In this document: positions 1 to 64,000 of the stretch, one piece after another
Layout of the letters: every line of letters begins with the position of its first letter
How positions within the stretch are numbered: position 1 is the stretch's first letter
From: Diphasiastrum complanatum
Lineage: Eukaryota; Streptophyta; Lycopodiopsida; Lycopodiales; Lycopodiaceae
Direction: 5' to 3'
Assembly (NCBI GenBank): GCA_029204225.1
Contig: CM055101.1
Location: 41,130,927 to 41,194,926, forward strand
Length of the DNA: 64,000 nt
Program-made: the position numbers and the translations under genes
The notes under the pieces: model-generated
Told to the model about the DNA's origin: nothing
Database searches by the model: none
The model's input: only the letters and a program-made list of their open reading frames with translations

Positions 1-430
1 CTGCTACTAATTGGTCACGAATTTTTTTGATCTTCAGTATGTGATTGGCCATAGTTGCACCATCATCCATTCACAATGTATGCAACTTTGTCTTTAGAAA
101 TATTATTCGAGATGTATTTGTCGTTTCAAACAATGCCTTCAATGTAACCACGTTTTTTTTGGTCCTTCCGAATCTGAAATATAGGAGATAATTTCATCTC
201 TAACTGATAAGTTGATGACATTCTGGGCTTTCCATTTTCTCTTGTCAAATGCCCGCTGATCTTCTTCAATCACTGGCCTTGTCTCTTCAACTATCACGAT
301 CTCCCATAGCTCATTTTCCATCAAAATGTTCTTCAGTTTGAATTTTCAAACTGCATAGTTGCCGGCACCTTCTAATTTGCTTGACTCATTGAGGACACTC
401 TCGCTTAGAGTTGCCATTATTGGATAGATG
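1..430 (-). mobile_element. Ty1/copia gag fragment
   Basis: Read on the minus strand, a gag start is seen near 417 (MATLSESVLNESSKLEGAG), followed by the usual copia gag motif MENELWEI and the segment VINLSVRDEIISYISDS. The same gag-start sequence recurs at about 18,220-18,290, so this family has at least two copies here. It is a broken fossil with several breaks; protease, integrase and reverse transcriptase are not seen before the window edge. The host-flanking side (431-716) looks like leader sequence with a short tandem duplication. Confidence 0.75.
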
Positions 431-520
431 AGTCCGGATCACAAAAATAACTCAGTTGAGCACACAACCTGTCGTTAAATTTTATCACACACAGAATTGT
501 ATATATTTGGTTGTGCACCT

Positions 521-688
521 GATATCGGTATGACGCACGAGTGCACGACTGCTTGGAATTCTCTTTAGCTCGTGCGCGTGGATCCGATATTGGTACGGAT
601 ATGTGATATAGGTATGACACACGGATGTACGACTGCTCAGTATTTTCTTTAGCTTTGGCACGTGGATTTGATATTGGTATGGATATGC
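521..688. repeat. 84-bp tandem duplication
   Basis: Two adjacent diverged copies of an 84-bp unit start at 521 and 605. Each has a GGTATGAC start, then ACGACTGCT, TTCTTTAGCT and GATATTGGTA at matching positions. The array lies between the gag fragment and the LTR that begins at 717, so it is probably leader or LTR sequence of the first copia fossil. No gene is seen in it. Confidence 0.7.
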
Positions 689-716
689 TTTATCTATACA
701 ACGTGTGGATGCGTAG

Positions 717-1505
717 TGTCGCGAAACTATTTCTTTTTCATTTTCATTTTCACGAACGTTTTTGTGTCTTTGAATTTTCTTTTGCGCGAAAGCTTCACAG
801 GAACCTAGACACACGACTGCACATCACAGAACACATTCTATTCTAGAAATCAAGACAAATGGCACAAGACAAGGAGATGCACAAAAAATAAAGCAATTGT
901 ATTATCAGTTTGATTTGGGAGCAAGATCATCAGTGTCTCGCTTGTTGGCGACCTGATGCTCTGCTCTTTCACTGTTTTCTGCTAGGTGGCAGACTTTCAT
1001 GCACAGCTCTTTCGTTTCTATTATTTTTCTTTTTTGCTCTACGCGCTACATAGAGCTCTCTGTCTCTTACAGAAATTTTGTCTATAGTCATATATGTTAA
1101 TGATCCAGAAAGGATAGTTTATATCTCCACTATGTGGAGTTTACAAGATAGCTAAACGCAGAATCACAAGCCTAGTTAAGACTAATCAACTAACTAGTTA
1201 CTCTCCGTCGTTGTCACTCATTTTAGTTGGGCGTGAAGTCTACGACTCCAAGCCCGTTGAGCTGCCAGCTAGCAGTGCGAAAGATTCTCCTTCGTTTGCT
1301 TTCGTTCTTTTCGTTTCTTTCGTAGCCTTTTGTTTTGCGTCCCTTTGCGGTTGATGTCCTGGAGGTATGTTTACGATTCACGAATGATTTGCGAATCGTT
1401 CGTCCTTCGAGTCAAGGCACATTGACTTTCGTGAATTGTTCTCCGTTCGACCTTCGCTTTGTGTTCGTGTTGTGGTAAAGTTGTAGGAGTTCACCATTTC
1501 TGACA
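717..1505 (-). repeat. 3' LTR of copia element A
   Basis: This 789-bp LTR begins TGTC and ends GACA on the plus strand. It is bounded on the inside by the purine tract (plus-strand complement CTCCCTCTT from 1,506). It matches 9,797 onward over more than 600 bp. The five bases before it are CGTAG; the matching duplication on the other side cannot be checked because the far end of the 5' LTR is replaced by an inverted copy. Confidence 0.88.
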
Positions 1506-4485
1506 CTCCCTCTTGAACCTTGCAGCTTTGCACGTTAATCCAATTGTCTTTCTTTGCTTGGAAAAGAGTGGCTTGTCGAGCGGCTTCGTGAGCAGATTTG
1601 CAATCATGTTTTCCGATTTTATGTATTGGACCTAGAGCTCTCCTTTCGAAATTAAATCTCGAATGTGATGGTATTTCAAAGGTATGTGTTTTGTCTTTGA
1701 ATGAAAGACAAGATCCTAGGACAGATAGATGGCACTTTGAGAGTCCATCAACATCGTGCTTGGCCCTTCTTGTGGTATCCCGATTGCCTCCAGCATCGTC
1801 TGCAGCCACACTACCTCGTTCGCCACCTTTAAAGTTGCGATGTATTCAGCTTCACAAGAGGATTGAGCCACCAAGATTTGCTTTTTGCATATCCAGCTGA
1901 TTGCAGTTCCGCACGCTATGGTATATCCTCCAGTTATGGACTTGTTGTCATCTTTGCAGCTTGCCTAGCTCGCATCATTGTAGTGGTGTAGCTCGAATCC
2001 TTTTTCTTCATTTACAGCTCTGTAGGTTAATCCCATATTGTGGGTACCCTTCAGATACTATAGGATTCATTTTGCCATTTGTCAATGTGCCATGCCAGGA
2101 TTGGAAGAGAATTGGCTCAAGGCGTAAATAGAGAAAACCGGGTCTGGTACAAATTGTGAGGTACATCAGACTACCGATTAAATTTTGGTAGGGTATACCT
2201 GCCATCTTCTATTCTTTCTCTTTCCTTTTTGGGCAATCCTGCTTCGTGAGCTTGGCTCCAGCTATCATTGGTGTGGTCTTTTCCTTGCAGTCCATCATGT
2301 GATACTGCTTGAGCACCTTTCTGACATATTCTAACTAACTCAAGTGCATTTGCCCTTTGTTCGATCTCTTCTGATCTCCAGCTTGAGGCATTTCGTCGCT
2401 TCTCCAAGATCTGTGATTTCGTAGCTTTCATAAATTTGACTCTTCGTGTCTTTGATCAGCGTCAAGGAATTTCCTATCATTAGGGAATCATCCACGAAGA
2501 TAGTATCACAAAATCTTTTCCTACTCTTTTTATGTAGACATTACAGTCCGGTTGTGTAGGATTGAAGCCTAGAGACTTCAGAAGACCATCGAGCTTCTTG
2601 TACTAAGCTCATGATGCATGTTTTAGACCATAGATGCATCTCTACAATTGATAGACATATTGTCGATTGTCGGGGCCTTGAAAATCTTCAGGCTGCTTCA
2701 TGAAGATTTTCTCTTCTAGATCTCTATGGAGAAAGGTTGTTTTCATGTCAATCTGGTGAATTTCCAGATTGTGTCGTGTGGCGTATGCAAGGAGTAGTCT
2801 TATGCTTGTCATCTTGACCATCGACGAATATGTGTCGAAATAATCAATACCATATCTCTGCGTGTAGCCCTTCGCGACAAGCCTTGCTTTGTAGCGGCTA
2901 ATGGTCCCATCTGATTTCATCTTTTTCTTGTATACCCACTTGCAGTCAGCTATTTTCCTGTTTTCTGGAAGTGGCTCTAATGTCCATGCCTCGTTTCGCC
3001 TCATCGACTCAATCTCCTCTAACATTGCCTACTTTCAAAATTCTCCTTCTAGACTCTGGATGGCTTCTTGGTATGTTGATGGCTCTTCAGTGAAGCTGCA
3101 ATACTTGAACTGTGTGTCTTTGCTCCATTGAAGATTGTCAAAATAACAGTCTAGAGGTCTTCTTTGTCTCGTTGACCTTCTAGGTTTGTTTCGTCGCTGC
3201 TCGTACGTTTCTTATTCGTGGGGTTGATCCTCTGCTTTCTGCTGCTCTGGAGTCTGTGGCTCTATATTCTGATTTGATGTCCGTCCTCAATCTCCCTCTT
3301 GAATAGGCAGCAGTGTGAAGATCTCATGGCCTCTTTCATCTTTCAGCCCAAGGAATGTGGACTCATCGAACTTCACATCTCTGCTTGAAACAACTTTCTT
3401 CGTGGTTGGATCGTAGAGCCTGTACACTTGTGTTCCATTTGAATAGCCAACATGATTCTTTGCTCTGATTTGTCATTGAGCTTGCTTTGTTTTTCTTTTG
3501 GAATGTGCTTATATGCTGCACATCCGAACACATGTACGTATGATAGATCAGGCTTTCTACCTGTCCACATTTCGTACGACGTCTTGTTATCCAACATTGT
3601 CGTTGTTGATCTGTTCTGTAGGTGTACAACTGCAGCTATTGCCTCAGCCCAAAATTGACTTGGCAATTGAGCCTGTGTCATCATGCATCTGGCTCCTTCG
3701 ACTACCATTATGTTTTTTCTTTCGGCAACACCATTGTATTCTAGTGTGTATGCAGGAGTGAACTGGTGTTTGATCCCCTATTCTTCAGAGATGTTGGAGA
3801 ATTCTTTGCTTTTGTATTCACCTCCATATTCAGATCTAAGGATCTGTGTCTTTTTTGAGGTGTGTCGCTTTGCAAATGCCACAAACTTCTTGAAGGAATC
3901 AAACACTTCGGATTTCTTTTTTAAGCAGTAGACCATGGTCATCCGACTGCAATCATCTATGAACGTCAGAAAATACCTCGAACTTGAGAGCGAATCCATC
4001 TTCATTGGTCCACAGACATCAGAGTGGACGAGCTCAAGAACTTCCTTGGCTCTTCTTCTCTCATGTGTGAATGGATTCCGATGTTGCTTAACTTTCTGAC
4101 AAGCTTTGCAAAACTCAGTTTCAGGCCTTGAAATCTTGAGACTTTTGACTATGTCCTTTTTGCTCATGTCATACAGGCTCCGCATGTTCAGATGATACAT
4201 TCTCCTATGCCAGAGCTGATCTTCACTTTCTGATGCATTTAATATGCTATAAGAGTTGCTGATTATCTTGGCCCGGTAGAGGTTTCCTTCTCTGCATCTG
4301 ACCGTCAGCAACTTTTTTGTCGCTTTCTCGATCATGCATGTGTTGCCGTTGAACAAAACTCGAATGCCAAGATCTGTCATCTTGGAAACAGATAGCAGAT
4401 CTTTTATGAGTGAGAGCACATAGAGTGCTCCTAGCAGTTTTGCTTGGCCTGACAATGTTTGCAGCTGTAGAGTGTCGATGCCTTT

Positions 4486-4737
4486 AGTTAAGAAAACAGT
4501 TTAAACACCCAACCGGATCAATCACCACAGCACAACATCAAGTGCAATAAGACAAGACAACAGAATTGCTCTCCACAAACTATATATTCAACTGATGAGT
4601 AAGTACAAAGATGAAGTTGCCTAAAAGCACTCAAAGGGCTTGTAAAAGAAAGACGACCCGATAATTCTAGAACTAAGCACACATGGTGCTGTCAAAATAA
4701 GAAATCACTATATAAGTCGATCATTGCTATTTTAACT
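4486..4737 (-). repeat. 3' LTR of element B
   Basis: A 252-bp LTR with the six-base terminal inverted repeat AGTTAA/TTAACT. A TATATA run lies near its outer third (ACTATATAAGTCG, 4,708-4,720). It is followed by the GA/CT polypurine tract and flanked on the outside by CCTTT. Confidence 0.9.
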
Positions 4738-7700
4738 CTCTCTCTCAATGATCAACGTCTCTCTCTTTATTTTAGAGTTTACGAAACATACCTCCATGAT
4801 AGTATTACAAGTAAAGGCTTTTTACATAACCAGATCTAAGCCAAGTTTGGCTCTAAAAGTCTCAAACTTTTCTTTACTTAAAGCTTTCATAAATATATCA
4901 GCAACTTGTAACAACGTAGAACAATGTACAATACTTATATCTTCAGATTGTAGCTTCTCATGCACAAAGTGATATTTTACCTCAATATGTTTGCATGAAA
5001 GACAAGATTCTTAGCCAATTGTATTCCACTTTGACTGTCACAAAAAATAACAGTAGGATCAACCTGCTTCATGCCAATCTCACATAATAACTTATGTAGC
5101 CAAACAACTTCATGGGTAGCAGAACTTAACACTTTATATTCGACTTCTGTAAATGAAAGAGAAATAGTATCTTGCTTCTTGCTAGACCATGAAAAATAAC
5201 CACTACCAAAATTGAAGGCATAGCCTGTTGTTGACTTTCTATCATCTACACTTCCTGCCCAATCAGCGTCCACATAACCTTGCAACTTTGGTAAAACACT
5301 TTGCCTTTTGTACATTAGGCCAAGGTTAGGTGTACCTTTCACATACCTCAAAATCCTTTTCGCAGCTTTCCAATGGTCCATAGTGGGTGATGACATGAAT
5401 TGGCTAATCAAACTTACAGCATAGCAGATATCAGGATGTGTAGTCATAAGATATGTCAAACTCCCAACTAGCTGACGAAATAGAGTAGCGTCAACATGTG
5501 CACTATCATCACTACGAGATAATTTCTTACCAACTTCGCAAGGGGTGATGGAAGGTTTGCACTCTGTCATGTGAAATCTCTCCAATACCTCACGTACTTG
5601 TTTTGACATAACCCAATATCACTGCCAGTTTGCCATACTTCGACACCCAAGTAGTAGTGCATAAGATCTAAATCTGTCATCTCAAACTGCTTGCATAAGT
5701 TGGCTTTGATAGAACGAGCGAGGTTCTCATCATTGTCCGTGATAATGATATCATCAACATACAGTACAATCAAGGCAATGCTATCTTCGTTCATAAGAAC
5801 ATAAAGCTCCTATTGGCAAGTACCTTTCCCTAGGCTCTTGAATAAGTGGTGTCCTCTCATACTCGCCCTCTCGACTCTCATCTTCACGTGCATCATCATG
5901 TGGAGCATCTTCTTCATCTTCTTCTTCCAAAATTGTGGGAAGTCTTTTGATGCTTTCACCACTTGCATGGTCATAATCTTCATACCTATGCGTTTCATCA
6001 AAGATCACATCTTTGCTTATGTGAATCTTGTTCATTACAGGATCAAAACACCTGTACGCCTTCGTCCTCTCATCATAACCGATGAAAATACACTTGATTT
6101 CTTTGGCATCAAGTTTCTTTCGCTCTTCCTTTGGCACATGTACATAGGCCTTACATAGGCACATGTACATAGGCCTTACATCCAATGACACGAAACTTGT
6201 CGATTTTTGGCTTTATTCCTGTAAATGCTTCTTCGAGAGTCACATTTGAAACCGCACCTGTAGGGCTCCTGTTTTGCAAGAACGTTGCCGCACTGCACGC
6301 TTCCAACCAAAGTGAATCGGTCAAGCCCATTTGCTTCATCATGGAGTGTGTACTCTCCATAATAGCCCTGTTTTTTCTTTCAGCTACACCATTACTATAT
6401 GGCGTGTGTGACTGTGTGAATTGTCTTTTGATGCCATGTTCCTTGCAAAAGTCCTTAAAATCATCAGATTTATATTCGCCCCCTCTATCAGATCTTAGCA
6501 CTTTAATGTGTGCATCTAGTTGGTTCTCTACCAAAGTCTCGAACTCCTTGAAGTGAGCAAAAGCGTCAGATTTCTTCTTCAAGAAATAAATCCATGTCCT
6601 CCTAGAGTAATCATCTATGAAAGTCATAAAATAATATGCTTTCTCCAATGAACATGGTCTTCATTGGGCTGCATAGGTCGCTGTGAATAAGTTCCAGCGG
6701 TTTCTTAGCTCTTGCAGCTCCACCTTTCTTGAATGTCTCCTTGTGATGCTTTCCCATGACACATCCTTCACATATTGCACGATGATCATCCTGCAATGCT
6801 GGTAATCCTATTACCATTTTTAGCTTTGCCATAAATCTTAAGCTCCCATAGTTCAAGTGACCAAGTCTTCTGTGCCACAACTCATATTGAGATGCTGTTG
6901 AGATAGCCAAACCATATTCTCCTGGTTTTGCAGCATCCAGTTTATAAAGGCCACAATTACTATCTCTATAATCTTTTGCCACCACTTTATGGTTGTGGTT
7001 CATATCCCTCATAAGGCATCCATCCTTGACAAATTCAACCTTAAGATGTTGATTTTCCATTACTCCAACAAAAGCAAACTCTTTTTGAGTATAGGAACAT
7101 AAAGCACATTAGGGATATTCTTGATTTTACCATCAGAAAACTGCACAGGTACATTACCAACACCCTATATTTGGCATTCCTCCCCATTGGCTTGAGTGAC
7201 TTTATCCCCATCATGGATTGGTGAGAATTTCTCAAACCAATCACGTTTCCCAGTCATATGCCTTGTGGCGCCTGAATCTATGAACCATCTAGCACCATCA
7301 TCAACCTGGGATGCCAATGTCGATGAGAAAAAGCTTGTCTCGTCATCTTCTCCATCATCTTTGGCAATGTTGCCTTGTTGTTTCTCTTTTCCCGCCTTTA
7401 TGTCTGCTTTCTTCTTGTAACACTCGCGTGCCCAATGACCCAGTTTGTGGCAATAGTAACATTTGCATTTCTTCTTCTTTTTTGCCTTTGATAACGACTC
7501 TCCCTTGTCATCATCATTCTTGGATTTCTTGGGAATCCTCTTCCATCCTTTCTGCTTGCCTTTAGCAAGCAAGGCTTGATCTTCTTGTGGGGTTTGCCTT
7601 GACTTCACCACTTCGCAACGCTGCTCTTCCTGCAACATGATTCCGTGGAAGTCTTCAAAAGTAGGCAATCTCTCCCTTGAAGCAATGCCACTCACAAACA

Positions 7701-8885
7701 TCTGTAGCCCTTCCGAGATATGTACCAATTCAACGTCCCTAATTGGTTCTCCAATTGCCACAAGTTGATCTCTCAGCTCCTTTATCTTGGTGAAGAAAGA
7801 TCCCACCGATTCGCTTTCTTCCATCCTAACTATGTTCAATCTTGACTTCAAGAACATGGCCCGAGCTGGATTGCAAGTTTGAAATTGCATTCTAAGAGCT
7901 CCCAAGCTCCCCTAGTCGTCGTGACATCACTTATATGAGTGATCACATGGTCTTTCACTGAAAGATTGATCAAGAACAATGCTCTCTGTGCCTTTTTATC
8001 AAAGGCCATCATGTCACCTGGAGTGGTGTTTGGCCAGACTTCAATGCCTGCCATGATCTCCCATAACTCTTTCTCCATCAAAATGCTCTTCATTTTGAGT
8101 TTCCAGATGTTGTAGTTAGAAGCCCCATCAAGTTTGCTTGCATTGCCCAAAATTGCCTCATTGATGTTTGCCATTTCCAAACTGCTTGAAACTCCATCTG
8201 TAGGCTATAAAGTGTATGCCGAAGCCAACCGTAATGTCAAAAATAAAAAATAATGACCTGCAATTTTTGGTTACCAGGCCACCCGCCGCTCTTTTGCCGA
8301 ATTGAAAGCCAAACTGGCATCGCTTTCCGAAATGCTTCTCATCACCAACTCCCAGCTACCTACCCATTGGAATGGTGAAATCACTTCTGGCGCATTTCGA
8401 ACACTTTCTCCGTGGCAATCACTCTGTTTTGGTGTATCGTACTTGCAAGTATAGTCAGGTGCCCTTCGTTTGGAGGGTATAGCCTTTCGTTTGATCAAAA
8501 TACGCTAAAGGAGGTGAAAATAAGAGCAATTTGGGTTTTTAACCGAAAGATTCATGGGCTATGCTCAGGTTTTCTTTGAGCTACTTTTTGCAATCTTCTA
8601 CTGCACTCAGGTCGCCCTATAGTCAGCAATTATCTACTTCAAACAAATCTTCAATTGGTTCCAGATTGAGTCCACACTAGGCAGCCTTTCTACAGAGTTC
8701 TATGCTTCTGTTTGGCTTCTCGTTTCAGCCGACAATCCCCTGTCTCTGAATCCTTTTTACAGTTTAGAGCCGTTCCACGAATCTCCACAAACTCGGTTTT
8801 GTGCTTCCTAGCCAACAAACCGTCGTGAATTCACGGCGCTCTATTCTTGTCTAGTGATTGTAGCTACCAAAGGGCTCTGATACCA

Positions 8886-9136
8886 AGTTAAGAAAATAGT
8901 TTAAACACCCGACCGGATCAATCACCATAGCACAACATCAAGTGCAATAAGACAAGACAACAGAATTGCTCTCCACAAACTGTATATTCAACTGATGAGT
9001 AAGTACAAAGATAAGTTGCTTAAAAGCACTCAAAGGGCTTGTAAAAAAAAGATGGCCCGATAATTCTAGAACTAAGCACACGTGGTGCCATCGAAATAAG
9101 AAAGCGCTATATAAGTCGATCATTGCTATTTTAACT
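8886..9136 (-). repeat. 5' LTR of element B
   Basis: A 251-bp partner of 4,486-4,737, with about 14 substitutions and one single-base length change by hand alignment, mostly transitions. The primer-binding site for initiator-Met tRNA is directly internal to it. Confidence 0.9.
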
Positions 9137-9796
9137 CCTTTGACATCGTGTACGCTCCCATCACCTAGAATCACTACTATGTTATTTTCGAGTTCTCTGA
9201 AGTCGATCAAAATCTTCTTGTTGCAGGTGATGTGTGATGTTGCTCCTAAATCAATGACTACATCGTAGTCATGTTCAGTGTAGCTAGTTGAAGCTTCATC
9301 AAGTATCGTGAAGGCTTCGTCACCTCTATCTGCATCCTTGGATGACTCTGCAAAATTAGCTTTTTCAGCTTTGTTGTTTCTTTTTGGATTGAATTTGCAA
9401 TTGTATGTAGAATGCCCCTTCTTCTTGCAGTGCATGTCCTCACTTCATACTTCTGCTTTAATCTTTCCCACGCTGCATGGCTGCTTTCGCAGTCTTCAAT
9501 CTACATGAGTAGATCTTCATTTATGGATGAAACAATGATCGCCATTACACGCTCATCTTTTCTGATCCATTCAGCTCTCCTTGGGTCTCCCTCTAGAGGC
9601 TGCACCTCTGAAAGTTCGGTCACCGACCAGATGCCTTCGCCCTTCAGAAGTGTTTTGATTTTGAATTTCTAGATCCTGTAATTTTTGCCATCAAGACTGA
9701 TTGCTTCTCTTGTCTGGATTGTTGTAGCCATATTGTGTTGTCTAGAAGAATCACTGCTTAGATATCAGTAGTAATAACCTGTGTGCTCTGATACCA

Positions 9797-10460
9797 TGTC
9801 ACAAAACAATTTCTTTTTCATTTTCATTTTCGCGAACGATTTTGTGTCTTTGAATTTTCTTTTGCGTAGAAGCTTCATAGGAACCTAGACACGCGACTGC
9901 ACATCACAGAACACATTCTATTCTAGCAATAAAGACAAATGACACAAGACAAGGAAATGCACGAAAAATAGAGCAATTGTATTATCAGTTTGATTTGGGA
10001 GCGAGATCGTCAGTGTCTTGCTCGTTGGCGGCTTGACGCTCTGCTCTTTCATTGTATTCTGCTTGTTGGCGGACTTTCATGCACAACTCCTTCGTTTCTA
10101 TTATTTTTCTTTTTTGCTCTACTCGCTATGTCTCTCTCTGTCTCTTACAGAAATTCTGTCTATATTCTTATATGTTTATGATCCAGAAAGAATAATTTAT
10201 ATTTCCACTGTGTGGAGTTTACAAGATAGCTAAACGCAGAATCACAAGCCTAGTTAAGGCTAATCAACTAATTAATTACTCTCCGTCATTGCCACTCGTT
10301 TCAGCTAGGCGTGAAGTCTACGACTCCAAGCCCGTTGAGTTGCCAGCTGGTAGCGTGAAAGATTCTTCTTCGTTTGCTTCGTTTTCTTCGTTTGCTTCGT
10401 TTTCTTCGTTTGCTTTTGTTCTTTTCGTTTCTTTTGTAACCTTTCGTTTTGTGTCCCTTT
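9797..10460 (-). repeat. 5' LTR of element A, outer end lost
   Basis: Matches 717 onward for more than 600 bp from TGTCACAAAAC, next to the primer-binding site at 9,785-9,796. Its outer part is not seen; from about 10,460 the sequence continues as an inverted copy of the same LTR. Confidence 0.85.
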
Positions 10461-10998
10461 TCGTAACGATTCGCGAAGATCAAACAATTCACGAAAGTCA
10501 ACGTGCCTCCAGGACAAACGAGGGATGAACGATTCACGAACCATTCGCGAAAATCAAACCTACCTCCAGGACCGCAAAACCGCAAAGCAACGCAAAATGA
10601 AAAGAAACAAAAACAAACGAAAGAGAATCTTTCGTGCTGCCAGCTGGCAGCTCAACGAGCTTGGAGTCTTAAACTTCACGCCCAGCTGAAACGGGTAGCA
10701 ACAATGGAGAGTAACTGATTAGTTGATTAGCGTTAACTACTCTTGTATTTCTCTGTTTAGCTATCTTGTAAACTCCACACAATGGAGACATAAAACTATT
10801 CTTCTAGATCAAAATAGATACAGCAAGACATAGAGAGTAGAGCAAAAAAGAAAAAGAAGAGAAACGAAACAGCTGTGCATGAAAGTCTGCCAACGAGCAG
10901 AACACAACAAAAAAGATAGAGCGTCAGGCCGCCGACGAGTGAGACACTGATGATCTCACTCTAAAAATTTGAACTGATAATATAGTTGCTCTATACAA
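9966..10998. repeat. Head-to-head LTR palindrome
   Basis: The stretch about 9,966-10,440 reappears in reverse complement at about 10,560-10,998. For example, CTCCAAGCCCGTTGAG near 10,326 pairs with CTCAACGAGCTTGGAG near 10,650, and the GTGGAGTTTACAAGATAGC segment near 10,210 pairs with its complement near 10,760. Arms are roughly 450 bp with an internal spacer of about 100 bp that is itself rich in ATTCACGAA/ATTCGCGAA motifs. It arises from two copies of the element A LTR in opposite orientation. Confidence 0.85.
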
Positions 10999-11770
10999 AC
11001 AAGAAACATTCGAGCGGCAATGAAACGAATCCAGAAGGTCAACAATACAAAGAAGACCTCCAGACCGTTATGTTGACAATCTTCGGTGGAGCGAAGACAC
11101 GCAATTTGAGTATTGCAGCTTCACTGAAGAGCCAACAATATATCAAGAAGCTGTCCAGTGTCCAAAGGGAGAATACTAAAAGCAGACAATGTCAGAGGAG
11201 ATCGAGTCGATGAGGTGAAACAAGGCATGGACACTAGAGCCACTGCCAAAAAACAGAAAGATCGTCGACTACAAGTGGGTATACAAGAAATAAATGAAAT
11301 CAGATGGCACCATTGGCCATTACAAGGCAAGGCTTGTCGCGAAAGGCTACACACAAAGATATGGTGCTGATTATTTCGACACATATTCGTCGACGATCAA
11401 GATGACAAGATACGACTACTCCTTGCATACGCCACACAACACAATCTGGAAATTCACCAGGTTGATGTGAAGACAGCCTTTCTCCACAGAGATCTAGAGG
11501 AAGAGATTTTTATGATGCAGCCTGAAGAGTCTGTCGATTGTAGAGATGCATCTATGGTCTAAAACAAGCATCACGAGCTTGGTATAAGAAGCTCGATAGT
11601 CTTCTGAAGTCCCTAGACTTCAATCCTACACAACCGGATTATAATGTCTACATAAAAAGAGTAGGAAAAGATTTTGTGATACTGACTATTTTTGTGGACG
11701 ATTCCGTGATGATAAGAAACTAAATTACATCTTTGAAGGAAATTCTTCACACTCAAGATGTCGAATAATA
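10461..11770 (+). mobile_element. Inverted copy of the element A copia family, broken
   Basis: The first part (to about 10,998) is an element A LTR in plus orientation. From about 11,013 the plus strand matches the reverse complement of element A's reverse transcriptase region near 2,450-3,230: encoded motifs include [23 protein letters not shown], here read only in part, and FVDDSVMI. Gag, protease and integrase are not seen between LTR and RT. It is a fossil with many breaks. Confidence 0.8.
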
Positions 11771-11779
11771 ATTCTCTTT

Positions 11780-12500
11780 AGAATCATATTAGCTAGTTTA
11801 AGAATCTCTTGCAACAGATGGCCGCTATTGGATCAGTCATAGACGATCAAGATGCAATTATGACGTTGCTTTCAAGCTTGCCCTCTACATATGAGAACTG
11901 GGTGATGATCGTCACGACACACTCAGATTTAACTCTTATCAGAGTTATCACTATGTTGCTACAAGAAGATAATAAAAAAAGTCAAGACACTTTGTCTACC
12001 TCTTCGTCTCATGCTCTATACGTCAACAAGGGCTTGAAACGACAAAAGCAGAAAAGCTCCAAGCAGTTTGCATTGAATCAGAAACATACTCAAAGTCAAG
12101 AACAATCATCAAATCCACATTCAGCAAAGAAGAAGATGTTTTGTAGGTATTGCAAATGCAATAACCATGAGATCTAGGATTGCGGAATTCTCAAAGCGAA
12201 AAATGCAGCCAAACAACCTGATCAACAAGCAAATATAGTTATAGCATCTCCTAAAGTCGAAATGGACGAAGGTGCTTTTATGGTCAAAGACAAATACGCG
12301 AATTCAGATTATTCGTGGTTTCTGGATTCTAGACTACTCAATATATGACTAATCATCATGAGATTTTCCAATCCTATACGCCTTACAGCAAAAGAAGTAT
12401 GTTCATCTTGGTGACGATAATAACAAATGCAAGAATACTTAAAAGCCAACCAGACTATTTTTGGATATATTTTTGCAATTGGAGATGATTCCATAGAGTC
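11780..12500 (+). mobile_element. Copia gag-protease fragment
   Basis: The plus-strand frame from 11,809 has the copia gag motif LLSSLPSTYENWVMI, a lysine-rich linker, and a zinc knuckle beginning CRYCKCNNHE at about 12,145. A protease-like segment (SWFLDS, then YMTNHHE in another frame) follows to about 12,365. It belongs to a different copia lineage from element A. It is a broken fossil; the rest of the element is not seen. Confidence 0.75.
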
Positions 12501-12811
12501 ACTTAATTCTATTAGATCAATCATTAACCATTACATTATTTACATGCACCATGACTAAAACCCATTCCTAAAAACCAAATAAAGCACCAACTTTTATTAA
12601 GGTAGGGCCCTTGTGGCTAGCCACAATCCCTCCCTTGTTTTGTGTTGAATTTTGATTGTAATTCTTGTTTATTTTACATAGTGCATGTATATCCTCACAC
12701 ATTTACTAGTTAGCAAATGGTACATTGAGATGAGAATCACACTATATTTAGTAGAGCCCACCATGTTATTATGAAAAGCTCGCTTGTATTTTTGAAAAAG
12801 CTCGAGCTTGA

Positions 12812-12953
<142 letters not shown>

Positions 12954-13793
12954 TCTATGTCTGTGCACCGCGCCTCTTTCTTGCTGCATCCGCACTCACG
13001 TTTCCTCGACTCGAATTTTTTTTTAATATTATAATTTATCTAATTTTCTTTAAGAAAAAAAACTTTTTATGGTTCTTATTTTTGGTGAACACATGGTTCA
13101 TTGAAGTAGCCAACAAGAAAACAAAATTTGCCATCAAATTTTGAATTTTGTTATGACATTCTTTTATGAATAGCAAATGTTTCATGTTTTTGAAAATAAT
13201 CATCAAATTCAATTTATGAATTCTTAAGGCCCCTATTTCTAAGTTCACTCATTTGTTATTTTAATTCAATTTTTGAACTTCCATATCTCTTTTGTTTGAA
13301 GTCGAATTTCTGTAGAATTAAATCAAAAGTGATCAAACCATAGAGCTTGACACTATGCATCTATCTATACTTCCATTTAAAATATCTACTCCCTTTTTTT
13401 TAAGTTACTGCATTTTACATTTTGTATTCTATTTCTTTGAACTTCTGTATCTTTTCCATTTGAGCTCAGATCTCAATGCAGTAAAAAGCAAAACTAGTCA
13501 TTGAAACAAAAGCAACACTCTACTATAAGTTGTTGGTATCTTTTTATCTTACAAGTCTTATTCTTCATGGACTCAGAATTTTGAGAAGGTGGAGAAGCAC
13601 AAATTTGTTATTTTACGAGTGAAATTCAAATTTGTTCCGAATTCTTTTCACTTCATTCAGTATTACCCACAAGCTACTCATCACTATACCATGGACACCA
13701 AAAATGAGTAAATGTCAGATTCAAAGATCAATGGGATTGGAATGAAAGCGAATATGGAAATCAAAGCAATTTGTATGTTGATTATAATGGTGA

Positions 13794-14650
13794 TTGTCAG
13801 GTCGGAGCAACTTGATGATATGGACATGCGTGAAGAATATCCAGATGAAGATTCATTTTGTCAATAGGATGAAGAGCAACTTGGCGATATGGACATGCAT
13901 GAACATTATCCAGATGAGGATCCTTTTTGTCAACAAGATGATCATGAATATCAACTTGGTGATGCAAACGAATATAATGATGGCCAATATGAAACCGAGC
14001 ATAAAAATGTTGGTGATGAGGTCCAAATCACTTTGAAGGAGAAATATGAGGACCAATATGATGAACCTAGAGGTCAACTGAATGACATTACTATAAGTTG
14101 TGAACAGGAACATACCTTGGCAGCTTAAGCACCTACAACACGGCATAGGATCACTCCAAATGAACCTACCAAGGACCTACTGATGTCTTAGGAGTTTGCA
14201 AAAAAAATTCAACCCAAGGAGCGAGGCAGATATATTTCTCCGAATCTCAATGTCTGCAAAAATCATCAAGAAGCAGTCAAACTTCTCGATCCACAACCGA
14301 AATGGCACCATCAGCATTTTCTACAAAGCAAAACTTCAATGGCACGGTATCTTGATGCACCCGTCTATATGCGCATCAATCCATATTACTATCCGATAGG
14401 TCACCGAGAGCCGTTTTCTATCACAAAAGTTAAAAATAAGATTTATTGGGCCACGTTGACAGGTGTGAATACCAACAACCCGGCCAATGACATGATCACA
14501 AATTGTCGTGTCTTCTACCAACAACACCATGGCAACCCCGATCGTGACATTCGATATTTTGCAGATAACCGCGGCTTGGTGGCATTTTTTTTAGCAGAAT
14601 TACAAGGCTATTGGAATCGGGGACTACCATCAATATCAATCAGCCCTTAA
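13794..14650 (+). pseudogene. Unrecognised broken protein gene with acidic tandem repeats
   Basis: A protein-like frame runs across this stretch with a few breaks. The first part is very acidic and contains two to three tandem units of about 23 residues (motif EQL.DMDM..EYPDEDPFCQ). The second part (about 14,190-14,650) is more ordinary in composition, with motifs RYLDAPVYMRINPYYYPIG, WATLTGVN and IRYFADNRGLVAFFLAELQG. I do not recognise the family. It could be a decayed host gene or part of a mobile element; no LTR, transposase or histidine/cysteine metal site is visible next to it. It lies between the CT array and a gypsy LTR. Confidence 0.45.
13805..13942 (+). repeat. 69-bp coding tandem repeat
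   Basis: Two units start at 13,805 and 13,874, with a weaker third from about 13,945. The unit length is a multiple of three and the reading frame is kept, so the repeat arose in coding sequence. Confidence 0.75.
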
Positions 14651-14776
14651 AGATTGAAGCAACCACATCAATGTAGCGTGGCTTTATTACCGAGCAACCC
14701 TCACTTCGACGCTACATGTTGATATGGTCGCAAGTTGTGGAAAACCCATGGATTTCTGTAGGGTATGCTACACTAT

Positions 14777-15295
14777 TGTAAGGGAAGATCCTCAAGATCC
14801 TGCTTACAAACACAAACACAATGGATAACACACTATGGAGAAACCACCCAACCAAATAGAGGCATCCAATCAAACTCTAGAAGCTTCACCCCCAAGCCAA
14901 GGATTAGGAAGCATGAAAGTAGAGTGACAGCCTGCCAATGAATCAGTCACAAATGTGAGGAGTAGGTTGAGTTTGGCCTCTTCTTATAGAGCCATGAAAC
15001 ACCTGTGCACATAGACATGCAAGGTCTTAACTCTCCTATACATAGATTCCTCCAGAATAGAGTCTCTATGCTTAGATTCTCTATTCATAGAATTGCTATT
15101 GATAACTCTACACATGCACTAGTCCTGAACCTTGTACTAACTCCATTTAGTGTGTTCTAGGCCTCACAAGGATATTAGTTACTTTCGGGTCACCTCTAGT
15201 ATGATGTGGCATAACTAATAGCTTGTTTCACTGGAGTATTGTGTATCCAATACTAGGAGTATACTGAATCCTATGTACTGGTCATGGACATAACA
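14777..15295 (-). mobile_element. Ty3/gypsy 3' LTR with polypurine tract
   Basis: A 519-bp LTR beginning TGTAAGGG and ending ACATAACA on plus. Directly inside it (15,296-15,310) the minus strand has the purine tract AAGGAGGGAAGAA. The minus-strand frame across this junction reads DRGSLRREECYVHDQYIG, a phrase I associate with chromovirus 3' ends. The rest of the element is not seen; what follows is a copia element. Confidence 0.65.
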
Positions 15296-15310
15296 TTCTT
15301 CCCTCCTTAA

Positions 15311-18300
15311 ACTGCCTCTATCCTTAGAAGGTAAACTTAGAAAAATCCTTTTTTATGCTATCAACTTGATAGGGCGATAGAACATAAACAGACAAGGGAG
15401 AAGGAAATAATTGCGGAATGACTCTCGCTGTTGTTATGGGCTACTACGTGCAAGAACAATCTGAAAGAATTAAATGCTAAATTACAATCACACCTCAATC
15501 ACTCTGCCCAACAGAATCTTAAGAAAATCTATTCAGACTCAAAAACAAATAAATGAGTATAATCCATCGAAGAGATAAGAAATGGTGTGAGGTATTACTG
15601 CAAATGAATCTTAATAAAAAGTTCAGATCAGGATATCGAAGTGATAAAGCAATGTGATAATGCAAGTTCCTCACGTGTCAAGCCGTCGTCTGATCAGAAA
15701 CTGAGGAGTTGTAGACATCTATGTTCTGATCAAAGTGAGTAAACAAGCGTGATCAAACAGAAATGAAGTGCATCACAATAAGCATTCATCTACGTCATAC
15801 ACAGATAGAAAAGCGTGTTGTTGTTACATTACATTGAAGCACAACAATAAATTATAACCAGTATGGCAACATAACTTGGAGGCTCAAATTCGTCTTATGG
15901 ACGGAGCATCACATAGAGTGTGTGATGGAGGTGTATTTATACACCGGATTTATGTATCTAATTACAATAAATGTTTGTCATCTTACTAAGTGCTTTGTCG
16001 CACTCATGGAGTAGTTGAACTACTATGACAGAATGACAAAATGACAATTGTACATGGTCAGGTGACTTTGGACACTTCGGTTGATAAACAAAGTCGGACA
16101 CTTTGGTGACTTCGGATGACGGAAGAAGTCCAGTGACTTGATTGTTGAAGAAGTTGAAGACTTCGGAGACTTCGACTGATGGAAGAAGCCAAGTGACTTG
16201 ATTGTTGAAGAAGTTGAAGACTTCAAGTAATGGAAGAAGTTGAGTGATTTGATTGTTGAAGAAGTCGAAGTCAAATGACTGAAAGAAGTCGGGCACTTCG
16301 ATTGATCAATGAAGTTGGATACTTTGGTTGATGAATGAAGTTGTCGAGGAAGTTGGAGACTTTGAAGTCTTTGATGTCGTGTGACTTGATTGCTGAAGAA
16401 ATCGAGGGTGATTAGGCCTTTGATGTTCTTCATGATTCTCTATTTTAGACCATAGATTGCTTTGTGCAGCTTGCACACTTTGTGCTCTTGGCCTTTGACT
16501 TCGAATCCTTCCGATTGGAAGGTATACAGCTCCTCTTCGACATTATCATTGAGAAACATTGTCTTGACATCCATCTGGTGCATTTCAAGGTCTTTTGCGG
16601 CTGCTAATGCAATCAAAGTTATCTCCTTCATCAGATGAAGACCTGTTCCTCTCGCTACACAATTTCAGAACAAAGAATGCAGTCCTGATAACTGCATTTT
16701 GACAACAAGACCAAAAACCTATTGACAATCCACCCCTTGGATTTGAGTGAATCCTTTAGCTACGAGCCGTGCTTTCTACTTTGCAATGGAACCATCAGAG
16801 TTGATCTTCTTCTTGAATATTCACTTGTTGTTGATAACTCTCTTGTGAGTGGGGAAGTTGACCAGTGTCCAGGTCTGGTTCGTCAAAAGTGAGTTGTACT
16901 CGCTTTCGGTAGCTTCTTGCCACTTCACAGCATCCTTGGAGTTAATTGCTTCGGCTAGGGATCTGTGGTTCTTCTGATGAAGTCCAGAATGATTGAGGTG
17001 TATATCTCTCGGAAACTATTCTAGTCTGTAAGGATCTTCCAACATTCAGTTGACCAGGATGTGATGGTGCTTCTTCTTGAGTTTCTCTAGATCTGTTTGA
17101 GCTAGCTTGGTCTGGTCTGGTGATAGGTACTGTTGGCTGCTCGGCTTCTGTAGTTTGTAGCTGCAGGTTCTATAGAAGAAGCATTATCATTAGAAGATTC
17201 CATGTTACGTAAAATAGGATGAAATGACATAGCATCGTTTATTGATGGTTATTTACAATCATAGTATGTATGTTCTTGGAAGATAATATCCCTAGAGACA
17301 AATGCTACATCGGTGGATGGATCATAAACTTTGTAAGCTTTATGCTCATCAGGATAGCCAATGAAAATACATTTATTTGTCCTATGATCCAACTTCTTCC
17401 TAAGATATTTAGGAATGTGAACAAAACATACACAACCAAAGACTTTTAAATGGTTGACACTAGGCTTGTGCCCATGCCATACTTCATAAGGAGTTTTGTC
17501 GTTGACGGCTTTACTGCTAGATTTGTTTTGTACATAACAGGCTGTGGCAGTAGCTTCTGCCCAGAATTGTAGATGTGATTGGTGTAGCATGGATCTAGCT
17601 GAGTTGAGAAGTGTTTGATTCTTCCTTTCTGCAATTCCATTCTGTTGAGGAGAATAGGATGTTGTGAACAGTCTTAGATCGCCATGTTCAGCCAAGTAGT
17701 CAGACATCTCGTTGGAGAGGTATTTGCCGCCACCATCAGTTCAGAGAGCTTTCACTTTTGTAGACATTTGTGTCTCAGCCATGGCCTTGAATCTTTTGAA
17801 GCATTCAAAGGCTTCTGATTTGTGCTTAATGAACGTGACTGTAGACCATCTAGAATAATCATCTATGAAAGTGATAAAATAAATTGCATCTTTAAAGGAT
17901 GGAGTTGGCATTAGACCACAAAGATCACTATGTACAAGATCTAATACATGCTTTGTATTGACAGAATATGATTTGGGAAACTTGCTTCTAGAGTGTTTGC
18001 CATAGATGCAGTTTCCTATCTAATGAAGAGGAAAATAAACTGCATCAACCAAATTATGACAATGCATCTAAGAAAGTCATCTTGTATTTGCGTGTCCAAA
18101 TTAACTATTCCACAAAATAGCATGATCATTTACATTTTCATTGGATATACTAGCTAATGCAATTGAATTTGTTTCTTGAAGCATTCACGCTCTCAATGGC
18201 CAGGTTTGTTGTATATTTCTAAACTGCATAGTTGTCGGCTCCTTCCAATTTGCTTGACTCATTGAGGATGCTCTCACTTAGAGTTGCCATAGCTGCACTT

Positions 18301-18330
18301 AGATGGGTCCGGATTGCAAAAATGACTACA
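15311..18330 (-). mobile_element. Ty1/copia element C, broken
   Basis: Minus-strand copia fossil. From high to low coordinate: gag start about 18,290-18,200 (same family as the fragment at the window start); pre-integrase and integrase about 18,050-17,250 ([46 protein letters not shown]); reverse transcriptase about 16,830-16,440 (MHQMDVKTMFLN, KVCKLHKAIYGLK); then an LTR-like region about 16,430-15,400. That region has a TATA box on minus (GTGTATAAATACACC near 15,935) upstream of a presumed transcript start, and a minisatellite in its U3 part. RNase H is not seen. Many breaks. Confidence 0.75.
16033..16430 (-). repeat. U3 minisatellite of element C
   Basis: Imperfect tandem units of about 50-60 bp; the phrase ATTGTTGAAGAAGT recurs at 16,141, 16,201 and 16,252, with GACTTCGG-type words throughout. 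It sits upstream of the minus-strand TATA box near 15,935, where enhancer repeats of LTRs often lie. A GTCG-rich stretch holds the corresponding place in the copia element at 46,680-50,723. Confidence 0.7.
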
Positions 18331-18860
18331 AAAATGAAAAATTTGCTGCGAAATTGACAAATGACGTCTCCGACCACTTTCCAATCCGAGCTATGGACTG
18401 AAAGTTATGCCAAATTGAAGATTTTGGCCTTAAAATGGCTCACAACTGTCAAGCCTAAAAATGACAATTATTGCGAAACTGCCTTTTTTGAAAAATTCCT
18501 CCGTCGCGCACAGATCTCCAATTTCAAAGATTTTTATATCAGCGCGTAGGCAATTGCACCGGGATAGTTTTTGTCTCGTCAAATCTGCAAAACAGTTGCG
18601 TTCTCCATGCCCAAATGTCACTCTGTTTTTTGTTTTTTTGGCAAAAAACACCAGTGGACAGGGCCCTAAAAAGATAGGGACAACCCTCCAAAATATGGAC
18701 AGAAAATCGAGTCTCTTCCAATTGAAAATTTTAATGAAGAATTCCAATTTTAGGCCCTTCAGTCCTTTGTAGACTGCACTTCAAGGACTTCAATTTTTAA
18801 AAAAAATGAAGTTTGAGGCCCACTGTTCATCTGGATCCACGATCAGGTCTCTGTTAAAAA
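18331..18860. other. Unassigned spacer, probable copia leader
   Basis: Lies between the gag start of element C and the LTR of element D. It could be the leader or 5' LTR remnant of element C. I see no second LTR copy, gene or RNA. A 25-bp stretch of T-rich sequence near 18,625 is the only low-complexity feature. Confidence 0.4.
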
Positions 18861-19700
18861 TGTCACTTCAAACTTGTTATACTTGGTGTACCTTGAGATA
18901 TGAGATCATAATAAGATCTCAAACATGTGGAGTCTATTCCCACGTGTGAAAAGATGTACATAACTTGTTTTTATAAAATTAGATTGATTTTAGATGGATC
19001 TACTCATGTGTGAAATTGACCTTTGAGTAGAATCTAGAAATGAGTCAATTTGGTCAAACTTTTGTAAATAGAATGCACTTCCATGTGAATGAGTGAATGC
19101 TCCCACATGTCAAGACGCCATACACACGTGTGGATAATGTTGTAGTTGATAAGAGATTCCATTAGATCCTATTCTATAAAGAATATTCCTATAAATGTCG
19201 AAGACTAGTTTTTTGTTTTCTAGCTAATGAAAATAGTCAACTTTGGAAAATGAACACATATGGCTCCCATTTGTGGATCTGGATGACTAGGCACTCTTCA
19301 CACGTGTGAAGGCTTGCTGGACAGTACACAGCTCGTGGATGTACTTGATCTACAAAGGGATCAATCGAATCATTGAGAACTTGATGTGACATTGGCAAAT
19401 TCTAGTTTTCATTGTATTTTCCACATTTGTCTTGAGTTTTGGTGAGTGGAATGCTTTTGTATGCTTGAGTACTTTACTCTCTATTTACAATCCATACAGG
19501 TAATGTCCTCCACACGTGTGAGGCCACTCTTCTAAGTTTTTAATCATTTGATCCATTGCTCTTGCTTAAATCATAGTGTAATGCATCTAGATCAAGATCT
19601 AACACATAGAGCTTGATAGATCATTGGATTAAGCAATAAATAACTCTTAATGATTGTTTTGTACATCATACTTGTCCTTCTTTTTTTTTGAAAATTGACA
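18861..19700 (+). repeat. 5' LTR of copia element D with CACACGTGTG palindromes
   Basis: An 840-bp LTR with the 5-bp terminal inverted repeat TGTCA/TGACA. It contains a spaced set of G-box palindromes: CCACGTGTGAA (18,940), TCATGTGTGAA (19,004), ACACACGTGTGG (19,122), TTCACACGTGTGAA (19,298) and TCCACACGTGTGAGG (19,508). A sixth related copy (CCACACATGTGAA, about 19,842) lies in the leader. Spacing is about 65-210 bp. Confidence 0.8.
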
Positions 19701-21993
19701 TGGTATCAGAGCCAAGTCTAAGAGTGATCTAATGATTAATAAATCTTGTGAAATCATTGACAATGAGTTGTTTTTAAGCTTTACTTGAGAGGGCGAGTTT
19801 AAGGACCATCAAGATCAATTTGTGGGCTGCTGATGTACTGTCCACACATGTGAAACCATACAACAACCTTCAAACTAACTTCCTTTAGTGTTTTTGATCC
19901 AAAAATGTGCATACATGTCCAAAATTCAAGGTTGCATTGTCTAAATCTAGGTTCAATCCATTGAATGCTAATGATCAAATAGTGATTTGAGTCATTGAAG
20001 CAATTCATTTTGAAGTGTTAGATCAGATTTATAAGGCTGATTTGTTCAGATCTTAAGTGTATGTGGAATATCAAACAAATTGTAGTAGAATCAATGTTTT
20101 GGAGAAGTAAATCTACTATACCATCAACCAAGTTGAACTAGGTTGATAGGGCCAAAAATAGAAGCTTCTTGGAAAGCTAGATATCTATCTTAGATCACTC
20201 TTTATCAAGAGATCTTTGTGCGTCTCATAGGCTTTCATTCACAATGTCATCCATGGGTGGATATTTGTTAGAATCTAGTGAGAAACTAACTTCCACAAAC
20301 TATTCCATTTCTGAGAATGGAATCACTACTTGTGATCCATTACCTCTTTGATATTTTTTTGGGAGTTGAGGAAGAGCCTCAAGCTACCCAAGAACAACTA
20401 AAATACAAGAAGAGGGCTAGATTAGCCTTACATTGCTTAAAGTTGAATGTAAGCAATGACCTCTTGAAGGAGGTGGCTTCTTGTGCCTCATCCAACGAGG
20501 CTTGGGATTCACTAAAGAACTTTTATGAATTCAATAACACTTCAAAAGTGCTTATGCTAAGAAACTTGATCTTGCAAGGCATGAGGGGAAGATGGACAAG
20601 AGTATGTCCTAAGAGTGAAATCTTTGAACAAAGAATTGGGATCTATAGGAGAGAAGATCCAAGACAATGAACTAGTACAAGTAATTTTGAATGGATGAGG
20701 TAATGAGTTCTCTAATATAGTTCAATCTTTTGCTATTCAAGACCAACTTCCATCAATTGATAAGTTTCATAATGCTCTTATGGCCGAGGAGAGTAGGATT
20801 TTACACCTCAAAACAAGAATGGGGTCTTTGTCACTACATAATGGTGATGAGAAAGCAAACTTCACATCAAAAGGCAAGAAGAAGAATCATCCATTAAAGA
20901 AGTTCCAAGGCAAGGAGGCCGAGGCAAAGGATAGAGGATCTACCTCCAAAGGGAAGCAAAAGAACAAAGCCAAGCTAAAGTGTTTCTTTTGTGGGAAGAA
21001 AGGACACTTTGCTTCTGAATGTTATAAGAAGAAGAATGCACAAGGGAGTGAAGATCAAGACAATCTTGCACAAGGGGAGGAGGAAGAGGATGGTTTCAAC
21101 ACATCCTTGATGGTAGCATCTACACCAAGATCAAGCCAAGAGACATGGTGGATTGATAGTGGGGCTAGCTCCCACATGTCATTCAACAAGCATTATTTTT
21201 CTACTCTACTTTCTTGTAATGATTCTAAGAAGTCAATCTACACTGCTAGTGATCAAGAATGTAATATAGATGGCATAGAATCTATTCCATTATGCTTAGG
21301 ATCATCTAAGAGAATAGATCTTGATAATGTTTTGTATGTTCCAACCATTACAAAAAACTTGCTTAGTGTTGGACAATGGACTAGATGTACATTTCAAGAA
21401 TGGAGTGTGTTCCATCTTGAAAAGTGATAAGTGCATAGCTAGTGGCATTAAGCAAGGAAGGATTTTTAAGTTGGATGCTAATGTGGCCATTAAGAATATG
21501 GTTAGGGAGGAGTTGACTCAAGTGGAGCTTTGGCACAAAAGATTAGGCCATCCTAATCTTCAAGCAATGGAATCCATGGCATCAAAGGAGCTAGCTCTCG
21601 GCCTACCAAAATATTTCAAGAAGTGTGGCAAAGTGTGTGAGGCACGTGGCCTTTCAAAGTCACACAAGACTTCCTACAAGAGATCTTTGACAAGATCTAC
21701 CTCACCTTTGAATCTTATTCATTCAAATGTACATGATTTTTCTCATGAAAGTAATGGAGGTGCCTTAATGTATGTGACTTTCATAGATGATTGTACTAGA
21801 TTCACTTGGATTGAATTATTGTCTAAGAAAAGCCTTGTATATGAAGCTTTTGTAAAGTTTAAGTCTCTAGTGGAAAAGCAACTTAGTTCTTGCATTAAGG
21901 TTCTAAGATGCGATAATGGGGGAGAATATATCTCCAACAAGATGAGAGACTTTTGTGAGATCAATGGCATTAAGAGAGAGCTCACTTGTTCTT
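18861..21993 (+). mobile_element. Ty1/copia element D, cut off by element X
   Basis: Plus-strand copia. The 5' LTR is 18,861-19,700 (TGTCA..TGACA) and the primer-binding site TGGTATCAGAGCC is 19,701-19,713. Gag starts about 20,243 (GGYLLESSEKLTSTNY; RLALHCLKLNVSNDLL). The zinc knuckle CFFCGKKGHFASECYKKK is near 20,980, the protease WWIDSGASSHMSF near 21,150, and the pre-integrase LWHKRLGHPNLQAMESM near 21,530. The integrase core (TFIDDCTRFTWIELL, VLRCDNGGEYIS) runs to the junction at 21,993, where the sequence changes abruptly to element X. RT, RNase H and the 3' LTR are not found in the window. A few breaks. Confidence 0.85.
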
Positions 21994-21999
21994 TTTTTA

Positions 22000-22890
22000 T
22001 GAATCAATGTACATTCTTGATACAAAAGGAGGTTTTGGACAAATAGTCCCAATTTCATTACTTAGTTTTGGAAGTGATGAATGGGTTGCTCTAGATGCTG
22101 CAGTTTCAGAATCATTTCGTTGCAAGCTATATAATGATGTAAAAAAATTCATTAAAGATAAGCACGAGATAAAAAATAGTCAGATTGAGTTGGTTTATTT
22201 CTCTGAATATATTTGTAAAAAAAAAATTCAAGTGTCAATGTACACAAAACCCCAATCATGTTTGTATGCAAAAATCTATCAAATAGTCTATTATCTGAAC
22301 TTATGGATGACGGCTGGGACAAAGGATCAGATAGAAAAATAGAATGTATAATTAAAATGTCCTCCATAAGCTTTTGTTATCAAATTTAAAAACAAATGTT
22401 GAGCTTATGCTTCCATTATCAAAGATGGAAAAAAAATAAAGGTAAATGGGTGCCACTCGATCAAGACTTGGAAGCTAGTGGACATTCAAAATGAAAAAAT
22501 ATCGAAATTATATACAATGATGCAGTTTTGACATGTGTTGAGGTGGAAGAGGATTGGAGTCTAAATTACATCAAGCGGGAACTATTGCTCCTACAAGATG
22601 ACATACTTTCAGACTTCAGATTCATTTTCAAATGTAAACTCGTAAGTAATTATAAACACTCGATTATTTATGAATAGTTTCTATCAAAACTTTCTCATAC
22701 ATTCTCTATACTAATTGTAACTCACTTTCTATTAGTTTTATGCAAGCACGTAAAAGACATGAGCTCAAGATCAAATGCAGAGATATTGGCGAAACAATCC
22801 AACTTATGGAAGAACATTGAGATTTACTATCAGCAAATACATGTCAATCATCATGTCTTTCAATCAATCTAGAAAATTGCATTGCAGTAT
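22000..22890 (+). pseudogene. Element X unknown gene A
   Basis: A plus-strand coding-like stretch with motifs ISLLSFGSDEWVALDAAV and LYNDVKKFIKDKHEIKNSQ. After a gap come EEDWSLNYIKRELLLLQDD and, past an intron with a strong GTAAGT donor at about 22,639, HELKIKCRDIGETIQLMEEH ending near 22,827. It starts directly at the junction with copia D, so its 5' part may be missing. I do not recognise the family. It converges on the protease region of the minus-strand gene. Broken, a few breaks. Confidence 0.45.
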
Positions 22891-23407
22891 CACACTATGG
22901 ACACAACTTGATTGTAAAAGTCTATGTTGATATCAATAAAAATCCCATAAACGAGTTGTTTACATGTAAGATTGTATTTTTTTTTTTATGTATCTCTATT
23001 TACAAATGAATTCCTATTCAGTAAGTTTTTCTATATTTTCAATATCAGTATTAGGAACTGATAAGGCAACGGACCTCTCTCCTATAGTTTCGCCTTCCTC
23101 TGTATTGGGAAGGACTTCTATGTCATTTTGATCATATATATATTATATCTGCATCATGAGCAATCTGAAAGGTTGTTAAGGTAGGAGCAGCTTGTTTTTT
23201 CGGGCCCTCGATTTCAGACGTCACGCTTGCACCGTTATGCACATAAGTTCTAATCATTTCTTGCTGAAATCTATATACATCGTCGAGAGTGTATGGCTCA
23301 AGAGTTAATTGTCATCACAAAACACGTGAATAAGCAAATTACAAACAATGATAGTAAAAAAACAAGAATCAGAATGAAAGCAACTACAAATGAACAAAAT
23401 ATTACCT

Positions 23408-24425
23408 TTTCAATATCTACATCGACTTGTAAATTATACCACTCAAAAAAGAGCTTTGTATTGTATAGGACGAACCATGCACAACTAAAAGCATCCCTTT
23501 GTTGTACATACTGCATATATTAAACGAAAATTAGTAATATCATGACAGAAAATTTATTTATGCTATGATGATAGATTTAAACTAAAAAAAATACATGCAT
23601 ATCAGAGATAAATTGTATATACCTTGAGATATTTAATGGTTATCTCTCCAATTGAGGTCGCCATTGTCGGTATTTTTCGAACGACATCAGGAAGTAGAGA
23701 ATCAAATTCTTTATATGTATTATTAGTTGAGTTTATTTTTTCACATAGAAAATTTGATACTCCCTCCTTATTTATCTTTACAGAAAGAATGTTCAAGCTC
23801 CAATGCCGACTGCAATAATCAAAATAAAAATTAGAATCCATTTGAATAGGAGTAATCATCCAAATTAAAGCAACAAGAACATATTAGCAATCCTTATTTA
23901 TTCTCATATGGAATCAAATAAAATTTCGCCACTTGACTGCATTCGATGAAATATACAACCCTTTCAAAATTGGCGTCTTTTGCCTTCACCGCTCCCATAA
24001 ACAATGGACTGACAACAAAAACTACACCCTGAGAATCAGAACTAATACTATGCTGCAAAAAGCTTTCGCCGGCTTCTACAATAACATCTATTATCTCTGA
24101 TATTTTTTCTTGCAACTTTGCACAAATTTGGGACCTAATCTATAGCTTTTATTTGAATCTGGAAGAAAGAAATCAAAGTAGTTGCCGAACTGATCAATTT
24201 TATCAGCTAAGTAAGCCTCGTATTGGTATAATGGTCATAATCAAAATAAACCTGATTAGGATTGTATGGAATTCTGACAAAAAGATTATGAACAAGGAGA
24301 GAAAGAGATGTAGACACAATATTTATAGATTTTTCAGTTATTTTATCAAGCTCCTCTTGGGTTATCATCACTTTTGGTGAAGAAACCTTTTGAGGAGCTG
24401 GACAAATAACAGGAGGAGAGAATGA
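23408..24425 (-). pseudogene. Element X C48/Ulp1-like cysteine protease region
   Basis: Minus strand. The order of motifs fits the C48 (Ulp1/SENP) fold: FYLIPYEN, then RHWSLNILSV with the candidate catalytic His at 23,803-23,805, then VQQRDAFSCAWFVL, where Gln and Cys (23,481-23,483) match the oxyanion Gln and nucleophile of the Q....DCG.FVL motif. Gly after Cys is replaced by Ala. An intron with GT donor and AG acceptor is visible at about 23,520-23,622, another acceptor lies before RHW, and a GT donor lies at about 23,405. Upstream, KVMITQEELDKITEKS links back toward the H3-like region in the same orientation. C48 proteases are common cargo of plant Mutator and CACTA transposons and also occur in virus-like elements. 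Broken, a few breaks. Confidence 0.65.
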
Positions 24426-25013
24426 TTATGGGTCTGAATCAGATTCTCCAACATCTGATTCATAGCTCAAAAAAATGCGGGGTCTCTTGCCAGGGATAAC
24501 TCTAGGAGGAAGGGAAGCAACTGGCCTTTGAGATCCAGTTTTTTTTGGGACAGCATGCTTCATTTTCCTCCGTGAGATAGTTGGCAAGTCAGTTCTATTT
24601 AGAGGCAGGTCTCTAGAGGTGCTGGCGTTATCCACATGAAGATTTGAATAACGTTTCCGAAGTTGTTTGAGAATAACAAAATCTTTAGACATGATGGTAA
24701 CACGCTTACCATGCACGGCCAAAATACAAGAATCATTAAAAAACTGGGATATAAAGTCTTCTAGAGCACCCTGTAAGGCCTGCATGGCTGTGACAAAACA
24801 AACATCAAGCCCAAGTGACAGGGTGACATTCCTAACAGATCGGCCAAAAGGAGCTCTAGGGATCAACAATTCGGTTGATCTCTAGAGTCTTCTTATCTCC
24901 CTCAGCCAGACTTGTTTTCTTTCACATCTACGGCCAGTACCAAGGGAAATACGGACATGGGATGGCTGTATAGAGGTAATGGCACGGGCAGTGGATTTCG
25001 TCCTAGCCATCAT
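24426..25013 (-). pseudogene. Element X histone H3-like domain
   Basis: Minus strand; MARTK begins at 25,010, with one extra Met codon before it. The tail reads MARTKSTARAIT, keeping Arg2, Thr3, Lys4 and Arg8 of histone H3, but the Lys9-Ser10 place is Ala-Ile. The tail is about 13 residues shorter than canonical H3. The fold follows with clear landmarks: LREIRRL, RSTELLIPRAPFGR (H3 KSTELLIRKLPFQR), ALQGALEDFISQFFNDS (helix 2), VHGKRVTIMSKD (H3 IHAKRVTIMPKD). It then has a basic, Ser/Pro-rich C-terminal extension of about 70 residues ending in acidic SYESDVGESDSDP, absent from H3. Helix 2 is not lengthened at loop 1 as in centromeric H3. Whether it was ever incorporated in chromatin is unknown. 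Few breaks. Confidence 0.8.
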
Positions 25014-25321
25014 TCTCAGAATCAAAAGAAATAAATTTAAAAAAAAAAAGTCTGTGATTTGAATATCCAAACCAAGCGCAGAGAATGAAAGCAAAAAAAT
25101 TTCCAAAAAAAAAGACTAAATATTGATTTCGAGCACAAGATTACAAGAGAAACAAAGTAATAGGAAGATCCTCACTCGAAAGCGATATTGGGTTTACAAC
25201 GGTATCGGTCTTGAGCGTAGGGAGTGATGGCGGACGAAGAAGGAACAGAGAGCGCACTTAAGAGCGATATTTGGAGCGAAAAATGAAAAGTTTGCGAGAA
25301 AAAATGAAAATTTCAAGGGGG

Positions 25322-25585
25322 TTTATATAGAAAATTTTCACACGTGTGAAAAAAAATGGCTTCAAACACGTGGCGAAATCTAACTGGTCCACATATATTT
25401 TCCGTATAGATCATTATGACTCAATAATGAGGTCACGTGGTGTAGGAAATGTGCGCGAATCATATTACGACACATGGCATTTTGCACATGACAAATGTCA
25501 GATCAATCATTCTCTTGACGACAATATATTTCTGACAAATAACACTACGACATGTGTCTCCCAGTGCAAATTTTTTTTATAAATA
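25322..25585. promoter_or_regulatory. Bidirectional promoter of element X
   Basis: A minus-strand TATA box (TATATAAA, plus 25,322-25,329) faces the H3-like gene and a plus-strand TATA box (TATAAATA, 25,578-25,585) faces gene C. Each lies about 312-320 bp from its start codon (25,010 and 25,899). Between them are three CACGTG G-boxes: an 18-bp perfect palindrome TTTTCACACGTGTGAAAA (25,335-25,352), one at 25,367-25,372 and one at 25,434-25,439. Promoter activity is inferred. Confidence 0.55.
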
Positions 25586-25898
25586 GGTCATTTTTGGCAC
25601 GGATTTTCATGTAAATTTTTTGATTTCTCCGTCGCCGGATATCGATTTCAAGCGCACACTTTCTTCTGTTTATGATCTATTTACATACTTGCATTTGGAT
25701 CCGATACTGCCTGCTCTGATTGCTTTCAAGCGCGTCTTACGTTTGTTTTCTTGTTTGTTCTTTGTACTCGCGCTCGGATCTGATACTCGATTTTCTGATA
25801 TCTCTTTTGAGCGCATAGGTCCTTGAGGTTCTGATCTAACCTGCATTATGTGCCTGAGAGCGATATTCAAAATTTTGCTTCTATATTTTTTTGTTGAA

Positions 25899-26792
25899 AT
25901 GTCTAATTTCGATTTTAGTCTGTTGTCTTTTAATCATGAATTTGATATTAGTGATAATATAGAGTATTTCAAATCTCTTTTTTCTTCTTTTATTTTTATT
26001 CTTCTTTCTATTACTCAGGGTCCTAGTGTGGAAACATTTTCTGAAATTTATCTCAGATTTAAGTCTCTATTCAGTACTCCCTTGTTTAGATCTCAGAATA
26101 AGAACATGATTCATTATCAGGACTTGGTGGCACTCGAAAAACATATCTATAAAGCTAAGCTTGACAGAATGTTCACCAAGTTACATAATAATTGTCCAAT
26201 TCAAAATAAAAAATGTAGATTTGTAGAGTTTCAGTTTGCATTTGTTTTTTTTCTTTTGTTAAATATTTCTGACGATTCGGAAGCTGGTTCTTCCAGTGGT
26301 AAAAAATCTGAAAAGTTGAAGACTATAAATATAGAAACTTTTTTAATTGATACGAGTGTTAGTTTAAATAATTGTACAGATTTTAATTCTGCATGAAATA
26401 GGACATCGTTTATTGGCCCTAGAACTACCAACACCCTTTCTCCTTATGATAAATCTCTTATCACATTGCCTACTTATAGTATAGATAATAATTCATTTTT
26501 GACACTATCAAATATATCGAATCTTTTTTATTTCACAAAGGCCGAGACTCTTTGTATTTTGAACAAGGAGCTTCATGAATTTTCGAATATAATCGATTAT
26601 GATGTTGATGATCTTCTCCCTGGTGTTGACGATGTAAATAATGATGAGTTTTATTCAGGAAAATATTGCATGAAAATGGCCATGGAGGAAATGCGCAATA
26701 AAGAAGATGATCTACCTTCTGAAGAAGAGTTTCTCAGAATTCAAAGTCAGCTTGATTTTCCAAATCAACTGTCTATTCACCAACTATATTAA
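25899..26792 (+). pseudogene. Element X unknown gene C
   Basis: Plus strand, starting MSNFDFSLLSFNHEFD downstream of a TATA box. The first part is hydrophobic and Ser/Phe-rich. An intron acceptor-like TTTCTATTACTCAG occurs near 26,018, and a second acceptor-like run near 26,232. Later segments include VALEKHIYKAKLDRMFTKLH, a Ser/Lys linker (SDDSEAGSSSGKKSEK), FYFTKAETLCILNKELHEF, an acidic stretch (DYDVDDLLPGVDDVNNDEF) and MAMEEMRNKEDDLPSEEEF. I do not recognise the family. Gene end is near 26,790, where it meets the convergent transposase-like region. Broken, few breaks. Confidence 0.5.
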
Positions 26793-26799
26793 GATGATC

Positions 26800-27740
26800 A
26801 TATGCTAAGACTTCCGCTATTTTTTGCAAAGAATGTTGCATGATGTCGTAATATGTGCTGCATGTCATAAAAACATAATCTAAATCAGTACCAAAAGTAT
26901 GTAAATTAATTGCACATATTTGTCTATAGTAGTGTAACATCGAAATCTTACCATATAATGTGTTATATGATCTACACCCCATGCACTTCGAACTGCATCC
27001 ACAAATTCACTAGTTGTTTTTTGTATCATTTGTACATCAGTATTTGAAAAATTTCACCATGTTGTCTAATTTTTTCCAAACTTCTACTTTGTGTATACGG
27101 GTAGAACCTTATTCTTCGAAATCTTGAGTTGTAGCTATAATCTCTTTTCAATCCGAGTATTGAATCTTGGATTGTTTGCCAGAATAATTTGATAAAAATC
27201 TTCGAGCTCAGGATCCTCCAATGCTCGGCTTGCATGGAATATTTCTTGTTTTATTTGATAGCTTGTCATCCTTTTTTATTTTAACGTGGCCTTTATGTAA
27301 GCTTGTTTTAGACAACACATCCTCTAATCTGGAAATAGCTTCCTTCGCAAATGCCTCTGGCTCGGAATTTCATGCAAACAAGATGTGAAGATATATTATT
27401 TTTTCTATTATACGCACCTCTGCATGCAATGTACAGATATGAACATTCTGAAGAGGAATCGGTGGTACAGGTTTTCAATTAGGATCTTCTCGATCTCTTG
27501 ATATTTCTGTACTCCTTGTCATGTCTTCATGCTGTACAAACAAGGGTTTAGAGTTAGCACCATGGGATATATTTTAATGTCTTCAGATCTCCTGCTAAAT
27601 GCCATTCTATGTTAAAAGTGCCAATTCCAGGAATATCGAGTGGAACTCTCTCCATGTGATTTTTTATGGTGGCAGAATATGACGTTCTATTAAATATCCA
27701 TGAGAGAATGTCATGGTCTTCTTTCATCACCTATAAGAGA
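26800..27740 (-). pseudogene. Element X transposase-like region
   Basis: Minus strand. The first exon-like block (after an acceptor TTTTCTCTTATAG at about 27,733) has HDILSWIFNRTSYSATIKN and GTFNIEWHLAGDLKTL. A later block has LEDPELEDFYQIILANNP, and the last has TTSEFVDAVRSAWGVDHITHYM, joined by a GT..AG intron (about 26,870-26,952) to HILRHHATFF. The GDLK.L and THYM.ILR.H phrases resemble large uncharacterised transposase-like proteins found in plants and animals, but I cannot assign a superfamily. 5' exons beyond 27,760 were not seen. Broken, several breaks. Confidence 0.45.
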
Positions 27741-28739
27741 AAAAACAAATGTGATTTAGCCTCATAATACTAGGCCTGAATCTAGAGCATGATCAAACTC
27801 ATGTGATTTTAGGCACATGAACCACAAGTTCCATTAAGAAAGCTTTCCAAGAGAAACTTCAAGAACATAAGAATCCAAATTAGACAAATGAACAATAGCC
27901 TCCAAATTTACCACGACCTCAGCTATTAATAGTGGCCCTTTGTGCCTCTATTGTAAGTTTGGGGCCTTATTTAGCTAAATTAGACTTTACAACCATTACT
28001 ACAATTTCGCTATTCACAAATATAGCATGGTTGTTCGAGCCATTTTATTGATAGTTCTATTGATTAATTCTATTTTAATTTGGCTGCATGGCTATATTTA
28101 GTATTGTATTTAGTAAGCTCATGGGCTAATTACATACAACACATGATAACATCATTGTATACAAGAAGACTATTGCTCCCTATATTATGAATGGATAATT
28201 TAAATGATAGCAAATTTTTGGGTGAATTTGATTTAACAATTCATTTTGAAATGGGGAATGAGTTTTTTTAATTATTTTTAAATAAAATTGCACCAAGAAA
28301 AAAAGGCTATAAAATTATGGTGAGCTATTACGTCAAATCCATAGCTAAATCACTATTGAATCTTGTGAGAAGATCACAAAAACTTCTCTTTCCAAGCTTA
28401 AAGGATTGACAAAGCATTCTACTTTATGGTCAACCTTCAAAGTTTTATATGTTTAATATTTGTCTTCCAACTTTTATACAAACTTTTTTATGGTCCACAA
28501 TCTACTTCGAAACTTTACATTATGCCAACATTTCACTTTCACATGGTTTACCTTTGTTTTATGTACTCAAGAATGACAAAATGCATTGAATCTACTCTCA
28601 ACCTCATAAATTTATGTAGAATGCGATAGTTTGCAAAATTTATTGCTTAAAAATGGAGAGTAAATGACATACCAATCAATTATTTTGTTATACTACCTAA
28701 GTTGTGAATAAAGATACTAGTGTCTATGTTGTAGAATTT

Positions 28740-29610
28740 TGGAATGTAAAGCAAGTGATAGTCTAGAGATGCCTAAACAAGGAGCTCAAGTCTTCAAGAT
28801 GTCAATGATGCGTGACATGCATGGCTCAAGCCTTGGCCACAATGGATGTAGTATCTTTTAGCCAAATCAATGTGCATATCTTAACAACCAAGCAATGTGC
28901 AAGCTTACTTTTGAAGCTTGAATGGTGGATAGACCAACTTTGAAAGTTGAAGTAACTTTGTGGTTGAAAAAGAAAAGAATCAACTGGATTGAGAAATTGT
29001 TGAAACCAACTCATCTACAAACAAAAAAAACCACAACAAAAGCAAAATATAGAGTGCTCAAGCCTCACACAAGTGCATGCGCGTGTGCTTGCCCCCCCCC
29101 ACACACACACAATTTTAACAGTCCAGGCACAATAATTTCAGGCCAACCTTACAAAAAAAATGTAAAACATTTGAATGGAAGCAATAAATTAATGGACCAT
29201 AGATTTGAAATATATAACAAAAACAAGTGCATTTTGCATGTCATAGACTTACAAACTTTGGAACTATTAGGTGAATTACAAATTTCAAGTAATAGGTTGA
29301 TTCTAAACATGGAAGGCTCCAAGATGTCAATTGGGTAGAAGAGGAGGTTAGGGCTTGTGCCATAGTTGATGCACCATATCTTACCCATCTCAACGTGCTT
29401 GTCTTGACACTTAACAAATTGCATGTTAACTTTGGAACTCGAATGCAATATAGACTAGCTTTGAAAATTGAAAGAATTCAAAGCCGATTTTTTTTTTGCA
29501 GCTAGTTTAAGAAATTACAAGGAATAAACTAGTATTTGAAAATCACAATATAGCATAGAGCAAAAAAAAGTGTGCTTGAGCCTCACACGTTTATACCTAT
29601 AGACACAAGC
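28740..29610. repeat. Degenerate long duplication
   Basis: The stretch around 28,780-29,080 (CTTCAAGATGTCAATG, AACTTTGAAAGTTGAA, AGAGTGCTCAAGCCTCACAC) reappears in weaker form around 29,310-29,595 (CTCCAAGATGTCAATT, GCTTTGAAAATTGAA, GTGTGCTTGAGCCTCACAC). The offset is roughly 520-570 bp. Confidence 0.5.
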
Positions 29611-29807
29611 AATGAGGCTTCTAGATACTGAAGCTAACAACCCTTTAAGCGAGCTATCAAAAAAAAAACTAAAATTTGTCCATCATAGGTTTTGATTCCC
29701 CACCGTCCATGGTTTGCCTCACCCTTTTTCATGCTATGCCATAACCCTTTTGTACAATATTGTGAAAATATAGCAATGTAAATAATACATGACAAGGAGG
29801 GGGGTTG

Positions 29808-30125
29808 ATTTTCATGCCAACTACCTCTGCCTTTGTCAGCATGATGGCTATCAGTTTGTTAGCATTATCTTGAGGCAAAAAAACCAAGGTTGTTTGAAAG
29901 ATTATGAGAAGCTTTGACGTATATCCAAATCCTCAAACTAACAAAGCACCAATATTGCTAACAAATGGGAGAGGGAGCTTTTGATTTTCATGCTGGATGC
30001 CTTTGTCAAAATGTATTTGTTAGTTTGTTAGCAATATTTTGAGGCAAGGAAAAAAGGTTATTTGAAAGAGCATGACAAGCTTTGACGCACATGTGTATGC
30101 TCAAACTAAAAAAAACACCCATATG
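29808..30125. repeat. Degenerate tandem duplication of about 170 bp
   Basis: TTGATTTTCATGC begins both copies (29,808 and 29,981). Both then share GTTTGTTAGCA, TTGAGGCAA, TTTGAAAGA..ATGA and AAGCTTTGACG in the same order. Confidence 0.7.
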
Positions 30126-30711
30126 GTTGGAAAATGCCAAAAAGAGAGAGATTGCAATCAAAATAGTTTAAAACAAGGCGATCTTTTTGATCATAAGCAA
30201 CTTCCTAGTGCATATTGAAAAATAAAAAATGTCTTTCAATTTAAAATGATGTAAAACATGCATTTTTGAAGTAGTAAGCTATTGTGATGATACACTCAAA
30301 ATTGACGTGTTTGTGCTTTGTGAGTTTGAGCAAAAAACACTTGGTCTTTTTTTCAATCATTCAAAGTTGCAATAATATTATTATTATCATCTTCTAACAA
30401 TTAAAATATTTTTTAACATACACGTGCACGACAAAACTTGTCCTAATGTTTGAGATCAACTTCTTTTTCTTAGAATCTCCTAGAAGAGACACATAAGCTT
30501 TGAGAGAATGATCACTATAGTGCTATGGTGGGCCAAACTAAAAGGCACCAAGCTGAAAAACAATGCCTTTTAGTGCTCACATTTATGTAGTAGAGACATT
30601 AGCTATTAAAAAATCATCATGATAGGAGCAATGCATTTGTAGTGAGATTGACAAATAATCACATTGTTAGTCATTATTTGGAAAAATCCAAGCGTAATTT
30701 ATGAGCTCATT

Positions 30712-30785
30712 GGATTATAGAGAATCGAACCTAGGCAGGCGAGCCCAACTAGGGCACTATACACCCACTCACTAGCACGTGTGGG
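30712..30785 (-). mobile_element. Possible tRNA-derived SINE head
   Basis: On minus, AGGTTCGATTCTC resembles a tRNA B-box (GGTTCGANTCC). About 40 bases upstream, TAGTGCCCTAGTTGGGCTCGCC resembles an A-box. No tRNA cloverleaf is complete and no flanking duplication was found. It could be a SINE remnant or a decayed tRNA. Confidence 0.3.
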
Positions 30786-31025
30786 AAGATAAGCATAGTG
30801 AATGATGTCTGGGTGGAAGCAACATCTCTCCACCATGCTTTGAGCATCTCTCACACGCTTGAGAGCTCTCTTATTGCCGCCATGATTGATCTCGGTGCAA
30901 GATATGCACCTCCATGATGAGAGCTGCTAGCTATCGCGACAAAGCAAAAAATAGTAGATCAATAAAGTGCACGAATCTGAACAGATCTGGATGTAAAAAA
31001 CACAAAAAGAGTGGAGCCTGAGGTG

Positions 31026-31030
<5 letters not shown>

Positions 31031-31071
<41 letters not shown>

Positions 31072-31154
31072 TGCTTCTTTCTCTAGGTAGGTAGGTAGGT
31101 GTGTGTGTGTGTGTGTGTAGTAGGTAGGGGTGTGTGTGTGTGTGTGAGACAGAG

Positions 31155-31194
<40 letters not shown>
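31031..31194. repeat. Stacked CT, GT and GA microsatellites
   Basis: (CT)n 31,031-31,068, (GT)n 31,099-31,118 and 31,130-31,147, and (GA)n 31,159-31,194. They lie about 570-735 bp upstream of the kinase start codon, probably in its promoter or 5' UTR. The CT and GA arrays are complementary and could pair in a transcript. Confidence 0.95.
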
Positions 31195-31196
<2 letters not shown>

Positions 31197-31765
31197 ACGT
31201 GTTGGAGAAAAGGGGACCAATGGGGGCCCGGGGCCACTTCAGCATACACTGCCAAAAGCCGCCCATCATTCCCCACCCTCGAGGACAAAAGACGAACCCC
31301 CCTTTTTTCTCTCTTTCGATCCATCGATTGATGGATGTCTTGTTTTCTGCTCGTGCGATACATAGATGAAGATGATGATGATGCTGTTTTTGTTTTTGTT
31401 GAAGAGGATGATTTCAGAACATGGCCTTCTAACATGTGCATGAATGGAATGGATCTTGTCCTCCTCCTTGTTCTTCATTGTGCTGTGACTGCTTAATTTG
31501 CTTCCTTCTTCAATGTGCGCCCGGTGATGTGATGGGGTGATCCATGCAACAATTTACCTCCTTCAGCTGTAAACTCCACTGCTGGAGCTCTTCTCGATGT
31601 GGGTTTTGAATGGTGTCTCTGGCCGGCTTGGTTTAGGAATTGGGTTCTTCTACTTTTGCATGAAAGGGCATTGTAGCAATTGAGCCGGCTGCTGTCCTTA
31701 AGCTGATACAGTGTATTTCCACTTTTTCTTATGTGTTGGTTCTGATTCAGCAAGAGGTATCAAGT

Positions 31766-32354
31766 ATGCCCTTCAATTGGAACAAATCAATCTCCAAAAA
31801 GACCAAGCAAGGGTGTAAAGACAGCGATGTAGTTCAGTCATGGCTGAGACCCTCGGGGGAGGGAGGATGGAGGCCTCACCACAGGGTTGAGGGTGGATCT
31901 AGCTGGGACTCAACAAGGCACAGCCAAGAGATGGCTCCTGACATGAGGTCAAGCAGCCCCAGATTGGGTTCAAGTCTGCAGTCTCTGTCAACTCCAGTCA
32001 GTAGAACTCCCAGCTTTACAGATCCTTGTAAAGGGCAGCCTCTGCCTCTGCCCTGCTTCCCTCCTGGGGCCTTGGCTAGGGAAGCTCTGCAACCGCCTGA
32101 TGGTGAATTTCCGAGACAGTTTGTGTCGCTCCCTCTACCTTCGCCGAATCAGCTGCATTTCAGAGCAGAAGCAGTGGAGCTGGATGGAGCTACTTCAGGT
32201 TATGGATCGGGATCGACATCCAGCGTTAGTTCTCTAAGTAGTGCTGATGTGCCTGATCAATGGACTGGTCGTGGAGTTACTCGTGTATCGGGCTTTATAC
32301 CTGTGACCGAAGGGGAGATGCTTAATCATGGTCATCCCAAAAATTCAACGTATG
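31766..32354 (+). CDS. MAPKKK exon 1 (N-terminal regulatory region)
   Basis: Starts at the ATG of MPFNWNKS. An in-frame ATG 33 bases upstream is less likely because the family begins MP.WW-like. A pyrimidine-rich run ending TTCTGATTCAG at 31,750 suggests a 5' UTR intron just before. The encoded region is Ser/Pro/Gly-rich and includes [12 protein letters not shown] and a Ser-rich tract ([18 protein letters not shown]). The likely donor is TATG|GTAAAA after 32,354. This leaves one base of a codon, which does not match the phase of the best acceptor at 42,009, so a small exon or another splice site may lie between. Confidence 0.88.
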
Positions 32355-35300
32355 GTAAAACAATTTCGGAATACTTGTTTTCGCAAACTTGATCTTGTCT
32401 TACTAGTATGTATAGAAATTTTTTTCCTTCAGATACCTTTTTGTCCTTAATTAGAAGAAAAACAACATGCAGAGAGCATGATATGGACAACGGTACTGTA
32501 AAATATATCAATTTCCATAGAGAACGAGGCTTATACAAGCTGGGCCTAAGCTGAATGTAACGAAGGTCAAGATTAGGCTAAGCTTAGATAAGAACTAATC
32601 TTCAAGTAATCAACTGACCAAAGGAGGCGGCGTCATGCCCATCTACAGATGACTTGGAGGTCCAACGAATTGGGCTAGGAGCCTGAGAAGATAAAGTAAG
32701 CGTATGTCAAGTCGATATTATAGAGACTAAGTGACCTTATCCTCCAACTAATGGGGCCCAAGAAGCCTAATTACATGATCTTCTAACAGATAATAACACA
32801 TGAAGTGCCAGAGATTGGTGCTCAATTGGGGCCAAATGGGTATATAACTCTTCCGTCTCAAAAAGACAGTGTACTCAATGTCACTATAAGAAAGATGAGA
32901 TGAAGAAAAAATAGGATTTTCCACAAAACTGCATATACTGTCAAGGCTATTGCTAAATGTATACGCCAAAGGGACCATTGAGTACATTTACGATAAAAGC
33001 CGCAAATTGTATAGGATGAAGTAAAAGCCCCAAAAATAGGTAGTATGTTTATGGACCATGGATCATGCAATTATTGATGGACCAAGAGAACCAAAAGAAT
33101 CCATCATTAAGGAGAACTCTACTGCATACACTGACATACCATGCCGACTAGATGGACCAAGCATGCAACACAAAGACATCAACAGGACCATAAGAATAAG
33201 GCATTCAAAAGGAATTGCTTCGATATTCCGTGCAAACCGAATATACCATTAGTGCCACTTGAACTTAGAAGTAGACGACACAAACATGGAGAAACTCAAG
33301 CCAATCATATAGATCAGGAGGTACCGGATAGTGGTAGTGAGAAATAATTTTGAAGATAAGCACACAAGTCCAAGCTAGTGTCGTGGACCATGCATACCTT
33401 ATAGGAGGAAGAGCTCACTCCAAGTATATCTCTAATGTAGAAACCGATTATGCTCAGTGGAATGGTGACGTAGATAACTCGTAGCTTAGAAATGGCTACA
33501 TGTTTAAGAAGAGTACTGGTTGTAGTCATGTAGACCCTAAGTGACAACTCATCACATAAGTAGACCTCACAATATGAAAGGATAGCTCTTTCTGGAACTC
33601 TCATATTGACCAAGAAGATGTTGCAGCACTGTTGGAACACTCATGTAAAAGAACCAAAAGAGCAACTTGTAGGATTTAATGTTGCAAGAATCAAAAGATC
33701 GGCCAGATGAGCAAGTGGATGTACCTCAACTAGGCATGAATGTGCCTGACGACACTGATCTTGTGCTTGTATACATACAACAAAGTGTGACTGCTCTGGT
33801 TGCACCTCATTGTATTGATCCCATAACTCATGTATCATCCATGGAACAATAAAGAATGCATTCCACAACTAGCTCTTCTATGGCCATTTCTAAACTATAT
33901 GTGTTCACTTGTTAGGCATAGATCATTGTAACACATGATAAGGTAGGTGGCTCATCATGGATGATGTGCATGGATCCTAAAGGATTGATGTCGAGTTCAA
34001 ATGCTATTGTTGTTGATAGTGTCCACAGTGGTGATAGGAACCTAAAAGATCATAATTACCAAAGAAACTAGGATAACTGCCACAAGACGTTATGTACCAG
34101 GCTCTAGCAAAGAAACTCTGACAAGACTTAGAAAAATCATGGAGCAGCAATAGTGCAGAGATAAAGATCAAATATCAACGTATTGTTGATAAAGAAAGAT
34201 GTTTAATAGTCATGTTGTGCCTGTATTGTAAACTCATTTTGATCAACTATTAAGTAGAAACCAGTAAGCATCCTATAAAAGATTATAAGTAATCACGACT
34301 GCTGCATATGTTGTATCACCTGCGTCCTTCTTTGTCCCTGCCCCCCACCCACAACCCGCTCCTCCTATTGGGAGGGCGCACTATTTTCCCTCCAAATCCT
34401 TTTCCCTCCCTTTTTTTGTATCCTCCATTTGATTCAGGGAGAGGGTATAAGTAGGGCAGCATTGTATTCCTTTATTCAGTTTATGATGATTGCTCCTCTT
34501 TAGCCTCCTTAAGCATTCTCTTTCTGCTTTCTAGCTTAAGTCCTGCTTTCTAGCATAGCTAGTGAATCTTAGCTTGTAACTTGGTATCAGAGCACTTTTT
34601 GGTGGAGGCTGTTCAGCGCCCTGCTAACCCATCACTTTGGTCGTTTTTTTGGGCAGATTTTGATTGTTTTTGCATTTGGTAGCTACTGCCCAGCGCTCTA
34701 CTACCTCATCATTTTTGACACTTTTCGTCACCGATTTGCTGTCCATTTTTTATATTGATTCGAGGCTGTCCAGCGTCCTACTACCGTCTCATTTTCAGCG
34801 GTAACCCATCACTTTCGTTGATTTTTTCGGCAGATTTTCATTGTTTTTGCAGATTTGGTAGCTATTGCCCAGCGCCCTACTACCTCATCATTTTCAACAC
34901 TTTTCGTCACCGATTTGCTGTCCATTTTTTATATTGATTGGAGGCTGTCCAGCGCCCTACTACCGTCTCATTTTCAGCGGTTCTTTTCACCGTTTCGGCT
35001 ATTGATTGGAGGCTGTTCGGCGCCTTACTTCCGCACCTTTTTTCAGCCTATTCTTCAGCATATTGTGGATCCTGGTAGTTGCTGCCCAATGCCCTATTAT
35101 CTTCAGCTTTTACTTCTCTTTGTTGGCACTACCGAGTGAACGACGGATCAGCACCCACCCAGGTATTGCTTGCGCCCTTTTTGCACCTACTTGCTGTCTT
35201 TTCTGCTCACATACTGCTCTTTTCCAGCCCCCTATTCCCGTTCATATTTGTTGCCTCACACCCTCCTCTTTCCATTTTTCCATTTTGTTAGAAACCTTCT

Positions 35301-38300
35301 ACTTTCTCAGCCCCTCATTTTCTGATTATTATCCATCTTGATTGACTGTTTACGTGCCATTTTTGGTGATTTCGGAAGTTAGACTAAGTTGGGGTGGCGA
35401 CAAACGTCCTCTCCCTCATGTTTTTGTCTCTTCCTTAGTCCCTATGACAACTTCTTCATCAGAAGATCCTCCGCAGAGCTCTTTAGATGATCGTTTTACA
35501 CATATTGATTCCCGCATGGATCATCTTGAGAGTCGTATTAATCGTATTCTTTCTAGCCTTGAGGCTATCCTACCACGAGGGGATACCACCCGCCCAGACA
35601 TTCTTCATCGTCCTAGTAAAGCACCTTTATTTCCTATTTTGAGTATGTTTCGTAGCCTTCGCCATACTAGTCATTTGATTGCTTATATTGATCAGTTTAC
35701 TGAGCTTTCTTACCTTTTTACTGATCTTCATCCTACAGAGCTTATTTCACGTTTTATTGTTGGTCTTAGAGGCTCCTTACGATATGATGTTTCCTCTTTT
35801 CGGCCTCCTACTTTCTCAGATGCTATCTCCTTGGCTACTACCCTACAGCATAAGTATCCTAAGTTGTCCACTTCTTCTCGTTTTTCGCACCCTCTTTCCA
35901 CTGCTTCTCCTACTTTGGCTTCTTCTACTACCGTTCCCCCTCGCCCTTCTACACCTCGCCCTACCTTTGTTCGCCGTTATTCAGCCGCAGAGTTCGCTGA
36001 GATTCAGCAGAAGCGCCTCTGTTATCGTTGTAAGAGTCCAGATCATCTCGCCCTTGATTGTCGACAGTCTCCTGGTCCTCCTACTGTTGTTTTTTACCAT
36101 GAGGCTCTCACTCCTGATGATTCTGATGTTTATATCCAGATTCTTGATACTCCTGACATACATTCTGTTGATGAGCCGGCTGACCCGCTTCCTGATGATC
36201 CTGCTTATGCCGCTTGCCATGCACAGCTTGCTTATGCTACTTGGGCTGGGCGTCTTGGTCCTCGTTCTATTCGGTTATGTGTTCACATTTTGGGACGAGA
36301 GTATATTGCTTTGGTGGAGCAGGCAATACACACTCATTTATGAGCAGTTACATTTCCACCAGGATTCATGCTACACCTATTTCTGCTACACAGTCTCTCA
36401 GTGTCGAGGTTGCTAGCTCACATACATTTATCAGCTCTCAGATGTTTCAGGGCTTGCACTATAGCTTGGGGGGGGACTTCTCTGGACAGGCAGATTTCTA
36501 TATTATTCCTCTGGAGCGCTATGACATTATTCTTGGTGCAGATTGGTTTTCATCCCTTGGTACTGTTGCTGTGGATCTTTCTCAACAGACATTGTCTTTT
36601 ACACATGCTGGTCGGCATCATTTACTTTCTGGTATTGATTCCTAGGATGACTATCAGTTGGTTACCGGGAAGCAGTTTATGCGTAGCCTGCTAAAGGCTC
36701 AGGGTGCAGCTCTTTTTATCATTCAGAGTACATCAGTTGCTGCTCCTCCTGCTCCATCCATGGGTCCTCTTCCTCGGGTGATTTCTGACTTATTGCATCG
36801 GTATTCTGTGGTCTTTTCAAAACCTACGTCTCTGCCACCATTACGAGATGTCACCCACCATATTGATCTTATTTCTGGTGCTACCCCACCCTCTCGTGCT
36901 CCATATCGTATGTCTAAAGATGAACGTGATGAGGTTCAGCTCCAAATTGCTTCCCTTTTACGTCAGGGCCTCATTGTTCCTAGCCATAGTCCTTTTGGTG
37001 CTCTTGTCCTCCTTGTTGCCAAAAAAGATGGAACCAAACGCCTTTGCATTGACTATCCTGCTTTAAACAAGCTGATTATCCGTAAGCAGTATTTTGTACC
37101 TCACAGGGATGACCTTTTTGATCAGCTTGGCACTTCTTCCATCTTTTCCAAAATTGACCTACGTTCTGGATACTACCAAATTAGGATGCGTCCTTTTGAT
37201 GAGCATAAGACTGCATTTCGTACTCATTTGGGGTGAATTTTGTGAACTTCCATTTGGTGTCCAGAATGGTCCACCGACATTTCAGAATGCTATGAATAAT
37301 ATTTTACGTCCTCTTTTAGGTGTTTGTGTCTTAGTTTATTTTGATGACATTCTTGTTTTTAGTACTTGTTTGTGTGTGCTCATGTAAAACATCTATCATC
37401 TGTGTTTGATTTACTTATTAAGCATCAACTGTTCGCCAAATTGTCCAAATGTTCTTTTGCCGTGGTTGAAATCGAATTTTTGGGTTTTCTTATTTGTGGT
37501 GGACGTATTTGTCTTGATCCTCGGAAAGTTCAGGCTATTGAGAATTGGCCTGTCCCAACCGATGTTCATTCTGTTCGTATGTTTTTAGGTATGGCAACCC
37601 ATCTTCGTCGTCCTGTTAAGTATTTTGCCACTGTGGCTGCTCCGCTTCATTCGTTACTAAAGAAGTCTCATACCTTTGTTTGGACTTCTGAATGTCAAAC
37701 TGCTTTTGATGCTTTACGTCATGCCATTGTTTCTGCTACTGTTATGTGTCTTCCCCAATTTGATCACCGTTTTATTGTTGAGACTGATGGTAGTGCTATT
37801 GGTTTAGGCGCTCTTCTCCGTCAGTCTGAGTGTGTTATTGCTTATGAGTCTCGTCGTTTGCGCTCTTATGAGCAACGTTACTCTGTACATGAAAAAGAGC
37901 TACTTGCTGTCATCCATGCTCTTAAGAAATGGCGTCATTATTTGTATCGTGTTCCCTTTGATATTATTACTGATCATCAATCTCTCCGTTATCTTTTTTC
38001 TCAGCGTGATCTTAGTGATCGTCGTTGGTTACAATTTTTACAGTCTTTTCATTTTGATATTTTGTATCGTCCAGGCCAGGCAAACACGGCAGTTGATGCT
38101 TTATCTCGTCTTCCTGCATTGTTACATAGTATTGTTGCTTCAGTTCCTTCTTGGTTTGATGATTTATCGACCGCATATTTGTCTTGTTCTGACTTTTCTG
38201 ATGTTTATTCCTCATCGCCAGTGGACAAATATTTCTATGGACTTTATTGTTGGTCTTCCTCATACCCGCCGTGACTCTTGTATGGTGGTGGTAGATCGGT

Positions 38301-41300
38301 TCTCGAAACATACACACTTTATACCGGTCCGCAGTACTATTACAGCTGAGCAATGCGCACGTCTTTTTCTATCAGATATTTTTCGCTTGCATGGTATGCC
38401 ACGTACTATCCTATTTGATCGGGATAGTAAGTTTACATCTACGTTCTGGACAAAGCTTATGCGTATTTTGGATGTCCTTCGACATTTTGTTTCTCCTTCC
38501 GGGAAGGATTGGGACCAGCATTTATGTTTGGCAGAGTATAGCTATAATAGCTCTGTTAGTACGAGCACTGGAGTTTCACCTTTCTTATTGGCTCATGGGT
38601 ATGCTCCACTTTTGCCAGGGGTGCCTCTTCCTCCTGATGATACACCAGTTACCATTGCTTCTTTTTTATCCGGTGCTTGTGAGCTTATTGCTAGGGCTAC
38701 TACTCACTTACAGCATGTTCAGCAACGCTATCAGACTTCTGTTGATCGTCATCGCCGTCATGTTGAGTTTCAGGTTGGTGATATGGTTTACCTCCGGTTA
38801 CGCTTTGCACGTCATCACTTTGTTCAAGGTCAAGCTTCTACTGAGAAGCTTGCACCACGCTATTATGGGCCTTACTGTATCTTGGATCGCCTCAGCCCTG
38901 TTACATACCGGTTACAGTTGCCTGATTCTACACGAGCTTGTGATATCTTTCATGTTAGCCTGTTACGAGCTGCCATTGAGGATGATGCTCCTCGCGATCT
39001 CACATTTCCTACAGAGCCAGAGTTGTTCCTTTTTTTGCCAGCCGCCATCCATCAGGTTCGCCTTTAGTATAGTCGACGTCACAGGCAGGTTCAGTTTTTA
39101 GTACAGTGGGATGGTCATGAGGAGGCCACTTGGGAGCCTATTGATGTGTTTTATCATACACCATTATTGGCAGGTCAGGCTCGAGCCCTCATGGCTTTAG
39201 TTCTCTCCTCTACTATAGATGTCATTGTAGATGTTCCCTCTGCTTCATGATTCGGCTAGTTATGACTATTCTTTATTGTCGTATTTGCTTAGTACTTGCT
39301 TTACACAGTTATGATGCTTTTGGGGTATCTGTTGTGACGACTTATGTCCTCTCCATCAGTATTTCCATTAGTTCGTGATTTTTCAGTATTTAGCATGCTT
39401 ACATTATTGTTTTAGATAGTCATTATGCTTGCTAGCCGGTGGAGGGCTTTGTTTTTCTGCAGGGAAGAGTTATGGACTTGGCTCATTACATTCGCCACGT
39501 CCATTCTTTTATTGTTATTATGCATAAGCAGGCCTAAGGGCCCTTTTTATTCATATACTGGCCTTGGGCCCTATTTGGTTATATTTTTAGGACTTGGTCA
39601 CATTGATTTGGAGTGGGGGTCCTCCTATTGGGAGGGCGCACTATTTTCTCTCCAAATCCTTTTCCCTCCCTTTTTTTGAATCCTTCATTTGATTCAGGGA
39701 GAGGGTATAAGTAGGGCAGCATTGTATTCCTTTATTCAGTTTATGATGATTGCTCCTCTTTAGCTTCCTTAAGCATTCTCTTCCTGCTTTCTAGCTTAAG
39801 TCCTGCTTTCTAGCATAGCTAGTGAATCTTAGCTTGTAACTAGTTGGTAGCTTTAGTATGGAAAATGAAGATACACGTCTTTTTTTTTTTTTTTTTTTGT
39901 AAACTTAAAGAGTATGGAAAAAGAAGATACACGACTCCTTGGTAGAATCTTGTAGAACAAACAATAATATATTTTTTCGTTTGATCACGTTTGACTTTAT
40001 CATATTTCAGGTAGAGAATCTGAATCAATGAGCTGTAAAAGGTGATAAACTCGTCTGAGAGGAAGGAATGTGAGAATCCATAAAGCTTCTGATTGCAGAA
40101 TAGAATACAAAATATGACTTTGTGAGAACTTTTGGTAGGCAACTATGATTTGGTCTTATTGGTGCAGTACGAACGCACTACTATTGTGCTCTACTAGATT
40201 CAATCAGCTCCAAATTTGGTCGCTAAAAGTATGAAAGCATTGATGCTCATTGCTGAGCAAACTTGAAAAATTAGGGTTTTTCTAAAACAATTTTTATATG
40301 CCATGCCAAAAATTAAGAGGAGCTTGATAGCACTCAACAAAATGTAATGAAATCGAAGCTCTATCGACAAAATTATGGACAAAAACAAAGAATCAGGGTC
40401 TTCCTCCAATGTTCCCCCCAAAACATGGAAAAGTAAATAATAAATTCAAGCACTTAATTTTAGAAATCTAGAAAATGTAAAATGTGGAGCCCTTGCACCT
40501 CAGTGCTTAAAGAGTTGTGATTCCATATTTTAAGCAATGCAACATGCAAAGCATAAAATGGATGATGATACTGCAATTTAAAAGTCTCCACAAGAATCAT
40601 GATGATAAGAAGCTGATCTGCAGCTAACTGTTAACAAGGCTTAGCTAAGATGATTAAGAACTACTCTCCAAGCAATCAATCTACAAAATAGGTCTGCGTC
40701 ATGCCTATTTATAGCTGACTGGGAGGTGTAGCAAGTTACGGCTACTAGCCCAGTAAGTCTTAGCAAGCTTATCCAAATGCAAGTTACTACTGATAAGACT
40801 AAGTAACCTTATCCTACTGCTAACAGCACCTACAAGGCCTAGTCACACGTTCTGTTGACAAATGATAATAGATGGAGTGCTGGAGACTTAGTCTTATCAG
40901 TAGTAACTTGCATTTGGATAAGCTTGCTAAGACTTACTGGGCTAGTAAATGTCCCATAACTTAATGACACAAAAGGGAGAGCTATAATTGAAAGGCTGTG
41001 TATGTTTGCGACTATATAATCTGACTCTATGCACTTTCATCTCTTACTTGCTGAGCTGAATCTCATTCAAACAAAACAAGTAAAAATATCTATCAAGCCT
41101 TGTATATCATTTTGCCGGGAACAGATCCTTCTGCATTGTCTTGAATTTTCTATTTATGCTCTGTTCAATAGAGTTTCTCTGTGTCTACAAGGGTTGTCAA
41201 ACTGGGTGCCAGCATTTCAGCAAAGTTCTGTGATAAGAAATCAAGCTAGTCAATTATTGCTTTAACTAACTCTACTCAATGTAAGCCTTATGGGACTCTG

Positions 41301-44300
41301 CATAAGAATCTGGTTGTCATAATAAGATTAAAGCACACAATGCTGTTGCCTAAGTCACACCGTTCAGTGATTATGGAGGAGCTAAATTGAAGGTTGCCTG
41401 CTCTTGGAAAAACCGCTTTTGTGTTTTCCCCTAAAGAAAGACTTCAATCAGTAGAGAACTACATGAGTTTAAAGGACATGGTTAGAATTGAGTCTATACA
41501 CTAATTTTTGGGTTTTGATTTCAGAAAAGGTTGAAAATGGGTTAGTGAGCTTCAAATTCAAAATCTGTTTGCTTGCTGTGGATCAACATAAGAGGAAATA
41601 TGCAACAAAGAATTTGGAGGTTGATCTAATCTGCTGCTTATGGTTTTGCATTAAATCCATGAGTGTACTCATTCATTGATTTACCCATTTTTTGGATAGT
41701 ATATTCATGTTCATTCCACCAATGTTGCCAAAGGGGTTTTTTCTTGGGTTGCTGCCGAGACCAGGTAGTTGACCGTTGCTCAAGCACCATCGTTAGTAGT
41801 TGACCATTTCTGTTGAGTAGAAGTTGGCTGCACATGGTTGGATTTACCTACAGCATAAATTTTATCATACTTTCTGCTTCCAGTTTGCTTCATGTAATTT
41901 AAAAATCTGAAAGAAAATGGATCTGATGTCAGCAATACATGCAGAACTTTTTGTGTTTATTCAACAGTTTCACTGAAAGTTGCGAAATATATGATTTCTT
42001 GTTCATTAGGCCTTTGCAAACTGGTTCCTCTTCAAGACAGAGTAGGAGAGGATCAAAGAATGATCTATCTTCCACAGCCAATCCCATAAAAGGAAGCAAA
42101 CTAATGGCAATTTCACCACAGAGAGCATATAGTGGGCCGTCTGGGATACATCACCAACAATATCAGGTGTCAGGGACTGTTCCATCAAGTAGTGCCCCAA
42201 GTAGCTCCTTATCAAGTCCTACTCTAAGCCCAAGAAGAATCAGTAGCTCAGAGCAGTCACCATCAAGTGGAGTTGCAGTCTCCAGATCATCCCAAAGAAG
42301 TTCTGAACTAGGCATGATAAGCTCGGGACAACTTTCGGTGCAGGGATCAGGTCAAAACTCTGGTCATAGCTCGTCCACTGGCGATGCAACTTTGCAAATG
42401 TTTTGGCAGCAAGGCAAGAGTAGCCCAGAGATCTCTCCTCTTCCCAGTCCTAAAAAGAAGACCCTAGGATCGCAGGCAACAATACAGGTTGGAACTATTT
42501 CTCCTCTTCATCATAGACCAAGTGGATTTGATCTGGATTCAGCAACCAACTGGCTTGAAGATAGTCGGTTAGCCGGGCATCCATTACCTCTTCCTCCTAT
42601 TCCAAGGTCCGGGTCATCCCCTTATGCAAGCCCATCAATTCCTTCTTCACCTACATCTAGGCAAGTGCATGGGTCGGCTAGAGCAGAAAGCCCAATGAAC
42701 CCTTCAACAAGGTGGCAAAAGGGAAAACTGCTGGGATGTGGGACTTTTGGGAATGTGTACAAAGGTTTCAGGTATGGCATTGTCTGGCATGTACAAACTT
42801 TTTGTCAATGCATCATAAGTGCATCACCGGTTCTTGTACTTTTTGTTTCATATCTGCACTGCTTAATGTAAATTCCTTGTGTAAGAGCTAAGTCGGGGAT
42901 CTGGTATGATGTTGACAGTGACAGTGGAACGTTTTGTGCAATGAAGGAAGTGCTTTTATCAGATGATCCAAGATCAAAGGAAAGTGTGAGACAATTGGGA
43001 CAGGTGATTTATCCTATTGTGTTTTTTATCTGTTCTTTGCTTTGAATATGCTGGGAAGTTTTCTTCATGTAGCTGCAAGTGTTTATCTCTTTGCAATAGT
43101 CTGCCTCTCACTTGAAGCAATATTTTGGTCTTGTATAGGCTTGTGAAGTTCTTAATTAGGCTCGAGCATACAGGCAGAATTTGCTACTCAAACATGCTAA
43201 ATTGAAACCAATTGATATCATGCCCTAAATTTGTCTGTTGCACTTATTGTCATGTTTATGGTGACCTGTGCGTAATTCTTTCTGTTTTCAGGAGATTCAC
43301 ATGCTGAGTCAACTGAGACACCCCAATATCGTACAGTACATTGGTTCAGAAACGGTGAGGAATCATGTATTTATAATCAAATATTCACTTGCTATACATG
43401 TTCGATCACTATCGATGAAGTTATGATGTTTCATTAACAAGAGACTTTGAGCATCTGAAAAAACTTGTTCTGTGTGGCAGGAAAGAGATCGTCTGTGTAC
43501 AATGTTATTTTTTGCCTGATATTGAAAGTAGACACAATCTAGGAACTGGTTCCGTGTTTGGTTGTTGTCAAGAGCAAGAAAGATGTTCTAGACATTCTAT
43601 TCTTGTCTGGTGTAAGCCATTGAGAGTAATTTTATGTTGTCTAAGTGAAGATAGAGATATGTGTGCTTTACAAGATTTTTTGAAAACACTCTCAAGTCTC
43701 TTATGTTTTATGATAATCTTGAGTATGTGGCCTTGTAGTTGTTTCTCTCCTGCAAAATTTTAAGCTTAGACCATTCTGTAACATGAGTGGTCAGGCAACA
43801 AAGCTGTGCCAGTTGCATGCATGTTGTTGATAGCCCCTTGGGTTTTGGGCTCCCATGTGATTTTTTGACATTGGACCATTGTGGTTTGAGCTCTTGGCCT
43901 TTATTCATTGCTAGACATTTGCTATTGACATGCACAATGTAGTTGATGGTTCAAGATTTTGTCGGTGAACTCCATGAAGTCAAAGATTGTTTTTTGTTAT
44001 GTCGGGTACTATCATAGACTTAACATCAAATTTTTTATTGTTGACAATGTTGATTATCTAGCCATTATTGGGCTCATACAGGCATAAACATCGCCCTAAC
44101 TTGTGGCCCTTTAGTATAGATACGCCTTAAGGCTTCAATAGCAATGGTCGATTGTTTGGAGACTTGTTTCCTAGATCAAAGAGTAGCTTGAGGTCATTGT
44201 AGCTTGGTTTCAGCTCATATTCACTTTGGCAAGATTAAGATTACATAGGAGATGCCATTCAACTACTATTCCACTCGATCTATAGTTCTATACATCAACC

Positions 44301-47300
44301 TAATTCTCTCTAATTAGTCTTTTGTCTTGTTAAGTTGCTCAGAATCTGGTATTGGCAAAGAGAGGTTTGGGCGCCACTTTCTGCAATCATCAGATCTTCA
44401 ATTTTACATAATGCAGATCGAATCTCCAGATTTGGGCTGATCAAAGTTCATCATTTTAGGGCATGCATTACAATCTTCTCTTTCAAAAGCTAGTCTCTTA
44501 GAAATTAGCCGGTGATGTGAATGTGGCTCATCGCCATCACAGGTCACTTTTCAAGTCCTCTATCTCCTTGACTCACAAGACCGTTAGTGGGGTTGATAGG
44601 GCCCCTGATTGGATCTTTGCCTAATATGGCTAGTAGTGTAGTGATTGCTATGTCCTACACCATGCCGTGTCATGGCATAGTCGGATAACTCCAATTTTAA
44701 TGGCTAGACCCCGTGACAAACATTCAGAACCCACATCTCCTAACCTCTTGCTAGAGGTGCTTATTGGTTTGCAACTGCTGAGATTTTATATCCATGACTG
44801 ATTAGTGTTTGGCGTCGAGTTACGGGAAGCCCGGTGAGGTTAGGCTCTAGACATTCCCTTACACATGAGAAGGCTAGAATATGTACTTAGAAGTTAGGGG
44901 AAGTGTTTATAATGTAACCATAGATGCATTGCGCTTTGGAACGCAACACTAAGCATTTACACTCTATGGTTATGGGACCGGTATCCATGCACCTAGAAGA
45001 TGTTTTGATCGATCTTTAAGTCTTGTTGGGAATTCTTCTTTTGAGTCGTACTTTGTTGCACATCATGACTGTGCTCTTTAACACATACCAAATGAGCAAT
45101 TATTGAAGCAAGCTTAATCCAAAGGGACAAACTCTAATCCTCACAAGGTGTGATTTCCTCTCTTGGTAGCACTCCTTCCTTAACACTCTAGATTTTTAAC
45201 GTGCAAGCTTTGGCTTTGATATCACCGAGAATGCATTACAAGAAGTCACTACCCTGACATAGAATTGAGTTCCCTAGAATTTGAAACCTAATATTGTCCT
45301 AGTTTGTGTGCCTCCTAATTGGGTTCTGCAAGATGTAAATAAAAAAATCGAGGAATTTTTTCTTTCTTTTCGGAATGATCTGGCAGTGGAACATTGTTCC
45401 GATGTAATTTAGAATGTAACGACATCTCTTGTTGTTGCATTGCCATTGTGCATGTTCCTAAATGCTTATATCATCTTATTAGATATTTTATTGATCTGGC
45501 TTCCAATGCTTAACTTCTACATGTCCTTATTTTCTTTCTCTACACTCGAAGGTAAAGACTCTTCTATTCCTTATGTCATCGTTACTAATTATACAGTTAT
45601 CTGATTGTTTCCTTTATTCCCACTTGTTTGTATTTCTTTGTCCCTACCTTTTGTTATTTCTTTTGTTTGAGCCATCATCGTATGCTCTTTTGATGGTCGT
45701 TCCAACAGTATCATAACAACTTCACATGACAATTCAATCTAGAGCTTTTCCCTTACCTGCAATCTAGCTAGTTTTTGGAATTCTTTTCTACATTTCTGAA
45801 ACTATTGGACGAAACCAGGCAGGCTAATAGTCGTACACACGTTTCTCTATGAATGAAGCTGTACTTTGGCGAAATGTATAGTGGAATAAAATATGGAGCA
45901 AGAGAAGGGTCAAATAAAATTTCCATGGATGGACAATTTGGCAAACAAAATGTGACAATGGGCTGCTTTATTTGCTTGGCTATGAGTAGATGGATGTTAC
46001 TCAAAGAGGGACCTCGATTAACCATCAGATGAAGTTAGGGTGAACCATTTATGCAATGGTGAACCAAGCCATACAGGTGGCCAAGAAAACATACAAGGGA
46101 TTGGGTGAAACCTTCAGAGAAATGTAGGTGAATAACAGAGTAGGCAGCAAACAAAATGAGAAGAGCACATCTAAAGCTCCCAAAAATTTTACTCAACTGC
46201 AAATGATAGCTTGTTTTAGGTTGTCATCAATTTGAGCATGAAACAAAATCAGGCAAAACTTGTTCACAACATAGACATCAGAACAGGAAAAACATATGTT
46301 AGTGAAGTTGTTTTCTTCCCTAATTTCAGTAACTCTGAATTTAAGACAATTGATATTCAAGCTATGGATGAACAAAGCTTAACTGGGTACTAAAATCAAT
46401 TAATTTTGGTTCTAGTTATCCACATTACATTGATTATTGCCATTTGTAACTTGATCTAAGAAGCTCTCGACTTTGTTGGTTTGCAACTAGAATTGGAGGC
46501 AACCTATATGTGAGTGGGAGAGACATTTACTGTTATGATTAAGTTCGTTCAATGGTTTTTGGTTTACTGTTAGATGGAGGGGCTTTGTTTATAAAATGGA
46601 ACGCGACATTGTTGCAAGCTTTCTCATTTTTTGATGTACAATCAAAGAAGAGTTAATCAGGTTATTTCTGGAAAGTTGTGATGTGGTTGTTGGGATGTAC
46701 CTCTGAGGGTTTGCGCCTCGCGACAGATAGAAGCGAGTGGGGATCCTCGGTGCATGCAACTACATCTATCGTATTCAGACTGACTTCGATAGTTCGAAGT
46801 CTGTCCTACTTGATCACAGCTTCCAAGTCACTGGATCGATACAATTGATTCCATAGCCATGCACGAATTAACTTGGTTTTATATTTAGCTTTGCGGAAGC
46901 GTATTAGGTGCAGAAATTAGAGCGACAAATCGACATAGGCTATCAGTCATACAAGACAATTTAATCTACGAATAAATTTATCTGCAAGCAAGAATCGATC
47001 TAAACATGAATAAAATGAGCATTATTCAATCACCGTATGCACGACCTAGATTACTGGAACATTGATTATACAGTCGTGAATAGATACATTCTGAATGCAG
47101 TCAGAGTCACGTTCTTTTTGAAACAATACTCTGTGATAACAGAGAGAAAGAACAAAACTGTAGATGTTAGATCTCTTATTTTCTTGTCCAATGTCTGACC
47201 AAGCAACTGAAAAGTTCTGGATATATACACAAGGCTAACTAATTAAAAGAATGTTTAATTTGTACTTTACAATTAGGATTAAGGCACCTCGTGCTGTTGG

Positions 47301-50300
47301 AGGCGCCTTCGGACGATATTTGATTCTATCCGGTCGTGATGAAGGTATTGTTGAGCCGCCGAATGTTCGAGTCAACTATTGGAGTTGATTGTGACATACG
47401 ACTAATTGTAAAGTCGAATTGTCGGTGTCAGATGTCCACGAAAGTCAGTGTCGGATGAGTCGATGGTCCGACGAATAGTCGAGGTCGGCTGAATAGTTGA
47501 AGGGTGGCTGGATAGTCGGCGTCGGCTCAGTCGATAGAACACTGTCACCGATTCCTTTGTATTTCTGCAGACTGTTAGAAAACAAGTTTATTTCTGCAAA
47601 GTATGCGACTGTACAAGTATTTACAACAGCTAGTGAATGGATCTAGATTAGTAGAGAGATAGGGATGGGGAGGATAGATATCTAAACCCCCCCCTTAATC
47701 TGGATCCTTGAACGCCTTGATTTTCAAATTCAAGATAGCACAAAAATTCTTGTGTGCTTCCTGACCCTGTAAATATATCAGCTGCCATGTACTGGGTTTT
47801 GCAGAATTTCAGACTTACCTCCTTGTTGAGTATTTTGCTCCTAATATAGTGGTACTTAATCTCGATGTGCTTGCTCCTAGAGTGAAATCTAAGATTGATC
47901 GATAATGCGATGGGACTCTGATTGTCGCACTGAATAATTGTTGGAGCAGATTGTCTGAGACCAATATCAGACAATAAATTCCTCAACCAAATTGCCTCTT
48001 TAGTAGCTTGAGAGGCTGCAATGTATTCTGATTCTGTAGATGACATTGCAATGGAGGTTTGTTTTTTATTGTTCCATGATATTGGACCATTATTGAACAA
48101 GAAGACAAGTTCAGAAGTCGATCTTCTGGTGTCGATATCACCTGCCCAATTTGCATATGTATATCCATGAAGTGTATGGATATCGGATGAATCGACATCA
48201 CCATAGCAGATACAGAGGTCAATAGTAGTTCGTACATATCTGATTACTTTGAAAAGAGCTTTCCAGTGGATCATACCAGGGTTGGCCATATATTGGCTCA
48301 AGGAGTTGATGGCGTATGCAAGATCGGGCCTGGTAGAGATCATTGCATACATCAGGGATCCAATAATTGATTGATATGGATATCCCTTCATTTCGGCCTT
48401 CTCTTCATTGGTTTGAGGGCATTGCTCCTTGGATAATTTTAGACCTAGATCCATGGGATTATGTACAAACTTGCAATTCATGAAATTGAATTTCGTCAGC
48501 AAATTATATAAGTACCTCTGCTGGGTGATATATAGAAGTCTTTTGCTTCTGTTTCTGTGGATCTGAATCCTGAGACGGTAATGCGCTTCTCCCAGATCTG
48601 TTATCTCGAATTCTTGGGATAGAATCCTCTTAGTATCCTTTGTCAGTTCGATATTGTTGCTGAACAACAACGTATCATCCACGTAAAGTGTGATGATGGC
48701 AAAGAATTGATTGATAGCTTTGAAATATACATTACAGTCTACAGAGCTTGGTTCGAATCCATGATCGATCAAGAATGTGTTCATTCGATGGAACCATGCT
48801 CTGGATGATTGTTTCAGACCGTACAAAGCTTTGTGGAGTTTGCATACCTGATCTTCTCGACCATCGAGGATATAGCCTTCTGGCTGAATCATGTAAATGT
48901 CCTCCTCGATAACTCCATTGAGGAATGTTGTTTATACATCCATCTGGTGTACCTCAAGATCCGTTGCAGTAGCATATGATAGTAGCAGTCGAATGGAAGT
49001 TTACTTGACAACCGGGCTAAAGGTTTCGAAGCAGTTGATATTGGGAATTTGTGAAAATCCTCTTGCCACAAGTCGAGCTTTCCTTCTGTCGATATTGCCT
49101 TCTGCAATGAGTTGTACTCCTTGTCCATTACTTCTTTCTAGAGATCTGAATCGGCCTATGACATAACTTCCTCAACTTTGGTTGGCTCCTGAATAGAATA
49201 GTGAGTGAACTCATCAGTATATTGGACAGACTAAGTTCGGGTTCTTGTTGATCTTCTAGTTGAAGTCTCTGGTTACGAAATTCGACTTTGTGTCGGCTGC
49301 TCCTGAGTTGCAGCTTCTTCATCTTCTTCTGAATTTGACTCTACAGAGTGACTGCTGGAAGAAATCGAAATAGTCCTTCGATATACATCAGTTGTCGGGG
49401 CAGAAATTGTAGACTACATCTGGTCCTTGCCCTTCAAATCAATAAACTGAACTTCAATGAAAGTCACGTCCCTGTTAGTAAAAACTTTACAGGTCTCTAT
49501 ATTGTACAGTCTATACATTCCATCAGAAGTACAATAGCCAACAAATATAGTTTTGAATGAATGCTCATCTAATTCTTTCTGTTGTCCTTTGGGACATGAG
49601 CATAGGCAGTACATCCGAATACTCTCAAATGCTTCAATGAAGGCTTGGAACCTGTCCAGACTTCATGAGGGGTTTTGCTGTCAGGAAGGCCTTTAGTTAT
49701 ACATCGGTTGTGCACGTAAACTGTTGTTGATACAGCATGTTGCTAGAACAATTTGGCAATGAAGCATGAGTTATCATGCATTTGGTAGACTCGACTAAGG
49801 TCATGTTCTTCCTTTCTGCCCAATCCATTTTTACTGGAAGCAGCAAACTGTTGCTCGATGCCATTGGCTGAGCAGTTACTAGTAATCCTTGAATTTATTT
49901 GAATTCAGTTGAGATGTATTCCCTGCCGTTGTCGCTCCTAAGAGCTTTGATCTTCTTGCCTGTCTGCAACTCAACATTTTCTTTGTATTTCTTGAAGAAC
50001 TGGAAGGCTTCAGATTTGTGCTTCAAAAAATATACAACAATTCTTTTAGAATAGTCATCTATAAATGTAATAAAGAATCTAGCACCAAGCAGTGATGGTG
50101 TTTGCATTGGGCCACATATATCAGTATGTACAATCTCTAGCAAGTCTTTAGATACGTGTCCTTGATTTGACTTAAATGGCCTGCTTTCCTACGATACAAC
50201 TTTTAAATAGTCTAAATCAAGAATTGAAGAATGCCTAGACGTGTTACCTATCGATACATGATTAAGGTGACCAAGTCTATAATGCCAAATTAATTCTTTA

Positions 50301-53300
50301 TTGATAGACGACGAACTGCTTAAAGCACAATCAGTCGCAGAGTTACAATGACTAAGCCTATAGAGATATCCTTGCCTCTTTCCAAGTGCAAGAACTCTCT
50401 TGCTTTTTCAAGAATTTGACAGGAATCTGCGTGAAACTCTACCCTATGTCCTAAATCTGTAATTTGACTGACCGACAACAGATTTGTCGTCAGGTTCGGG
50501 ACATATAATACATTTGGTATCAGCTTCGATAGTCCATTCTGAAAATTTAGTTTAATAGTACCTCCTCCTTCAATTCTGTGTGAGCTGTTATCTCCAAGGT
50601 GAACGAACTTCTTGGTGCTGTAGGTGGAATAGTCGATAAGCCATTCTTGATGGCTTGTCATGTGCTGAGTTGCTCCAGAATCGATGAACCACTCCTCCGA
50701 TTGTTCGACCACAGTCAGGGTCGTGTCCAGCGTACACGACCAACAGGGCAAGACAATGTGAGTAGTGTGCCCCAGCACGGTCCATAGCCATGGCGGATCT
50801 AACACAGTCTAGGGACCTTGTCAGCAGGACAGGGCCCCCAGTTGGGTCCCGACGTGCAGACGGCCACGTCAGTGCCACGTGGCCGACACTTGGCAGTTGC
50901 ATGCTACCAGTCCTCACACTGGGCTAGGAGGGGCTTACTCTATATCAGGGAGTAGGCAAGGTTGGGTGGATCAGTTAGTGTTTGCCCTACTGTGGTGTTA
51001 GAACTTATTACACTGGTATCAGAGCCATCTCCATCCTAGGGGATTTAGTTTTCAGCAGTGGAGAAAGTAGCTAGATTGCTCAGAACTTCTTCAAGTTTTC
51101 AGAAATCTACAAGGCAGATCCAGCACTGGAGGAGTAGCTTTCTACTGTGAAAATCTCCATTGAATCATCTTCCTTTCATTTGGAATATGAGTTAGATTTC
51201 TGAGACAGATCCATCACTGTAGAGACAGCTATCTGACAAGGAAATCTCAGTACAATCTTGAGTCATCTGAGTGGAAATTAGAGTTGTGTTGTAGCATAGA
51301 TCCATCGCTGCAATCCTAGAGATTTAGTTCCGATTTCCATGGGTAAATTGCTAATATTTGAGCGGATTTTGGAAAGGAAGTAATGTACAGGTCCAGCACT
51401 GCAAATTCAGGGTTTAAGCCTGATTTTGGAGAACCAACCTCTGAAATTTAGATCAGATTCAGAGTAGCAGGGACTTGGTGGACTAGCGTTTTTGGGATGC
51501 AGGTCTAGCGTGGGTCTTCCTGGCTGTTTATCTGTATATTTTCCAAGCAGGGTTCGTGTCAAAGAAAGCATATTGACCAACGAGCAGGGGGCCTTTGAAA
51601 TCCGGAAATTTGCAAGTGGATTTGGGCTTCAAATTGGGTTTTGAACCAACACAGTAGCTGTCAGATCAGCAAGGGGGGGATAGCAAAAAAAAATTTCAGA
51701 TCTTTTGCATTTTATCCGCCTCCTATTCGGATTTCTCAGAACCACAGGTCTGAAAGCAGTTGAGGAAGAGCTGAGAGGGCTTTTCTTGATCTCTCTGTGG
51801 AAGGACAGTTCTCAGAAAGAGCTAAGTTTTTTATCCTTTCTTTGTACAGTTGTAAATTAGTCTTTCTGACTTTTTTTTATCAGAAGTTAAGGTACCTCTC
51901 TTTCAGTTCTGAAAATGACCACTCCTCAGGGACCTGATCAACCCCCAGAGAGAGGCATCGATGAGCTTGAAATAGAAGCCTTGGCTTACAGTAAAGGGAA
52001 AGAACCAATGGAAATGGAAGAACAGGAACAGTTCGCCGAAGAACTCGACGAACTGGTTACCAAGGAGTAGTTTCTCCACTTGGTAACAGAAGTGGACGAA
52101 CTAAAGTTGGCATTAGCCAATTTCAAGTCCAGTGTGGATGACTCGTTCGCTGAACTCAAAGACTTGATTTTGAGTTCCGCGAAAGGACGCCTTCCCTCCA
52201 CTTCTCAGTTGTCCCCTTCTCCACTTCCATCAGTTTCGGGCGAGACTTTCCAGTCTCACCCCAGTGTCTTTAAAGATTTAAAGCCTCCTACTTTTATTGG
52301 GGAAGAGAAGGATAGAAATGCAGATATTCTACAAACCTTCCTCAGCAAATGGAAGAACATTCATGCTCTTAAACAGACCCCTGACCATTTGCAAGCAATT
52401 GAGGCCAGTCTTTCCTTAGGGTCCATGGCCTAGAAGTGGTGGTTAAATCTCCAGGAGACTGGGCAGTCTCTTCGATCACGGAAAGCTTTTGAAGAAGCTT
52501 TCCTACCAGAAAATGAACTTGATAGAGCCTGGGAAGCCTGGGAAAGAACAGTAATGGACAAGTCCCTAATCCAATATATCTCGCAGTACCGAGAAGCAAT
52601 TTTAAAGATTAAAAATATGGATGATTATCAGAAAATCATGGGATTTGTCCGTGGCCTCAAAGATGAATATATGGTAGAGGTCCAGAGAAACTCACCTACT
52701 ACCCTTGAGCAAGCCCTTAGATATGCTCAAATCTATGATGATTCAGTGGATAGGAAGAGGGCGAGACAACAGCCCCTTTCTGAGCAGCCTCCTCAGAAAG
52801 GCTTTCAATTTAAAAAGAAATTTTTAAAAAGAAAGAAAGAAGATAAAGTTAAAGGTGAAGCTCCTCAGAAATGCCCTTCACTCATACAACTCTTAAAACT
52901 AGTTGAGAAAGCCAAACAAGAACGTTTGTGCTTTGTGTGTATGGACAAGGGACACACAGTCAGACAGTGTCCCAAGGGGCCTTTCACTAAAACAGATAAA
53001 AAAGATAAGAAACAAGTTCATCTTGTTCAGACTGTAAGTTTCCCCAGTGACTCGGCAGTTTCTGAGATCAAAGTGTATCATGAAGATCATGAATATTGTT
53101 GCCAGCTGATCTCTGCAATGCTAGCGAGACCCTTCAGTTTTGGGCCGCATGACCTAGTACGTATGCATGGGAAAGTTGGTAACCAGTCAGTAAGAGTTAT
53201 GGTTGATGATGGGGCAACCCATAATTTCATCAACTACACCCTGGTTAAAAAACTTAAACTTCCAGAAGTACCTAGTCAGCATATGTACATAGTTTCATTA

Positions 53301-56300
53301 GCTAAGGGTGAAGAAAAGAAAATATGGGAAACTATGGTAAGTAACTTAAATCTTGGTATTCAGGGGTACCAAGATGAAATAAATTTTCAGATAATGCACC
53401 TGGATCGTACAGACATTGTTCTCGGGAGAGATTGGCTCTACAGTTTAGGACCTTCCATCCACAGAAATTATCGGGAGAACACCCTCAGCTTTCAGCATAA
53501 AGGCCGAGAGATCCAGTTGCATGGGGAGCATGATGTTCCCAACAGTCCTATGGTCTGCAGTTCAGAGCTCTGTCAGCTAATCGAAGACGATGACCATCAG
53601 GTATTCTTATGTGACTTTTAGTTTATTTCTGAAGTTTCTATTTCTAGTTCTATACAGCAAAAAATCAGTAAATTAGAAACTTTATTGTCTAAATTTAAAG
53701 ATGTTTTTCCTACAGATTTGCCACCTAGCAGAGAGGTAGATCATGTAATAAACCTAGTACCAGGTACAGCACCTATTTCTAAACCTCCGTATTGGGTCAG
53801 CCGAACAGAGGATGAAGAAATAACTAGGCAGTTAACAGATTATCTTGGGAAAGGCCAAATTCAGACCAATAGTTCACCATGGGCCTCACCAGTCCTATTG
53901 GTGAAAAAGAAAGAGGGGTCTATGCGTCTTTGCATAGATTACAGAGCCCTCAATAAAGTCACAATAAAGAATTAGTATCCTATGCCTCGAGCAGATGAGT
54001 TGTTTGATCAACTCGACGGGGCTACATTTTTCAGTAAAATAGACCTCAGATCGGGATATCATCAAGTCCGTATAAGTCGAAAGATGTCTCGAAAACAGCT
54101 TTTAGGACTCGTGTCATTATGAGTTTAAGGTGATGCCATTTGGGCTCACAAATGCTCCAGCTACCTTTATGACCTTGATGAACAGTGTCCTCAGACCATA
54201 CTTGGGTAAATTTGTAGTTGTATTTTTAGATGACATCCTCGTCTACAGCAAAACGAGGAAGGAGCATCTAAAACACCTCAGAAAGGTGTTTCGACTGCTC
54301 AGAAAGCATAAGCTTTATGCTAAACAATCCAAGTGTGAATTCTTCGTTGAAGAAGTAGCATATTTGGTTCACATTATCTCGTCAGATGGGATTAAGATGG
54401 ACCCAAATAAGGTTAAAGCCATACTCAGTTGGCTGAGACCTCAGAATATTTTGGAACTTCAGATCTCTCTTGGTTTGGCGGGATATTACAGACGATTTGT
54501 CAAGGAATATGCTCAGATAGCAGTTCCCATGACAAATCTTCTTAAGGGGAAGGGAAAGGAGTTCATTTGGGAGTCCGCATAGCAGGAGAGCTTTGATGCT
54601 CTCAAAACAGCCTTAGCTACAGCACCAGTTTTAAAAGTCGTCGACCCCAATCAGCCATTTGTGGTTGAAACAGATGCTAGCGACTTTGCAGTTGGTGCTG
54701 TACTAACTCAAGGTGGACGACCAGTTGTGATCGAGAGTAAAAAACTCGAGCCAGCTCAGACTAGGTATAATGCCTATGAAAAGGAACTCTTTATCTATAG
54801 TCCATGCCCTTAAGACTTGAAGGCATTATTTGTATGGTGCCAACTTTGAGATACCTTTGCAATCAACCTGAGTTTAGAGGTCAAAAAGCTCGTTGGGCAG
54901 AGTTGATGCAAGAGTTTGATATGTCTATCAGATATAGACGGGGGAAATTCAATACAGTAGCAGATGCCCTTAGCAGAATGCCTATGATAAACGAGCTGAG
55001 TTTTACTCAGATTCGTAATGAGTTACTCGAGTCCTTGAGAGGGAAGTGCCAGCATGATGCATTCTTCTCTACTATCTGGAACTCAGTCCAGAGCAGACAA
55101 TTACAGACTCTAGAACCAGTTCCTGGGGCTGTGCCAGTTCTTCCAAGAATACGGCAGCTTCCGTTGAGGATGATGATGAGTCCAAGTATACGTCGTCAGA
55201 TGACGTTGAGGATTCTGAGCCTGTATTACCCAAGCAAACCCCAGTGGTTGAGGGTCAGTTGACTCAAGGATTCAAATGGAAACAATATTCCATTCAGGAT
55301 GAGTACTTGCTCTATAGAGATAGAGTATGTGTCCCCAATTCAGAGGATTATAGGCAGCAGGTCCTATATGAATTGCATGACAATCCTAGTTGGTATTGCA
55401 AAGATAATACCACCCGGTCATAAACCCGGGTATAGATAGTTAGAATTTTATTGTTTCCAGACAGTTCATAAAGGAGGAGCAGAGTTCAAAAGTTGTATAA
55501 TCAGCACAAGCATAATGGGAATGCATATCTTACTACGATGGTCTCAGTTCTTCCTGCACATGACCAATTTAAAATCGCGGATCCCCTTTCTGCAAGGCCC
55601 CCCCCCTTTCTTCTTCTTCATGTGTTTCAGTCGAATGTTGCTCGTTGAGAAAGAGAGAGTAGGGATCGCGACTGACTGTGGGGGATATGATGACTCTCTG
55701 CTGATCAGAGAGGAAGAGGAGAAGTGAGGCTGCGCTGAGGGACAGGGTTGTCAACGCCCTGTTGATAGACTCATGAACGGTTGGGCAAGGGTGCTCTTCA
55801 ACACTCTTTCGCCTCTGAAAGTATCTTTTCTAGATCATTGTATCCATTCATGGTTGAGCACGACTGCTTGATAGCTATTTGAAGATGTGGAAGTAGGGTA
55901 CATCTCAAGCAGATGTTTCTGGCCACGGATGCTTGCTGCCTGGTGAGTGTTGAGTCAGATATGTGTTGCAATGCAGGCTAATATTGATCCACTGACTATC
56001 TGTTGAGGCTAAGGCCTTCTGACCAGGGAAGGAATGCTACCATTCCTAAGGCATAGACTACTTCTCAACACCCCTTATGACAGAAGCAAACCAAACTTTT
56101 ACAGACATTGAGACAAGGCATTACTTCTCAGAACTCATAAGTGCAATACTCAGACTACTGGTGAAATTATCCTCCACATCAAACATATTGTCAAAACGGA
56201 CTATCATACCAACTTTGATTCAAAGACATGGTCCTTTGTATCCCTTTGTATGGTGGTTGGCGCTTCCAACAGCCAACAACGAGTGAGGAGCAAATGAGGC

Positions 56301-59063
56301 GCATCATCAGCCACCAACGAGCAAAAGAGCAATGAGGTGCAAGCAAAGGAAACAGGTTCGATGGAGCCCTGAGGAAAAATGGAGGAGAGACAGGATCAAT
56401 GGGAATAAACCAGCTACAGTCTAGTCTTTCATTAGACATGAGAAACGGACGGTGTATTTAATATGAGTATCAATGTCATTTAATGATTATTTGAAGGCTT
56501 GTAATTAAAATAAATTTTTTTGAGATATGATACCCGGGCATAGGGTTGTACCCTCAATTTTGCCTTGGTCCGGGTATATCCCGGGTATTTCATGTTTGTA
56601 TACCACACTGGTCTGGTTTTGACCATGGTATTGCCAATCTAATACCAGAGGCATCCTGGTAATTGGCGGGTATCTCATTTTTATATACCAGGCTGGTAGG
56701 GGTTATGATACCCGAGTTGATACCCGGGTTGATACCAGCCATAACCCCATAGACCCACCCAACACTGGAATTGACCATATGTCAACGTTAGGAAGGGTTA
56801 GGGTTAAGGGGTGCTTGAGGATTGTGCATAAGTGAGCCTAGAAAGAGGCATTCCTCATCATAATCTATGCAGCAAAGGTTGCGAGGAGACGAGGCAGCCA
56901 TCTCCACCATGTTTCATGCTTTCTGATGTTCTGTACATGCAGGGAAATCAACGAGGATTGAGTTTCAGATCTGTGTACTTGATGTGCTAGGTTTAGAGTA
57001 AAGTTTCAGATTGGAGTCTAACATTCAAATATAATAGTGGCTAAGAAATCAGAATCAAGATCATGGATAGATAATAGATAGATAGACAAAGGATTAGATA
57101 GGCAGATCATAAACATTGGATAATGATTGATAGATTTTAGTTGGATTATTAATATTTAATAGATCATGTCATGATTCATATTCTATAGATAGATATATTT
57201 GAGAATCGACAGACTAGATAGATCATAGATTCACAAATAAGAAGTTTAAATAGATAGAATCTAGATTCAATTAGATTATTTAGACTGCAAATGCTTAGAT
57301 GGATCAGATTTTTGTGATAGATATATTAAGTAGACTGGTTGCTGCATGCATATAGATCATATCTTATGATAGATTTTAGAGTGTTCTTGGTTTTGACTCT
57401 TGAGCATAGTTGGATTGTAAGACTGGTAGGATAATTTTTTTTCTTGTAAGTTGTAACAAATTCTTTGTAATAGCTCCTTGGATTATTAATTCACATGATA
57501 ATTGATTTCTCATAGATAGTCATGGCTGCAAATTCTATGATTTACTCTCATGGTCCCATTAACTTTGTGCACAATGCCACTATGTATGATGTTAGTGTCT
57601 AAAGTTTAAACTAGTGAGAATTTAGCACTAAGCATACTCTCACGGAACTTTTAGTTCATTGAATGTTCAATGTTGGGTTTGCTATTAACCTAGATAGGTA
57701 GGTTGTAGATTAATGATTCAATCATTCAACTTTGATTCAAATTTCATTACAATCTTAGATGATAAAATTCAAAAAATGACTTGTGAACATTGAGAATTCA
57801 AATCATAGTTGAGAGTTGGTTGTTTACCTCTAGGCCTCAAAGGGCCAGCCTTGTGTGCTGTAGCAAGAGTGAATAGTGTGTCAGGAGCGTACATGCAAGC
57901 GACAATCTCATACCCCCTCAAATGTAGTAAATGTGGTCATTTATTTGGATTGGTTGGACTGACCCCCTAGAAAGTAGGAGAGTTGATTGGTCACAAAGAC
58001 ATGTGTCATATGATCACTAGGACACTTGGTCTAGTGTATGAGTGACACATGTCGAACGGTCCTATTTGCTTGCCTATGTGTCAAGGTACTACCAAGTGGC
58101 AATCGTTTCACTCTTTATGGAGCAAAGGCTGGGATGAGATGTAACAACTAGGTCTTACAGTGTTATGAGAACATCATATGTATTGTTGACTTTGTATACT
58201 TTTGGGTGTTGTTGGTTGATTGGTAAGTTTAGATAGAGAGTTTGGACATTGGTTTGTCTCACGGGCTCAGGATTATTCGGGCAACTAAGAGTCTCATCTC
58301 AACAGTCATATGCTGCGACAGGTTGGTACCAGGACAGACCTTGAGTGAGTAGGATTTGTTAGTTATGTACATTGGATGAAGTGGAGGAGGAGGAGCATTT
58401 CATTTTTAGATGCCCTATATATTATATCTAGACTCATCAATGATACTTACCTACGATGATCCGAGAAGTGTGGCTTTGATGATTTAGGAGACGAGATACA
58501 TGTGAGAGAAATAGGCAGGATCTATCCCAGCCTAGCATCACCACATTTCTCTCTAGTGTCGACAGAGATCCGATTGGGTTTCGGGAGTTGAATCAGAGGA
58601 TGAGATGGATATTCTAAATGCTGATAGGCAGTGGGACAGATAGCAGTGTATCAGGCAAAGGCAGAGGTAGAGGCAAAAGCAGACCACCTTTCAGAGACAT
58701 ACTTAGAGACCTGTTCATTGGCAATGTCGTCCATCTTCCAAACAGGGATGACATCACCAGAGGTGTATTACACATCTAGCGCAGTTCACCATCATCACCT
58801 CTTTCCTTAGAATGTTGTCAGCTTGACAGTTTTTGTTGCTGGAGATTTCTGTAGTCCTTTTTGGACCATATCATTTAACCTCCTATATTGTATATCATGA
58901 GTTTGAGATTGAGTTTTTTTTTAGAGCTTTGTTATAGATTATTATATTATTTAGTTTGGAGATGTTTTTATACTCTCCCAAAGTTATTTACACACTTGAG
59001 AGATGTGTTTCTTTTGTCTTATGTACCTTTGGGAAGTTTGGGTATAGAAAAGATATTAATGAA

Positions 59064-59116
<53 letters not shown>

Positions 59117-62100
59117 CATGCACACAAAATGAGCTGAATTGGTCGTGCCCTCCCCTCCCCCCCCCTCTTTTTTTGGTTGTGCCCCCCCCCCCTCCCCCCT
59201 TTTTTTGTAGTAGGCCGATTCGAACCGGCCCCAAACAGTTCGATCAATTTGAACGCTGGTTTGAGGTTTGAACTGTGGTTCATGGAAACTGATAGATCTT
59301 ATTGATAGCATAAAACCAAAAGTACGTGATCGTATCTTAGCGGCTTTAGGTCTTTTTTTTGGAGAGCCACCATTGCAAACTTTGTAGATTGTCTCATAGC
59401 ACTTCTAATTTCATAAGGGGTGCGACATATGTTAGGGGTTATGCATTCCCTAGGTTGGACCTTTGCATGTAGGATCAGCTCTATTGTAAGATAGAATTTG
59501 GAGACATAGATTGCTTGTTTTGTCAAAGCATGGATGCAGCAAAACGCTTTTTGTTACATCCATGTTCTGGACAGAGGAATGCAAAACATTTTTTTAACGG
59601 AAAATACATACCTGTTGGAATTTTTTTTGTTAGTATTGCTGAAAATGCTTAGAAACATCATTATCATCTTAATTTTGCATTAATGGCTATTGTTTTGAGT
59701 AGTTTTGAACCACATACATATGAACAACTTAACGACAGGACATGCTAAGAAAGAAGAGTACAATTCCATAATAAAGAATGACTGTCGACACATTAGAATT
59801 TATGGAGTTGCAAAGGGAAGAGAACCCAATTCAGCCACAAAGTTTTGGAATCAAAGATAAAGAACATTATGTATGCAAAATGAAGAAAACATTTTTTGGT
59901 TTGATGCAACTTCTCATGCATGATTTTCAAGTTTTGATGAATATATATTTAAAGAACACATTATAAAATGCAAAGCTGATCCAAACTTATGCATCTTGCA
60001 GCAAGAATTTAGATCAAATATCTCTTTAGGAATAATAGTAAAACATCGTTCTTACCATAGTTTAGCTAGTTTTTGTGATAGTGTCCCTAGAAAAGTTTCA
60101 AGGAAAAGCAAAAAAGTAAAGAAAAAGTGAAAAAAAGATTCAATATTTATTTTGCATTCACGAAAACCCTAACCCTAAAGGCTGGAATGCGCCTTCTAAG
60201 TTCCAGAATGTGCATTGAAACGTATGAAAAAATCTATCTCCCCATATGCTTCAAGCTTTCAAATGCATCTGTTTACTTTCGAAGTCCTACCTTCTGCTGA
60301 GCATGTGACCCAAGGCTACTTACATTCAGCCTGTGCAAAATATAGCAATTTGGAAACCGATTCAAAACACCTTAAAAGGGGTATCTACTTTGTCCTCGTC
60401 TCTATAGTAGCACGGTGCACCCAATAAGGAGGAATGACCCTAGTTGTGTCCTTACTTCAAACAATTGATGCCAAATCCTTCAAGTGATTCCATGCACACA
60501 AGAATATTGTCAGATTCTTTGAATACTGGAACAAAATTGAAAATCAGATTGCAAAGAAAACTTATTAGGCCAAGTGTCCTTCATGCATACAAACGAGGAT
60601 CTGAATCAGATCTGCCAGCGCTACTTCTATCACAGAAATAGAAACCTCATTGCTGGCTAGCGGCCTACTTCCTGCACACAAACAAGGATCCAAATTGCAA
60701 AGGAAGCTTAATTATAGCTATTGATATCCTTCTTGCACAGACATGGCGAGCTGATTGTGAACGAGTTTGACTAAGGCTACGGGGCAAATGAATCAAATAG
60801 GAAACAACATTTGAATTTTGATTAGGGCTACCTACCTTCATCATACCTAGAAATAAAGATCCAGATGCTTCTGATATGGGTGATGAACTTCTCCCTCATA
60901 GATCAACATAGCAGAGCAAACTCATGGCTGGTGTGCGACTTCTAACACGAATATATTTTCTCCTTTCATAGAACTTTCTTGTCATTTGGAAAGTGCTAGT
61001 GTACAAATTTTAGCATATTTGTAAGATATCACAAAAAACCCATGAAACTAGAACACACTGGTGATATTATAATGATTCTCCAACAAAGAAACAGGAAATA
61101 ACTGAGGGTAGGCTGCCTTTAGGGCCATTCTAAAAGAGACTTTGCAATTGTGGCTCTATCAGGAAGCTAACAATATGCCAGAACTATGCCAACTTTCAGT
61201 GCAATGCTTTTTCCCTCGAGCCACTAATTTACCTTGTGAGTTCCACAAAGGTAATTGTGTCTTTGTGGAACTACCTGGTTGTGGGATGAATAGGCTATTG
61301 TTACTTTCAACTTGCATAATGCATGTTATGGTTTATCATCTCGGCTACATAATTCCTCTAATGACTCCACTTCCCTTTCCTTTTTTGAAGAGAATCATGA
61401 AGCTCTGATGGCTCTGCAGACTACTTTGGTGTCCAAAGGGCTGCAATATTGTCATTATTGTGATAAAATGGCATTGTCAATGAAGCTCAAAGAATCTCAC
61501 ATGCCATTCCAGCATGTTATTGGTCCATCAGTTCTTATTCATCTTTAGTTTTGCAACAGTGATGCACAGCTTTGTAGTGGATTGATCATATTGCAAAAGT
61601 ATTTGTTTCTTAAAGTCGCATTCCCTGATTTGTAAGTGAATCAATTTTGCAGTTCTACCATTTACTGCTTGGCACCAATGTCAGGCTAATACTCATGTGA
61701 AGAGAACTTGTTCTTGATGCTTATCGAGGTCCTGGTCAAATTATATTGAATTTAAGTCCCTGTAGTGCAAACCACTGCAAGGAAATTGTGATTTTTTTTT
61801 GGATTGTGTTTTCAGTTGGAAGATAGGATGTATATCTACTTGGAGTACGTTTCTGGAGGCTCTATACATAAGCTGCTTCAAGAATATGGCCAGTTTAAAG
61901 AGCCCGTCATTCGGAGCTATACACGGCAAATTCTTCAAGGCTTAGCTTACCTTCATAGCATGAATAAAGTCCACAGGTCTGCAAGCATGCTATATAAGCT
62001 ATTGCTTTAATCATTGTGGCAGAAATGTTCTGTCTCTGTTTGTATGTTCTTTTGATTTTCTTTGAAAATGGTGAAGTTTCAGAGCTAAAACGTGCACTTT

Positions 62101-62290
62101 TTCTCAAAGTAGAAGATTTGAAGTTATCTAGCATTCTAAACTCATGAAAACTGAGGGACATATTGGCCTATGTCTGAGTATGATTTCCAAATTTGTTTGT
62201 TTTTTCTTACGCAGGGACATAAAGGGCGCTAACATTCTTGTAGACACAAATGGTCAGGTGAAACTTGCAGACTTCGGCATGGCCAAACAT
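31766..62290 (+). CDS. YDA: MAP kinase kinase kinase, YODA/MAPKKK3 type (visible gene span)
   Basis: This is a MEKK-class kinase that acts at the top of MAPK cascades by phosphorylating MAPKKs; YODA members control stomatal, embryo and inflorescence patterning. The protein starts MPFNWNKS, like YODA (MPSWWGKS). It has a long Ser/Pro-rich regulatory region with the family phrases PLPLP and SLPLPSP, then the kinase domain. Visible kinase landmarks are the glycine loop [13 protein letters not shown], the ATP lysine in CAMKEV, the helix-C segment [46 protein letters not shown] and ADFGMAKH. It is spread over at least six coding exons and continues beyond 64,000, so activation loop and C-terminus are not in the window. 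All visible junctions use GT..AG. Introns 1 (about 9.7 kb) and 4 (about 18.5 kb) are filled with retroelements. YODA, MAPKKK3 and MAPKKK5 are close relatives, so the exact orthologue is not settled. Confidence 0.93.
32560..32860. repeat. Dispersed repeat, copy 1
   Basis: Shares a common order of words with 40,620-40,890: AAGAACTA..CT, CGTCATGCC, GACTAAGT.ACCTTATCCT, GGCCTA-type segment, and AGATAATAA/TGATAATA. Similarity is moderate. Family unknown; it could be LTR or DNA-transposon sequence. Confidence 0.55.
34361..34580 (+). repeat. 5' LTR of gypsy element E
   Basis: A 220-bp LTR that begins CCTCCTATTGGGAGG, itself a small inverted repeat, and ends CTTGTAAC. It contains GGGTATAAGTAGGG, a TATA-like box, at about 34,443-34,456. 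The ends are not TG..CA. Confidence 0.88.
34625..34985 (+). repeat. 180-bp tandem duplication in leader of element E
   Basis: Two copies begin at CCCATCACTTTGGTCG (about 34,627) and CCCATCACTTTCGTTG (about 34,806). Both contain GCCCAGCG.CTACTACCTCATCATTTT and GTCACCGATTTGCTGTCC. It lies between primer-binding site and gag. Confidence 0.85.
39621..39840 (+). repeat. 3' LTR of gypsy element E
   Basis: A 220-bp partner of 34,361-34,580 with five base differences, preceded by the purine tract GAGTGGGGG. The sequence after it (TAGTTGGTAG) does not repeat the bases before the 5' LTR. Confidence 0.9.
40620..40890. repeat. Dispersed repeat, copy 2
   Basis: A diverged partner of 32,560-32,860, on the same strand. 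It includes the left arm of the 62-bp inverted repeat; the corresponding part of copy 1 lacks such an arm. Confidence 0.55.
40743..40947. repeat. Perfect 62-bp inverted repeat with 81-bp loop
   Basis: The arm 40,743-40,804 (starting TACTAGCCCAGTAAG) is the exact reverse complement of 40,886-40,947 (ending CTTACTGGGCTAGTA), with 62 of 62 matches by hand. The 81-bp spacer (40,805-40,885) is normal sequence of the dispersed repeat. The structure would form a strong hairpin in the kinase pre-mRNA, because it lies inside intron 1. Confidence 0.93.
42010..42771 (+). CDS. MAPKKK exon 2 (Ser/Pro-rich linker and glycine loop)
   Basis: Follows the acceptor TTCATTAG and ends at TTTCAG|GTATGG. It encodes a Ser-rich stretch with the YODA-like phrases [10 protein letters not shown] (YODA GSGHNSGHNS), [13 protein letters not shown] and HPLPLPPIP. 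These are followed by [19 protein letters not shown], which starts the kinase domain. The glycine loop is GxGxxG, with Cys where YODA has Arg. The exon ends with two bases of a codon; exon 3 supplies the third. Confidence 0.9.
42919..43003 (+). CDS. MAPKKK exon 3 (ATP-lysine segment)
   Basis: Acceptor GATGTTGACAG at 42,918, donor GGACAG|GTGATT. Encodes [17 protein letters not shown] then [10 protein letters not shown]; the Lys in CAMKEV is the ATP-binding lysine. Phase with exon 2 is correct, giving the join [14 protein letters not shown] as in YODA. Confidence 0.9.
43292..43354 (+). CDS. MAPKKK exon 4 (helix C)
   Basis: Acceptor TCTGTTTTCAG, donor AAACG|GTGAGG. Encodes [19 protein letters not shown] then ET; the first Glu is the helix-C glutamate that pairs with the ATP lysine. 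63 bp, phase 0 at its end. Confidence 0.92.
46680..50723 (-). mobile_element. Ty1/copia element F, joined to gypsy G
   Basis: Minus strand. Parts from high to low coordinate: protease [19 protein letters not shown] near 50,680; leader to pre-integrase ([19 protein letters not shown]) about 50,500; integrase about 50,140-49,600 ([30 protein letters not shown]); RT and RNase H about 49,130-47,650 ([45 protein letters not shown]); purine tract near 47,686-47,696 on minus; then a 3' LTR-like region to about 46,680 with a TATATA box near 47,222 and GTCG-rich U3. Gag and the 5' LTR are replaced by gypsy G at 50,724. Several breaks. The LTR outer end is uncertain. Confidence 0.85.
50724..51012 (+). 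repeat. 5' LTR of gypsy element G
   Basis: A 289-bp LTR with TG..CA ends next to the primer-binding site. It is GC-rich in its U3 half and includes two CCACGT words near 50,861-50,882. No partner copy is present in the window. Confidence 0.75.
50724..55395 (+). mobile_element. Ty3/gypsy element G, inserted at copia F
   Basis: Plus strand. 5' LTR 50,724-51,012 (TGTCC..TTACA), primer-binding site TGGTATCAGAGCC from 51,014. Parts: gag from about 51,914 with zinc knuckle [14 protein letters not shown] near 52,930; protease [13 protein letters not shown] near 53,205; RT about 53,730-54,260 ([30 protein letters not shown]); RNase H about 54,590-54,980 ([23 protein letters not shown]); zinc-binding start of integrase near 55,340. 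The integrase core and 3' LTR are not found. A handful of breaks. Its position directly against copia F protease implies insertion into F, or a later join. Confidence 0.88.
55396..56770. repeat. CCCGGGTAT motif cluster
   Basis: The palindromic word ACCCGGGTAT or its complement occurs near 55,415, 56,531, 56,577 and 56,724. Weaker forms (GCGGGTATC, GATACCCGAG, GATACCAG) fill 56,528-56,745. The outer copies (AACCCGGGTATAGATAG and GTTGATACCCGGGTT) are in inverted relation, as for ends of a small DNA transposon. No coding region is recognised between them. Confidence 0.4.
57060..57380. repeat. Degenerate GATA/TAGATAGA-rich tract
   Basis: Many scattered ATAGATAGA and GATAGATC words over about 320 bp, probably a decayed tetranucleotide microsatellite. 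No gene is seen. The following 57,381-59,066 also contains nothing I can name. Confidence 0.6.
59067..59113. repeat. (CT)n microsatellite, 47 bp
   Basis: A pure CT run in intron 4, followed at 59,151-59,206 by C-rich and T-rich homopolymer tracts. Confidence 0.97.
59778..60010 (+). mobile_element. Copia reverse transcriptase fragment
   Basis: Encodes [22 protein letters not shown], here quoted in part, matching the copia RT phrase GF..K..E..VCKLKK.LYGLKQ. It is a short, old, strongly decayed fossil with no LTR nearby. Confidence 0.65.
61816..61976 (+). CDS. MAPKKK exon 5 (hinge to HRD)
   Basis: Acceptor GTGTTTTCAG, donor CCACAG|GTCTGC. Encodes [20 protein letters not shown], then [20 protein letters not shown] and [13 protein letters not shown]. 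The last residues are the His-Arg of the catalytic HRD, split by the intron. It is almost identical to the YODA hinge and helix D-E region. Confidence 0.95.
62215..62290 (+). CDS. MAPKKK exon 6 (catalytic loop and DFG)
   Basis: Acceptor TTCTTACGCAG, donor AAACAT|GTAAGT. Encodes [20 protein letters not shown] then GMAKH; the first Asp completes HRD and the DFG motif is intact. The next exon (activation loop) is not seen before 64,000. Confidence 0.95.
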
Positions 62291-63088
62291 GTAAGTTGCT
62301 GGATGATCTTAGCCTGATTTTCAAAGTTAAGGGTTAGCAGAGCCTTGCCATAATTTTACACCCTTTTTCCCAGTGGAAAGGTCACTAGGCAATCCATTCC
62401 TCAATGCATAACTGTCGATCTTATTGTGCTCTCAAACTTTATCTTGCACGGTCTATTTAATGGAGATATGTGTGCTGAAAGTCGAGCTTTGCATTTTATC
62501 AACTAAGATGGGGATTCTCAAGGGTATGTAAGTAGATTGCATACTTGCTTGACGTTCTATACGATAGCATATGGATTCTGGAACACATGGGACGGTGACA
62601 GTCCAGATCTTGCATACACTCATGCATTTGGAACACATTCTTTGAAACAACGCAGTAAGGAATGATAGAAAATTGTTCTCTTTTTCCTCAATTCATAGAA
62701 AAACTAGAGAAATGTTGCTTCAAACATGTAACTTCCCTAATAATCCTTGCATATCATAAGGGAGCCCAAGTATGTGAACCACGTCGCAAAGAAATCATGC
62801 TAACATGCCAAAATTGTGAAAGAGCATGCAAGCCCTGCACCAACTTCCACACATGCAGGCAGGCCATAGAGGTAAGGCTGAACCTAATTGCTACTGAAGT
62901 AGCATAGTAAGCATATCAGACTCAATCTTCTCGTTATCCATGCATGCTTGGTGCTGTGCAATAATGGAACATGCCTCACCCCATGCAATAGACCATCAGC
63001 TTCAAGCACATGTGACAGTGACGAGTCCTATACACTACCTGCTTAAAATATAGGCCTAACCCCAGTGAATGAAAAGCCCAATGTAGGC
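62291..63088 (+). other. Start of MAPKKK intron 6
   Basis: GTAAGT donor at 62,291. No gene or element is recognised before the LINE fragment; the intron runs past the window end. Confidence 0.6.
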
Positions 63089-63478
63089 CTAACCTTCTGC
63101 CGCATGTAATGTGGTAGGGGTAACAAGAGTATCAAAGAGACGACACTTACTTGGGGCATCCCGAATAAATTTTCGAAAGCAGAACCTCTCTAGCTGTAGA
63201 AGGGAAGCATGTCCCTTCCCAAGTCTAGTTGTAGCCGCCTGTCTCATAACAAATACAGGACCAATAAAGAGGACACCTAAGTAAGTGTAGGATGATACAA
63301 CTTCCAGTGGCTGTCTGTCAAAGATAAGCTCTTGTCGTTGCATGAACACCCTGGATGTGTTGAAGACCATAACCTTGGTCTTCGCAATGTTAACCCTCCA
63401 TCTAGTACAAAAAGCATGAAGACTGTCTAGCTGTCTCTGTAGACATATGCCTCCACTTAACCCGTTAGATTTGGCCAA
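63089..63478 (-). mobile_element. LINE (non-LTR) reverse transcriptase C-terminal fragment
   Basis: One open minus-strand frame of about 129 codons reads LQRQLDSLHAFCTRWRVNIA, KTKVMVFNTS and SSYTYLGVLF. This is the RT thumb region typical of non-LTR retrotransposons (L..L..WC..W.L.IN..KTK.M.F, then Y.YLG). The YADD core, endonuclease and 3' tail are not seen, so it is a small truncated copy inside kinase intron 6. Confidence 0.75.
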
Positions 63479-63582
63479 TGAAAGTTCTTTTTTATTAGGT
63501 CAAGTGTCCTTTGTGAGCTAGGGTGCCTTGCACACGGGCTGTCATGACATTCATGCAGGATTTTGGCCCTAATATCATCATT

Positions 63583-64000
63583 TTATGGCACACAAACTTT
63601 TCCATTCCGGAAAAGTAGCCCATTCCTAATGGAATAATCTCTTAATTTCTTGTCTCGAGGAGAAATCTTGGAATCCTGCATTCCAAGTTCACCACTAGAT
63701 CTAGAAGTACCTGCCAGGACGTCTAGCCAAATACGACCGAAGTACCTATAGATGAGGATATCATCTAAATAGACTATGACGAACTTTCCCAGATATGGAC
63801 GAAGAAGATCTTTCATCATCTGCTGGAAAGTCGCTGGAGCATTTTTCAATCCAAAAGGTAAAACCAGAAATTCATAATGGCCATACATAGTCCTAAACCC
63901 GGTTTTTTCAACATCCTCACTCCTTATTCGAATCTAATGATACCCTGATCTCAAATCGATGTTGGTGAAGTACTTTGCACCATGTAATCAATCAACCACT
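63583..64000 (-). mobile_element. Ty3/gypsy RT fragment, continues past window
   Basis: Minus strand, entering from beyond 64,000: [11 protein letters not shown], then [20 protein letters not shown] and [11 protein letters not shown] near 63,750. It then passes to [18 protein letters not shown], the stretch before the integrase zinc domain. Broken fossil with several breaks; LTRs are not in the window. Confidence 0.85.

Follow-up and report, generated by a model that had tools for sequence, protein, structure and literature searches.

The 64,000-nucleotide stretch of the Diphasiastrum complanatum genome analysed here (the window) contains a degenerate member of a DNA transposon lineage with terminal inverted repeats (TIRs) that encodes its own variant of histone H3. 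The window copy is a relative of family A, in which the H3 variant is made as a fusion with a C48/Ulp1-like protease module and the fusion gene has as neighbours a transposase gene plus two or three further genes of the element. Taken as a whole, a reading in which this family A relative has its own H3, an H3–C48 fusion and a net anti-silencing effect seems to us, judging from sequence, somewhat probable.

A broken fusion gene in the window

Window positions 25013–23406 on the minus strand hold a broken copy of a single intron-containing gene, in which an H3 fold is followed by a linker and a C48/Ulp1-like module (Table 1). A sequence-only reading of the window had described an H3 fold on this strand in a mobile-element context, within a span (23408–25013) that agrees with the extent of the gene; its MARTK, RSTELLI and VHGKRVTIM landmarks are all found in the translation, and the mobile element is a TIR DNA transposon. 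The C48-like region that it placed 3′ of the H3 fold is also present, with its His, Gln and Cys, but the two are parts of one gene and not separate regions. Its suggestions that such a pair could bind or process chromatin proteins where the element inserts, or protect element DNA, are conjectural.

The translation of 25013–24429 starts MMARTKSTAR and runs on into an H3 fold that a single in-frame stop interrupts. Reading through this stop (codon 44, ~24882–24884), positions 24429–25013 match Pfam PF00125 (Histone) with an E-value of 1.4e-20, and 24426–24881 alone, without read-through, matches at 8e-15. The best 60 of 182 PDB matches are canonical H3 types (best E 6.9e-17), and chance resemblance is excluded by these Pfam and PDB matches. 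The histone assignment lies above the Pfam cut-off, with H3 as the best relative, both in the window and in L023, an open family A copy elsewhere in the genome. The window copy is a pseudogene, broken by in-frame stops and by two or more changes of frame.

Table 1. Features of the decayed element in the window
Feature	Position	Strand	Basis and remarks
Decayed element, approximate extent	21974..27730	.	Left side adjoins Copia fragment
Left ORF of element, function unassigned, decayed	21992..22650	+	tblastn with L020 left ORF, E 3.8e-58
C48 exon with QQRDAFSC (Gln, Cys)	23406..23510	-	L023 protein 389-425 match, 57% identity, E 3.8e-10
C48 exon with His-Trp (HWSLN)	23623..23809	-	tgcag precedes, gt follows; L023 protein 330-376 match, E 5.3e-7
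C48-like module, first exon part, end ...FYLIPYENK	23886..24139	-	Colinear with L023 protein
Lys/Arg-rich linker joining H3 and C48 parts	24230..24653	-	Translation; stop near 24424, frame changes near 24220 and 24120
H3 histone-fold domain, decayed	24654..24914	-	Pfam Histone 1.4e-20; PDB H3 ~1e-16, query residues ~29-120; stop ~24882-24884
N-terminal MARTKSTAR, resembles H3 residues 1-8; K9 position is Ala	24984..25010	-	Translation
plusA ORF, divergent from H3 gene, one in-frame stop	25899..26789	+	tblastn with L019 plusA, E 2.5e-22 and 6.2e-16; no Pfam
Transposase remnant, decayed	26949..27730	-	tblastn: L019 transposase 64-69% identity, E 7.3e-68, 27730-27163; L013 to 26949

Splice signals at the C48 exon-like blocks of the window are plausible. 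In L023, exons at 4785–5767, 5875–6061 and 6173–6277 are joined by GT–AG introns into a 425-aa protein with no stop, and both of its domains lie above the Pfam cut-off (Histone 8.4e-28; Peptidase_C48 2.5e-9, 37.7 bits vs. 20.7); the C48 part alone gives 5.3e-10, and the best 60 of 191 PDB matches for L023 are canonical H3 types. The H3 and C48 parts are one fusion gene, not neighbours. The Pfam check proposed for the two regions of the window succeeded for the histone part and, in L023, for the C48 part; the window C48 part alone, searched as a composite with X at breaks, reaches Peptidase_C48 at E 0.044, below the cut-off. Both L023 and the window have the His-Trp and the Gln, followed after six residues by the Cys; for the triad Asp, the alignment gives no clear conservation in either. 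Among five family A copies in which the C48 exons were read, only L023 is open, with stops in L019, L020, L022 and L078, and L022 has Tyr in place of the Cys. Given the Asp and the single open copy, protease activity is only putative.

No full-length H3–C48 protein was found among 4,707 protein-database candidates with the composite (X at breaks) as query, and the H3 part of the window recovered seven H3-like proteins of 107–169 aa. One of them (P0006; longest contig 35 kb) is a 169-aa H3-like protein with an extended C-terminus and the STELLIPRAPF seen in the transposon H3s. No viral relatives of the window H3 or of the transposase of L013, a family B locus, were found in IMG/VR, and a search there with the transposase alignment A1 gave 13 pattern matches, none of them confirmed.

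Recurrence in the host genome and structure of the transposon

A histone search of the 1.74-Gb host genome, in which the best 150 of 6,325 first-look candidates were scored, has among these 150 places 13 host-type H3 places at ~164 bits, 134 at 95–110 bits and three at 83–84 bits. Two of the three lowest, when read, are split host H3 genes. The 134 intermediate places were taken as transposon-like, a part of them having been inspected, and several carry stops. Twenty, picked mainly for open frames, were examined as 10-kb loci (L009–L028). Five belong to the window's kind, family A (L018, L019, L020, L022, and L023), each with an H3 and a C48 match, while 14 belong to family B, with an H3 and no C48 match at 1e-4. 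Because family B has H3 without a C48 match, H3 is the wider feature, and the fusion is dispensable for the lineage. The remaining locus, L011, carries a window-like copy and a third, more divergent H3, which may on the basis of this single locus represent a separate family C. Across residues 45–134, identity to host H3 is 48/90 for A, 48/90 for B, 42/90 for C, and 38/89 for the window.

A search of the same genome with the C48 part (9,902 candidates, best 150 scored) gave 232 matches. When the 134 transposon-like H3 places were compared with the 150 C48 places listed, at least 21 pairs were found within 3 kb, against 0.017 expected. All 21 listed pairs lie on the same strand with the C48 part 212–658 bp downstream, and no other arrangement occurs among the places listed. 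The C48 matches in these pairs lie mostly within the module's first exon (query 1–120), and a few reach the catalytic exons (e.g., C5:39415540 and C8:55613909). The sequence-only reading had looked to recurrent same-orientation pairs in repeats for its support, and these were recovered. Neither outcome that it had named as refuting arose: the two regions do occur together elsewhere, and the H3-like part, rather than matching a host H3 gene uniquely, recurs in TIR-bearing repeats.

The elements are approximately 8–9 kb long. A family A element (L032 + L023) measures 8,681 bp with exact 35-bp inverted repeats, and a family B element (L014 + L031) 7,946 bp with exact 37-bp repeats, these TIR lengths coming from the two copies measured; both begin with CATTAG. 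Exact TIR words (28- and 32-mers) occur at 1,324 places for A and 653 for B, duplicates counted, while reversed-pattern controls gave 0. Flanking direct repeats at 12 end pairs, nine of them paired by assumption from their spacing, are 0 bp in five, 1 bp in four, 2 bp in one and 3 bp in two. A short (1.1 kb) family B element lies inside a family A transposase gene at L018:1084–2173, and the intact empty site in L019 indicates that 0 bp were duplicated. Of 100 listed family A TIR places (all on C1), 28 fall within 1.8 Mb (64.9–66.7 Mb). The 20 element ends fetched from these 28 (L049–L068; C1:64.97–66.68 Mb) have flanks that are 92–100% alike pairwise, in both orientations; the cluster is one insertion amplified by large segmental or palindromic duplication. 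Centromere targeting, considered on account of the cluster, was rejected since these 20 flanks are duplicates of each other.

Families A and B share a gene set consisting of a left ORF, the H3 gene, plusA or plusB with ORF2, and the transposase, and differ in the orientation of the middle genes. At L011:4521–5200, a transposon-type H3 with an exact MARTKQTAR and a different linker adjoins plusB-like and ORF2-like genes. Four copies were chosen by their TIRs rather than by H3, from the nine spacing-paired ends; the left ORF, ORF2, plusA or plusB, and transposase are present in all four, H3 in three (partial in L079), and the C48 catalytic exons in one of two A copies. C48 was not found in either of the two B copies so chosen, and the TIR-bounded B copy L080 has the left ORF, ORF2, plusB and transposase with no H3. 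The other element proteins matched nothing above cut-off in Pfam and NCBIfam. The window keeps the element gene order, with the left ORF at 21992–22650, the H3–C48 gene at 25010–23406, plusA at 25902–26759 and the transposase at 27730–26949, and a pattern scan recognised no TIR at the ends of its element. A Copia gag and integrase fragment, identified by eye from ORFs at 20290–22046 (+), stops where the H3 element starts. Further along the window, an ORF at 31664–32392 (+), preceded by a CT-rich stretch, resembles the start of a YODA-type MAPKKK gene.

Transposase affinities, selection and descent of H3

Of 703 candidates, 79 are related to the L013 transposase core at E ≤ 1, including a hypothetical protein of the fern Ceratopteris richardii (P0071), and the 34 that were aligned share invariant WH-x3-D-x-K, CxxC and VH-x-C-x-LHA motifs. 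These motifs and the TIR context suggest a D-D-E type transposase with a zinc-binding insert. Searches with the transposase gave only sub-cut-off matches in Pfam and NCBIfam and none in PDB. The core and C-terminal exon matched no Pfam hAT model at E ≤ 1 or E ≤ 10, which is an absence of Pfam match only, and no hAT-like 8-bp target-site duplication was seen (a repeat >3 bp in 0 of 12 end pairs; 0 bp at the nested site). No Mutator-like (VANDAL/KIU) domain was matched in Pfam by the transposase parts or their relatives. CACTA/EnSpm elements have CACTA termini and a 3-bp duplication; the termini here are CATTAG, and a 3-bp repeat is found in two of the 12 pairs and not in the other 10. Zero-bp duplication together with TIRs, as in Spy/PHIS elements, is found here, and we know of no histone in Spy or other Harbinger-related transposons. 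Duplications of 0, 2 or 3 bp are stated for Harbinger relatives (PMC12730594), compared with 0 bp at the nested site here, but no relation of the transposase to these or to PHIS-type elements was found by Pfam. For KDZ elements (Zisupton, Kyakuja, Dileera) the same source gives a 7–8 bp duplication, and none of the 12 end pairs has a repeat longer than 3 bp.

The H3 fold is under purifying selection between two A subfamilies, with dN/dS of 0.08–0.16 in all six pairs (89 codons); closer A pairs gave 0.16–0.50 (four pairs). Family B, pooled over 28 pairs from 8 of its 14 loci (L016, a near copy of L013, and five loci missed by the search pattern being omitted), gave 0.41. Values for the first C48 exon part are 0.15–0.31 in four of four pairs, and those for the linker 0.37 and 0.49 in two pairs with dS >0.2, while two uninformative pairs exceed 2. 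The plusA and ORF2 genes gave 0.15–0.50, the left ORF 0.53–0.59, and a transposase segment 0.74 and 1.24 at a dS of ~0.05. Selection is therefore not uniform, considering the pooled B value and those of the transposase.

In a tree of 15 fold sequences, which excludes CENH3 and fungal H3L and whose long branches make placement unsure, host and database H3s group together (95/94; 94/89 with P0006), with A, B, and C outside, and the window groups with A (98/97). The position of the transposon H3s outside the host and database group (94/89) indicates that the capture is old. Residues H113, R116 and D123 and the KRVT loop, which we take to have roles in H3–H3 and DNA contact, are kept in the four transposon H3s compared. 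The tail is a different matter: lysines at aligned positions 9, 14, 18, 23, 27, and 36 are not kept in L023 and the window, the tail alignment being loose, and neither has a canonical modifiable H3 N-terminal tail. ARTKQTAR is exact in 9 of 10 B copies with a start found and in L011, and reads ARTKSTAR in the window, with differing sequence downstream. In family B, MSEE stands before the motif, which may therefore not form a free N-terminus, and the MDRRKQTRR start of L022 and L023 is a poorer mimic of the H3 tail. In A, loop 1 of the fold exceeds that of H3 by one residue; it has no insertion in B and is one residue shorter in the window. A longer loop 1 is a CENH3-like trait.

Possible roles and relation to known systems

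We propose that the element-made H3-like protein would pair with host H4 and enter, or compete for, nucleosomes. It retains the histone fold and would lack the tail lysines K9 and K27 that take silencing marks, such that nucleosomes containing it would be unable to take these marks and heterochromatin on element copies would be weakened. The fused C48-like module may strip SUMO from silencing factors, or bind SUMO as a pseudoprotease. Taken together, these actions would counter silencing, in a way comparable to VANC/KIU of Arabidopsis VANDAL elements and to TET/JBP of fungal transposons. We infer every step of this mechanism that goes beyond the sequence itself. The broader proposal, that an undescribed plant TIR lineage, unrelated to fungal hAT, has kept H3 as a selected core gene in at least two families, with a C48 fusion in one branch, we hold tentatively, at slightly less than an even chance.

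Other roles for the H3 gene can be considered. It might serve as a transposition cofactor, an H3-fold protein that, alone or together with host H4, would bend the ends of the element or wrap them, or else package the excised DNA, and so aid transposase assembly, while C48 processes or de-sumoylates the transposase and silencing is not the target. Its place in a gene set shared with the transposase in two families and the constraint on the fold are compatible with this, but ARTKQTAR is kept before differing linkers, which would be needless for DNA wrapping alone, and H3 is dispensable in cis, to judge by short copies like the 1.1 kb B pair, with supply in trans being possible; we regard this role as rather unlikely, with an appreciable chance all the same. 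The H3 fold could instead be incorporated at, or recognise, particular chromatin (e.g., centromeric) and steer insertion there. The C1 cluster and the longer loop 1 of family A would fit such targeting, but the 20 cluster flanks mark one insertion duplicated, the loop is not extended in B and is shortened by a residue in the window copy, and the 60 best PDB matches of L023 are canonical H3 types, making it very improbable.

Two further readings deny the H3 part any function in the element. In passive gene capture, a host H3 gene and a C48 gene would have been transduplicated and carried along, as for the hAT-borne H3 of Pseudocercospora, where 784 H3-like sequences lie in 471 hAT elements, all RIP-inactivated (PMC6710886). 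Many copies in the host genome are indeed broken. This is nonetheless distinctly unlikely in view of the low dN/dS of the fold, the identical gene set across families whose transposases are ~47% identical, the age implied by the position of the transposon H3s in the tree, and the introns within the fusion gene, which preserve its frame. The H3 homology by itself would also be seen if transposon debris happened to adjoin a host H3 gene, or a processed pseudogene of one, but the low identity to host H3 and the recurrence in TIR-bearing repeats, which already refutes this account, leave it practically no probability.

The preferred reading, an element-encoded H3 variant with an anti-silencing effect, joins systems already known in part. 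Transposons that carry an H3 gene have been described before, among the fungal hAT elements of Pyrenophora tritici-repentis, Pseudocercospora, Cercospora, and Sphaerulina (PMC3538342 and PMC6710886). In P. tritici-repentis, a ~5.6-kb hAT present in 10 copies, with 16 copies of a 2.3-kb form, carries, besides its transposase and a central ORF, the H3-like gene H3L, which has insertions in its tail and corresponds to neither H3 nor CenH3; it is represented by ESTs, and its effect was left undetermined (PMC3538342). Similar events are described for five other genomes in the work on Pseudocercospora fijiensis (PMC6710886). The present elements resemble these in being TIR transposons amplified in the genome, with a transposase, an extra ORF, and a tail-altered H3-like gene between the TIRs. 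They differ in their plant host, the H3–C48 fusion of family A, constraint across a deep family divergence, a transposase with no Pfam match and the lack of a duplication, where 8 bp is stated for the hAT of C. zeae-maydis. No mention of C48 in the fungal elements was found in the available parts of the two papers. An unrelated fungal hAT with a tail-altered H3-like gene and ESTs indicates that independent elements have taken H3, while the P. fijiensis copies, which are dead relics (PMC6710886), show that carrying H3 need not mean using it.

Among other accessory proteins, the KIU genes of Arabidopsis VANDAL MULEs are VANC genes with an Ulp1 domain in an anti-silencing setting (PMC13317346). 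Like the present fusion, these are accessory proteins with an Ulp1/C48 domain in a plant DNA transposon, but the element is Mutator-like and no histone fold is reported there. TET/JBP-bearing fungal transposons (KDZ, hAT, Harbinger, EnSpm and others) likewise keep a captured epigenetic factor across families (PMC12730594), but the factor is a DNA-methylation enzyme rather than a histone and the transposases are other ones. The literature searched contains no plant transposon pairing H3 with C48, in agreement with the sequence-only reading, which knew of no such described family. Viral histones, such as bracovirus H4 and those of marseilleviruses, are parasite-encoded core-histone relatives with altered tails; their carriers are viruses, however, and we know of no C48 fusion among them.

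Transposons with epigenetic enzymes, with anti-silencing regulators and, in fungi, with an H3-like gene are therefore already known; as far as our searches go, the plant host, unrelated transposase, long-term constraint on H3, and H3–C48 fusion are new. Whether a transposon-borne histone acts is a question for which the fungal systems have offered either an undetermined effect (Pyrenophora) or dead copies (Pseudocercospora). With a constrained fold, two families in a plant, an intact fusion and exact end repeats that number many hundreds, single proteins now suffice to ask whether a parasite can replace or jam the nucleosomes of its host. If the broader proposal is true, unrelated transposons have recruited H3 independently, a tail-altered nucleosome component would be a recurrent anti-silencing weapon, and chromatin proteins would gain a novel type in the H3–C48 fusion. 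On a practical level, transposon copies can overwhelm the count of histone genes in genomes of this kind.
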